The notes beneath the pieces were generated by a model. The model worked only from the letters and a program-made list of their open reading frames with translations. It ran no database searches and was not told the origin of the DNA. From Microcaldota archaeon (lineage in GTDB: Archaea; Micrarchaeota; Micrarchaeia; Micrarchaeales; CABMGC01): a DNA stretch of 41,011 bases. Below, in pieces: positions 1 through 41,011 of this stretch. A program made the position numbers and the translations under genes. Location: assembly GCA_021828295.1 (NCBI GenBank), contig JAKASF010000006.1:1-41011 (forward strand). Reading direction: 5' to 3'. Every line of letters starts with the position of its first letter. Position 1 is the first letter of the stretch.

Positions 1-235
1 TCTTTGGAATCTTCCATGTGGAAAGTCCGTCTTTCAGATACAGCTTTTCTAGCTCTGCTTTATCTACGACTACACGTGCAGTTCCGGGCAGCCTAAGTGG
101 CACATCCCACTCGTGTAATCTGAGAAGCACTGTTCTGTTTGCGCACCCATATCTCTCTGCAAGTTTTTTGCTACTAATTCCTTCGTTTGCGTATAGGTTG
201 GTGATCTCCTCTCTGGGCAAATCGAGCTTCTTCAT
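1..235 (-). CDS. HTH-domain protein, N-terminal part (runs off the left edge)
   Basis: The 78 visible codons begin at an ATG whose A is at 235. They encode two consecutive helix-turn-helix-like units. The first, roughly residues 8-48, holds EEITNLYANEGISSKKLAER and then a Gly-Cys turn and recognition helix. The second starts near residue 60 with KAELEKLYLKDGLSTWKI. Repeated HTHs of this type bind DNA, but I cannot name the family because the C-terminal part lies outside the window. A TATA-like box (TTTATATG on the minus strand, about 257-264) lies about 25 nt before the ATG, so the transcript is probably leaderless. The call rests on the HTH pattern and the promoter. Confidence 0.6.
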   Translation of the reverse strand, partial: MKKLDLPREEITNLYANEGISSKKLAERYGCANRTVLLRLHEWDVPLRLPGTARVVVDKAELEKLYLKDGLSTWKIPK

Positions 236-253
236 GCTCTTTCTAGGACAAGA

Positions 254-266
254 TCGCATATAAATG
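254..266 (-). promoter_or_regulatory. TATA-like box of the HTH gene
   Basis: On the minus strand the sequence reads ACATTTATATGCG. It is about 25 nt upstream of the ATG at 235, which is the archaeal box A to transcription-start distance. Confidence 0.45.
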
Positions 267-385
267 TATTCATTTGAAGCATCAAACCAAACCAACGAGT
301 TCCATTGGAATTAGTTATACGACTGCAAATAATTAAGCTTAAATACTTATTATCGCAAACTCCTCCTAACAACAAAAGGATAGGG

Positions 386-481
386 ATGGTTTCACTAGTG
401 GGACTGTCCGGAGAAACGACACCGGCAAGCGCTGATTCTGCAACGATCTGTTTCGACGTTACTGTGGGCTCGGGGAGATAA
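386..481 (+). CDS. possible 31-aa upstream ORF in the speD leader
   Basis: An ATG at 386, after a purine-rich stretch (AAAGGATAGGG), opens a 31-codon frame. It ends with TAA at 479-481, nine bases before the speD ATG and in the same frame. A TATA-like stretch (CTTAAATAC, about 338-346) would start a transcript near 365-370, which includes this ORF. The peptide begins MVSLVGLSGETT and resembles nothing I recognise. It could be a translated leader peptide or a chance frame. No domain or conservation supports it. Confidence 0.22.
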   Translation: MVSLVGLSGETTPASADSATICFDVTVGSGR

Positions 482-490
482 AGGCAAGAA

Positions 491-928
491 ATGTTCGGGC
501 CACATCTGACAATAGACCTGTATGGGTGCGATTCCAAGCTACTTGGGGACATGGAGCACGTCTACCGCATACTTGACGAGATGCCCGCGCTGCTCGACAT
601 GAAGAAGATAAGCAAACCGCAGATACTGCCCTATGAGGGCTCTCCCGGCACGTTCGACAAGGGAGGCATATCCGCCTTTGTGCTCATCGCCACGTCGCAC
701 ATAAGCATACACACCTTCGTGGCGCAGCGATACGCGTCTGTGGACATATTCTCGTGCAAGAGCTTCGACACGGGCAAGGCGATAAGATACATCTCGGGAA
801 AGTTCAAGGCGAAGAAGACGGAAACGAACCTGCTCAGCCGCGGGAAGGAGTTCCCGAAGGAGATACGCAAGGCAACGGCGATTGTGGTGAGGGAGAGGCA
901 CGACCTTAAGTCGCGAAAGCAGAAGTAG
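491..928 (+). CDS. speD: SpeD-family pyruvoyl-dependent decarboxylase (AdoMet decarboxylase or an Orn/Arg-decarboxylating relative)
   Basis: The protein has 145 residues, close to the length of class 1 bacterial and archaeal AdoMet decarboxylase proenzymes. Family signatures are clear: HLTIDLYGCD near the N-terminus, SHISIHTF at 69-76 and VDIFSC at 84-89. The presumed pyruvoyl-forming Ser69, His74 and Cys89 have the same spacing as in characterised SpeD (5 and 15 residues). The residue before the cleaved serine is Thr68, where most SpeD proteins have Glu. Known chemistry is self-cleavage to a pyruvoyl enzyme that decarboxylates AdoMet for spermidine synthesis. Some archaeal and CPR-type homologues have become ornithine or arginine decarboxylases, so the substrate is open. 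The start is fixed by an in-frame TAA at 479-481 and a GGGGAGA stretch at about 472-478. Confidence 0.88.
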   Translation: MFGPHLTIDLYGCDSKLLGDMEHVYRILDEMPALLDMKKISKPQILPYEGSPGTFDKGGISAFVLIATSHISIHTFVAQRYASVDIFSCKSFDTGKAIRYISGKFKAKKTETNLLSRGKEFPKEIRKATAIVVRERHDLKSRKQK

Positions 929-1023
929 GAGCTCGACGATCCGGTACGCTACGCGTATAAATCTTTATTATTCATCTTCCTACGCGATCAGGGAGAACCA
1001 CGAATGCTAGCAGCACGAGACAG

Positions 1024-1224
1024 TTGCTGAGATGCCTTGCGAGGGAGAACGGAGAGGACGCGATAATCTCCAAATTCCTCACCCGCGCGGAGGCGCAGGA
1101 ATTTGACGATTGGGCCAGATACAGGACCCAGACTGCGAAGGTCGACACTGTAGACAAAAAACTGCTTGAGCTTTTCAAGAAGGCAAAGCGCAGAGAGTAC
1201 ACGTATAGGTACAAGAACAGGTAA
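1024..1224 (+). CDS. small basic protein of unknown function, 5' end uncertain
   Basis: The 66 residues are rich in Lys and Arg at the C-terminus (KKAKRREYTYRYKNR) and show helical, charged character. I do not recognise a family. The only usual start codon in frame is TTG at 1024, which has no clear ribosome binding site. The frame stays open upstream to at least 961 without ATG, GTG or TTG. A good SD (GGGAGA, 991-996) followed by ATG at 1004 lies in the frame one base off and stops after eight codons. Either translation begins at TTG or one base is lost or shifted near 1004-1028. A TATA-like box (GTATAAATC, 955-963) lies upstream. Confidence 0.5.
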   Translation: MLRCLARENGEDAIISKFLTRAEAQEFDDWARYRTQTAKVDTVDKKLLELFKKAKRREYTYRYKNR

Positions 1225-1256
1225 AGGCGCTTGTTTCGTTAAAAAGAAAAAGGCGA

Positions 1257-1299
1257 GTTAAGGTGTGGTGGGTGGGGATAAAATATAAGGCACCTTAAC
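1257..1299. repeat. 9-bp perfect inverted repeat flanking a G-run and an AT-rich stretch
   Basis: GTTAAGGTG (1257-1265) is matched exactly by CACCTTAAC (1291-1299). The 25-nt centre holds spaced G runs (GG, GGG, GGGG between 1266 and 1277) and then ATAAAATATAAGG. It lies between two plus-strand genes and just before a second TATA-like box (TTTATATAG, about 1328-1336). It could act as an operator, a terminator hairpin or a small structured RNA. Confidence 0.35.
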
Positions 1300-1388
1300 A
1301 CGCAAGGGAGAAATAAGCTGAAAAAGGTTTATATAGCTTACTACGACAGGCGCCGAAGTTTATAACAAGGTGATTGCAAGCAGTATAG

Positions 1389-1946
1389 GTGTTTCGGATA
1401 GAAGAAGACGGGCAGCCTGCATGGATGACGTGCGACGCCATAATATCAAAGATGCGCGACGAGCTACTCTCGCAGGCTGTCTCTGTGATGCACGAGCAGC
1501 TTGAGAAGAAGCGCATCTCTCTCGAGGGCCAGCTGCCTTCGATGAGCGAAGAGGGGGGCGAGAAGGAGAAGGACGCCTTCCTGCTCTCGCAGATAGTCAA
1601 GGAGCACGAAAACATAGAGAGGCAGTTCGGCGAGTATATCGAGCAGGCAAGGGTAGGCAAGGACACGCTGGAGAGAGTAGACGAGCTGCAGAGGTTCCTG
1701 CTTGAGCTGAGGCAGATAGTCATGCTCAGCGACTACAGCAAGGCATGCGAGTCGTGGATGGCGGACGCGGAGAAGGAGCTGAAGGAGGGCGATCCTGCCA
1801 GGATACTCAGGAAGACGCTGGAGATGGGGGCCGGGAAGAGGCGCGAGGCGCTCGATTTCGTGCTGAAGAACAAGAGAATCGCAGGCGACGGCGTGTTCTC
1901 CGAGAGTGAGAGAAGGATTATGTCGGATGCGCTCTCATCCGCATAG
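1389..1946 (+). CDS. unknown protein with predicted coiled coil
   Basis: The protein has 185 residues, is acidic, and is strongly helical with heptad-like spacing from about residue 25 to 120 (EQLEKKRISL, ENIERQFGEYIEQ, ERVDELQRFLLELRQ). There is no signal peptide, membrane segment or metal motif. GTG at 1389 is the first possible start because a TAG lies directly upstream in frame. GGTGAT, which matches the archaeal anti-SD, lies about 15 nt before it, and TTTATATAG at about 1328-1336 is a plausible box A. I do not recognise the family. It converges with carS, with four bases between the coding ends. Confidence 0.65.
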   Translation: MFRIEEDGQPAWMTCDAIISKMRDELLSQAVSVMHEQLEKKRISLEGQLPSMSEEGGEKEKDAFLLSQIVKEHENIERQFGEYIEQARVGKDTLERVDELQRFLLELRQIVMLSDYSKACESWMADAEKELKEGDPARILRKTLEMGAGKRREALDFVLKNKRIAGDGVFSESERRIMSDALSSA

Positions 1947-1949
1947 GGG

Positions 1950-2450
1950 CTACCACGGCACGCGTTTTATCTTTGCCCTGTGAGCCAGCACATTCATGCC
2001 TTTGTGCAGAACCCCGGTCAGCACAATCAGAACGATGATGCCTAGCGGGCTTGGCAGCCCGCCGAACGGCAGAGAAAAGAGCAGGGCTACAACGAAGAAC
2101 GAGTACTGGTCGAGGATCCAGACGTTCGCGCCCTCCTTGAGGCTGAGCCTGCGTTTTGCGAAGCTTCCAACAAGATCCCCTGCTATGGCGCCAATTGCGA
2201 CGGCAACGCCCAGCGCCAGGGGCTGCGCGAAGAAGACGTACTCTAAAACTGCTATGATTGCGCCGCCTGCGATCCCGGACGCTGTGCCGCGCAGCGTCTT
2301 GTGCTTGCCGAAGATCGGTTTGCCGGCGAGCTTCTTGCCGAGATCCAGCGGAACCCCGCCGCCAAAGAGGACTGGAGTGCCGTTGGCTATCCATGCTGGA
2401 AGTATGAAGATTATCGGGTACAGGAGCAGTGCGTAGATGAGATCTGACAT
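1950..2450 (-). CDS. carS: CDP-archaeol synthase (CarS, DUF46 family)
   Basis: This 166-residue integral membrane protein matches CarS, which transfers CMP from CTP to digeranylgeranylglyceryl phosphate to make CDP-archaeol for archaeal phospholipids. Visible family features are ANGTPVLFGGGVPLDLGK at 22-39, the Lys/Arg-rich loop GKHKTLRG, GDLVGSFAKRRL from about 91 (an Asp and Arg typical of CTP-binding transferases), LDQ near 113, and four to five hydrophobic helices. ATG at 2450 is chosen. A TTG two codons upstream (2456) is possible and would nearly touch the alaS stop at 2460. It is the last gene of an apparent exo5-alaS-carS operon. Confidence 0.9.
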   Translation of the reverse strand: MSDLIYALLLYPIIFILPAWIANGTPVLFGGGVPLDLGKKLAGKPIFGKHKTLRGTASGIAGGAIIAVLEYVFFAQPLALGVAVAIGAIAGDLVGSFAKRRLSLKEGANVWILDQYSFFVVALLFSLPFGGLPSPLGIIVLIVLTGVLHKGMNVLAHRAKIKRVPW

Positions 2451-2459
2451 TCCCAAGAC

Positions 2460-5135
2460 CTAGCCCGGAAGCAGCTTTGCCTCCGCAAACCTCTTCGAGC
2501 CTCCTCCGCTGAACTTCTTGCCCTTCAGCTTTGAGTCGAGGATCTCGGCTGCGCTCTTGTTAGACGCGTTGCCTGCAACGCAGATAACGTAGCCATCCTT
2601 GTTCCTCAAGACAACCACAGCCTCGTTGTTCCTCTTGACAAGCAGGTCGGCTATCTTTATCATCATCTTCCTGTCGACATCAAGCACGCGGTCTATCAGT
2701 TCCTCGTCCTGTATCGACGCGGCAACGCTGTCGGCAAGCAGTTCGTTGTTCCTCTCTATCTGCTTGTGCATGGACCTGAACTCCTCCTGCTGCGCCTCTA
2801 TCTTCTTCGCCACCTCAAGCGGCTCGACATTGAATACCTTCGACAGGCCGTCGAGCTGGCTGTGCATCATCTCAAACCTCTTCAGCGCGGCAGGGCCGGC
2901 AACGAACTCTATCCTGTCTATGCCATCGTGAATCCTAGACGTGCTTATTATGCTCACAATGCCTATCAGGCTCTCCCTCCCTATCGCATGGATCCCGCCG
3001 CACGCCTCAGCATCTATTAGCTTGCCGTCCTTGGCGGTTATCGTGACTATCCTCATCTTCTTCGCCGGAACGCCATGGCCCTGGTATATCGAGAACCCGT
3101 ACCTGCGCTCCGCTGCTCCCCTGCTCATCTCCTGCGCCTTAACCTTTATCCCTCCGAATAGCCAGGCGTTGACCATGGTCTCCATGGCCGCGATCTCGCC
3201 TTCGCTCAGCTTGTCGTAATGCGCTATGTCTATGTGAGCCTTGTGCGCCTCCTTCTTGGCCCCTTCCTGCCACGCATGCTCGCCCAGGACGCGCCTGGCT
3301 GCGGCGCTTATAAGATGAGTCGCGGTGTGGTGCGCTATTACGGCACTCCTGCGGGCCTCGTCCACGACCGCTTCTACAAGCTCGCCCTTCCTCATGTTGC
3401 ACTTTTTCTCGGTGAAGTGCACTATCACGTCCCCAACCTTCTGCACGTCGACTATCTTAACGCCGTCGACTGTGCCGACATCGGCCACCTGACCCCCACC
3501 CTCGGGATAGAAGGGCGTTCTGTCGAGCACGAAGTAGTTGGCTTTTGCGAAGAGCACCTTCGCCTGCACCCTGGTTACGAAGTTGTAGTACAGCTTCTTC
3601 GTTTCCGGAAGGCCGCTCGGCAGCTGCACCTGCTTCTCCTTCTTCTTCTCAGTTGCCGCCATGTCCTCCTTGACTATGCTCGTGTACGTGCCCTCTGGAA
3701 GCTCGATCTTGATCTTCTTGCTTGCGGCCACCTTGGCTATCAGCTCCGGAGTGGCCCCCTGACTCTCGTAAAGGGTGCGCATCTGCTCCTTCGTTATCTC
3801 TTTGCTCTTGTCCAAGAGCACCTCGACTGCGCGCCTCGCTCCCTCTTTGGCCTTCTCGTACCTCGTCCGCTCCGCCTCGACTACCTTCGAGAAGATGTCG
3901 CGCTTCGCCGCAAGTTCGGGAAACATCGACCTGAACTCCTCCGCTATAAGGTCTGCCAGCGTGCGGAGGTCCACCCTGAATCCGTACTCGTCGATGAAGT
4001 CAAAGGAGCGCCTGAGCAGCACCCTGAGGTTGTAGCCCCCGCCCACGTTTGAGGGCAGGGAGCCGTCGTTCACGGCGAAGAGCAGGGTGCGCGTGTGGTC
4101 GAGCAGCGCGTAGACAGCTTGCATCGGCTTTATCTTCTTGGCATAGTCGTGCGGGCTTATCTTTGCAAGCTGCAGTATGCGCCTCTCTGTCTCTGCGATG
4201 TCCTTCGCTTCGGTCATGTCGAGCATGCCGCCGAACCTGGCGAACTTGGCGTAGAAGTCGTTGTCCACCTCTATGTTCAGGTCGTTCTCTATCTTCTCCA
4301 GTGCCCTGCCGAACACTGCCTCGTATGCGGTGTTCATGCCTGTGTAGAACCAGAAGTTCCTCTCGAAGCCCCAGCCCGTGTCTACGACCTTGCCCGCCAG
4401 CTCCTGTATCTTGCCGTCCGCAAGCTCGAACTGGGTGAACACGTTGTTCCCAAGCTCGGCGCCCTTTGCGAAGAACTCCACGCTTGGCCCGAACTCGGAG
4501 AAGTCTGGCATGCCCCAGACGTCTTCCGTGTACCTTATCTCCTCTGGCGCTATGCCCATGATCTTGGTGAGGAAGTTGAAGTTCAGCTCTAGGGTCTTGT
4601 CGCGCCAGTAGCCCTCCTTAGGGTAGTTGAACGATGTCTGGTTGGCCATGACAAACGTGGTGAAGTGCTTGCCTGTCACGCCCACGTTCTCTATGTCCTT
4701 GAACCTCACGCACGGCTGCGGCACAAGCAGCGGATTGGCGCTGTACTCGAAGCTCATCTTTCCGTTCTCTATTCTCTGGAAGTCCTGTATGCCCGCTATG
4801 GTGAAGTAAAGATCTTGGCGCCACCTGCTCACTATCGGGTACCTCTTGACTATCGTGTGGCCGTTCCTTCTGAAGAACGAGGCAAACTTTGCCCAGAACT
4901 CGGTATAGCTGGTCCTGTCAGGCTTGTCCTTGAAGAACGAGTAGGGCGTATGTTCGGAATCGCCGCAGTTGTTGGTATCGGCTATTCCCCAGAACCACTT
5001 GCCGCAGACGCTGCACTTCTGCCTCTTGAACCCCTTCTCCTCGAATATCTTTGTTGAGTAGTACTCCTTCGAATGCTTTGAGAACTCGGCCCGCAGCGCG
5101 TCCTTGCTGATGTGCCTAGGATCTATGCCCATCAT
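2460..5135 (-). CDS. alaS: alanyl-tRNA synthetase, archaeal type
   Basis: The 891 residues match the length of archaeal AlaRS. Order: an N-terminal zinc-like module (CSVCGKWFW at 41-49, Cys57 and His62), the class II core (RWRQDLYFTIAGIQDFQR at about 104-121, VDTGWGFER near 251-259), the helical tRNA-recognition region, the editing domain with HHTATH at 602-607 and CGGIH at 712-716, a coiled linker, and a C-Ala domain with GGGS near 877. It charges tRNA-Ala and hydrolyses mischarged Ser- or Gly-tRNA-Ala. The start ATG follows the upstream nuclease's TGA with no gap (TGAATG), showing translational coupling. In the zinc module His62 stands where many archaeal enzymes have Cys. Confidence 0.97.
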   Translation of the reverse strand: MMGIDPRHISKDALRAEFSKHSKEYYSTKIFEEKGFKRQKCSVCGKWFWGIADTNNCGDSEHTPYSFFKDKPDRTSYTEFWAKFASFFRRNGHTIVKRYPIVSRWRQDLYFTIAGIQDFQRIENGKMSFEYSANPLLVPQPCVRFKDIENVGVTGKHFTTFVMANQTSFNYPKEGYWRDKTLELNFNFLTKIMGIAPEEIRYTEDVWGMPDFSEFGPSVEFFAKGAELGNNVFTQFELADGKIQELAGKVVDTGWGFERNFWFYTGMNTAYEAVFGRALEKIENDLNIEVDNDFYAKFARFGGMLDMTEAKDIAETERRILQLAKISPHDYAKKIKPMQAVYALLDHTRTLLFAVNDGSLPSNVGGGYNLRVLLRRSFDFIDEYGFRVDLRTLADLIAEEFRSMFPELAAKRDIFSKVVEAERTRYEKAKEGARRAVEVLLDKSKEITKEQMRTLYESQGATPELIAKVAASKKIKIELPEGTYTSIVKEDMAATEKKKEKQVQLPSGLPETKKLYYNFVTRVQAKVLFAKANYFVLDRTPFYPEGGGQVADVGTVDGVKIVDVQKVGDVIVHFTEKKCNMRKGELVEAVVDEARRSAVIAHHTATHLISAAARRVLGEHAWQEGAKKEAHKAHIDIAHYDKLSEGEIAAMETMVNAWLFGGIKVKAQEMSRGAAERRYGFSIYQGHGVPAKKMRIVTITAKDGKLIDAEACGGIHAIGRESLIGIVSIISTSRIHDGIDRIEFVAGPAALKRFEMMHSQLDGLSKVFNVEPLEVAKKIEAQQEEFRSMHKQIERNNELLADSVAASIQDEELIDRVLDVDRKMMIKIADLLVKRNNEAVVVLRNKDGYVICVAGNASNKSAAEILDSKLKGKKFSGGGSKRFAEAKLLPG

Positions 5136-6011
5136 TCAACCGCCCTTCCACCACACCTTGCACTCGTTCCCGTAGAACTTGCAGAACTTGCATTTCCAGT
5201 TTTCGGCCTCCTCGACTGGAGCAGATTCGCGCTCACCGTTCCAGAACTTGAGCACGTAGGCTGTCTTCTCGGCCATCTCGCTCTCCGTGTACTCTATCTC
5301 CGTACTGCTTATCTGTTTTCCGCTGAACCTGTCGACGTATACGACCTCGAGCCTGTTGCTTATCTCGGGCATGGACTCGAACTCGTCGAACATCTTCTTT
5401 GACATCATGTATGGGCTGATGAGCTCGCCGCGCACGCCCATCGCTTGGAGCTCGCGCTTGAACACATCTGACAGGCCATCGTTCGTAAGCCCGTATATCC
5501 TTGTGAAGTTAGCGTGCGTGTACCTCTTGGCCTTTATGTCGCCTAGCAGCATGCGGTACATCATCACCTGCATCCTGTGCGGCCTCGTGTACACCTCTGT
5601 CAGTTTCCTGCTCGCCTCGGTTGTCTTCCGCTCCACGACCCTCACCTTGCCGTCCACAAGCTTCATCTCGTCTATCTGGCCGGAGATGCGGTAGCCGTTG
5701 AGCGAGCCGTAGACCCGCAGCTCCCTGCATATTCCCTTCTGCCTGAGCGAGAGCAGCGAGCGGTAGTTCTCGTACGCTGTCTTGAACATGAAATCTTCGT
5801 AGCTCACAGGCTCTATTGTGAGCGGCACGTAGACCTCGTCCTGCAGCGCCTCGTGTAGCTGCTTGCCGCGCTCCATCTGCTTAGTGTACTTCTTGCCGTG
5901 GAGGTAGTTGAGCTCCATCTGCCTCTCGCACCAGTACTGGTTGGCGATATCGGTGACTAGTATCGAGCTCTTATTGAGCCGTTTCAGCACACCGCTTCCC
6001 CCAACCTTCAT
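5136..6011 (-). CDS. Exo5-like PD-(D/E)XK nuclease with predicted 4Fe-4S cluster
   Basis: The protein has 291 residues. Four cysteines fit the iron-sulfur site of the Exonuclease V/Cas4 group: Cys28 (YWCERQ) and Cys274, Cys277 and Cys284 near the C-terminus (WKCKFCKFYGNECKVW). The nuclease core has RGKQLHE at 48-54, Asp114 in SGQIDE, the E-x-K pair in VVERK (127-129) and MQVMMY near 147. The family cuts single-stranded DNA in repair. With no CRISPR genes nearby, Exo5 is a better reading than Cas4. ATG at 6011 is preferred over the adjacent GTG at 6014, since an in-frame TGA lies a few codons upstream. It leads the alaS-carS operon. Confidence 0.82.
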   Translation of the reverse strand: MKVGGSGVLKRLNKSSILVTDIANQYWCERQMELNYLHGKKYTKQMERGKQLHEALQDEVYVPLTIEPVSYEDFMFKTAYENYRSLLSLRQKGICRELRVYGSLNGYRISGQIDEMKLVDGKVRVVERKTTEASRKLTEVYTRPHRMQVMMYRMLLGDIKAKRYTHANFTRIYGLTNDGLSDVFKRELQAMGVRGELISPYMMSKKMFDEFESMPEISNRLEVVYVDRFSGKQISSTEIEYTESEMAEKTAYVLKFWNGERESAPVEEAENWKCKFCKFYGNECKVWWKGG

Positions 6012-6086
6012 CACAACGCCAAATGATCAGACCGCCTATCTCTCGTCATCGCCGAAGCTCAGCGATCACCTTTCTCATCATATGCG

Positions 6087-6097
6087 TTTTTATAAGT
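6087..6097 (+). promoter_or_regulatory. TATA-like box for the HAD phosphatase gene
   Basis: TTTTTATAAG lies about 26 nt upstream of the ATG at 6118, as expected for a leaderless archaeal transcript. Confidence 0.5.
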
Positions 6098-6117
6098 TGA
6101 ACAGGATTAATAACCCT

Positions 6118-6765
6118 ATGCGGCTTCTCTCGAAATACGAGCTCTTTATCTTCGACTGGGACCACACGCTCACAACATCAACGATATTTGTTACGCTCCT
6201 AGACCTGTTTGGGGCCAGGGGCAAGCACAGGAGCATGGAGATGCTAAGAGGCAAGAGGTATTCGGATTTTCCTGCGAGAAACATAAGGATGAAGGAGGAC
6301 GTGAGCAGAATCTACTCTATGTTCGATGATGCCTATGGGGTGATATTCAGGCCGCGCCTTAAGCGCGGCGCGATCCCGCTACTTTCATTGCTCAAACGCA
6401 ACGGCAGAAAGGTTGCAGTATTCAGCGACTCGCGTTCGTACAGGCTGCTCAAGGAGACGGAACAGCTCGGGGCGCTGCGCTACGTTGACACGGCGCTGGC
6501 TGCAGAAGCTGTTGGCCGCTACAAGCCCAATCCGACGGGCCTCCTGGTGCTGCTTGACAGGTTCAAGGCCAAGAAGGAGAGAAGCGTATACATCGGCGAC
6601 ATGGCCAGCGACATCATGACGGCTAAGCTGGCCGGTATGCACTCGTGCGCCGTGGCCGACGGCATAGACTCGTTCGACGCGCTGAAGAACGAGCGCCCGG
6701 ATCATCTGTTCTCAAGCCTGGAGTCGTTCCTGCAGGCGCTGCAGGAGGAGAGAAAGTCGCCTTGA
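6118..6765 (+). CDS. HAD-superfamily phosphatase (phosphoglycolate phosphatase-like)
   Basis: The 215-residue protein carries all four HAD motifs: FIFDWDHTLTT near residue 10 (two catalytic Asp), VFSDSR (motif II Ser), GRYKPNP (motif III Lys) and YIGDMASDIMTAK (motif IV acidic pair). An alpha-helical cap sits between motifs I and II, as in phosphoglycolate phosphatases and nucleotidases. The substrate cannot be read from the sequence. The start is ATG at 6118, placed by the TATA-like box 26 nt upstream. A longer frame to 5908 crosses the promoter and the divergent nuclease gene and is not believed. Confidence 0.85.
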   Translation: MRLLSKYELFIFDWDHTLTTSTIFVTLLDLFGARGKHRSMEMLRGKRYSDFPARNIRMKEDVSRIYSMFDDAYGVIFRPRLKRGAIPLLSLLKRNGRKVAVFSDSRSYRLLKETEQLGALRYVDTALAAEAVGRYKPNPTGLLVLLDRFKAKKERSVYIGDMASDIMTAKLAGMHSCAVADGIDSFDALKNERPDHLFSSLESFLQALQEERKSP

Positions 6766-6772
6766 AAACATA

Positions 6773-6784
6773 GCTTTATATAAG
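6773..6784 (+). promoter_or_regulatory. TATA-like box for the TRAM-protein gene
   Basis: GCTTTATATAAGG follows the HAD stop codon directly. It would give a leader of roughly 35-40 nt that contains AGAGGAAAA before the ATG at 6842. Confidence 0.5.
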
Positions 6785-6841
6785 GCATAAAACAAGTAAT
6801 AGATAATTTGCGGAAGCTAATTCTGCAGAGGAAAATACAAC

Positions 6842-7135
6842 ATGACATACGGAGAAGAAGGCGGAGAAGGACGCGGCAGAGGAGACAGAGGAGAAAGGGG
6901 AGAAAGGAGGGGAATGAACCCCAACTATTTCCTGCCAAAGCCGGTAAAGGTCGGAGACGTACTGGAAGTAACCATAGAGGGTTCGGCCAGCAGAGGAGAC
7001 GGAATCGCAAAGAAGGATGGTTTCGTCATCTTTGTGAAGGGCGCGAAACCTGGAGACAAGCTGACAGTGAAGGTAACCGACGTAAGGACAAGATTCGCCA
7101 TCGGCGAACCTACAGGAGACGCGCCGGCAGCTTAA
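6842..7135 (+). CDS. TRAM-domain RNA-binding protein
   Basis: The protein has 97 residues. The first 25 form a Gly/Arg/Glu-rich tail (GEGRGRGDRGERGERRG). The rest is a complete TRAM domain at about 32-90: KPVKVGDVLEVTIEG, SRGDGIAKKDGFVIFVKGAK and PGDKLTVKVTDV. Stand-alone TRAM proteins are abundant archaeal RNA-binding proteins that have been described as RNA chaperones. The RG-rich tail probably adds nonspecific RNA contact. It has its own promoter and is followed 55 nt later by a zinc protein. Confidence 0.88.
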   Translation: MTYGEEGGEGRGRGDRGERGERRGMNPNYFLPKPVKVGDVLEVTIEGSASRGDGIAKKDGFVIFVKGAKPGDKLTVKVTDVRTRFAIGEPTGDAPAA

Positions 7136-7190
7136 GCTTAACTTTTCTTCTTGTGAGAAAGGTATAGCTGGTTAGCGCAAGCTGGTTTGC

Positions 7191-7682
7191 ATGGCTGTCG
7201 TGTCAGATAGGAAGGTGCTCGAGCTCCAAAAGACGATGCTAGTCATAAGGCGCTGCCCCTTCTGCCTGAAGGACACGGAGCAGAATGCATATTACGCACA
7301 CAAGCCCGACCTGAAGGTGGGCGCGACGCTTGATGGGAAGCAGTTCGTGCTTGAGTACCAGGGCAGGATGCTCTTTGAGTGGTACGGCATAGCGGAGTGC
7401 AAGGAGTGCGGCAACGCGTACGTCGTGCAGGGATCCATTCCTCAGATAAACAAGGACATAACAGGGACCACGAAGCCCCAGATAGTGCGGCTTGCTTACA
7501 CATGCTGCGACTTCTGCCTGCATGAGGAGAATGGCTACACTCTCGCGAACATGCTGATAACGCTCAAGAGCGGGAAGAGCCTATACCTGTGCGAGAGGCA
7601 CGCGGAGCAGATAAAGAAAGAGAAGGGCAAGCGCAACAGCTATGACTTCCTTATTCCGAAGGTCGCCGCTTGGAATATCTAG
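7191..7682 (+). CDS. unknown protein with four predicted zinc-ligand pairs
   Basis: The 163 residues hold Cys22/Cys25 (RRCPFCLKD), Cys70/Cys73 (ECKECGN), Cys105/Cys106/Cys109 (TCCDFC) and Cys134/His137 (YLCERHAEQ). This is enough for two structural zinc sites, most likely formed by pairs one with two and three with four. No catalytic motif is visible and I do not recognise a named family. The arrangement suggests a nucleic acid or protein adaptor, which is inference. Its TAG stop lies in the CTAG at 7679-7682, which also holds the stop codon of the opposing gene. Confidence 0.7.
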   Translation: MAVVSDRKVLELQKTMLVIRRCPFCLKDTEQNAYYAHKPDLKVGATLDGKQFVLEYQGRMLFEWYGIAECKECGNAYVVQGSIPQINKDITGTTKPQIVRLAYTCCDFCLHEENGYTLANMLITLKSGKSLYLCERHAEQIKKEKGKRNSYDFLIPKVAAWNI

Positions 7683-9025
7683 CTCGATGTGGCGGTCACG
7701 TTGGTGAAGACTATGCCTGCGTTCTCTGTCTGCGCGCCAACCTCATACTGAGATCCGACCACTGGGCTTACGCTGAACATTCCACGGCCAAATGAAACCG
7801 CACCGTTGAAACTGAGCGTTACTGATTGTCCTGGTTGGAGCGTGTAGCTCTGGCTTGAGTTCTCGAAGTCTTCGGTGCCCAGAGGCACTGATAGCGTGCC
7901 GTTGCTCTGAACCGAGAAGCTCATAATCTGCCTGTCGCTCTGCTCTGCCTGCACTTCCATACTGCGGTTCAGCACGAACTGCTGCAGGTGCGAGGTGAAG
8001 TTGGCCAATCCAGCAGGAGTGCAGATGCTGCTGTTGATGCTCACGGTTTCGCCCGCGCCTATGTTTAGCTCAAAGTCAGGAACCTGGCTCCCTAACGAAC
8101 TGTTGCGCAGCAGGCTCTCTATCCTGTCCTGTTGCTCCGAAGATATGCCGGCTCCCGCTTCCCCGCCCTGACTGGCGTTTGCCGCAGTGCAGAAACTGCT
8201 GTTGCTTATCCTCGAGGTCATGTTTGCGACGAAGGCGTCTGCGCTAGCTACCAGCTTACTTGAATTGTACTGAACGCCGATGTTGCCCTTTAAGCCTACG
8301 TGCTTTATCGCGACGCTTGCGTTCGAGTTGTCCTTCAGTGTTATGGAGAAGTGCGTGACGTTGGCCGATGAGACCGATAGCGATGCGGATGTTATCGAAA
8401 CGTTCGGCCTGGACCTTTCCAACTCGGCGCTGTCGTTCTCTGTAAGGCTCGCTTTAGCTCCGACATGCAGTGTGGCCGAATTGCTACCGCCGCCGACTAC
8501 AACAGCCCTGACCGAAGGGGCGAGCACGAATATGGTTGATGTGTTTGTTATTATGCTTGCGACAACGGGTGAAAGTTCCACAAGGATGCTTGCGTTGCCA
8601 CCTAGCGAAGTTGCGCCCTGAACGTGTGCGGTTATTGCGCCGCTTGGGACTGTTACATTGTGAGTCGTACCGTTAACAGTTATCGTTGCAGAGGTGACGT
8701 TGAATCTCACCATATCTATTGTTGCGTTAGCGGATATCGAGACCGTACCTATCGTCTGGCTTAGGTTGATCACCCCTAGCAGGTCTACGCTTCCGCTGCC
8801 TGCTGCTGACACCCATCCGGACTCGTTGCCTGCGTTGCTGAGATGAACCTGAAGCGAAGAATAGGATACTACAAGAGCCGACGCGCCTGCCGGAACCTGC
8901 GCGGGATCGGTTAGCTGCAATGCGACAAGACCGCCTGTGCTGCCTGAAGCAGAAGGCGGCAGTATTAAAATTACCGCAGCTGCAACCAGCACCAGCACTA
9001 TTGCGATTGGAACAAGTTTGTTCAT
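7679..9025 (-). CDS. secreted or surface DUF4382-like protein
   Basis: The 448-residue protein begins with an uncleaved-anchor or signal segment (KLVPIAIVLVLVAAAVILIL, residues 3-22). The next region resembles DUF4382: LQLTDPAQVPAGASALVVSY, VQ-like strand, SGWV, then VDLLGVINLSQTIGTVSIS. The rest is rich in Ser, Thr, Asn, Gly and Val with many N-x-S/T sequons, as in archaeal surface glycoproteins. Two cysteines in the central part (near TAANAS and SICTP) could form a disulfide. It is probably anchored outside the cell with an unknown partner. GTTATATG (9043-9050, minus strand) is a box A about 22 nt from the ATG. Confidence 0.75.
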   Translation of the reverse strand: MNKLVPIAIVLVLVAAAVILILPPSASGSTGGLVALQLTDPAQVPAGASALVVSYSSLQVHLSNAGNESGWVSAAGSGSVDLLGVINLSQTIGTVSISANATIDMVRFNVTSATITVNGTTHNVTVPSGAITAHVQGATSLGGNASILVELSPVVASIITNTSTIFVLAPSVRAVVVGGGSNSATLHVGAKASLTENDSAELERSRPNVSITSASLSVSSANVTHFSITLKDNSNASVAIKHVGLKGNIGVQYNSSKLVASADAFVANMTSRISNSSFCTAANASQGGEAGAGISSEQQDRIESLLRNSSLGSQVPDFELNIGAGETVSINSSICTPAGLANFTSHLQQFVLNRSMEVQAEQSDRQIMSFSVQSNGTLSVPLGTEDFENSSQSYTLQPGQSVTLSFNGAVSFGRGMFSVSPVVGSQYEVGAQTENAGIVFTNVTATSS

Positions 9026-9119
9026 TCAATATACCTGCTATTCATATAACTCGGCAATTAATAGCGCTTTCCGTAGAGTTAGGTTTTCTGCACCTGACTT
9101 GCGCTTTTGATTATGAGGA

Positions 9120-9205
9120 CGCTGGGTGCGAGAATCGAACTCGCGAAGGCCATTTCTAGCCAAACAGCTTAGCAGGCTGCCGCCCTACCACTAGGCGAAC
9201 CCAGC
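9120..9205 (-). tRNA. tRNA-Ser(GCT)
   Basis: On the minus strand the 86-nt gene folds with acceptor GCTGGGT/ACCCAGC, D-arm GCCTAGTGGTAGGGC, anticodon stem GCAGC/GCTGT around the loop CTGCTAA, a long class II variable arm, and T-arm GCGAG-TTCGATT-CTCGC. The anticodon is GCT, reading AGC and AGU serine codons. The long variable arm and discriminator G fit tRNA-Ser. There is no intron and CCA is not encoded. Confidence 0.95.
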
Positions 9206-9261
9206 ACGAGCAGAGTTGGCAATTCACAAATTAAAGGTTATGTGTTGTTGCGGTGAGGGGC

Positions 9262-9702
9262 TTAGAAAACAAAGGCGAAGGGGAGCAGTTGGCTTATCCT
9301 CATTACGGCTATCTTGCTCCTGTCAGTATTCGACATTATGACCTCTACGTCGATTCCTGATCTTCTGCTTGATTCGAATATTATCTGCCTGCAGATTCCG
9401 CAGGGCGTGGCTGGGACTTTTGTTTTGCCGTTCTTCTCCCTGGAGATCACGGCTATCGCCCTTATCCTTCTGTATCCGGCCGTGTTGGCTGCTGAGATCG
9501 CGGCCATTTCCGCGTGTATCGAATCGTTGAAAGCGGCGTTTTCGAAGTTGCAGCCCTTGAATATCCTGTTGCCGTCAGCCAAAACAGCCGCGCCGACGTA
9601 ATAGTGCGAATAGGGGTTGTGCGCGTTTTCCATCGCCTGCGCAGCCGCGTCCAAGAGCTTTGACTGGACCGGCTTGAGCCTTTTCACGTATCTCATTTCC
9701 AT
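9262..9702 (-). CDS. cdd: cytidine deaminase
   Basis: The 146 residues match a small zinc-dependent cytidine deaminase, which turns cytidine or deoxycytidine into uridine or deoxyuridine in pyrimidine salvage. Visible motifs are NPYSHYYVGAAV (29-40), GCNFENAAFNDSIHAE (50-65) with zinc ligand His63 and catalytic Glu65, and PCGIC (100-104) with the other two zinc ligands. The gene overlaps the end of tsaC. ATG at 9702 is used here. ATG at 9696 would make an ATGA overlap with the tsaC stop and is nearly as good. Confidence 0.93.
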   Translation of the reverse strand: MEMRYVKRLKPVQSKLLDAAAQAMENAHNPYSHYYVGAAVLADGNRIFKGCNFENAAFNDSIHAEMAAISAANTAGYRRIRAIAVISREKNGKTKVPATPCGICRQIIFESSRRSGIDVEVIMSNTDRSKIAVMRISQLLPFAFVF

Positions 9703-10301
9703 GCTGATTCCAATGCGGTTCTACTAATCGCGCCCTCCCTTAAAATAACCGGAGCTTCGCCGCTCGCGTCTACCACTGTTGAGCCCTGCCCGTACCTCGA
9801 CTCGTTGCTGTCCACCACTATCTCCAGCAGGTCGAGAAGCGATCTGTCCAGGTCTGCGGCCCTTGTCACGCTCTCCTGGCCTGAGATGTTTGCCGATGTC
9901 GCGGTTATCGGCTTGCCGAAGCGTGGCAGCAGCTCCTGGGAGAAACTGTTGCTCGGCACCCTTATGCCGATTTTGTTGTCCGAGGTTATCATCGGTATCG
10001 GGCTTATTGCCTTGAGCACCAGCGTTAACGGCCCGGGCAGAAACCTCGTTGCGAGCGCCTCCGCATTCTCGTTGAACACCGCGAATCTCTTGGCGCTCTC
10101 CACGTTTGCCAGCGCTACTGAAACAGGTTTGCCTACCTCCCTCTTCTTGATTTGGAACAGCCTTCTTACAGCTTCCCTGTTCGTGGCGTCGACTCCCAAC
10201 CCGTAGACAGTTTCGGTGGGATACGCTATCGCTCTGCCTTCGGAAAGGGCTCGGGCGCAGTCGTCTATAGCAACGGCGTTAGATCTTAGTATCCTGGCCA
10301 T
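9693..10301 (-). CDS. tsaC: L-threonylcarbamoyladenylate synthase (TsaC/Sua5 family)
   Basis: The 202-residue protein is a single YrdC domain without the C-terminal Sua5 domain. Motifs include YPTETVYGLGVDA, KKREVGKPVSVAL, RFLPGPLTLVLKA, GIRVPSN, KPITATSANISGQ and a late GQGSTVVDAS. It makes threonylcarbamoyl-AMP from Thr, bicarbonate and ATP for t6A at position 37 of ANN-decoding tRNAs. KEOPS takes the product, and KEOPS subunit Cgi121 is encoded at 13060. ATG at 10301 follows GATGATC, close to the archaeal SD GGTGATC. A frame up to 10361 would run into the SRP RNA and is rejected. The SRP RNA 3' end is about ten bases upstream. Confidence 0.93.
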   Translation of the reverse strand: MARILRSNAVAIDDCARALSEGRAIAYPTETVYGLGVDATNREAVRRLFQIKKREVGKPVSVALANVESAKRFAVFNENAEALATRFLPGPLTLVLKAISPIPMITSDNKIGIRVPSNSFSQELLPRFGKPITATSANISGQESVTRAADLDRSLLDLLEIVVDSNESRYGQGSTVVDASGEAPVILREGAISRTALESAWK

Positions 10302-10310
10302 GCGATCATC

Positions 10311-10570
10311 GTGCAGCAGGAGCCGACCTAGCCGCAGGCAAGCAAGCCAGGTTGACCACACCTCTGCTCAGCCCTGTATCTCCAGAGCACAGCCGCGCGT
10401 ACTTAGGGTTGCTCCTTCCGGCCTGGCCCGGTTCATGCGCGAGACCGCCACTGAAGGCAAGACCTCGACGCTTTGGCGTGGGCCCGACATGCATGCAAGC
10501 AACACGACCGGCATACGGCCCGCCTAAAGGGGGTTTGCGGTGAGGGAAACCTCTAGCTTCCCGCCTCCCT
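10311..10570 (-). ncRNA. signal recognition particle RNA (7S RNA)
   Basis: On the minus strand the gene contains the SRP54-binding hairpin of domain IV, with GGCCAGGCCGGAAGGAGCAA at about 10410-10429. Near the 5' end two small hairpins, GAGG-TTT-CCCTC and CCGC...GCGG, look like Alu-domain helices 3 and 4. Part of helix 5 is visible as GGGCCG near the 5' side pairing with CGGCTC near the 3' end. The length of about 260 nt is slightly short for archaea, where about 300 is usual. Ends are set by a TATA-like box 27 nt before 10570 and by the last helix pairing near 10311. It targets secretory proteins to the SecY channel with SRP54. Confidence 0.88.
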
Positions 10571-10592
10571 ACTGCATTACCATATTGGGCGA

Positions 10593-10604
10593 ATAACTTA
10601 TTAA
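10593..10604. promoter_or_regulatory. divergent TATA-like box between SRP RNA and aIF2-beta
   Basis: ATAACTTATTAA is nearly palindromic and lies midway between the SRP RNA 5' end (about 10570) and the aIF2-beta GTG (10626). The distances are about 27 nt on each side, so one box may serve both directions or two boxes overlap. Confidence 0.5.
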
Positions 10605-10625
10605 CCCCTAAAACCTATTGTTGGT

Positions 10626-11048
10626 GTGGTCCTTTTGGATTCAACGTATGAGCAGCTGCTGGATAGGGCGTTCGCCCAACTGCCCAGCCTCGCTGCAGAG
10701 AAATCAGACTTCAAGGTACCGGAAGTCGACTCCATAATACAGGGCAGCAAGACGATCATAAGGAACTTCTCCCAGATAGCCGATGCGGCAAGGAGGGAGG
10801 AGGTCGACATCTCAAAATACCTGAGCAAGGAGCTCGCGGCGCCTGTGAGCCTGGGCGAGCAGAAGCTGACGATAAGCACGAAGGTGCAGAACGCCGTGCT
10901 TAACGACAAGGTCAAGAAGTACTTCGACGCTTACGTGATATGCAAGGAGTGCCACAAGCCTGACACACACATAGAGGGCAGCGAGCGCGGCTACGAGACG
11001 CTTGTCTGCGAGGCGTGCGGCGCAAGGTACACGGTGAAGAGGTCTTGA
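10626..11048 (+). CDS. translation initiation factor aIF2 subunit beta
   Basis: The 140 residues match archaeal aIF2-beta. They include the N-terminal helix YEQLLDRAFAQLPSL, the conserved VPEVDSIIQGSKTIIRNF, DISKYLSKELAAPVSL, and the C-terminal zinc ribbon CKECHKPDTH...CEACGARY with four Cys. As part of the aIF2 heterotrimer it helps deliver Met-tRNAi to the small subunit. GTG at 10626 is about 27 nt from the shared TATA-like box, so the transcript is probably leaderless. It is followed after one base by aIF1A, forming a two-gene initiation operon. Confidence 0.96.
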   Translation: MVLLDSTYEQLLDRAFAQLPSLAAEKSDFKVPEVDSIIQGSKTIIRNFSQIADAARREEVDISKYLSKELAAPVSLGEQKLTISTKVQNAVLNDKVKKYFDAYVICKECHKPDTHIEGSERGYETLVCEACGARYTVKRS

Positions 11049-11049
11049 T

Positions 11050-11385
11050 TTGGCGTTTCACAGAGGAGGGGGCGGAAGAGGCAGGGGAAGGGGCGGAAGG
11101 CCGGCCCCGGTCTACGAGCTGAAGATACCGCAGCAGGGTGAGGTCGTGGGAGTGGTCGCGCAGGTGCTTGGCGCAAGCAAGTTCAGGATACGCTGCTCTG
11201 ACAGCTTCGAACGCATCTGCAGCATACCCGGCAGGCTGAGGCGCAGGTTCTGGATAAAGGAGAACGACATAGTGGTTGTAAAGCCGTGGGTGGTGCAGAG
11301 CAACGAGCGCGGGGACATAGTTTGGAGGTACAGCATAGGCGACAGGGACAGGCTGAAGGAGAAGGGAATAGCGGTCCCGCTGTAG
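11050..11385 (+). CDS. translation initiation factor aIF1A
   Basis: This 111-residue OB-fold protein has a Gly/Arg-rich N-terminus (HRGGGGRGRGRGGRP), then VVGVVAQVLGASKFRIRCSD, ICSIPGRLRRRFWIKENDIV and DIVWRYS, which define aIF1A/eIF1A. It binds the A site of the small subunit during initiation. The start is TTG at 11050, one base after the aIF2-beta TGA. No other start fits, so this is a translationally coupled, non-ATG start. Confidence 0.95.
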   Translation: MAFHRGGGGRGRGRGGRPAPVYELKIPQQGEVVGVVAQVLGASKFRIRCSDSFERICSIPGRLRRRFWIKENDIVVVKPWVVQSNERGDIVWRYSIGDRDRLKEKGIAVPL

Positions 11386-11393
11386 CACGGTCG

Positions 11394-12152
11394 CTATCCG
11401 GTGATGAACCTCATTGTTTCCGCGTGATCCCTCTCTATCTTATACGCCTTGCCGAAGTAGTGGAGCACGTTGAATACGTCTCTCTCCAAGAATCGCATCG
11501 CGTCTGGATGCTTGATATGAACTGCCTGGCCGAAGTCGATCATGTATGGCAGGCTATCAAGCATCAGTATATTGTACTCGCTCAGGTCCGCGTGCACCAG
11601 TTCGCTCTGGTATAACTTTCTTGTATCATCAAGTATCTGGTCTAGGACCTTTTCTGGGTCCTTCACTTTTTGCTCCCTCAGCGTCTGCGACGGCTTGCCC
11701 TCCTTTCCTAGGAACTCCATCGCGAGCACGTTTCCGTTGAAGGCGTAGGGCCTGGGCGCGCGCACCCCGGCGCCCTCGGCAACCATCAGGTTGCCGTACT
11801 CCTTCTTGCACCACTCGTTCACTATCGCGAAGACGTCGTGCTTTACCCTGCCAAACCTAGGGTCCCCTTCTATGTATTTGATCCTGTTCTGGAACCTCGC
11901 GTTCTCTAATCGGAATATCTTGAGCGCTACGAAATCCTTCCCCACCTTCTCCCCGGCGTTAGCAAGGTAGACATCGGCCTCTTTGCCTCTAGCGATTATG
12001 AACTCCATGCTCGCGATGACGCCCTTGTTGAAGAGCTTGCCTATCCGCAGCACGGTCCTTGTGTCGAACACGCCTTCCTCTATCTTCAGCTGCTCCTTGA
12101 GCTGGTAGTCTTCCCTGCTAGGTTCCTTCTCCCTGCTCCTGCGTCGTGCCAT
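11394..12152 (-). CDS. rio1: RIO1-family serine protein kinase
   Basis: The protein has 252 residues. After a basic N-terminus comes a winged-helix part (about 20-48), then the kinase core: the altered P-loop IIARGKEADVYLA, Lys78 in ALKIFR, NEWCKKEYGNL, the catalytic VHADLSEYNIL (186-196) and the metal-binding IDFGQAV (205-211). RIO kinases act as ATPase switches in late small-subunit maturation. The gene converges with aIF1A, with eight bases between their coding ends. It diverges from the XPF nuclease over a 54-bp shared promoter region that contains AATAAATAGC and GATATAGC boxes. Confidence 0.95.
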   Translation of the reverse strand: MARRRSREKEPSREDYQLKEQLKIEEGVFDTRTVLRIGKLFNKGVIASMEFIIARGKEADVYLANAGEKVGKDFVALKIFRLENARFQNRIKYIEGDPRFGRVKHDVFAIVNEWCKKEYGNLMVAEGAGVRAPRPYAFNGNVLAMEFLGKEGKPSQTLREQKVKDPEKVLDQILDDTRKLYQSELVHADLSEYNILMLDSLPYMIDFGQAVHIKHPDAMRFLERDVFNVLHYFGKAYKIERDHAETMRFITG

Positions 12153-12206
12153 ACGCTATTTATTCCTAATCTGCTATATCAATATGCTGCACGCTCTACT
12201 GGTCGA

Positions 12207-12848
12207 ATGGGGGAAGTGAAGATAATAGTGGACAAGCGGGAGAGGAACCTCGACATACTTGAGGGGCTCTCCGGTTCCGGCATATTCCTCAGCTTCGCCC
12301 AGCTCCCGGTTGGCGACTACATCCTTTCCGAAAGGATGTGCGTTGAGCGCAAGACGGTGAATGATTTTGAGAGTTCTATAATAAACGCAAGGCTCTTCGA
12401 TCAGATAGAGCGACTGAGCAACACATACAAGAAACCGATATTGCTGCTGGAGGGGGAGGAATCAGAATTTACCATGAACCCCAACGTGGTCCTCGGTGCG
12501 ATAATCAGCCTATACGGAGACTACAACGTGCAGGTCATAAGGTCGAAGGACTCGGCCGAGACCGTGAGCACGCTGGCCAGGCTTGCCGAACGTGAGCAGG
12601 ACGAGAAGCGAGTACCACGCATGCTGGGCTCGAAGAGAGCGTTCAGCAACTCGCAGTGGCAGTTGCTTATACTCGGCTCCATACCGGGGATAGGCCCAAA
12701 ACTCGCCAGGTCGCTTATCGGGCATTTCAAGACCATAAAGAACGTCGTCTCTGCGGAGCCGAAAGAGCTGATGAAGGTTGAGAAGATAGGGGAAAAGAAG
12801 GCAGAGAAGATATACGAGGTGCTAAACTCAAAATTCGTGGAGGAGTAG
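12207..12848 (+). CDS. xpf: XPF/ERCC4-family structure-specific endonuclease
   Basis: The 213-residue protein is the short archaeal form without a helicase. The ERCC4 nuclease domain has IIVDKRER (6-13), GDY (36-38) and ERKTVNDF (47-54), giving the catalytic Asp, Glu, Arg and Lys. Residues about 150-208 form a tandem helix-hairpin-helix (ILGSIPGIGPKLARSLI and VEKIGEKKAEKIY). The dimeric enzyme cuts 3' flaps and forks, typically with PCNA. No PCNA-binding motif is obvious at the end (SKFVEE). ATG at 12207 follows TATATCAATATG-type AT-rich sequence shared with rio1. Confidence 0.93.
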   Translation: MGEVKIIVDKRERNLDILEGLSGSGIFLSFAQLPVGDYILSERMCVERKTVNDFESSIINARLFDQIERLSNTYKKPILLLEGEESEFTMNPNVVLGAIISLYGDYNVQVIRSKDSAETVSTLARLAEREQDEKRVPRMLGSKRAFSNSQWQLLILGSIPGIGPKLARSLIGHFKTIKNVVSAEPKELMKVEKIGEKKAEKIYEVLNSKFVEE

Positions 12849-12855
12849 CGCTTAT

Positions 12856-12873
12856 GCCGCTCTCTTTTGCGGC
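12856..12873 (+). terminator. possible terminator hairpin after the XPF gene
   Basis: GCCGC (12856-12860) and GCGGC (12869-12873) can form a five-pair stem over the loop TCTCTTTT. It lies eight bases after the stop codon. Archaeal terminators are mostly U tracts, so this is weak. Confidence 0.25.
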
Positions 12874-12887
12874 AGGAAGTGAAGAAG

Positions 12888-12967
12888 GAGGGGTAGCATG
12901 TGGGAAAATGTCTGTAACCTGGATCGGGGAGAACCAAGATCGTATATTTGGACGCTACCCCTCAACA
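12888..12967. ncRNA. candidate structured small RNA (H/ACA-like on the plus strand)
   Basis: GAGGGGTAGC (12888-12897) pairs perfectly with GCTACCCCTC (12954-12963) across a 56-nt insert in a convergent gap where nothing else is coded. On the plus strand the stem is followed after one base by ACA (12965-12967), as in archaeal H/ACA guides. An inner stem AAATGT/ATATTT (about 12906-12911 with 12944-12949) would leave a pocket of about eight and four nt. A GATC/GATC helix could close the top. No clear kink-turn is seen. On the minus strand two box-A-like sequences lie 25-55 nt before the stem, so a minus-strand RNA is also possible. Confidence 0.35.
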
Positions 12968-12983
12968 GTATTCTCTTTGTGAA

Positions 12984-13027
12984 GGCGTAAAAGCTTTACA
13001 GGTTCGCACTACGGCGTATAAAGCTTT
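12984..13027. repeat. two direct copies of a GGCGTA-AAAGCTTT element
   Basis: GGCGTAAAAGCTTT (12984-12997) and GGCGTATAAAGCTTT (13013-13027) differ by one inserted base and are 29 nt apart start to start. Read on the minus strand each gives a BRE-plus-TATA-like order (AAAGCTTTATACGCC, AAAGCTTTTACGCC). They could be tandem promoters for the candidate RNA at 12888-12963. Confidence 0.4.
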
Positions 13028-13059
13028 CGAGATGATTGAATAACTCTGTTATAACGCTT

Positions 13060-13515
13060 TTAGTCGCTGAGCAGCTCGGAGATGGCAACGTTTCCAGACA
13101 CTTTTGGGTCTAGCGAAACAGGTATGCGCCTTGTGCTGACGATTCCGTTTGCCTTAGAGAACCTCGAAAAGAGCGCTGCACTTGACGAGAAGACGCAGAA
13201 CCTTTTGCTGTCGGCGGCACCGCATTCCCTTAGCGCCTTGCCTATGTTCATGGTGCCGCACAGGAACAGCAACATCTCGACCTGCATGCTATTGGACCTT
13301 GAGCTGCCTTCCCCGAAGCGCAGTGCCGCATTTACGTATGCCGGAAGGACGCGGCGCACCAGCCGTTCATCGTAGCGGAACAGCAGCAGAACATCGCCTC
13401 CCCTGACGAGCCTTTTCGAGCTCTCGACCAGCTCGTTTATGCTTCTTTTGCTGCTGCAGACATGGAGTACGGGTCGGCTTTTGAAGACGGCAGGATTGGT
13501 GGAACGAGCCCGCAT
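13060..13515 (-). CDS. cgi121: KEOPS complex subunit Cgi121
   Basis: The 151-residue protein fits the Cgi121/TPRKB family: CSSKRSINELVESSKRL, then GGDVLLLFRYDERL, RRVLPAYVNAALRF, the diagnostic EMLLFLCGTMNIGKALRECG, and a C-terminal strand region. In KEOPS, Cgi121 binds Bud32 and the tRNA CCA end during t6A synthesis. TsaC, encoded at 9693, supplies the threonylcarbamoyl-AMP. ATG at 13515 is chosen. TTG at 13524 is also possible, since the box A (GTTATATAG, 13545-13553) would place the RNA start there. The promoter is shared with divergent S8e. Confidence 0.75.
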   Translation of the reverse strand: MRARSTNPAVFKSRPVLHVCSSKRSINELVESSKRLVRGGDVLLLFRYDERLVRRVLPAYVNAALRFGEGSSRSNSMQVEMLLFLCGTMNIGKALRECGAADSKRFCVFSSSAALFSRFSKANGIVSTRRIPVSLDPKVSGNVAISELLSD

Positions 13516-13544
13516 CACAATCAATAAAACCCTTTCCCTGTTAA

Positions 13545-13553
13545 TCTATATAA
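13545..13553. promoter_or_regulatory. divergent TATA-like box between cgi121 and S8e
   Basis: TCTATATAAC reads as a TATA-like box on both strands. It is about 26 nt from the S8e ATG (13576) and about 25 nt from the cgi121 TTG or 34 nt from its ATG, so both transcripts would have little or no leader. Confidence 0.45.
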
Positions 13554-13575
13554 CATATTCTGGTGTTGTGATAGC

Positions 13576-13974
13576 ATGAGTCAATTCGGTGCACAGATGC
13601 ACGGCAAGTCTGACCGCGCCTCTTCTGGCAGCGGCAAACTTAAGAGCAAGATAAGGGACAAGCGCAGGAGCGAGTCGGGAGGATACTTCGCCTCATCCAA
13701 GGTCGCCGAGAAGGGGAGCCTGTACAAGATACGCGCGCGGGGCGGAAACAGAAAGGACGCTGTCAAGTACGCTACTTTCGCCAACGTGCTAACAAAACAG
13801 GGCTACAAGAAGGCGAAGATAACTGGAGTTGTCGAGTCTAACGACAACAGGAACTTCGCAAGGCTTGCGATAATCACCAAGGGTGCCGTGATAAACACTG
13901 AGCTAGGGAAGGCGAGGGTGACAAACAGACCCGGGCAGGAAGGCGGCATAAACGCGATGCTCATTGAAGGGTGA
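13576..13974 (+). CDS. rps8e: 30S ribosomal protein S8e
   Basis: The 132 residues match archaeal S8e, from the basic N-terminus (SGKLKSKIRDKRRSESGG) through YKIRARGGNRKDAVKYATF, the strand-rich core ITGVVESNDNRNFARLAI and the conserved end ARVTNRPGQEGGINAML. It binds 16S rRNA in the small subunit. The ATG is preceded by GTGAT, part of the archaeal SD. The next gene starts with a GTG that overlaps its stop (GTGA), so the two are translationally coupled. Confidence 0.96.
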   Translation: MSQFGAQMHGKSDRASSGSGKLKSKIRDKRRSESGGYFASSKVAEKGSLYKIRARGGNRKDAVKYATFANVLTKQGYKKAKITGVVESNDNRNFARLAIITKGAVINTELGKARVTNRPGQEGGINAMLIEG

Positions 13975-14444
13975 GATCGATACCCGCGAGAGTCTACGTG
14001 CTTAACTCGTCTGATGCCGCTGCTCTGAAGAAGATACTCGAATACGACCCATACCTGGACCCAAACCTGATACCGAAGGTTCCGAAGGAGTGGGACGACC
14101 CCAAATACATGGAGAAGCATCCAGAGGTAGCGCAGGAGGCGGCGCAGAAGAAGAAAGAGGCCGATGAGGCAATCAACAAGCTCAAGAACGACAAGGACCT
14201 GAACACTATCTTCGCTAGGCAGGACTGCCAGCTCAAGGATGGCGTGTCGCTGGGACTCGACAGGGAGAAGAGCTACCTGTACCTTAGCGCAGACGACTCA
14301 TTCCTGGAAGCAGGGGAGGCGAAGCTGAGGAAGAGCATAGGATCGCTGCAGCGCGCCCCGCCGGAGGTTGAGAAGAAGGTGATTGAGACGGTGGAGGAGG
14401 AGAGGCAGAAATCCGACCAGGGCCTCGGGTTCGTGTTCGGGTAG
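13971..14444 (+). CDS. unknown protein coupled to S8e
   Basis: The 157-residue protein starts at a GTG that overlaps the S8e stop. It has an N-terminal strand and helix unit (ARVYVLNSSDAAALKKILEY), a conserved-looking Pro-rich turn (DPYLDPNLIPKVPKEWDD), a charged helical region (AQKKKEADEAINKLKNDKD) and a C-terminal unit SYLYLSADDSFLEAGEAKLR. There is no membrane segment or metal motif. SRP19 often sits beside S8e in archaea, but this protein has none of its basic signatures. I do not recognise it. Its place in the operon suggests a ribosome-related role, which is only inference. Confidence 0.7.
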   Translation: MRSIPARVYVLNSSDAAALKKILEYDPYLDPNLIPKVPKEWDDPKYMEKHPEVAQEAAQKKKEADEAINKLKNDKDLNTIFARQDCQLKDGVSLGLDREKSYLYLSADDSFLEAGEAKLRKSIGSLQRAPPEVEKKVIETVEEERQKSDQGLGFVFG

Positions 14445-14451
14445 TGATGGC

Positions 14452-15372
14452 ATGAACTTCCTCAGCGTGAATGACCTCTCAAGAGACCAGATGAATGAGA
14501 TATTCGACATAGCAGACGAGATAAGCCTCGGGAAGACCCTCACGTCGCTCAAGGCGGGATCTGTGCTCGCGCTGCTCTTCGAGAAGCCATCGACGAGAAC
14601 CCGGATCTCGTTCGAGGTGGCGATGGGAAGGCTCGGAGGAAGGTCCATATACGTGGACTCGAATACCTCGCAGATGTCAAGGGGCGAGACGGTATCCGAT
14701 ACTGCAAGGATGCTCAGCCTTTACGTGGACTTCGTCGCGGCGAGGCTGGACCACCATGGGGATCTGGTCGAGTTTGCGAACAGCTCCACAGTGCCGGTGA
14801 TAAACGCGATGACGGATCTGGAGCACCCCACGCAGTCGATCTCAGACCTTTACACGATCTCGAACGCCAAGAGGAAGCTGAAGGGGATACGGATTGCGTT
14901 CGTGGGCGACATAGCGCAGAACACGTGCAACTCGCTCATGCTGGCCGCGGTTAAGCTTGGTGCTGAGATGGCGCTCGTTGGGCCGAAGGACTATCCGCCG
15001 AACCCAGAGTACCTTACCAGGTCGAGAGAGTACGGGGTCGTGGACATCTTCGACACGATGGCGGACGGGCTCGCTGGGGCAGATATCGTTTACATCGACA
15101 GTTTTACTTCGTTGACCGACACCTTCGGCAAGGTCGACCAGAGCGAGGTTGAGAAGAGGAACAGGCTGTTCGCAAAGTACCAGGTAAACGCTGCGGCGCT
15201 CAAGTACGCTGACAAGGACGCGCTGGTGATGCATCCTTTGCCAGCATTCCGCGGGCGGGAGATAACGGCAGATGTGCTCGAGGGCTCGAAGAGCATCGTA
15301 TGGGAGCAGGCCAAGAACAAGCTGCTTCTGGAGCAGGCGATCCTGATGTTCCTGTCAGAAAAGAGCACGTAG
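14452..15372 (+). CDS. aspartate/ornithine carbamoyltransferase family enzyme, amino substrate uncertain
   Basis: The 306-residue protein has the carbamoyl-phosphate site STRTR (47-51), ARLDHH, HPTQ (125-128), the second domain with FVGDIAQNTCNSLML, YQVN (243-246) and MHPLPAFRG (260-268). STRTR and YQVN with the overall pattern point to ornithine transcarbamylases. The ornithine-binding SMG loop is replaced by SLT (220-222, in DSFTSLTD), MHCLPA reads MHPLPA, and HPCQ reads HPTQ. Aspartate carbamoyltransferase would need its own Arg/Gln loops, which I do not see. It could be OTCase, a relative acting on another amine, or a nucleoside-linked variant. ATG at 14452 follows GTGAT. Confidence 0.82.
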   Translation: MNFLSVNDLSRDQMNEIFDIADEISLGKTLTSLKAGSVLALLFEKPSTRTRISFEVAMGRLGGRSIYVDSNTSQMSRGETVSDTARMLSLYVDFVAARLDHHGDLVEFANSSTVPVINAMTDLEHPTQSISDLYTISNAKRKLKGIRIAFVGDIAQNTCNSLMLAAVKLGAEMALVGPKDYPPNPEYLTRSREYGVVDIFDTMADGLAGADIVYIDSFTSLTDTFGKVDQSEVEKRNRLFAKYQVNAAALKYADKDALVMHPLPAFRGREITADVLEGSKSIVWEQAKNKLLLEQAILMFLSEKST

Positions 15373-15395
15373 CTTAGATTCTGGCAGGATCTAAG
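15373..15395 (+). terminator. hairpin after the carbamoyltransferase gene
   Basis: CTTAGAT (15373-15379) and ATCTAAG (15389-15395) form a perfect 7-bp stem over a nine-base loop directly after the stop codon. No U tract follows at once. The next TATA-like box (CTATTTATT, about 15409-15418) lies just downstream. Confidence 0.4.
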
Positions 15396-15451
15396 ACAGA
15401 CCGAGTTAACTATTTATTCCTCACCGAACACATCTACCTCTGTAGAGAAGC

Positions 15452-16192
15452 ATGGTAAACTATCCAGTACTGGAAAGGAGGTACAAGGTAAGTGAGAAGA
15501 TAGACGAGACTCAGGAAGTGTTGATAATAGGCATGCAGCCTGACGACGGCAAGCCGAACGCCTTCGACCCTGGCATGTTCATGATGGTCTCGGGAATAGA
15601 CAAGCAGACAGGGCAGTCCCATTTGGCGAGAGCCGAATCGATAGCTTCTGATCCTTCTTCTGTGAACGTTGAATTCTTCGTGATAAAGAACCCTACGCAC
15701 GGTGATCACCTGGGCAGGTCGCACTTCAACGACGTGCAGATCGGCGACCCGTTCGTGCTGAAGGGGCCAAACGGCCAGTTCAGGTTCGACCCGGCCAAGG
15801 ACGGCAAGGTGCTCTTCGTGGCGGGCGGCACCGGGCTCTCGCCATTCATGTCGATGCTGAGGCACATGCGCGCGGTCAACGCTGCAGTAGACACGACAAT
15901 GCTGTACAGCATAAAGTATCCGACAGAAGTGATAAGGAAGGCAGAGCTGGAACAGATGGAGAAGAGCATGAAGCTGAAGCTTACAGTCACGGTCACCAGG
16001 CCCGCTCCGGGAGACGGGTGGACCGGGCAGACCGGGCACGTTGATGCGGCGATGATACATAAGTATGTTCCCGACCTTCCGGAGCGAATGACGTACGTGT
16101 GCGGCCCGCTTCCGTTTGTCAAGGCGGTCAAGGACGCACTCGCCGCTCTTAAAGTTCCCGCCAACAGGGTGAGCGCAGACGTCTGGGGATAG
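15452..16192 (+). CDS. FNR-like flavoprotein reductase (FAD/NAD(P)-binding)
   Basis: The 246 residues have the two-domain ferredoxin-NADP reductase fold: an N-terminal flavin barrel with RAESIAS (60-66) and GPNGQF (105-110), then the nucleotide domain with VAGGTGLSPFMSML (123-136), VCGPLPFVKAVKDAL and a final SADVWG. FNR proteins normally read RxYS at the flavin site, and here Tyr is Glu62. There is no C-terminal Cys cluster like that of PyrK, so a dihydroorotate dehydrogenase subunit is unlikely. It likely moves electrons between NAD(P)H and a ferredoxin or flavodoxin. It has its own promoter (CTATTTATT, about 15409-15418). Confidence 0.82.
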   Translation: MVNYPVLERRYKVSEKIDETQEVLIIGMQPDDGKPNAFDPGMFMMVSGIDKQTGQSHLARAESIASDPSSVNVEFFVIKNPTHGDHLGRSHFNDVQIGDPFVLKGPNGQFRFDPAKDGKVLFVAGGTGLSPFMSMLRHMRAVNAAVDTTMLYSIKYPTEVIRKAELEQMEKSMKLKLTVTVTRPAPGDGWTGQTGHVDAAMIHKYVPDLPERMTYVCGPLPFVKAVKDALAALKVPANRVSADVWG

Positions 16193-16193
16193 G

Positions 16194-16385
16194 CTAGCCT
16201 ACTATCTCGAACTCAAGGTCTACCGGAACGTCGTCAGGAACAGAGACGCCGTACTGCTCCTTTATTTTCTTGATAGCCAGCTCTTTGAACTCGCGCATTG
16301 TAGCCTTCTCGCTGGCTTCTACCACCACAGCGTAACTGAAGCCGCTTCCGCTGAGGGTCACTTTGTACTTCTTTTCTCCGACCAT
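16194..16385 (-). CDS. small unknown protein
   Basis: The 63-residue protein has alternating strand-like segments (KYKVTLSGSGFSYAVVVEA), a lysine-rich helix (MREFKELAIKKIKEQYG) and a strand end (VPVDLEFEIVG). This suggests a compact alpha/beta fold of the ubiquitin or KH size. It has no membrane segment or Cys. It is 16 bases downstream of the winged-helix gene on the same strand, probably in one operon, and its stop is one base from the opposing FNR gene stop. I do not recognise a family. Confidence 0.6.
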   Translation of the reverse strand: MVGEKKYKVTLSGSGFSYAVVVEASEKATMREFKELAIKKIKEQYGVSVPDDVPVDLEFEIVG

Positions 16386-16401
16386 GGGCTGCCCGCCAAA
16401 A

Positions 16402-16746
16402 CTAGCCGCTCTTCGGGCTCGCTGAAACGTTCTCTACTATGTTTTCGCACTTCTCCACGAGCTTCACAACGTCCTTAAGCTTCGGGTTTATCCCGTAGCC
16501 GAGGTCGTAGCCGCGCTCCGTGCGTATGTGCGTAGGCTGCAGCACATTGAGATTCATGGATAGGTTCCTGAGCGTGATTATCAGCGTCTTCCTGGTGAAG
16601 CTCTTGCCCAGAATCTGATAAAGCTCCCTGGTGGTCCTCGGCGACTTCTCCATGAGCAGCTTCAGAACGGCAAAGTTCGGCTTGCTCATCACTTTCCTGA
16701 TCATCCAGATGCCGTCCTCGCCCCTTTCTCTCCTGACCATACGCAT
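16402..16746 (-). CDS. winged-helix DNA-binding protein
   Basis: The 114-residue protein has a winged-helix core: SKPNFAVLKLLMEKSPRT, a recognition unit TTRELYQILGKSFTRKTLI and ITLRNLS, then a wing-like GYDLGYGIN. The C-terminal helix KDVVKLVEKCENIVENV may dimerise. It is probably a transcription regulator with unknown targets. Box A CTATTTAAAT (16763-16772) places the RNA start near 16743, so ATG at 16746 (or 16740) is the likely start, and the TTG at 16761 is too close to the box. Confidence 0.72.
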   Translation of the reverse strand: MRMVRRERGEDGIWMIRKVMSKPNFAVLKLLMEKSPRTTRELYQILGKSFTRKTLIITLRNLSMNLNVLQPTHIRTERGYDLGYGINPKLKDVVKLVEKCENIVENVSASPKSG

Positions 16747-16762
16747 TAAAGTCGACACCAAA

Positions 16763-16772
16763 CTATTTAAAT
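16763..16772 (-). promoter_or_regulatory. TATA-like box for the winged-helix gene
   Basis: On the minus strand ATTTAAATAG is a near-consensus archaeal box A about 22-25 nt before the ATG at 16746. Confidence 0.55.
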
Positions 16773-16864
16773 GTAAAGTTCACCCTGAAGCTAAGCGGTT
16801 GGAGAGCAGTAAAAACTGCGCCCTATGGAAAGGTATAAGAAGGTTGAGCGACACAAAGTAGCAT

Positions 16865-18400
16865 ATGTTTTACTTAAGTAAAAGATTAGAGACTTTAGTA
16901 AACAGATATCCAGTCCTCCACAAGCCGCCGGGCGAGCCGCGCCGTTCAAAAGCCGGGTTTTGGCTCGAGCAGGGGTATGGAGGAGAAGTTGTAGAGACCT
17001 TCGGAGGCCTTGTCCCAAAAGCTCTGCTAAAGAACGGCAACGGTTACGCGTACGTGGTGGGTTACGGACTGGACCGCATCTCCGAGCTGGAAAGAACATA
17101 TGCAGAGATGGCCAAGGGCTCTGTTGTGGACGAGCTTGCGGGAAGCGGAGAAGGCATAGGCATCGGACTGTTGGATTCGGCAAGACAAACTGCGAGGAGG
17201 AGCCTGCTGACGCGTATGGGCGAAGGGAGGGCCGAGTTTCTCTCGTACCTGATAGCACACGACACCGTAGGCTACGGACCCCTGAGCATACTGATGGAGG
17301 ACAGGAAAAGAATAGAAGAGATAGAGGTTAACGCGCCGTCAGCTCCGATAGCCATCTTCCATGCGGATTACGGCAGGTGCGCTACCAACCTTCGTTTCGA
17401 CGGCGAGAGGTCTTTCAGGCACAGCCTCAACAGGCTTGTATACGAAGCGGACAAGGAACTGGGCGAGGAGACGCCAATAATAGACGCACAGGTAGGGAAT
17501 GCAAGGGTGCATGCGCAGATTGCCCCGTATGCGCAGAGCGGGGCCGTGGCCTCGATAAGGCTTGCAGACAACAGGCTTGTTGGTTTTGATTATCTTCTGC
17601 GGCGCGGAACCACCGACGTCTCTGTGCTCGCATATCTGTGGCTGGCCATGGACGCCGGCATGAATATACTCATAGCGGGATCCCCGGCGAGCGGGAAAAC
17701 TACACTGCTGAGCGCGCTCTTCGGTTTTGTGCCGCGATCTGAAAAGGTGCTTACGATAGAAGAGGAGGTTAACGAGCTAAAGATCAAGCTTGACATAAAC
17801 AACAGCGTGGCCCTATACGGATCGGGCCTAGGGGGCAAGGCGAGCACCAGGGACCAGATAATAAACGCGCTGCGCATGAGACCCGACAGGCTCGTCATCG
17901 GGGAGGTGCGCGGCGCCGAGACGCGCGACCTGTTTTCGGGAGCCAACCTCGGCATACCCTTCATAACAACCATGCACAGCAACGAGGGCGGGATCGAGAT
18001 AGTCAAGAAGCTCATGGTCAAGCCCATGGATGTTGATGCGCGTTCTCTGAACTGTCTGGACTTGGCGCTCTACATGAAGCACGTGGGCCTGTCGAAACGC
18101 GTGCTCGGCGAGGTCTACGAGTACAGATGGCTCAGCAGGGCCGAGACCGAAGGCATCGGCACAGTAATAGAGGGGAACGACTCTGTAGATGTGGGTTGCA
18201 TCGTAAGCGGTGGGAAACTTGATTTCGGGGCGCTGCGGGGCTCGAAGGTGATTGCGGCCTACTCGAGAAAGGCCGGCGTTAGCGGCGCGCTTGCGCTGGG
18301 GGAGGTGGAACGAAGGGGCGAGTTCCTCAGGATACTGACTGAAAGCTGCACAGGCTCCAGGGAGATTCTTGACAGGTTGCAGGGATACGAATGCGCGTAG
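16865..18400 (+). CDS. type IV pilus/archaellum-like secretion ATPase
   Basis: The 511-residue protein belongs to the GspE/FlaI/VirB11 family. The N-terminal domain (about 1-230) includes VGYGPLSILMED and RKRIEEIEVN. Walker A is GSPASGKTT (272-280), the Asp-box region TIEEEVNELK, Walker B RLVIGEVRGAE (342-352) and the His box TTMHSN (368-373). It powers pilin assembly or secretion as a cytoplasmic hexamer. GTATAAG (about 16835-16841) lies about 26 nt before the ATG. The end overlaps the start of the first platform gene by ten bases. The C-terminal 80 residues are unusual beyond the usual ATPase core. Confidence 0.92.
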   Translation: MFYLSKRLETLVNRYPVLHKPPGEPRRSKAGFWLEQGYGGEVVETFGGLVPKALLKNGNGYAYVVGYGLDRISELERTYAEMAKGSVVDELAGSGEGIGIGLLDSARQTARRSLLTRMGEGRAEFLSYLIAHDTVGYGPLSILMEDRKRIEEIEVNAPSAPIAIFHADYGRCATNLRFDGERSFRHSLNRLVYEADKELGEETPIIDAQVGNARVHAQIAPYAQSGAVASIRLADNRLVGFDYLLRRGTTDVSVLAYLWLAMDAGMNILIAGSPASGKTTLLSALFGFVPRSEKVLTIEEEVNELKIKLDINNSVALYGSGLGGKASTRDQIINALRMRPDRLVIGEVRGAETRDLFSGANLGIPFITTMHSNEGGIEIVKKLMVKPMDVDARSLNCLDLALYMKHVGLSKRVLGEVYEYRWLSRAETEGIGTVIEGNDSVDVGCIVSGGKLDFGALRGSKVIAAYSRKAGVSGALALGEVERRGEFLRILTESCTGSREILDRLQGYECA

Positions 18401-19047
18401 GGACTGGGAAGTTGGTCATTGACGTGATGTGTACAGAGGTAATGGCTATGGCCATAGCCGCACTCATCTACTATGCGGGGGGCTTAGGGAGCGCATTGCA
18501 GCTTGCAGCGCTCGTTGCGGCGAGCACAATATCGGTATCTGCAGTGAGCATTATGCTCTCTGCTAACAGGAAGGCGTACCGGCAAAGGACCGAAGGTGAA
18601 GAGTTTTTCCGTTACCTGCATTCGGTCGTGTATCGCAAGCGGCGTGGAGGGGCGTATGCCAAGGCGGCCCTTGCAGCGGCGCGAAGCATCAGATATGCGG
18701 CCCTGAGGGAAAAGGTGCTGCGCAGCATAATGCGCGGTTTCATGGAGCCGCGGGCGCTCGACGGAGAGATGGGAAGCAGGAGATGGGCGGCGTCTGAAAT
18801 AGAGAAGCACGAAAGGCTGGTGGGGGCGCGAAGGGCTGCGGTGGAAGAGGCAGCCCAGAGGTATGCGACGTTCAACATGTTCATAAGCACCGTGCTGCCG
18901 TCATTCATGATCTTCGCTTTCATAGGAAGCAGCGTGCTCTCGAGCGCTTCTTTCAGCATCGTCGCTTTCTCTGCGACGCTTCTGCTTGCCGTGCCGTTCT
19001 TCTACTCTCTCGGAAACCTGCTCATGTGGAGGCGTTTGTCTGTTTAG
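18391..19047 (+). CDS. T2SF/TadC-like platform membrane protein, first part
   Basis: The 218 residues have two hydrophobic helices (about 14-55), a cytoplasmic helical domain (about 62-160; EGEEFFRYLHSVVYRKRRGG, AALAAARSIRYAALREKVL) typical of T2SF proteins, then two more helices (about 165-213). In archaeal FlaJ and TadC proteins this unit is followed by a second T2SF domain in the same chain. Here a TAG ends the ORF and the second domain follows in another frame. It should form the membrane platform with the ATPase at 16865. Confidence 0.75.
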   Translation: MRVGTGKLVIDVMCTEVMAMAIAALIYYAGGLGSALQLAALVAASTISVSAVSIMLSANRKAYRQRTEGEEFFRYLHSVVYRKRRGGAYAKAALAAARSIRYAALREKVLRSIMRGFMEPRALDGEMGSRRWAASEIEKHERLVGARRAAVEEAAQRYATFNMFISTVLPSFMIFAFIGSSVLSSASFSIVAFSATLLLAVPFFYSLGNLLMWRRLSV

Positions 19048-19051
19048 AAGC

Positions 19052-19678
19052 GTGAATAGGAAGCGCGTGGACGATGGTAGTGTCGTGTCGCTAGCATCGG
19101 ATATGCTGTCGCGCTGTGATTCGCACGGCTCTGTGTCTAGGGCGTTCGACGAGCTGGCTGACCGTACCCCTGCTCTAAGGGGTGCGGCCTCGAGTCTGAA
19201 ACTGACCGGCTCCGTTGACAGCGATAAGAACGAGAACCTAGGAAACGAGTTCCTTTCGAGGTTTATAGGGATTGTCGCTTCCGGCTACGCCGATGGCGCT
19301 GACATAAAGAAGCCTTTGGCGGCCTTCAGAGACGAACTGGAACGGGACATTGCCGCCAGGGCGCGGTTCAAGGCGAAGGTCGGCGGCTCTGCGGCGCTGA
19401 TATACATGGGCATGGGCGTCTTCTTCCCGCTCTTCTCAGGGATAAGCTCGATAGTGCTAACGACATCCCTGGGTGCGGCGGGCAGCGGCTCCGCTGTGCT
19501 CGGGACATGCTTCATTGCGGTTTCGATAGTCTACGCTGCGATGACACTTTACCTTTCTGCGGCATTTGCGCACCCGGAAAGGAACGCGAAAGCGAACCTG
19601 TTCTCCACGGCTCCCTATATTGCGATGGCCGCGGCTGTGGCCCTGCTTACAAAAACTTACCTATCTGGCGTTTTATGA
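19052..19678 (+). CDS. T2SF/TadC-like platform membrane protein, second part
   Basis: The 208-residue protein starts with a cytoplasmic domain (about 1-110; LASDMLSRCDSHGSVSRAFD, NEFLSRFIGIVASGYADGAD, DELERDIAARARFKAKVGG), followed by three or four hydrophobic helices to the end. It is the expected second half of a FlaJ/TadC platform protein. GTG at 19052 is the first reasonable start, four bases after the stop of the first part, with TGGAGG at 19026-19031 as a distant SD. It is in the +1 frame relative to the first part, so the pair is either two coupled genes or one gene split by a frameshift. Confidence 0.7.
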   Translation: MNRKRVDDGSVVSLASDMLSRCDSHGSVSRAFDELADRTPALRGAASSLKLTGSVDSDKNENLGNEFLSRFIGIVASGYADGADIKKPLAAFRDELERDIAARARFKAKVGGSAALIYMGMGVFFPLFSGISSIVLTTSLGAAGSGSAVLGTCFIAVSIVYAAMTLYLSAAFAHPERNAKANLFSTAPYIAMAAAVALLTKTYLSGVL

Positions 19679-19687
19679 GGTGAAACA

Positions 19688-19954
19688 ATGAGAAGCATAA
19701 GAGAGACGGCATATGGGCTCCTGCCCGCCAGCGCTGTTGGTTTGTTTGCGTTGGCAAGGAGCAAGAAGGCGCAGGGCTCCCTGGAGTACATAATGATGGT
19801 CGCGGCAGCGAGCATCGTCATCGTGCTCGCCCTGGCGATGGTGGTGAAGCTGAGGGGAGCTGTTGTGAGCAACGTGACTGTGAACGGAACGAGCGAGGGC
19901 ATCGCCGCCGCCATAGGCAACGAGCTCGGCTCGCTGACGACCAACGGCGTATAG
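19688..19954 (+). CDS. archaeal pilin with class III signal peptide
   Basis: The 88-residue protein has a 28-residue basic leader ending in SKKA, then QGSLEY (29-34) and a hydrophobic helix (MMVAAASIVIVLALAMVV). Such Q-x-S-x-E-Y pilins are cut before the Gln by EppA-type prepilin peptidases. The mature pilin is short, about 60 residues, and has one predicted N-glycosylation region (NVTVNGTS). The leader is long for this class. SD-like GAGGTGAAA precedes the ATG. The gene lies in an operon with the ATPase and platform genes. Confidence 0.85.
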   Translation: MRSIRETAYGLLPASAVGLFALARSKKAQGSLEYIMMVAAASIVIVLALAMVVKLRGAVVSNVTVNGTSEGIAAAIGNELGSLTTNGV

Positions 19955-19955
19955 G

Positions 19956-20330
19956 ATGAAGGCGCAGCTCTCGCTGGAGCTGCTGCTCTACGCTGCGCTA
20001 GCTGGGTTATCGCTGCTCTTCGCTCTTGGTGCGGTCGGCGAAGCGGGCGGGCGGCTTGGGGAGAGCGTGGCCTCCTTCCAGATATCCCAGCTCGTGTACG
20101 CGCTGAACTCGGCGATGCTGAACGGAGGCCAGAGCTCTGGGAGCTTCTACCTGCCAGCGGGGCTCTGCGGGGCCACGATATCGGGAGACGTACTCCATGA
20201 CTACGGCCACGATTTCTACCTGAGCTCTGCAGCGAATGCGTCTCCGGGACTTTTCTGCCCAGACGGTGTCCAGGCAACGCTCACACTGTCAATTGTAAAC
20301 GGAGCGTATAGAATAAGCCGCGGCGCCTAG
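19956..20330 (+). CDS. second pilin-like protein with very short class III signal
   Basis: The 124-residue protein begins MKAQLSLELLLYAALAGLSL. The QLSLEL sequence at 4-9 fits the QxSxE signal, leaving a leader of only three residues, followed by a hydrophobic helix. The mature part has two Cys (near AGLCGAT and GLFCPDG) that could form a disulfide, and it is rich in Ser, Gly and Ala. It is likely a minor pilin or adhesive tip subunit. It starts one base after the first pilin's stop. Its TAG lies in the CTAG at 20327-20330 shared with the opposing gene. Confidence 0.75.
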   Translation: MKAQLSLELLLYAALAGLSLLFALGAVGEAGGRLGESVASFQISQLVYALNSAMLNGGQSSGSFYLPAGLCGATISGDVLHDYGHDFYLSSAANASPGLFCPDGVQATLTLSIVNGAYRISRGA

Positions 20331-20905
20331 CCGGTGCGCCTGCCCGCACGCAGGGCAGCGTTCCTGCCTGTCGCAGAGCGGTCAACAGCAGCTATGGCGC
20401 AAGCCTCGCGTGCAGCGCGCGACAACGCCGGCATCGCCTCGGGAATCTTCTCCTGCAGCACGAACAGCTCGAGCTTGTTGTGGAGCGTGAAGAACGCACC
20501 GACCCTCGCTGACATCTCCTCTGGATCTCCGGGTTGCTTCCCCGTGACGTCGGTATCGTGTATCATGCCTACAAGGCCACCGCCCTGAACCCCGTTGACT
20601 ATCATGCAGAAAGCCATCACCTCGAACTTGTCATCGCTTGTCGAGCTCATCTTCAACCCGCACCTGCCGAACGCTTCCTTGATCTTAGCATATTTTTGGT
20701 CGTGCCCGTCGACGTACGAGCTTGCCTTGTCCCCGCCTCCAGATAGGTCTATGTTAAGCGGTATCTCTGCGTGCAGGAATCCGTGCTCGGGGCTGTCGAT
20801 CAGGTAGACATCGGAGTACCCAAGCGCCTTGAGCTCCTTTGACAGCGCGTTGGCTGCGGCTTTCTTAGCGTCCTTCCTGAATCTTAGACCCTGAATGCCA
20901 CCCAT
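20327..20905 (-). CDS. unknown cytoplasmic protein
   Basis: The 192-residue protein has a basic N-terminus (GGIQGLRFRKDAKKAAANAL), a region that looks like a strand-turn-strand core (YSDVYLIDSPEHGFLHAEIP), and a middle with CGLKMSSTSDDKFEVMAFCMIVNG followed by a C-terminal helical region (EKIPEAMPALSRAAREAC). It has no membrane or metal motifs, and I do not recognise it. It starts at ATG 20905 and shares a stop-site CTAG with the pilin gene. Confidence 0.6.
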   Translation of the reverse strand: MGGIQGLRFRKDAKKAAANALSKELKALGYSDVYLIDSPEHGFLHAEIPLNIDLSGGGDKASSYVDGHDQKYAKIKEAFGRCGLKMSSTSDDKFEVMAFCMIVNGVQGGGLVGMIHDTDVTGKQPGDPEEMSARVGAFFTLHNKLELFVLQEKIPEAMPALSRAAREACAIAAVDRSATGRNAALRAGRRTG

Positions 20906-21081
20906 CGCTATCTGCGCAAGCCGACCTTAGTCGCCTTCTGTTAAAGGATATTGGGGGCAAAGTCATTAATAAAGATTAGCGTTACCCGGCTCGACGATGA
21001 GCGAAGAGATGGCAGATCAACGTATTCGAACACAAGCCGTATAAATGTGGAATGCATAGAGAGAAGCGGGGAAGACATTAA

Positions 21082-21255
21082 GAGAGAGGTGAGCCTACGG
21101 GGGAGTATGGCACACCCGAAGCGCAGCGCACACGGGGCGCGAAACAGCAGATAGCACAGCTCTGTAGTGAGCGGCTAGGGGAGCTTAAGAAGGAACTGAG
21201 ATGCGGCGACCGCAAGGTAAGCGACAACAAAACGCTCGCGAAGTTCACCTATGCC
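21082..21255 (+). other. in-frame upstream coding extension of the next gene without a usual start codon
   Basis: In the frame of the gene at 21256 the sequence is open from 21082 and reads as protein (TRGAKQQIAQLCSERLGELK, then DNKTLAKFTYAMG). It has no ATG, GTG or TTG. In the frame one base off, GTG at 21089 and ATG at 21107 (after GGGGGAG) occur and stop at 21152-21154. A one-base shift near 21110-21120 (CACCC) would join MAHP to EAQRTRGAKQQ. The true gene therefore probably starts at 21107 or 21089 with a frameshift, or the assembly lacks one base. Confidence 0.5.
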
Positions 21256-22203
21256 ATGGGGCTTGCGGGAGTGGAGCCCGACGGCGTCGAGGTGCCTACG
21301 AAGAAGCTCAACGACATGGTCAAGAGAGAAGTGGCCGAGCTGAAGCTCAGGCTGCTAGGCGGCCGCATAGAGGAGAAGGAAACCAGGAGAGCGGTGGAGG
21401 CGCTTGTAGAGTACGTTGAGAAGTATCTGAAGAAGAGGGAGTGGAAGGCGCTCGTGTTGACGCTCGACGAGGCCAACCCGGGGCTCAGGATTGGGCCGGA
21501 CCTCGCCAGGGCGCTCCTGCTTGGCAGAGATCCTGATGAGGCGGTACGCCAATACAAGAAGGAGACTGCAGATGCAGCCAAGACCGCAAACTACATATTC
21601 AAGGCCAACGTGGTGAGCTACTTCATCGACGGGGTCCCGAAGAAGGGGCCCGAGTACTTCACGCCGCTGCTGGAGAGCGAGATCGACTGGGACACGGGAG
21701 AGGTGAAGGGCAAGTATCTCTTCGTGATGCTCAAGTACAACGTGGATACGTGCGTAAACGGCAAGTTCATACGCGTGGCAAACATGACACTCAACCCCAA
21801 CCCGGAACACGAGGGGTTTGGCTTCTGGATGAGGTACGACGACAAGGGCGTGCTGAAGGTGGTGGCCGACGCAAGCAGGCTTCACTGGGAGAGGTACTGG
21901 ATTCCAGACGAGCAGCTCAAGAAGACTGGCAGAGGGGAAAGGATGGTTACCGCCATAGCAGACAGCGACACCGTCGTGCTGGGCCACGGGAACACGTTCG
22001 TGACCAAAAGCCCGCTTCTTGCTTACTTCACCGTATACAAGCTCAACAAGGACCTGCACGCGGATATATTCAGGGACGGGGACCTGGCGATGCTGCTCGG
22101 GGGCGCGGAGAAATGGTACAACGAGGGCGCCAGATACGATATTCCGGAGCAGGTGGCGATGGACGCCACCAAGAACGACGCGCTCAAAACCAAGCTCAGG
22201 TAG
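21256..22203 (+). CDS. unknown protein (gene probably begins upstream)
   Basis: The first in-frame ATG gives 315 residues, but coding clearly continues upstream (see 21082-21255). The N-terminal half is helical and charged (KKLNDMVKREVAELKLRLL, EEKETRRAVEALVEYVEKYL). The C-terminal half is strand-rich with aromatic residues (KYLFVMLKYNVDTCVNGKF, EGFGFWMRYDDKGVLKVV, LLAYFTVYKLNKDLHADIF). It has no signal peptide or membrane segment, and I do not recognise a family. The gene has its own promoter region (GTATAAATG, about 21039-21047). Confidence 0.65.
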   Translation: MGLAGVEPDGVEVPTKKLNDMVKREVAELKLRLLGGRIEEKETRRAVEALVEYVEKYLKKREWKALVLTLDEANPGLRIGPDLARALLLGRDPDEAVRQYKKETADAAKTANYIFKANVVSYFIDGVPKKGPEYFTPLLESEIDWDTGEVKGKYLFVMLKYNVDTCVNGKFIRVANMTLNPNPEHEGFGFWMRYDDKGVLKVVADASRLHWERYWIPDEQLKKTGRGERMVTAIADSDTVVLGHGNTFVTKSPLLAYFTVYKLNKDLHADIFRDGDLAMLLGGAEKWYNEGARYDIPEQVAMDATKNDALKTKLR

Positions 22204-22208
22204 TGCTA

Positions 22209-22217
22209 TTTATACAT
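22209..22217 (+). promoter_or_regulatory. TATA-like box for lemA
   Basis: TTTATACAT lies about 28 nt before the ATG at 22243, consistent with a leaderless or nearly leaderless transcript. Confidence 0.5.
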
Positions 22218-22242
22218 ATAACGCCTATTCTGATTGATTGCT

Positions 22243-22845
22243 ATGGCTCTGCTTGAGATAGTAGCTGCAGTAATAATCATAGTTGTGGCTGCGGTAGTGC
22301 TGGTATTCAACGGGCTCGTTGGCAAACGCAACCGCGTGCAGGACGCATGGGCGCAGATAGACGTGCAGCTCAAGCGAAGGTACGACCTCATTCCCAATCT
22401 CGTCGAGACCGTCAAGGGCTACATGAAGTACGAGAAGAGCGTGCTCACGCAGGTGACGCAGCTCAGGAGCTCAATAGTGTCGGGCAGCGTGCAGGACAAG
22501 GCGCAGGCGAACAACATGCTGAGCCAGGCGCTGAAGAGCCTCTTCGCAGTAGCGGAGAACTACCCGGACCTTAAGGCCTCGCAGACCTACCAGAACCTTC
22601 AGAGCGAGCTCGAGAACACGGAGAACAAGATCTCCTTCGTGCGCACCTCGTACAACGACTACGTGCTTGATTACAACAATGCGATACAGCAGTTCCCGGG
22701 CAACCTGTTCGCTGGGCCCATGGGCTTCAAGCGCATGGACTTCTTCCAGGCGCCAGAGGAGGAGAAGGCTGCAGTGAAGGTAGACCTTACAAGCGATGAC
22801 AACGCGTCTGCGCCCGCCAAGGGGGCTAGGCCGCAGAAGAAGTGA
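22243..22845 (+). CDS. lemA: LemA-family membrane protein
   Basis: The 200-residue protein has one N-terminal membrane helix (about 3-24) and then the conserved LemA body: GLVGKRNRVQDAWAQIDVQL, KRRYDLIPNLVETVKGYMKY, LKASQTYQNLQSELENTENK, the helix FVRTSYNDYVLDYNNAIQQF and PGNLFAG. A charged tail follows (EEEKAAVKVD, KGARPQKK). Its function is poorly known. It is often next to HtpX, as here, suggesting a membrane quality-control role. ATG at 22243 is favoured over TTG at 22234 by the TATA-like box. Confidence 0.93.
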   Translation: MALLEIVAAVIIIVVAAVVLVFNGLVGKRNRVQDAWAQIDVQLKRRYDLIPNLVETVKGYMKYEKSVLTQVTQLRSSIVSGSVQDKAQANNMLSQALKSLFAVAENYPDLKASQTYQNLQSELENTENKISFVRTSYNDYVLDYNNAIQQFPGNLFAGPMGFKRMDFFQAPEEEKAAVKVDLTSDDNASAPAKGARPQKK

Positions 22846-22859
22846 CCCGGTGAATCTGA

Positions 22860-23756
22860 TTGGCCAGTTTCTTTGACGAAATAGCGCGCAACAACCTAAA
22901 GTCGTTCCTACTCCTTGCGATATTCGCCATGTTCTTCATCGGAATAATATATTTCGTGGTCTACCTGCTCGGCGGAGGCGTCTTCGCATTTGCGGTCGGT
23001 GCGCTTCTGGTTGCGCTATATGCTGTGTTCACCTATTACAGCGGTGACAAGGTTGTGCTCGCCGTATCGAGGGCCAAGGAAGCGGACGAGAAGCAGTACA
23101 CTGCCTTGTACGCTTCTGTGGAGGGCCTGTCCTCAGCTATGCAGATCAAGATGCCGAAGATCTATGTGATAAACGACCCGAACCCCAACGCCTTCGCGAC
23201 AGGAAGGAGGAGCAAACCCTCGATAGCCTTCACCACAGGGCTCCTGCAGATGATGAACAGGGACGAGCTCGAGGGCGTCATCTCTCACGAGCTCTCGCAC
23301 GTGCAGGACAACGACATACTCGTCATGACGATCGCGATTGCGTTCGCTGGGGCGATAGGGCTCATAGCCGCGTACATGCGCATGTCGCTCTTCTTCGGAG
23401 GCTTTGGGGGAAGGGGCAGGAACGACTCGGGGCTGCTCATGCTCCTGGTGCTTGTGATCGGGTTCCTGGCGCCGCTGTTCGCGCTGCTGACTAGGCTCGC
23501 GATATCTAGGAGGAGGGAGTACATGGCAGATGCGAATGGAGCTAGGGTGACGAGAAACCCGGCGGAGCTGGCCAGCGCGCTGAAGAAGATACAGGCATAC
23601 GAGAAGAACCCGAACACGCCTCCGGTAATGCACGCAAACGAGGTGACGGCGTCGCTCTACTTCGCGAACCCGTTCAAGGCAAGCAGCTTCGCCAACCTGT
23701 TCTCGACGCACCCCCCGATAGAGGAGAGGATAAAAAGACTGCAGGCGATGTACTAG
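22860..23756 (+). CDS. htpX: HtpX-type M48 membrane metalloprotease
   Basis: The 298 residues carry two N-terminal membrane helices (about 14-60), the zinc motif HELSH at 143-147, the third ligand Glu220 in REYMAD, and two further hydrophobic helices (about 152-171 and 191-211). PNPNAFATGR is also typical. HtpX is a membrane protease that removes damaged membrane proteins. The TTG start at 22860 is well supported by GGTGA at 22849-22853 upstream. It is in an operon with lemA and the next unknown gene. Confidence 0.95.
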   Translation: MASFFDEIARNNLKSFLLLAIFAMFFIGIIYFVVYLLGGGVFAFAVGALLVALYAVFTYYSGDKVVLAVSRAKEADEKQYTALYASVEGLSSAMQIKMPKIYVINDPNPNAFATGRRSKPSIAFTTGLLQMMNRDELEGVISHELSHVQDNDILVMTIAIAFAGAIGLIAAYMRMSLFFGGFGGRGRNDSGLLMLLVLVIGFLAPLFALLTRLAISRRREYMADANGARVTRNPAELASALKKIQAYEKNPNTPPVMHANEVTASLYFANPFKASSFANLFSTHPPIEERIKRLQAMY

Positions 23757-23765
23757 CGCGAGCGC

Positions 23766-24236
23766 ATGTCCATAAATCCGATCGTGGTTGCAGACAAGAA
23801 AGCTGGCGAGCTGGCGGAGATACTGTGCCTTGGCGTCATACGGGCTGCTGACAAGAAGAACTTCTCCATCAAGGCAGGCAAGCTTTCAGAAATAAGCAGA
23901 ACCGTGGTGGAGCGCTTGGAGGAGGAGGGCGCGGCCATGCCCCTGCGCTTCCAGGAGAATGGGCCACACATGGGCTCGGAAGACGTATCCCGCGCCATCG
24001 ACGGCCTTGTTGCGACGCGGCAGGCGGAGCGGGTTGATTCCGACAGGAACAACGGCTTCAAGCCTGGGGACTATTACGAGATTACCGGCCTGGGCAGGAT
24101 TGTCTACAACACGCACCGGGAGTACTTTGACGGGCTCCTGAGAAGGAACGGAACCTCATTGAATAAGTTGGAGGAGGCTACCAAAGTGGCGGTCGCTGAT
24201 TTTAGGGCCAGCCTGTTCCACAACAGGCGGCGCTAG
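23766..24236 (+). CDS. unknown protein, possible winged-helix domain
   Basis: The 156-residue protein starts nine bases after htpX. Its N-terminal half is helical (AGELAEILCLGVIRAADKKN, KLSEISRTVVERLEEEGA). The middle resembles a winged helix (SRAIDGLVATRQAERVDSDR, then DYYEITGLGRIVYNTHREYF), and the tail is basic. It could be a regulator or an effector of the protease operon, but this is inference. Its TAG is inside the CTAG at 24233-24236 shared with secY. Confidence 0.6.
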   Translation: MSINPIVVADKKAGELAEILCLGVIRAADKKNFSIKAGKLSEISRTVVERLEEEGAAMPLRFQENGPHMGSEDVSRAIDGLVATRQAERVDSDRNNGFKPGDYYEITGLGRIVYNTHREYFDGLLRRNGTSLNKLEEATKVAVADFRASLFHNRRR

Positions 24237-25702
24237 GATAGCATTTTGTTGAGCTGCGGGTATTGCTCCAGAGCGTGCTCCTGCTCCAGCTGCTGGTAGA
24301 CCATGTACATTATGCCCACGGTCAGCAGTATGCCCATTCCTGTTCCTACGGCGCCTGTGAGCGTTGCCAGCGCGGCAAGCAGCGCTACGAAGACGCTGCC
24401 AAGCACGGTTATCGTGGGTATGTACTTGTTCAGTATGCTCTCCACTATTCTCGGATCTCGCCTGAACCCTGGAACCTGCCAGCCGACGTCCTGGAGCTGC
24501 TCGGCCACGTTCTTCGGGCTCTGGCCCGTCATCTCTATCCAGAACTTGCCGAACACGACCGCGAGCGCGACCAAGACGAGCGCGTAGATTATTATGTGCA
24601 CGAACTCGGGAACCGCTACTATGCCGCCCCAGGGCAGGTACAGCTGGCTCGTGCCGGTGGCCAGGTATGCAAAGTAGGAGCTGTAGCCGCCTATCCCTCC
24701 GTATGTGGTCGAGTAAGGAAGGGGAAAGTTGGGCGATATCAGGTAGACAATTCCGCCAACCAGGCTGAGCTGGCTCGTGCCGGTGCTGCCGGGCACGACC
24801 TGATAGAGGGCTATGAACTTGGCCAGATTCGCAAACGTACCCGTTACCCCGGCGAAGAAACGGAACCAGACTGTCATGCTAAGCTCGAACGACGTGGCGA
24901 GTATCACGGGCAGCACGCTCACGTAGAGGAACGGGATGGGCAGCCTGCCGCCTATGCCCCTCATCTGGCTGAACACGAGCGGTATCTCTATCTTCATGTC
25001 GTAGGCGTAGATGCTTATCAGGAAGACGAGTATGGCAAAGAAGAGCGGGCCGAATGCCAGTATGGCGTTTGGTATTGCGGTAGCGCCTCCTGTCTCTATC
25101 GCCTGGATCGCCTCGCCCAGCAGTATCGTCGTGGTCCCCGCCACGATGGCGTAGGCGACGCCCCCGGCTATGAAGAGGTTTATTCCAGAAGTTATGCCCC
25201 ACTTGGTCATCGACTCGTCAAGGAAGACGATGAAGATGGCGCTAAGCGCGAGCTGGAGCACAACCACGCCGAAGTACGATGAGCTCACAAGGGGCACGTA
25301 GCCGGTGGAGACGAAGATGAACGACTCGATTATGGCAATCAGCATGGCCGCGAGCTTCTGTATGGATTGGAATCTGCCCTTCTGCTCCTGGTCGTTGAGG
25401 TCTATGTGGAGCAGGCCTGCGCCTATTATGAGCTGCAGCACTATGCTGGCGAGCACTATCGGGCCTATGCCTACGGTTATCAGGCTTCCTATCCTAGAGG
25501 CGAATATCACGCTTATGAGCTGTATCAGCGGCTGGTTTATCGTTGCAGTGCTCACCCCGAACGCAGGCGTGCTGAACATGAGGAAGTAGATGCCCATTAT
25601 GATCGCAGTCCACTTGAGCTTCTCCCTGAACGAGAGCGGCGCCGCGGGCTTGGCTATGCTTGGCACGTACTTGAGCAACACATCGAGAAAGCGCAGGTCC
25701 AT
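24233..25702 (-). CDS. secY: protein translocase subunit SecY/Sec61-alpha
   Basis: The 489 residues match archaeal SecY. There are about ten membrane helices, with an N-terminal RFLDVLLKYVPSIAKPAAPL, FREKLKWTAIIMGIYFLMFS, a plug-region GVSTATINQ, GPIVLASIVLQLIIGAG and DLNDQEQKGRFQSIQKLAAM. The C-terminal part includes FWIEMTGQSPKNVAEQLQDV and GFRRDPRIVESILNKYIPTI. It is the protein-conducting channel that accepts SRP-targeted proteins. Here it does not lie in a ribosomal protein operon with adkA. It sits after a V4R-like gene with a one-base gap. Confidence 0.97.
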   Translation of the reverse strand: MDLRFLDVLLKYVPSIAKPAAPLSFREKLKWTAIIMGIYFLMFSTPAFGVSTATINQPLIQLISVIFASRIGSLITVGIGPIVLASIVLQLIIGAGLLHIDLNDQEQKGRFQSIQKLAAMLIAIIESFIFVSTGYVPLVSSSYFGVVVLQLALSAIFIVFLDESMTKWGITSGINLFIAGGVAYAIVAGTTTILLGEAIQAIETGGATAIPNAILAFGPLFFAILVFLISIYAYDMKIEIPLVFSQMRGIGGRLPIPFLYVSVLPVILATSFELSMTVWFRFFAGVTGTFANLAKFIALYQVVPGSTGTSQLSLVGGIVYLISPNFPLPYSTTYGGIGGYSSYFAYLATGTSQLYLPWGGIVAVPEFVHIIIYALVLVALAVVFGKFWIEMTGQSPKNVAEQLQDVGWQVPGFRRDPRIVESILNKYIPTITVLGSVFVALLAALATLTGAVGTGMGILLTVGIMYMVYQQLEQEHALEQYPQLNKMLS

Positions 25703-25703
25703 C

Positions 25704-26699
25704 TCACTTCACCGCCGCGCCCGAAGCTGCGCTCCTTATTTTTACTCCGTACACTCCCTTGCTGCCTGCAGTCCTGGAGACCTGCACATCGCCTCCGTAC
25801 GCCCCCTTGACCAAGCCGGAGACGAACGCTGCGGACAGGTCGACGAACCTGCCGCTTGACGTCTCGTGGTCGTATGACATGCTTACCTCAAACCCCTTCC
25901 TCTTGCTTAACGTGATCTTCGCATCCCTGAGCCTGAATAGGCGAGCGGCCGATGCTATGACATGCTGCGGTCTCTCCCTGCTCTGCGCTGCAACCAGTTT
26001 GCCAAGCAGGTAGAGAAACTTGGTCGCCTCGCTGAATACGGGCTCGCTGAGGAGCGGTCTGATCGAGAGCATATAGTAGCTGCTGCCCCCGCGCTCCGCC
26101 TTCGAATGCGACAGCGCGTGCCCCAATGCGGCGAGAGTTCGCTGCAGATCAAGACTATCTGGGCCTTCCGGCTTGTGAGACTCTGCGGCTGCGACGAACA
26201 TGCAGTGTGTAGAACCGTTGAACGCGCATGAAGTCTCGGTAACGTCTATCTCCCTGCCTGTGTGCGCGGATAGGTACCCGGATATGACACCGCTATCGAA
26301 TACGTGAACAGCGATGCCTAGGTCGATGCCGTCGGTCCTTGGAGAGTAGGAGGTGAACGTGCTCATCGACTCGAACGCATGGTATATCAGCTTGCCGAAG
26401 CCCGCGCTTTCAAGCACGCGTTCGAGAGGAACCATCCCGCCGTGCGAGTTCCTGTATATCTCGACGCCGAGGTTGTAGCCCGACTTGAACGCGAGCGAGC
26501 GAAGCTCGGGAGAAGAGCTATAGAGTATGTCCTGCGGCTCGAGGCCGCGGTAGAAAGAGGGCTGCGGCGACGAAAGCAGCCTCTTGATCATGTATTCTTC
26601 ATGAGTACCGGCGAGAGGCTGGTGTTTGACGGCACGACCCCTACTGCCGCTATGCAACACGCGTCTGCTTCTTCCCCTTGTCTTTGTTCTTCTCTGCAT
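25704..26699 (-). CDS. V4R-like domain protein
   Basis: The 331-residue frame from ATG 26699 has a basic, Arg-rich N-terminal 36 residues, then MIKRLLSSPQPSFYRGLEPQ and a body with GYNLGVEIYRNSHGG, FESMSTFTSY, VFDSGVISGYLSAH and ETSCAFNGSTHCMF, a Cys-x-n-Cys pattern like V4R (4-vinyl reductase-type) domains. The second half is an alpha/beta region with a repeat-like strand end. The V4R assignment is moderate and the ligand is unknown. ATG at 26591 is the alternative start. The upstream start leaves an 18-nt gap to the preceding stop, which favours it within the operon. The stop lies one base from secY. Confidence 0.6.
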   Translation of the reverse strand: MQRRTKTRGRSRRVLHSGSRGRAVKHQPLAGTHEEYMIKRLLSSPQPSFYRGLEPQDILYSSSPELRSLAFKSGYNLGVEIYRNSHGGMVPLERVLESAGFGKLIYHAFESMSTFTSYSPRTDGIDLGIAVHVFDSGVISGYLSAHTGREIDVTETSCAFNGSTHCMFVAAAESHKPEGPDSLDLQRTLAALGHALSHSKAERGGSSYYMLSIRPLLSEPVFSEATKFLYLLGKLVAAQSRERPQHVIASAARLFRLRDAKITLSKRKGFEVSMSYDHETSSGRFVDLSAAFVSGLVKGAYGGDVQVSRTAGSKGVYGVKIRSAASGAAVK

Positions 26700-26717
26700 A
26701 GAAACAACACAGGCACT

Positions 26718-27227
26718 TTACCTGGATCTGCTGGCGCTGCCAATGCGCATTATCCTTCCGAGCTGATAGTATATAAAGATTAGATTTGCGGCGACGAGCA
26801 GCGCAACCAGCCACACCTGGTATACGCCGAGGAATGAGATTGCGCTGCTGACCTGCAGGGAACCAAACCCGATGGCGTAGAGCATGGATGCGAAGATGGG
26901 CGCGTAGCAGTTGCAGCCTATTATCAGCCCGCCGAATGATGATGTGATTATGCTCAGCGCAGAACCCTCGGCCCCGGCATACCTGGCTCTTATCGATACG
27001 CTAACCGCGTATACGCTTGTTGCGAGGAGCACGGCGGCGCTGAGTATGAGCGCGTATACCAAGTAGATAGGCGCGGTCACCAGGAAGATGCCCTTGTTGC
27101 TGCTAATTATCAGGTACGAGAAGAGGGCGTAGTAGGCGACTATGGCTACTATGGCGACAAGTATGTAGAAGGGCGATGTGAAGATACGCTTGAAAACGTC
27201 AAGTCTCCTCGGCTTCTTGTCTCTCAT
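26718..27227 (-). CDS. five-helix membrane protein with CxC motif
   Basis: The 169-residue protein has about five hydrophobic helices (starting near 20, 47, 66, 94 and 133). One helix contains GLIIGCNCYAP with Cys105 and Cys107. The gene directly follows the DUF929 gene and stops at the same operon's next start. A CxC pair in a membrane helix next to a thioredoxin-like partner suggests a role in disulfide exchange, like VKOR or DsbB. This is inference, and no VKOR signature is present. Otherwise I do not recognise the family. Confidence 0.6.
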   Translation of the reverse strand: MRDKKPRRLDVFKRIFTSPFYILVAIVAIVAYYALFSYLIISSNKGIFLVTAPIYLVYALILSAAVLLATSVYAVSVSIRARYAGAEGSALSIITSSFGGLIIGCNCYAPIFASMLYAIGFGSLQVSSAISFLGVYQVWLVALLVAANLIFIYYQLGRIMRIGSASRSR

Positions 27228-28286
27228 CTAGAGCCCCAGCTTGGCCTCGATCGCGACTATCGAGGGGATCGCGGTGCAGGTGCTGGGCGTGTTGTTCAGT
27301 GTCTTGCAGACCATTGCGATGTAGACATCTGCAGCAGCATACTCTGACCAGGAGAACTGGTCGTTGAAGCCCGATAACTGGGACAGTACCTGCTCGTGCG
27401 TCATGTGCTGAAGCGGGGAAGTGCCCTCCTTGGAAGTGTTGTTGGCGAAGATGACGGCGTCTGCGCCTCCCACCTCATAGGCGCCCCACACAGTGAACGG
27501 CGTGCCTGTGAAGTCGTTGCTGTCTATGATGTAGCTTGTGGCGTCGATGTAAGCGGTGTTGTTTGTCTGGTTGGCGCGCTGCTGTATAGTAGAAAGCGGG
27601 TTCAGGTTGAAACCGGACGCGATTGGGTTTGCGTCCTCGATCGCAAGGAAGCTGACTGTGCTGCTCTGGTAGAAATCGCCGAACACTGTAGACGAGGCGT
27701 TGTAGTGGGTCGGGGCCCAGTACAGGGTGGGCATGTCGCCGTCGCCCAGGGAACTGTAGCCCTTGAACAGGTATGAGAAACTGCCGAACCTGGAGAGCGC
27801 CAGAGCCATGGCCCACCTATTCTCTCCGCAGAAGATGCAGGTGGTGGAGCCGAGGTAGATTACAGTAGGCCTGCCATTCAGCATGAAGAGCGGCAGTTTC
27901 TTCGGGGCCGCACCGACGGTGTTGTTCAGCGTGCCGTTGAGCAGCATCTTCCCGGCTGTCTCGAAGTAGGAGTTTGGTGCATTGTTTATTACGCCCAGCT
28001 CGCTCGTGTTGAGCAGGGCATTTATGTTTGTGAGCCTGCTGCCAAACGACTCGTTCTGCGTGATCACCGGAGCGTCGGGAAAGCTCGTCGATGGCTCCAG
28101 GAGGCTGCTGCTTATGTTGTAGCCGTGCAGAAGAGCGGTCGCGTTCGTAGTCACGTTCCTGTATACTATCCTTACCTGCGGGTTCAGGATGACGTATGAG
28201 GACATGGCTATGGCCACCAGGCCGACGGCTATCGCTATGAGTAAGAGTTTGTTGGTTGTGCTGGTTGCCCGGCTGCTTTTAGCCAT
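27228..28286 (-). CDS. DUF929-family thioredoxin-like extracytoplasmic protein
   Basis: The 352-residue protein has a membrane anchor (KLLLIAIAVGLVAIAMSSYV at about 13-32), a long Asn/Ser/Thr-rich linker, and a thioredoxin-like core with RPTVIYLGSTTCIFCGENRW (CxxC at 150 and 153) and MALALSRFG, a mark of DUF929. The end has two Cys (MVCKTLNN, STCTAIP). The core faces the outside, so thiol oxidation or isomerisation of secreted proteins is likely. The frame can extend to 28325, but box A TTTATATATG (28331-28340) is only 11 nt before that, so ATG 28286 is used. Confidence 0.8.
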   Translation of the reverse strand: MAKSSRATSTTNKLLLIAIAVGLVAIAMSSYVILNPQVRIVYRNVTTNATALLHGYNISSSLLEPSTSFPDAPVITQNESFGSRLTNINALLNTSELGVINNAPNSYFETAGKMLLNGTLNNTVGAAPKKLPLFMLNGRPTVIYLGSTTCIFCGENRWAMALALSRFGSFSYLFKGYSSLGDGDMPTLYWAPTHYNASSTVFGDFYQSSTVSFLAIEDANPIASGFNLNPLSTIQQRANQTNNTAYIDATSYIIDSNDFTGTPFTVWGAYEVGGADAVIFANNTSKEGTSPLQHMTHEQVLSQLSGFNDQFSWSEYAAADVYIAMVCKTLNNTPSTCTAIPSIVAIEAKLGL

Positions 28287-28330
28287 AGAAACTACTGCCC
28301 TTGTTGTATGGGTAAATATTGGCATGGGAA

Positions 28331-28340
28331 CATATATAAA
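28331..28340. promoter_or_regulatory. divergent TATA-like box between DUF929 and the 288-aa gene
   Basis: CATATATAAA reads as a box A in both directions. The plus-strand GTG at 28360 is about 24 nt away, so that transcript would be leaderless. The minus-strand ATG at 28286 leaves a leader of about 20-25 nt. Confidence 0.5.
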
Positions 28341-28359
28341 AGGAGTTTGAGAAGTTGGC

Positions 28360-29226
28360 GTGGGGGAGAGCTTGCGTCAGCAATCCGCGTTGATAAGAGC
28401 GGATAGTGCCAGAGGAGACGCGCGGCAGCATCCTAACCTTCGCCTGATATCTGCAAGGCTCAGGAGCGAGGACGGCACCGACCTGACTGCCAATCAGCTC
28501 ATAGAGAGGGGGATGACCGAGGTCATAGGAAACGGAATCTCGGCTTATGAAAAGGGAGTAGCGCTGGGAATACGCAGGGCAGGATTCCAGTTCCTGTACG
28601 AAGAAGGGTTCCAGCTCAGCAACGGCAGGGAGGTGCACCCGGATCTCACTGTGGGAATGAAAATAGGAAGAAGGCTTGCGGTGGTCGAAGCGCACTACCA
28701 CATGCTCATGCTGAGAGACAAAAAGTTCGTTGAAAAGAGGAGGGAGCTGATGCAGACCTATCCACAGCTCTATAACATACTTGCGAGCCCGGTAGGGAAA
28801 TCTGACCTGGATCGCATGCTCAGGCGCGGCGGTTTGCTGAGGTCGGGAGAGCACGTAGTGCCCACGCTTGCGGACGAGTACTGGAACGTCCCGATATCGA
28901 GGGAAGCCGAGGCGCTCGGCCGCGTAAAGAAACTTCGGGAAAAGGAGAAGAGGAGCGAGAGGAGGAAGGAACTGAAGGCTGCCATCAAGCACAATATAGA
29001 CAAGTTCAGGGAGCTTGATTCGCTGCCTGAATCGGAGAGAAACGCCAGGATAAAGCACATCCAAAGGGGATGGATAGAGAGGATATCGGAAGTGACGAGT
29101 GCAAATGTGAAGAATTTCGCCAGGGAACACAGGAAGCTTGGAGACCTGCGAGTTATCAGGGACGAAGATTTGTTCAAGGCGGTGAAGCGCGCTGCAGAAC
29201 AGGCGCACTGCAAAGACAATCAATAA
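28360..29226 (+). CDS. unknown helical protein
   Basis: The 288-residue protein is cytoplasmic, with no signal or membrane segment. Its N-terminal part contains RLISARLRSEDGTDLTANQL and MTEVIGNGISAYEKGVALGI. A long charged helical region follows (EALGRVKKLREKEKRSERRK), ending with KHIQRGWIERISEVTS. No known motif is seen. The GTG start at 28360 is placed by the TATA-like box. It is a stand-alone gene next to the DUF929 operon. Confidence 0.6.
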   Translation: MGESLRQQSALIRADSARGDARQHPNLRLISARLRSEDGTDLTANQLIERGMTEVIGNGISAYEKGVALGIRRAGFQFLYEEGFQLSNGREVHPDLTVGMKIGRRLAVVEAHYHMLMLRDKKFVEKRRELMQTYPQLYNILASPVGKSDLDRMLRRGGLLRSGEHVVPTLADEYWNVPISREAEALGRVKKLREKEKRSERRKELKAAIKHNIDKFRELDSLPESERNARIKHIQRGWIERISEVTSANVKNFAREHRKLGDLRVIRDEDLFKAVKRAAEQAHCKDNQ

Positions 29227-29256
29227 ATAGCTAGTTTCAGCATTTGTATAGAGAGC

Positions 29257-30027
29257 ATGGGCCAGTACAGCCAAATGATGGCCGTAGAGCGCACGCGGAC
29301 GCGAAGCACCCTCGAATTCTCTGACGCGCACTGCCACCTAAACCTATTCGAAAACCCGGCAGACACGGTGAGGGAGGCCAGGGAGAAGGGCGTGGGAACG
29401 ATTATAACAGCTGGGGGCAGCGCGAAAGACAATTTTGAATGCGCGAGGATCGCAGAGAGAGAGGGAGTTTTTGCTGTGATAGGCATAGGCCCTGATTTTG
29501 CGACCTCCGATTCCGGCTATGTGGTTGAGATAGAGGGACTCGTAAGGAACAGCATGAAGATAGTGGGCATAGGCGAGATAGGGATAGACACGAAGGTTGC
29601 TGATAAGAACAGCATCGAACTTCAGAGGGAGCTGTTCAGGAAGCAGGTGGGCGTAGCAAAAGAGCTCAACCTGCCGATAGTCATACATACGCGCGGCGCG
29701 GTCGAAGAGGTCGCCAATACGATCATCGAGATGCAGGTCAGAAAGGCGCTCTTCCACTTCTTTGAGGGGGATGAGAAACAGGCCCTCGAGCTGTCTAAAA
29801 GGGGCTATCTTATCTCGATACCGCCTGCGATGACGGGAAGGAGGAAAAGGATTATAAATGAGCTTGGGCTAAGTAGCATAGTCGTCGAGACCGATTCTCC
29901 TGTAGTGGGGAAGACTCCAGCTGACGTGATTGGGGTTTGCGAGACAATCGCAAAACTGAAGGGCGTTTCTCTGGAAGAGGTCGCGGCAAAAACAACAGAA
30001 AACATAAGAAGCCTGTTTTATATATGA
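29257..30027 (+). CDS. tatD: TatD-family metal-dependent hydrolase
   Basis: The 256 residues have TatD motifs: DAHCHLN (23-29), IGEIGID, IVIHTRGA, HFFEGD, and VETDSP near residue 209. The five metal ligands (two His, Glu, His, Asp) are visible. Family members are DNases and exonucleases in repair and DNA turnover. The N-terminal 20 residues (GQYSQMMAVERTRTRST) are less conserved. ATG 29257 lies 27 nt after ATAAATAG (about 29223-29230). Confidence 0.9.
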   Translation: MGQYSQMMAVERTRTRSTLEFSDAHCHLNLFENPADTVREAREKGVGTIITAGGSAKDNFECARIAEREGVFAVIGIGPDFATSDSGYVVEIEGLVRNSMKIVGIGEIGIDTKVADKNSIELQRELFRKQVGVAKELNLPIVIHTRGAVEEVANTIIEMQVRKALFHFFEGDEKQALELSKRGYLISIPPAMTGRRKRIINELGLSSIVVETDSPVVGKTPADVIGVCETIAKLKGVSLEEVAAKTTENIRSLFYI

Positions 30028-30033
30028 TAAGCT

Positions 30034-30131
30034 GGGCTCGTAGCTCAGCTTGGATAGAGCAACAGCCTTCTATGCTGCAGTAAGGAAGCAAAGCAAGCTG
30101 AAGGTCGCGGGTTCAAATCCCGCCGGGCCCG
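30034..30131 (+). tRNA. tRNA-Arg(TCT) with an intron
   Basis: The gene folds with acceptor GGGCTCG/CGGGCCC (G1-C72, with one G-U), D-arm GCTC-AGCTTGGATA-GAGC, T-arm GCGGG-TTCAAAT-CCCGC and discriminator G at 30131. The anticodon stem CAGC/GCTG and the loop CTTCTA give anticodon TCT at 30069-30071. A 23-nt intron (about 30073-30095) most likely follows position 37. Its ends TGCT/AGCA can pair, as in a bulge-helix-bulge. The mature anticodon stem would have an A27-A43 mismatch. CCA is not encoded. Confidence 0.85.
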
Positions 30132-30141
30132 TGGTGCTAAC

Positions 30142-30411
30142 ATGAAAGATGACAAGACGCACGAAGAGACAATAACGCAGGTGAAGCAGCAGATAGACAT
30201 ACTCCTCAATGATAACAGCGTGCCTAGGAACGTGAAGGCGGCACTCGAGGAGGCGAAGAAGTCTCTCTCGCAGGGAGAGGGCAACTATTCCGTGCGCTCG
30301 TCTACGGCAACTTACAAGATAGACGAGGTGAGCAACGACATCAACCTGCCCCCCTATGCCAGGACTGTCATCTGGAACATACTGAGCATGCTGGAATCGG
30401 TAAAGGATTAG
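30142..30411 (+). CDS. UPF0147 family protein
   Basis: The 89 residues match UPF0147, a small helical archaeal family: IDILLNDNSVPRNVKAALEE, KKSLSQGEGNYSVRSSTATY, and DEVSNDINLPPYARTVIWNI. It is likely a helical hairpin protein of unknown role. The ATG lies ten bases after the tRNA-Arg end, so it may be read through from the tRNA promoter or use the tRNA gene's own transcript. Confidence 0.9.
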   Translation: MKDDKTHEETITQVKQQIDILLNDNSVPRNVKAALEEAKKSLSQGEGNYSVRSSTATYKIDEVSNDINLPPYARTVIWNILSMLESVKD

Positions 30412-30421
30412 TGTTGATAGC

Positions 30422-30703
30422 ATGGGAAACGTCGCTGAGGAAACGACACATCCGAAACTTGTTGACCTAAACAGAACGAGAAGAGTAATGGACTCTCTGC
30501 TCGAAGGGCTAAAGGAGCTGAAAAGGGAGGCTGAAGAAAAAATAGTTTACAACCCGACGGTGAGGGGACCAGCGCTCGCTACAGCGGGCTTCGGACTGGT
30601 GTGGTTCGGGGCATTAAGCCCAAATCTTGTGCTGCAGAACGTTGCGATACCCGCCGGATCCATCGCAGTTATCAGCGGCGCCTTGGATTTTGGGCTCAGG
30701 TAG
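30422..30703 (+). CDS. small unknown membrane protein
   Basis: The 93-residue protein has a charged N-terminal half with a predicted coiled helix (NRTRRVMDSLLEGLKELKRE), followed by two hydrophobic segments (ALATAGFGLVWFGALS and VAIPAGSIAVISGALDFG). It is probably a membrane hairpin with a cytoplasmic tail. It starts ten bases after the UPF0147 gene and likely forms an operon with it. Function unknown. Confidence 0.6.
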   Translation: MGNVAEETTHPKLVDLNRTRRVMDSLLEGLKELKREAEEKIVYNPTVRGPALATAGFGLVWFGALSPNLVLQNVAIPAGSIAVISGALDFGLR

Positions 30704-30741
30704 CGGATCCCTTGTGCGCCGAATTGCGCGTCCTCTTTTAT

Positions 30742-30760
30742 CGCCCTGCATGCGAGGGCG
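30742..30760 (+). terminator. hairpin between the small membrane gene and DP1
   Basis: CGCCCT (30742-30747) and AGGGCG (30755-30760) form a six-pair stem over GCATGCG. A pyrimidine tract TCCTCTTTTA lies just before it. It could end the upstream transcript, because the DP1 promoter follows. Confidence 0.35.
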
Positions 30761-30767
30761 CAGAAGA

Positions 30768-30777
30768 CTTATATAAG
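30768..30777 (+). promoter_or_regulatory. TATA-like box for the DNA polymerase D operon
   Basis: CTTATATAAG is palindromic and about 50 nt before the DP1 ATG. It would leave a leader of about 20-25 nt containing GGGGGGAT (30808-30815), which may act as SD. Confidence 0.45.
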
Positions 30778-30823
30778 ATTTCAGGCAAAAGCAACTGCTA
30801 TTTGTTGGGGGGATGCAGAACTT

Positions 30824-32332
30824 ATGTCAGGAGCCTTGATAGAACTTGCGAACAGGCTTAGCGGAAAAGTGATGATAAGTTCTGAGATAAGCGAAGCGGA
30901 TTTGAAAGGTGTAGACTCCGAATCTCTTGTAGCCCACATTATAGAGCATTTTGCCGGAGTGAGCGGCGCGGTGCTCAGCAAGGAAAGCTTGGAGAGCGTT
31001 ATTGCCGGAATAAGAAGCGAAACAAAAGAGCCAGTGCACGTTGAGGTCATAAGATCTGGGAACTTCAATCCTGCAGCCAAAGACATAGAGCCGCAGTTCA
31101 GGGCCAGAGACGTTAGGGTTGAGAGAACTTCGTCAAACGTGAACGACTTTGTGGACTACTTCCAAGACAGGTTTGTCAGGATCAGGGAGATAATACGATC
31201 GTATGGCAACGGTTTCAGCGGGATACTGGGTAACATCTCTGGCATAAAGCAGTACATGAACGGGCGCGACCTTGCTGCTGTCGGCATGGTATACGACAAG
31301 GTGGTCACCGCCAAGGGCAACATAATGATTACGCTCGAGGACGAGAGCGGGAGTGTCAAGGTACTGTTCATGAAACCCGCGCGGAAGCAGAGGGACGAGC
31401 AGAACGAGGTGTTCGACTCCGCGTCGAAGCTCGTCAAGGACGACGTGATTGCCGTGAAGGGCAAGACGTGGAACAGTTTTGTTATTGCAAACCGCATGCT
31501 CTGGCCCGATGTGCCCATACACCAGCCCAGCCAGAGCGCAGACGACGTTGCCGTGGCGCTCGTATCCGACGTGCACGTGGGCCACAAGCTTTTCATGCAG
31601 AAGAACTTTGCCAAGTTCCTGGAATGGATAAACGGAGGCGTAGACAACAGGAGAGACCTGGCCGCAAAGATAAAGTACATGGTTGTGGCCGGAGACCTCG
31701 TGGACGGGATAGGCATCTACCCCGACCAGGACAGGGAACTGGCGATAGACGACATATACAAGCAGTACTCTGTATTCTTCGAGTTCCTTGAGCACGTTCC
31801 AGACTACATAGAAGTGTTTGTCATACCTGGAAACCACGATGCGGTGCAGCGGGCGGAGCCACAGCCGAAAGTGGGCAACGGCTTCCTGAAGGATTTCAAG
31901 AAGGAGAACGTGCACATGATGACCAACCCATGCTACCTCAATTTGCACGGGATTAAGATACTGGCCTATCACGGCACCTCGCTCGACTCTGTAATAAGGG
32001 GCATACCAGGATGCACGTATTCGGCGCCAACGGACGCGATGAAGGAGATACTCAAGCGCAGGCACCTTTCGCCGATATACGGAGGCAACATCGTGGTGCC
32101 GAGCAAGGACGATGCGCTTGTAATAAACGAGGTTCCCGACATACTTCACATGGGGCACATACACAAGAACGGCTACGATGCCTACCATGGCACGCTTCTC
32201 GTGAACAGCGGCACATGGCAGGGCAGGACCGGCTACCAGATAAAGCAGGGCCACGTGCCATCCCCGGGTCTTCTGCCGATTTACGAAGCAAAGAGCGGCA
32301 AGCTGAATGTGATGGACTTCAACGAGCTGTAG
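30824..32332 (+). CDS. polB: DNA polymerase D small subunit (DP1)
   Basis: The 502 residues match the archaeal PolD small subunit. After an N-terminal helical part (about 1-110) and an OB-fold region (GILGNISGIKQYMNGRDLAA, TLEDESGSVKVLFM) comes the calcineurin-like phosphoesterase core: SDVHVGH (248-254), GDLVDGI, PGNHD (335-339) and HMGHIH (442-447). It is the 3'-5' proofreading exonuclease of PolD. Its stop codon TAG is directly followed by the GTG of DP2, so the two subunits are made from one mRNA. Confidence 0.97.
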   Translation: MSGALIELANRLSGKVMISSEISEADLKGVDSESLVAHIIEHFAGVSGAVLSKESLESVIAGIRSETKEPVHVEVIRSGNFNPAAKDIEPQFRARDVRVERTSSNVNDFVDYFQDRFVRIREIIRSYGNGFSGILGNISGIKQYMNGRDLAAVGMVYDKVVTAKGNIMITLEDESGSVKVLFMKPARKQRDEQNEVFDSASKLVKDDVIAVKGKTWNSFVIANRMLWPDVPIHQPSQSADDVAVALVSDVHVGHKLFMQKNFAKFLEWINGGVDNRRDLAAKIKYMVVAGDLVDGIGIYPDQDRELAIDDIYKQYSVFFEFLEHVPDYIEVFVIPGNHDAVQRAEPQPKVGNGFLKDFKKENVHMMTNPCYLNLHGIKILAYHGTSLDSVIRGIPGCTYSAPTDAMKEILKRRHLSPIYGGNIVVPSKDDALVINEVPDILHMGHIHKNGYDAYHGTLLVNSGTWQGRTGYQIKQGHVPSPGLLPIYEAKSGKLNVMDFNEL

Positions 32333-35300
32333 GTGGATCTGACGAACGTGGACGAGTATTTTGCTGACCTGGAGAAAGGGTTTGAGAGCGCCTACGAGGT
32401 TGCAAACAGGGCGAGGGAGCACGGTTTCGACCCCAAGCCGTACGTGGAGATAAAGGTCGCGCCGGGACTGGCCGAGAAGGTCGAGGGGCTGACTGGCGTG
32501 CAGGGAATAGCGGAGGTCATTGCGCGGAACCAGAAGGGGAAGACGCAGAGCGAGCTGATATTCGGAACCATAAAAGAGATCTGCACGAGCGATGCGTTTG
32601 CAAACTACGAGACTGTGAAGAGAATCGAGCTGGCCGTGAGGGTGGCGCTCGCGATAAAAACCGACGGCGTGCTTGTGGCTCCTACCGAAGGCATGCAGTA
32701 CGTGTCCCACTACAAGAATGCGGACAACTCTGACTACATTGCTGTTTTCTATGCCGGGCCCATAAGGAGCGCCGGCGGCACCGCCGTGGCAATGTCAGTA
32801 GCTTATGCTGACTACGCCAGGAAGTTCTTCAACATAGGCGACTACAGAGCCACGAAGGACGAGGTTGAGAGGTACGTGGAGGAGACGGAGATATACCACG
32901 AGCGCGTGGTGCCGCTGCAGTACAAACCGCATCCTGACGAGATCCGCACTGTGGTGAGCAACTGCCCGGTCTGCATAGAGGGCGTGCCGACAGAGGACAT
33001 GGAGATAAGCGTGCATGCGAACATGTCCAGAATCGGCTTTGGAGGTAAGAGCGTGCCCATAACCAACAGGATACGCGGGGGGGTGCCGCTGGTCGTGAGC
33101 AGCATCGCCCAGAAGGCCAAGAGCGTCTCGAGGGAGGTGAAGAAGGCGGGGCTGGACTGGGGCTGGCTCGACAGCATAATAACGATCGACAAGGGCAAGA
33201 AAACAGACGAAGGATCGAAGAGCGAGACAGCTGTTTTCCTAGAGAAGCTTGTGGCCGGCAGGCCTGTGCTCGCATACCCAAAGCACTTCGGAGGCTTCAG
33301 GCTCAGGTACGGGAGGAGCAGGATGACGGGCATAGCCGCGAAGGGCTTCAGCCCCGCGACGATGATAATACTCGACGATTTCATAAGCATAGGAACGCAG
33401 CTTATGATCGAGCTGCCTGGCAAGGGGTGCGTAGCCGCACCTGTGGACACGATTGAGGGCCCGTTCGTGAAGCTGAGATCTGGGGAGACGACACGAATCA
33501 ACGACGCGGAGACCGCAACGCGGGTCAAGAAGGACGTTGTGAAGATAATCTCATTGGGTGACATACTTGTGACCTACGGCGACTTCAAGAAGACGAACAC
33601 GCCGCTCCAGCCGAGCAGCTACGTGGAGGAGCTCTGGGAGGCTGAGCTCGATGCTGCTGGTGGAGGAAAGGAAACGGTCGAGCACGAGCCGACCACTTTT
33701 TCAGAAGCGTTCAGGCTATCGACCAAGTACGGTGTTCCGTTGCATCCGAGGTTCCTTGCAGAGTTCCAGACGGTGAGCACCGAACAACTGAAGCTGCTTG
33801 TTCAGAAGATCGCAACAAGCATCGACGCGGGCAAGACCATGTTTGAGATCGAGGGATTGGCGCTCGCTGACGCTGCCGGCAACGAGGACCTTAACAAAAC
33901 GCTTGAGCTCATGATGGTCCCAGCGGTTCCTGACAAGGAGGACATCAGGATAGGCAAGGATTTTGCGCAGAGCCTACTTGTGTCGCTGGGCTTCGTGCAG
34001 GACAACGAGGGGCGAATGAGCGCCGAGATCGCAGGAAAGTACGAAGACAACAAGGACAACGTGCTCGCCCTTGTCAACTCGCTCTCGGTGGTCAAACTGA
34101 TGAAGAGGAGCACGTTCATAGGTGCCAGGATAGGCAGGCCCGAGAAGGCGGGCGAGAGGCTGATGGTTCCTTCGCCTAACGTACTGTTTCCAGTAGGATA
34201 TGAAGGCGGGAAGGAGAGAAACATAGCGGGCGCATTTGCTTTCGAATCAAAGAAGTTTGGAAAGCCCACAATCCGCATCGAGCTTGCACGCTATGTCTGC
34301 AAAGAGTGCGGCAGGAGACTCGACTCCCCATACTGCTACTCATGCCAAAAGAAGGCAAGCATAGAGTACACGTGCCCAAAGTGCGGCACAAAGCAAGACA
34401 GTGCAGTATGCGTAAGATGCGGGAGCGAGACCCAGGCGTACGAGCAGCACGAGATAGACTTCCAGAAGCTTGTTTCGGGAGCCGTCGCGCGGCTCGGGAC
34501 CCCAAAGCTTCCAAAGACGATCAAGGGGGTGAAGGGGCTCATGAACAAGAACAAGATAGCGGAACCTATAGAGAAGGGCATACTGCGCGCTATGTTCAAC
34601 GTGTTCATATTCAAGGACGGTACCGCGAGGTTCGACGCTACGGACATGCCAATAACGCACTTCTATCCCAGGGAGGTTGGGGTTAGCGTGGAAAAGCTCC
34701 GTGAGATGGGATACGGCAGCGACTATGCGGGCAACGAGCTGAAGAGCGACGACCAGCTGCTGGAGCTGAGGCACCAGGACGTTATACTGAACAGGCGAGG
34801 GGCAGATTATCTGCTGAACATCTCGCGGTTCGTGGACGAGATGCTGCAGAGGCTCTACGGGATGGAGGCCTTTTACAATGCAGGCAGCGCGCAGGACCTT
34901 GTTGGCCAGCTAGTGCTCACGCTTTCGCCGCACACATCGTGCGCGGTGCTCAACAGGATAGTCGGATTCACAGACGCAAACGTGGGGTTTGCGCATCCAT
35001 ATACGATATGCGCGAGAAGGAGGAACGCTGACGGAGACGAGGACACAACGATGCTGCTGCTCGATGCGCTGATCGATTTCTCCAGGGAGTACCTGCCTGT
35101 AAGCATCGGAGGCACCATGGACGAGCCGCTGCTTCTTACCACAAGGGTGCGCCCCGAGGAGGTGGACGACGAGGTCCACGTGATGGAGGTCACAGGGAGC
35201 TACGGGCTGGATTTCTACAACAAGACGTTTGCGGGGGTGGCGCCGTCGGAAGCCAAGGTGGAGCTGGTAGAGAACAGGCTGAGGACCGATGCTGCATACG

Positions 35301-35797
35301 GAAATATAGGATTCACGCACGGCTCATCGGTCAACGCGATAAGGAACTCGCCGAAGAAGAGCATCTACACTGTGCTGAAGACCATGGACGAGAAGATCGA
35401 CGAAGAGTTCAGGATAATGGACATGCTCGAGTCGATAGACAAGCGCGATGCGGCCAGGAGGCTGATAAACGGCCACTTCATACGCGACCTGATAGGCAAC
35501 CTGCACTCGTTCTCGAGGCAGCAGTTCAGGTGCGCGAGCTGCAACGCCAAGTACAGGCGCGTGCCGCTGAGCGGAAAGTGCACGCGGTGCGGGGGCAAGC
35601 TCCTGCTCACGATATCGAAGGGGAGCATCGAGAAGTACCTCAAGACCTCGATAAACCTGGCGGACAGGTACAACCTAGACACCTACACGAAGCAGCGGCT
35701 GCAGCTGATAAAGGAGGAGATAGACAACCTCTTCGGCAGCCTCGAGCTGAACGTTGAGGAGAACAGGGGCCAGTTCAACCTCGTCAACTTCATGTAA
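32333..35797 (+). CDS. polC: DNA polymerase D large subunit (DP2)
   Basis: The 1154-residue protein is the catalytic subunit of PolD, the main replicative polymerase in many archaea. Visible are the N-terminal FYAGPIRSAGGTAVAMSVAY, a central zinc region with Cys pairs from 656 (VCKECGRR, YCYSC, TCPKCG, CVRCG) to about 696, the catalytic NADGDED (898-904) with Asp900 and Asp902, and a C-terminal zinc site CASCNAKYRR...CTRCGGK from 1067. There is no intein at the usual NADGDED site. GTG at 32333 abuts the DP1 stop. The end overlaps the NUDIX gene by eight bases. Confidence 0.97.
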   Translation: MDLTNVDEYFADLEKGFESAYEVANRAREHGFDPKPYVEIKVAPGLAEKVEGLTGVQGIAEVIARNQKGKTQSELIFGTIKEICTSDAFANYETVKRIELAVRVALAIKTDGVLVAPTEGMQYVSHYKNADNSDYIAVFYAGPIRSAGGTAVAMSVAYADYARKFFNIGDYRATKDEVERYVEETEIYHERVVPLQYKPHPDEIRTVVSNCPVCIEGVPTEDMEISVHANMSRIGFGGKSVPITNRIRGGVPLVVSSIAQKAKSVSREVKKAGLDWGWLDSIITIDKGKKTDEGSKSETAVFLEKLVAGRPVLAYPKHFGGFRLRYGRSRMTGIAAKGFSPATMIILDDFISIGTQLMIELPGKGCVAAPVDTIEGPFVKLRSGETTRINDAETATRVKKDVVKIISLGDILVTYGDFKKTNTPLQPSSYVEELWEAELDAAGGGKETVEHEPTTFSEAFRLSTKYGVPLHPRFLAEFQTVSTEQLKLLVQKIATSIDAGKTMFEIEGLALADAAGNEDLNKTLELMMVPAVPDKEDIRIGKDFAQSLLVSLGFVQDNEGRMSAEIAGKYEDNKDNVLALVNSLSVVKLMKRSTFIGARIGRPEKAGERLMVPSPNVLFPVGYEGGKERNIAGAFAFESKKFGKPTIRIELARYVCKECGRRLDSPYCYSCQKKASIEYTCPKCGTKQDSAVCVRCGSETQAYEQHEIDFQKLVSGAVARLGTPKLPKTIKGVKGLMNKNKIAEPIEKGILRAMFNVFIFKDGTARFDATDMPITHFYPREVGVSVEKLREMGYGSDYAGNELKSDDQLLELRHQDVILNRRGADYLLNISRFVDEMLQRLYGMEAFYNAGSAQDLVGQLVLTLSPHTSCAVLNRIVGFTDANVGFAHPYTICARRRNADGDEDTTMLLLDALIDFSREYLPVSIGGTMDEPLLLTTRVRPEEVDDEVHVMEVTGSYGLDFYNKTFAGVAPSEAKVELVENRLRTDAAYGNIGFTHGSSVNAIRNSPKKSIYTVLKTMDEKIDEEFRIMDMLESIDKRDAARRLINGHFIRDLIGNLHSFSRQQFRCASCNAKYRRVPLSGKCTRCGGKLLLTISKGSIEKYLKTSINLADRYNLDTYTKQRLQLIKEEIDNLFGSLELNVEENRGQFNLVNFM

Positions 35798-36296
35798 GGT
35801 ACTTCCCGATGATGTATACTTTGGCATCCTTGAGAAGCTGTTTCTGGTTCTCGAACTTCGCCTTCGCTATTGCCTCGTCGATAGGCATGAAGTAGTGCCT
35901 TTTGTGCTCTTCCGATATTACAATCTGCTTTTTGTCGATCCTGTGCATGAACGCAAGGAAGAATACCACTCTTTTGAAGATCCTGGTGGTGCGGCCCGTT
36001 CCAGAGTCCTCCTTCACAAACACGTACGAGTTCTCTTCCCGGAAGCCCGTGTCTATGTGAAGCACCAGCCCTGTCTCCTCGCGTATTTCGCGCTGCGCGG
36101 CCTCCACCAGCGTTTCGCCCTTTTCGACGTGCCCCTTGGGCATATCGAACCATGTTTCTCCAGATTCGCTGTTCTGCACAAGGGCGAGAATCTTTATCTC
36201 CCGGTTTTCTGTGTAGAACACCACGGCTCCGGCCGATGTTTCGTTTACTGACCTGATCTTGGTCCTACTTTGCGTTCTTTTTGATCGCTTCTTCAA
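35790..36296 (-). CDS. NUDIX hydrolase (Ap4A hydrolase-like)
   Basis: The protein has 168 residues from TTG 36296. The NUDIX box is complete: GHVEKGETLVEAAQREIREE plus TGL. Before it lies AGAVVFYTENREIKILALVQ and PKGHVE. Members hydrolyse nucleoside diphosphates linked to a group X, often Ap4A or m7G-type nucleotides. The start overlaps the aminotransferase end by about 30 bases. TTG at 36296 has an AAGGGG stretch at a good distance upstream. TTG at 36305 is the alternative. No ATG or GTG is available. Confidence 0.85.
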   Translation of the reverse strand: MKKRSKRTQSRTKIRSVNETSAGAVVFYTENREIKILALVQNSESGETWFDMPKGHVEKGETLVEAAQREIREETGLVLHIDTGFREENSYVFVKEDSGTGRTTRIFKRVVFFLAFMHRIDKKQIVISEEHKRHYFMPIDEAIAKAKFENQKQLLKDAKVYIIGKYLT

Positions 36297-37572
36297 GTAT
36301 GTCAAGCCCCTTATCGATATTGCCGTCAGATACTGTAAGCGGAGGTATTATCCTAATCGCAGACCTGCCTGCAGGCAGCAGGACCAGGCCTTTTTTGAAG
36401 CAGTCCATTATGACGCTGTTGCGTTCATTGGGTGCGTATTCCTTCGTGCTCTTCGACTTCACGAGCTCCACGCCTATCATCAGCCCTATGCCGCGAACGT
36501 CTCCGACGTACTCGTACCGCTCCTTCAGCTCGTTCATCCTCTTCATTATCTTCCCGCCTTTCCTAACTATGCCCTTCTGCAGGCTTCGCATGTTGTGTTT
36601 TATGTAGTCGAGGGACGCGGATGCTGCTGCGGAGGCGACAAGATTGCCGCCGAACGTGCCGGCGTGGGCCCCCGCGGGCGTATCGCCGAGGGATTTTCTT
36701 GCGACGGTGGCCGCGAGAGGAAAACCTGCACCAAAAGACTTTGCGAAAGTGTATATATCGGCAACGGTGCCGAAGTTGCTCAACGCCAGGAACTTGCCGG
36801 TGCGCATGTATCCTGCTTGTATCTCATCGTCCACCAGAAGAATTCCGTGCTTGTCTGCAAGCCTCCTGAGTTCCTTGAAGAACCCTCTTGGAGGAACTAT
36901 GTATCCGCCTTCGCCCTGTATAGGTTCGAAGAATATCGCGGCCACCTCTTCGGGAGGCACCTCTCTCTTCAGTATGTTCTGCTCTATGAAGTCTATGCTT
37001 GCCTGCGAGCAATCTTCCGGATCGCCATCGAACCTATACGGATCCGGGTAGGGCGCGTGCGAGACGTTCACAAAAGGACCGAAGTGCGCGCGGTGGGCGG
37101 TTTTCGACGCTGTGAGGGCAAGAGAGCCCATCGACCTTCCATGGAACGCGCCGTAGAACGCGATTATGTGGCGCCTCTTGGTGAAGAGCTTCACCAGCTT
37201 GATTGCGTCCTCGTTAGCCTCGGTTCCAGAGTTTGAGAAGAATGCCCTTCCGAATCCCGGCGGCAGCATGCCAACAAGCCTTTCCGCAAGCCTTACGGGA
37301 GGCTCCTCATAGTAATCCATGAACATCCCGTGCATCAGCCTGTCTATCTGCTTCTTCGCCGCTGCCCTTATCAGTGCGTTCCCGTTGACCCCAAGGTTAT
37401 AGCAGCTTACGAAACTGGAGAAATCGATGAACCTATTCCCTTCTATGTCGTATATGAAGTCGCCTGCTCCGTGGTCGGCAACCAGGGGGAAGTCCTCTCT
37501 TGTGGTGGTGAAGATTACTTCGCGGTCTCTCTTCAGCGCGTTCTTGATCTTAGCCCCAACCTTGACCTCCAT
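36265..37572 (-). CDS. class III aminotransferase (PLP-dependent)
   Basis: The 435-residue protein has class III signatures: FFSNSGTEANEDAIKL (111-126), FYGAFHGRSMGSLAL (139-153), FFEPIQGEGG (214-223), LLVDDEIQAGYMRTGKFLAL (245-264) and PLP lysine Lys278 in IYTFAKSFGAGFP. It resembles archaeal GABA or ornithine-type aminotransferases and the related broad amino acid racemases, which share this fold. The exact substrate and direction cannot be told. With the SpeD homologue and the carbamoyltransferase it could serve ornithine or GABA metabolism, which is speculative. The gene is upstream of the NUDIX gene. Confidence 0.88.
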   Translation of the reverse strand: MEVKVGAKIKNALKRDREVIFTTTREDFPLVADHGAGDFIYDIEGNRFIDFSSFVSCYNLGVNGNALIRAAAKKQIDRLMHGMFMDYYEEPPVRLAERLVGMLPPGFGRAFFSNSGTEANEDAIKLVKLFTKRRHIIAFYGAFHGRSMGSLALTASKTAHRAHFGPFVNVSHAPYPDPYRFDGDPEDCSQASIDFIEQNILKREVPPEEVAAIFFEPIQGEGGYIVPPRGFFKELRRLADKHGILLVDDEIQAGYMRTGKFLALSNFGTVADIYTFAKSFGAGFPLAATVARKSLGDTPAGAHAGTFGGNLVASAAASASLDYIKHNMRSLQKGIVRKGGKIMKRMNELKERYEYVGDVRGIGLMIGVELVKSKSTKEYAPNERNSVIMDCFKKGLVLLPAGRSAIRIIPPLTVSDGNIDKGLDILEEAIKKNAK

Positions 37573-37664
37573 GAGCTGACTAGGCCTTGAAAGATTATTA
37601 TTGTTTGGCTTAGCGATGCATGAAGATGGGCATACCGAACGGCGAAGAGCCAGCGCGACGCTAG

Positions 37665-37940
37665 CTACGAGCCCTTAGAGCTTTTGCGGCCCTGAGCCTG
37701 CGCTGGGCCCATCTTTGACTGCTCTATCTCAAGGGCCTTGGCGAGCTGCTCCTTGCTTGCCGGATCTATCTTTTCCGACAGGAACTCAAGATGCTTGACA
37801 TTGCATCTCCTCTCCTTCGGCCTGACTGCTGTCACCACATTCACGAAGTTCGAATCGATTATCTTGGTTACGACTGCCCTCTTTCCGGCGTCCCTTCCGA
37901 ACTTCTTAACGCAAACCCTTCCTGCTTCTACTAGAGCCAT
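37665..37940 (-). CDS. rpl14e: 50S ribosomal protein L14e
   Basis: The 91 residues match L14e: ALVEAGRVCVKKFGRDAGKR with the KOW-like strand fold, AVVTKIIDSNFVNVVTA, RRCNVKHLEFLSEKID, and a basic tail rich in Lys, Gln and Ser. It is a large-subunit protein. It lies nine bases after cmk in the order cmk-L14e, as in many archaea. The usual neighbour Cbf5 is absent and the aminotransferase follows. Confidence 0.93.
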   Translation of the reverse strand: MALVEAGRVCVKKFGRDAGKRAVVTKIIDSNFVNVVTAVRPKERRCNVKHLEFLSEKIDPASKEQLAKALEIEQSKMGPAQAQGRKSSKGS

Positions 37941-37949
37941 CTAAAAACC

Positions 37950-38510
37950 TCAACGACCCTGTCTTTTGGCGGCACCCATTATTTCGTCTGCTGCCTCTTC
38001 CGGGGTCTTATTATTTACGTCAACAATTATATTAAAAGGCTTCAGGTCGCGCCCGAGTTCTATGCCGTACATGCGCTTGTAGAGCGCGTAGTTCTCCTTG
38101 TCCCTCAGCGCCACAACCTCCCTCGCCTTTGCCATCTCTATCGAATCGCGCCTGGCCATGCGCTCGGCGCGGGTCTCCTGCGTAGCCTCCAGCCATACCT
38201 TTCTGCCTGCCTTAGACAGCCAGGGCATGGTGTAGCTTGTCACCACTATGTCCCCTCTCTCAATCTTCTGGAGCATTATCTTGTCCGCCTCCTTGTCGAA
38301 ATCTGGGTTCTTCTCCCGCTCCCTCAGGAATCTCATGCCGTCCGGAGTGTCCCACCAGCCCTCGCCGGTGACCTTGTAGCCCCTCGCGCCGGCCATCTCC
38401 TTGAGCACGTACCCGCCGCCTATGGATGGCACGTTTAGCCTTCTGCCGAGCACCTCTGCAGTGGTCGTCTTCCCTGCCGCGGGCATGCCGCACAGAATCA
38501 GCGCTTCCAT
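37950..38510 (-). CDS. cmk: cytidylate kinase, archaeal type
   Basis: The 186-residue P-loop kinase has GMPAAGKTTTAEVLGRRL, SIGGGYVLKEMAGARG, then DKEADKIMLQKIERGDIVV, KVWLEATQETRAERMARRD and YGIELGRDLKPFNIIVDVNN. The spacing fits the second type of CMP kinase, with the arginine-rich lid RAERMARRD. It makes CDP from CMP, and could also act on other nucleotides. It lies in the conserved L34e-cmk-L14e cluster. An opposite-strand gene separates it from L34e. Confidence 0.85.
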   Translation of the reverse strand: MEALILCGMPAAGKTTTAEVLGRRLNVPSIGGGYVLKEMAGARGYKVTGEGWWDTPDGMRFLREREKNPDFDKEADKIMLQKIERGDIVVTSYTMPWLSKAGRKVWLEATQETRAERMARRDSIEMAKAREVVALRDKENYALYKRMYGIELGRDLKPFNIIVDVNNKTPEEAADEIMGAAKRQGR

Positions 38511-38570
38511 ATTCTATCTTGACTGGGAAGGTTAATATTTTTTCTTGATTTCGCGCGGGTTTTCTAAAGG

Positions 38571-38583
38571 GAATTAATAAATA
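38571..38583 (+). promoter_or_regulatory. TATA-like box for the 259-aa plus-strand gene
   Basis: AATTAATAAATAGG lies about 45 nt before the GTG at 38623. GGGGGTATCT before the GTG may serve as SD. Confidence 0.4.
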
Positions 38584-38622
38584 GGCTGAAATAGAATAGC
38601 GAACAGAGGAACGGGGGTATCT

Positions 38623-39402
38623 GTGCCAACAGCTATTTTGAATACAAACTCGGCGGTGAGCGGGGGCTCGGAGCTTCTCCGCAGCCTTAGAGGCCCGGCT
38701 ACGAATCAGATAGACCTGACCGGGACTGCGGATGCTGCGATAGTGGCCGCGGGGGCCTCGCTGCTGACGCTTGTCGCAACGGGCTTCAGGAACTGGTGGA
38801 ATGCGCCGGAGCTGAAGATGACCTACCTCCCTCAGGATCCATATCGCATGGTGCTCGAGTCGAGGCCGTACAAGCACGGGTTCCCGAAGAGGGACCAGGA
38901 CGGGAACAGGCCGGAGAACAAGGAGCCCAAGCTGATGACGGCGTGGGAGAGGTTTGGGGTGCGGAACACGGGCCTCAGCACAGCGGAGAAAGTGCACGGG
39001 GAGCTGAGCAGCATATACGATTACGACCAGAACAGGGAACTGCTGGGCCTAAACTCCATATTCCTGGCGTGGGTCCCGGACAGGGAGCAGAGCTTCATCT
39101 CCATAAGCAGGAAGCAGCCGGTTGCTGCGGGTCTTGCGTACAAAGCTGAAGGATGGAATGGATTCACTATATACGCGGACCAGAACATGGGCCACGAGGG
39201 CATACGGCTGCATTACGAGGGAAGCCACTACCTGTTCACGGTAACGTTCTACGGGCACAACACGGACCCAGAAGTGATCATGTTTGAAGTGTTTAACGCG
39301 GGCACGGAGCTGAAGGACTTCTCGATAAAGGAGCACAAGGTCGGACCGCTAGCGGCGGCGCAGAGGAAGTTCAGGGCGAACGTGCCAGAAAATCTGCTCT
39401 AG
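38623..39402 (+). CDS. unknown protein inserted in the L34e-cmk cluster
   Basis: The 259-residue protein has one hydrophobic segment near 34-55 (TADAAIVAAGASLLTLVATG), then FRNWWNAPELKMTYLPQDPY. The C-terminal half is strand-rich, with aromatic residues (EGSHYLFTVTFYGHNTDPEV, NSIFLAWVPDREQSFISISR, AEGWNGFTIYADQNMGHEGI). A membrane-anchored, outward beta-sandwich is likely but not proven. I do not recognise a family. It is on the opposite strand to both neighbours and splits a cluster that is usually uninterrupted in archaea. Confidence 0.65.
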   Translation: MPTAILNTNSAVSGGSELLRSLRGPATNQIDLTGTADAAIVAAGASLLTLVATGFRNWWNAPELKMTYLPQDPYRMVLESRPYKHGFPKRDQDGNRPENKEPKLMTAWERFGVRNTGLSTAEKVHGELSSIYDYDQNRELLGLNSIFLAWVPDREQSFISISRKQPVAAGLAYKAEGWNGFTIYADQNMGHEGIRLHYEGSHYLFTVTFYGHNTDPEVIMFEVFNAGTELKDFSIKEHKVGPLAAAQRKFRANVPENLL

Positions 39403-39404
39403 AA

Positions 39405-39731
39405 TCAGTGGGCTATCATCTGCAGGACGAACGCCTTCTGCCTCGTACCTATGTCGTTTACGCGCATCTCCCCGTTCTCTATCCTGCTTGCGAGCTTCAC
39501 TACCTCGGCCGTGCACGAAGCGCACAGCACGCCGCCGAATATCCTGGAGTTGCTCCTCCTGCTTCTTCCTTTGGCGTTGGGTCCGATGTTTATGCCGTTG
39601 AGCTCTGTTCTGCATATGGCGCAGTGGGGCATGCTCGCCTTCTTGCGCTCATAGTGAAGCACATGCTTCCCGCTGCGCGTGACCCTGTTGAGCCTCCTGA
39701 AGCTCCTCGATCTGTGCATCGGTTTGGGCAT
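39405..39731 (-). CDS. rpl34e: 50S ribosomal protein L34e
   Basis: The 108 residues match L34e: MPKPMHRSRSFRRLNRVTRS, HYERKKASMPHCAICRTELN with a Cys pair, GRSRRSNSRIFGGVLCASC with a second Cys pair, and TAEVVKLASRI. The four Cys form the zinc site. It lies between DUF106 and the inserted plus-strand gene. Its 3' end nearly touches the end of that opposing gene. Confidence 0.93.
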   Translation of the reverse strand: MPKPMHRSRSFRRLNRVTRSGKHVLHYERKKASMPHCAICRTELNGINIGPNAKGRSRRSNSRIFGGVLCASCTAEVVKLASRIENGEMRVNDIGTRQKAFVLQMIAH

Positions 39732-39779
39732 GCTAACCTCAAAATATACGGTAGATATGCTTTCAAAAGCATAAATAGC

Positions 39780-40247
39780 TTACTGCTGCGCCGCCTCGGC
39801 CTGCTTCTTCTCTCGTGCAAGCCTTATCCTATCGCGGAACATGAGGCCGAACGACAGGACCATTCCTCCGACGAATGCGACCGCTATGAAGTAGGTCTGG
39901 TAGCCGAGGGTCATGGAGATGACGGGCACGGTTATCTTAAGGCTCGAGGGGAATACGGCAGGAAACACCAGGTAGTAGACCACGAAGAAGATCGGAAGCA
40001 CTACGAACATCGGCTTCAACTGCGACCTCATGCTCTGCCCTAACATTGAGGTTATCTCCTTCTGCTTCTCCGCCAGCTTCTCCTGGCTCGCGCCGCTCTT
40101 GCTAAGCTCGTTCAGCTCCTTGCTCTTCTGCTTTATCACGTCCTGCGTCTCCTGCATCTTCCTCATGTCCACCAGTTTCCTCTGGACGAACACTGAGAAG
40201 ACTACGTAGGCCAATGCAATCACGGTTATCTCTATCCCAAGTACCAT
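39780..40247 (-). CDS. DUF106 (EMC3/Oxa1-like) membrane insertase
   Basis: The 155-residue protein has three hydrophobic helices (about 4-20, 80-95 and 115-135) with a cytoplasmic coiled coil between the first and second (VQRKLVDMRKMQETQDVIKQ, SKELNELSKSGASQEKLAEK). This is the Oxa1/EMC3/DUF106 pattern. Archaeal members are thought to insert membrane proteins with Sec or SRP. The usual archaeal order adkA-DUF106-L34e-cmk is seen here. Confidence 0.87.
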   Translation of the reverse strand: MVLGIEITVIALAYVVFSVFVQRKLVDMRKMQETQDVIKQKSKELNELSKSGASQEKLAEKQKEITSMLGQSMRSQLKPMFVVLPIFFVVYYLVFPAVFPSSLKITVPVISMTLGYQTYFIAVAFVGGMVLSFGLMFRDRIRLAREKKQAEAAQQ

Positions 40248-40251
40248 GGCT

Positions 40252-40824
40252 TCACTTCGTGTTTCCTATTATCTGCTCGATGCGGTTGCGCGCCTCCGCC
40301 AGCTTGCCGTCGTGGTTCTCGACTATGTATATCGGCGCTTCTAGATGCATAGAGAATATTGAGACGGCGGAAAGGTTTATGTCCCTATGCAGGTTGATTA
40401 TCTCTTCTGTGTCTTTCTCTCGTTTCCTTACGCTCCTCTCCTTCTCCCTTCGTGCCATAATCTCGGGGCTGGACGCGTCTATGTAGATTATTGCTTCGGT
40501 CTTGCCCTTCAGCGCGTCGAGGTCTCGGAAGGACAGCCCCATCTCATACGCGTCTCCTTTCTTCACTGTCGGATGCGTGTCTACTACCACAACACCGTCC
40601 AGCTTTGCAGCCTTATCGAGTATCTCGTGCCTCGCATCTATCATGTATGAGTAGTCCTCCAAGGATTTGGCGCGCATCTGGTCGCGGTCCTTTATCCCGA
40701 ATTTCTTTGAGTACATGGCGAGCATCTCGTCGCCCATGTTCAGGACCTTCGCCGATTTGATGCCGCTCAGGAGCGTGGTCTTACCCGCTCCCTGCGTCCC
40801 GAATATCAGGATCAGTCGTGACAT
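40252..40824 (-). CDS. adkA: adenylate kinase, archaeal type (AdkA)
   Basis: The 190-residue protein has the P-loop FGTQGAGKTTLL near the N-terminus, GDEMLAMYSKKFGIKDRDQM, VVVVDTHPTVKKGDAYEMGL, and the lid region with Arg pairs (ARREKERSVRKREKD). Archaeal AdkA has this P-loop and length and no zinc lid. It makes ADP from AMP and ATP. ATG 40824 is used. GTG 40833 is also possible because the box A CTTTTATACC (40853-40862) would place the RNA start there. Confidence 0.9.
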   Translation of the reverse strand: MSRLILIFGTQGAGKTTLLSGIKSAKVLNMGDEMLAMYSKKFGIKDRDQMRAKSLEDYSYMIDARHEILDKAAKLDGVVVVDTHPTVKKGDAYEMGLSFRDLDALKGKTEAIIYIDASSPEIMARREKERSVRKREKDTEEIINLHRDINLSAVSIFSMHLEAPIYIVENHDGKLAEARNRIEQIIGNTK

Positions 40825-40879
40825 GCTCTCCACATCAGAAGTCGGCAGAGAAGGTATAAAAGAGGGGTCTAGGCTAGGC

Positions 40880-41011
40880 CTAGTCGGCCTCCCCTCCCAT
40901 GCCAGGCATGCCCCCGCCGCCAGGAGGGCCGGCGGGCCTGCTGCCCTTGCTGCTTATCATGTCGTCTATCCTGAGTATCTGCACGCTGGCTTCCATGGCG
41001 CTCGAGACGGC
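40880..41011 (-). CDS. thermosome subunit (group II chaperonin), C-terminal end
   Basis: The 44 visible codons run off the right edge. They read SAMEASVQILRIDDMISSKG, followed by a Gly/Met/Pro-rich tail (GGGGMPGMGGEAD), the signature end of group II chaperonins. RIDDMI is the conserved C-terminal element near the equatorial ATP domain. The ATP-driven ring folds proteins. It is 55 bases before adkA, which has its own TATA-like box. Confidence 0.93.
   Translation of the reverse strand, partial: AVSSAMEASVQILRIDDMISSKGSRPAGPPGGGGMPGMGGEAD

What the first reader, a model, noticed from the sequence alone, without database searches (positions are those of the whole stretch)
12888..12967. Candidate small structured RNA in a convergent gap, with a 10-bp perfect stem and an ACA one base after it
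GAGGGGTAGC and GCTACCCCTC pair perfectly over 56 nt in a gap with no gene. On the plus strand ACA follows directly, and an inner AAATGT/ATATTT stem would leave a two-sided pocket as in archaeal H/ACA guide RNAs. If so, the pocket strands (about ATGTGGGA and GGAC) would guide pseudouridine at a site of the form GUCC-UN-UCCCACAU. The weak points are that no kink-turn is visible and that box-A-like repeats on the minus strand could instead drive a minus-strand RNA.
Basis: partly seen in the sequence, partly recalled or inferred. Interest (0 to 1): 0.62.

Follow-up and report, generated by a model that had tools for sequence, protein, structure and literature searches.

The report
Conserved small RNA gene in Micrarchaeota
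The hairpin is part of a real, previously unlisted small RNA gene of about 75-80 bases found in a few closely related tiny archaea, but it is read from the opposite strand to the one proposed and is not an H/ACA guide RNA; what it does is still open.

Summary
The stem is in the sequence as stated, but a perfect 10-bp stem alone is no more than chance (about 2.7 expected per window). Comparison with relatives shows that it is real. Four other genomes of the same Micrarchaeota genus each carry one homologous hairpin. A covariance model built from those four finds the window copy (minus strand, 12963 to 12885) as the only match in its whole genome. Eight of 22 base pairs show compensatory changes (0/500 shuffles). 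An apical hairpin, yGGUUC-UCCCC-GAyCCr, is almost invariant. TATA-like boxes lie about 28-31 nt upstream on the minus strand (weak in the window copy), and G-U pairs favour the minus strand. The H/ACA reading fails: wrong strand, no kink-turn, no consistent ANA box, pocket not conserved, no 16S target. Rfam has no match. The carriers form one clade; the gene sits near TruD or behind Cgi121, and one genome holds both a working and a decayed copy. Best reading: an unlisted, lineage-specific small structured RNA gene, probably acting in trans through its fixed C-rich apical hairpin (inferred). A similar RNA gene in a second genus may be a distant homolog.

The parts
12885..12963 (-). Small structured RNA (model-defined extent; true ends not known). 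5' end near 12963-12966, 3' end near 12880-12885.
   Evidence: Covariance model R2, built without this copy, hits here only in the whole genome, E 7e-4; 5.4e-5 over 57.8 kb.
12952..12963 (-). 5' arm of the long stem, GAGGGGUAGCGU on the minus strand
   Evidence: Sequence; fold; covariation in homologs.
12888..12899 (-). 3' arm of the long stem, AUGCUACCCCUC on the minus strand
   Evidence: Sequence; fold; covariation in homologs.
12920..12936 (-). Apical hairpin yGGUUC-UCCCC-GAyCCr, nearly invariant in five genomes
   Evidence: Pattern search, alignments A1 and A7.
12986..12993 (-). TATA-like box CTTTTACG, about 22 nt before the RNA start; weak here, clear in the relatives
   Evidence: Promoter comparison over seven copies, 0/20000 random placements (control not restricted to noncoding DNA).
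13017..13024 (-). Second, better TATA-like sequence CTTTATAC, about 53 nt upstream
   Evidence: Seen in the sequence.
12207..12848 (+). Neighbour: ERCC4/HhH (XPF-like) nuclease gene
   Evidence: Pfam PF02732 E 3e-30.
13060..13524 (-). Neighbour on the same strand as the RNA: Cgi121 (KEOPS subunit) homolog
   Evidence: Pfam PF08617, 23.2 bits, just under cut-off.

Best explanation
Shown: the minus strand of 12885-12963 carries a homolog of a small structured RNA element present once in each of four other genomes of this Micrarchaeota genus, with a covarying long stem and an almost invariant apical hairpin. Strongly suggested: it is an independent non-coding RNA gene of about 75-80 nt with its own TATA-type promoter. 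Inferred: the 5' and 3' ends pair to make a rod whose sequence is free to vary, and the fixed C-rich apical hairpin (yGGUUC-UCCCC-GAyCCr) is the working site, most likely bound by an RNA-binding protein to form a small RNP, or alternatively pairing with a G-rich RNA target in trans.
For: One copy per genome in G000, G001, G004, G006, G007. Held-out validation: R2 from the four other copies hits the window as the sole match in G000. Eight pairs with double changes, covariation score 0.414 against 0.263 in shuffles, 0/500, and a sharp drop when slid by 1-3 columns; RNAalifold predicts the same structure. Minus strand: 92.7% of cells paired against 86.4% if read on the other strand. TATA-like box at -28 to -31 in most copies. 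Apical hairpin invariant in stem and loop while the other helices vary. Indels of 5 and 7 nt argue against coding. No match to any Rfam family. The working copy lies at two different loci and a decayed copy persists at one of them in G007 (0/1000 shuffles), as expected of a gene and not of a local regulatory element.
Against: No expression data. Only five close sequences support the covariation, and the alignment was fitted to the model. In the window copy the nearest TATA-like box is poor. Three genomes of the genus (G002, G003, G005) show no copy; G002 is one contig and was scanned whole, so the RNA is dispensable or much diverged there. The mode of action is inference: the loop complement is not enriched at ORF starts and pairs with 16S rRNA no better than shuffled sequence.
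Confidence: 0.62

Rival explanations
1. Trans-acting antisense sRNA: the single-stranded UUCUCCCC region pairs with G-rich mRNA targets, as C-rich loops of some bacterial sRNAs do.
For: A C-rich, conserved, exposed loop; archaeal sRNAs with trans targets are known (sRNA162, PMC3510493; review PMC5867862).
Against: GGGGA, GGGGAG and GGGGAGA are not enriched near ORF starts in the carrier G001 (9, 3, 2 seen; 9.6, 3.2, 1.1 expected). Stem positions of the apical hairpin are as fixed as the loop.
Confidence: 0.25
2. Plus-strand archaeal H/ACA pseudouridine guide, as first proposed.
For: Stem-pocket-stem outline and an ACA one base after the stem in the window copy.
Against: Strand evidence, pocket not conserved, no kink-turn, ANA not kept in place, no 16S target, no Rfam hit.
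Confidence: 0.03
3. A structured 3' UTR or terminator/processing hairpin of the neighbouring gene (Cgi121 in the window), not a separate gene.
For: In G000 and G007 it lies downstream of Cgi121 on the same strand.
Against: In G001, G004 and G006 it lies elsewhere, after a tRNA gene or an IS element and near TruD, with its own TATA-like box; a terminator would not need an invariant 17-nt apical sequence.
Confidence: 0.07
4. A mobile or decaying repeat with no present function.
For: Two genomic locations, a decayed remnant in G007, patchy occurrence, IS200/IS605-like sequences nearby in G004 and G007.
Against: One copy per genome; compensatory changes and an invariant core show selection.
Confidence: 0.03

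Closest known systems
Archaeal H/ACA guide RNAs (single hairpin, Cbf5-Nop10-Gar1-L7Ae)
   Same: Small single-hairpin RNA of about 70-80 nt with internal loops in an archaeon.
   Different: No kink-turn or k-loop, no consistent ANA box on either strand, variable internal loops and fixed apical loop, which is the reverse of a guide RNA.
Archaeal trans-acting small RNAs such as Methanosarcina mazei sRNA162 (PMC3510493)
   Same: Intergenic small RNA genes thought to act in trans.
   Different: No sequence relation tested or known; no target found here; the invariant part includes a base-paired stem.
Bacterial sRNAs with C-rich regions, e.g. RoxS (PMC5419742)
   Same: Exposed run of C residues as the conserved part.
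   Different: Different domain, no known relation, and no enrichment of the complement at translation starts.
Archaeal RNase P RNA and SRP RNA
   Same: Structured, conserved, non-coding.
   Different: Both are found separately in the genome.

Membership tests
Archaeal H/ACA guide RNA | ANA (ACA) box directly 3' of the lower stem | tested here: not met
   Minus strand: no ANA at a constant place after the stem in the homologs. Plus strand: A-ACA, ACA, AUA, AAA, ACG in G000, G006, G004, G007, G001, not at a constant place.
Archaeal H/ACA guide RNA | Kink-turn or k-loop with sheared G-A pairs, 5-6 nt above the pocket (PMC7991803) | tested here: not met
   Folds and alignment show no tandem G-A motif; judged by eye, no kink-turn model was run.
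Archaeal H/ACA guide RNA | Two-sided pocket complementary to an rRNA site, conserved with it | tested here: not met
   Pocket sequences differ between homologs; proposed target absent from G001 16S. 23S not obtained.
Archaeal H/ACA guide RNA | Bound by Cbf5 and L7Ae | not testable with these tools
   Needs experiment.
Box C/D guide RNA | Box C (RUGAUGA) near the 5' end and box D (CUGA) near the 3' end | tested here: not met
   Neither box is in the five aligned homologs at the expected places.
Any Rfam 15 family | Score at or above the gathering threshold | tested here: not met
   No match in the window element or homologs, also with relaxed E-value.
Trans-acting archaeal sRNA | Independent transcript from its own promoter | tested here: inconclusive
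   TATA-like boxes in place; no RNA data.
Trans-acting archaeal sRNA | Complementary mRNA targets | tested here: inconclusive
   No enrichment of the loop complement at ORF starts in G001.

The most novel reading that the evidence does not exclude
A new family of archaeal small RNA, shared by at least two Micrarchaeota genera, that forms an RNP through a fixed C-rich hairpin and belongs to none of the known functional classes of archaeal RNA.
Probability: 0.3. Interest if true: 0.65.

Novelty: new member of a known kind. Interest (0 to 1): 0.45.

Why it matters
DPANN archaea have very small genomes and few described small RNAs of their own. A conserved, covarying RNA gene of unknown role in genomes of about 0.8 Mb suggests a regulatory or RNP function worth keeping, and gives a concrete, testable candidate with exact coordinates, strand and a model that finds it. 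It also shows that a single-genome hairpin, unremarkable by itself, can be settled by comparison.

Tried and rejected
Plus-strand H/ACA guide (strand, kink-turn, ANA, pocket conservation, 16S target). Box C/D, tRNA and RNase P identity: no boxes, no Rfam hits, and RNase P RNA is elsewhere. BLAST-type DNA search of the gap in 59 relatives found only the window itself, so homologs were found through gene neighbourhood and the core pattern. Viral contigs: no exact core match. A first reading of the relatives' gene order as an inversion was wrong: minus-strand loci had not been turned (corrected). Weak model hits in other genomes (L087-L091, L094-L098, L100-L103) lie in long open frames and are treated as chance. 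For L092 (G017) the alignment score looks strong against shuffles but is no better than that of those chance hits, so its homology is not claimed on score. Pairing of the loop with translation starts: not supported.

Full report
Observation. The two arms GAGGGGTAGC (12888-12897) and GCTACCCCTC (12954-12963) are exact reverse complements 56 nt apart, with AACA following on the plus strand. The gap 12849-13059 lies between the convergent genes for an ERCC4/HhH nuclease and a Cgi121 homolog. A perfect 10-bp stem with a spacer up to 70 nt is not rare in this window: 2.7 are expected in dinucleotide shuffles. The fold is better than shuffles on either strand (z about -2.8).

Homologs. A DNA search with the gap found no relative in 59 genomes. 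The neighbouring genes led to a same-genus locus (L003 = L043, G007) with a hairpin behind Cgi121 that shares TGGTTCTCCCCGAYCCAGGT. Searching that core in 59 relatives gave one copy each in G000, G001, G004, G006 and G007, in gaps between genes; the hits in G002 and G049 are not flanked by a comparable hairpin and look like chance. All five share an outer variable stem, an inner GCAC/GUGU-like stem, and the hairpin yGGUUC-UCCCC-GAyCCr.

Independent test. Model R2 was built from the G001, G004, G006 and G007 copies only. In whole genomes it finds the window copy, minus strand 12963 to 12885, as the single match in G000 with E 7e-4, and each model member once; over 57.8 kb of loci with filters off the window copy has E 5.4e-5. 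On the alignment of all five (A7) 92.7% of cells pair, eight of 22 pairs have changes on both sides, and the covariation score of 0.414 exceeds all 500 shuffles (mean 0.263); sliding the partner by one to three columns drops pairing to 42-51%. The alignment was fitted to the model, which favours the structure, but RNAalifold gives the same one. In the window copy the outer pairs can also be read as one continuous 12-bp stem.

Strand. On the modelled strand 12 cells are G-U and 5 are A-C; read on the opposite strand pairing falls to 86.4%. TATA-like boxes begin about 28-31 nt before the RNA start on that strand in most copies, clear in G001, G004 and G006 and weak in G000 and G007; the summed score is 45 against 33.8 for random placements nearby, 0 of 20,000 (the random placements include coding DNA, so the contrast is partly composition). 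The RNA is therefore most likely on the window's minus strand.

Genomic history. In G001, G004 and G006 the RNA sits near TruD, after a tRNA gene in G001 and G006; in G000 and G007 it sits behind Cgi121. G007 also keeps a decayed remnant at the TruD locus that aligns to the TruD-type copies (best score 44 against a shuffle mean of 18, 0/1000). The five carriers form one clade in a TruD tree (support 100/98). G002, G003 and G005 show no copy; G002, a single contig, was scanned whole with R3 and for the core plus stem. A simple reading is two copies in the ancestor of the carriers with later loss of one or the other; this is inference.

A possible second genus. R2 gives a weak hit in G017 (L092:1501-1573; 15.6 bits, not significant). 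It lies in AT-rich noncoding DNA, has a TATA box 28 nt before a GGG start, folds far better than shuffles (z -4.0, 0/200), resembles the family at both ends and around UCCCC, and is 72/73 identical in a second species of that genus (L099). Chance hits in coding DNA score as high in a plain alignment, so homology is possible but not shown. R3, which includes it, finds no further credible copy in 301 genomes of the class; its marginal hits L098 and L100 lie in open frames.

Function. Tests of specific ideas were negative or not decisive. H/ACA fails on several defining features (PMC7991803 for the features). Rfam has no match. RNase P RNA is separate. The loop complement is not enriched at ORF starts of G001, where GGAGG is not enriched either. 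The core pairs with G001 16S rRNA no better than shuffled cores; 23S was not obtained. What the data do show is that the apical hairpin is fixed in stem and loop while every other helix varies. I take this as a sequence-specific binding site on a structural rod, more likely for a protein than for an antisense target, with modest confidence.

Verdict. A real, unlisted, lineage-specific small RNA gene on the minus strand; the proposed H/ACA identity and guide target are not supported. Novelty: a new member of a known kind (small structured non-coding RNA), function unsettled.

Noticed in passing
L056:1420-1500 (G007, TruD locus): Decayed remnant of the TruD-linked copy of the RNA, while the working copy lies behind Cgi121 in the same genome.
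   Followed up: yes
L092:1501-1575 and L099:1501-1573 (another genus): A 73-nt GC-rich RNA-like element with a TATA box and strong fold, 72/73 identical between two species; possible distant homolog or a separate new RNA.
   Followed up: partly
window 30033-30132: ARAGORN reports a tRNA with a four-base anticodon (ctat) over 100 nt; probably an intron-bearing or unusual tRNA.
   Followed up: no
window 10315-10573, minus strand: SRP RNA that scores best against Rfam's bacterial large SRP model although the genome is archaeal.
   Followed up: no
L119:4902-6391 (G001): 16S rRNA as bounded by the model ends ..GAUCACCUCGG, and GGAGG is not enriched before ORF starts; no 23S in the 5 kb downstream, so the rRNA genes appear unlinked.
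   Followed up: no
L045:9-1292 and L056 near the TruD start: IS200/IS605-type TnpB and transposase-like sequences flank the RNA locus in G004 and the TruD locus in G007.
   Followed up: no
window 12207-13524: The RNA lies beside genes for tRNA-modification enzymes at both loci (Cgi121 and TruD); may be coincidence.
   Followed up: no
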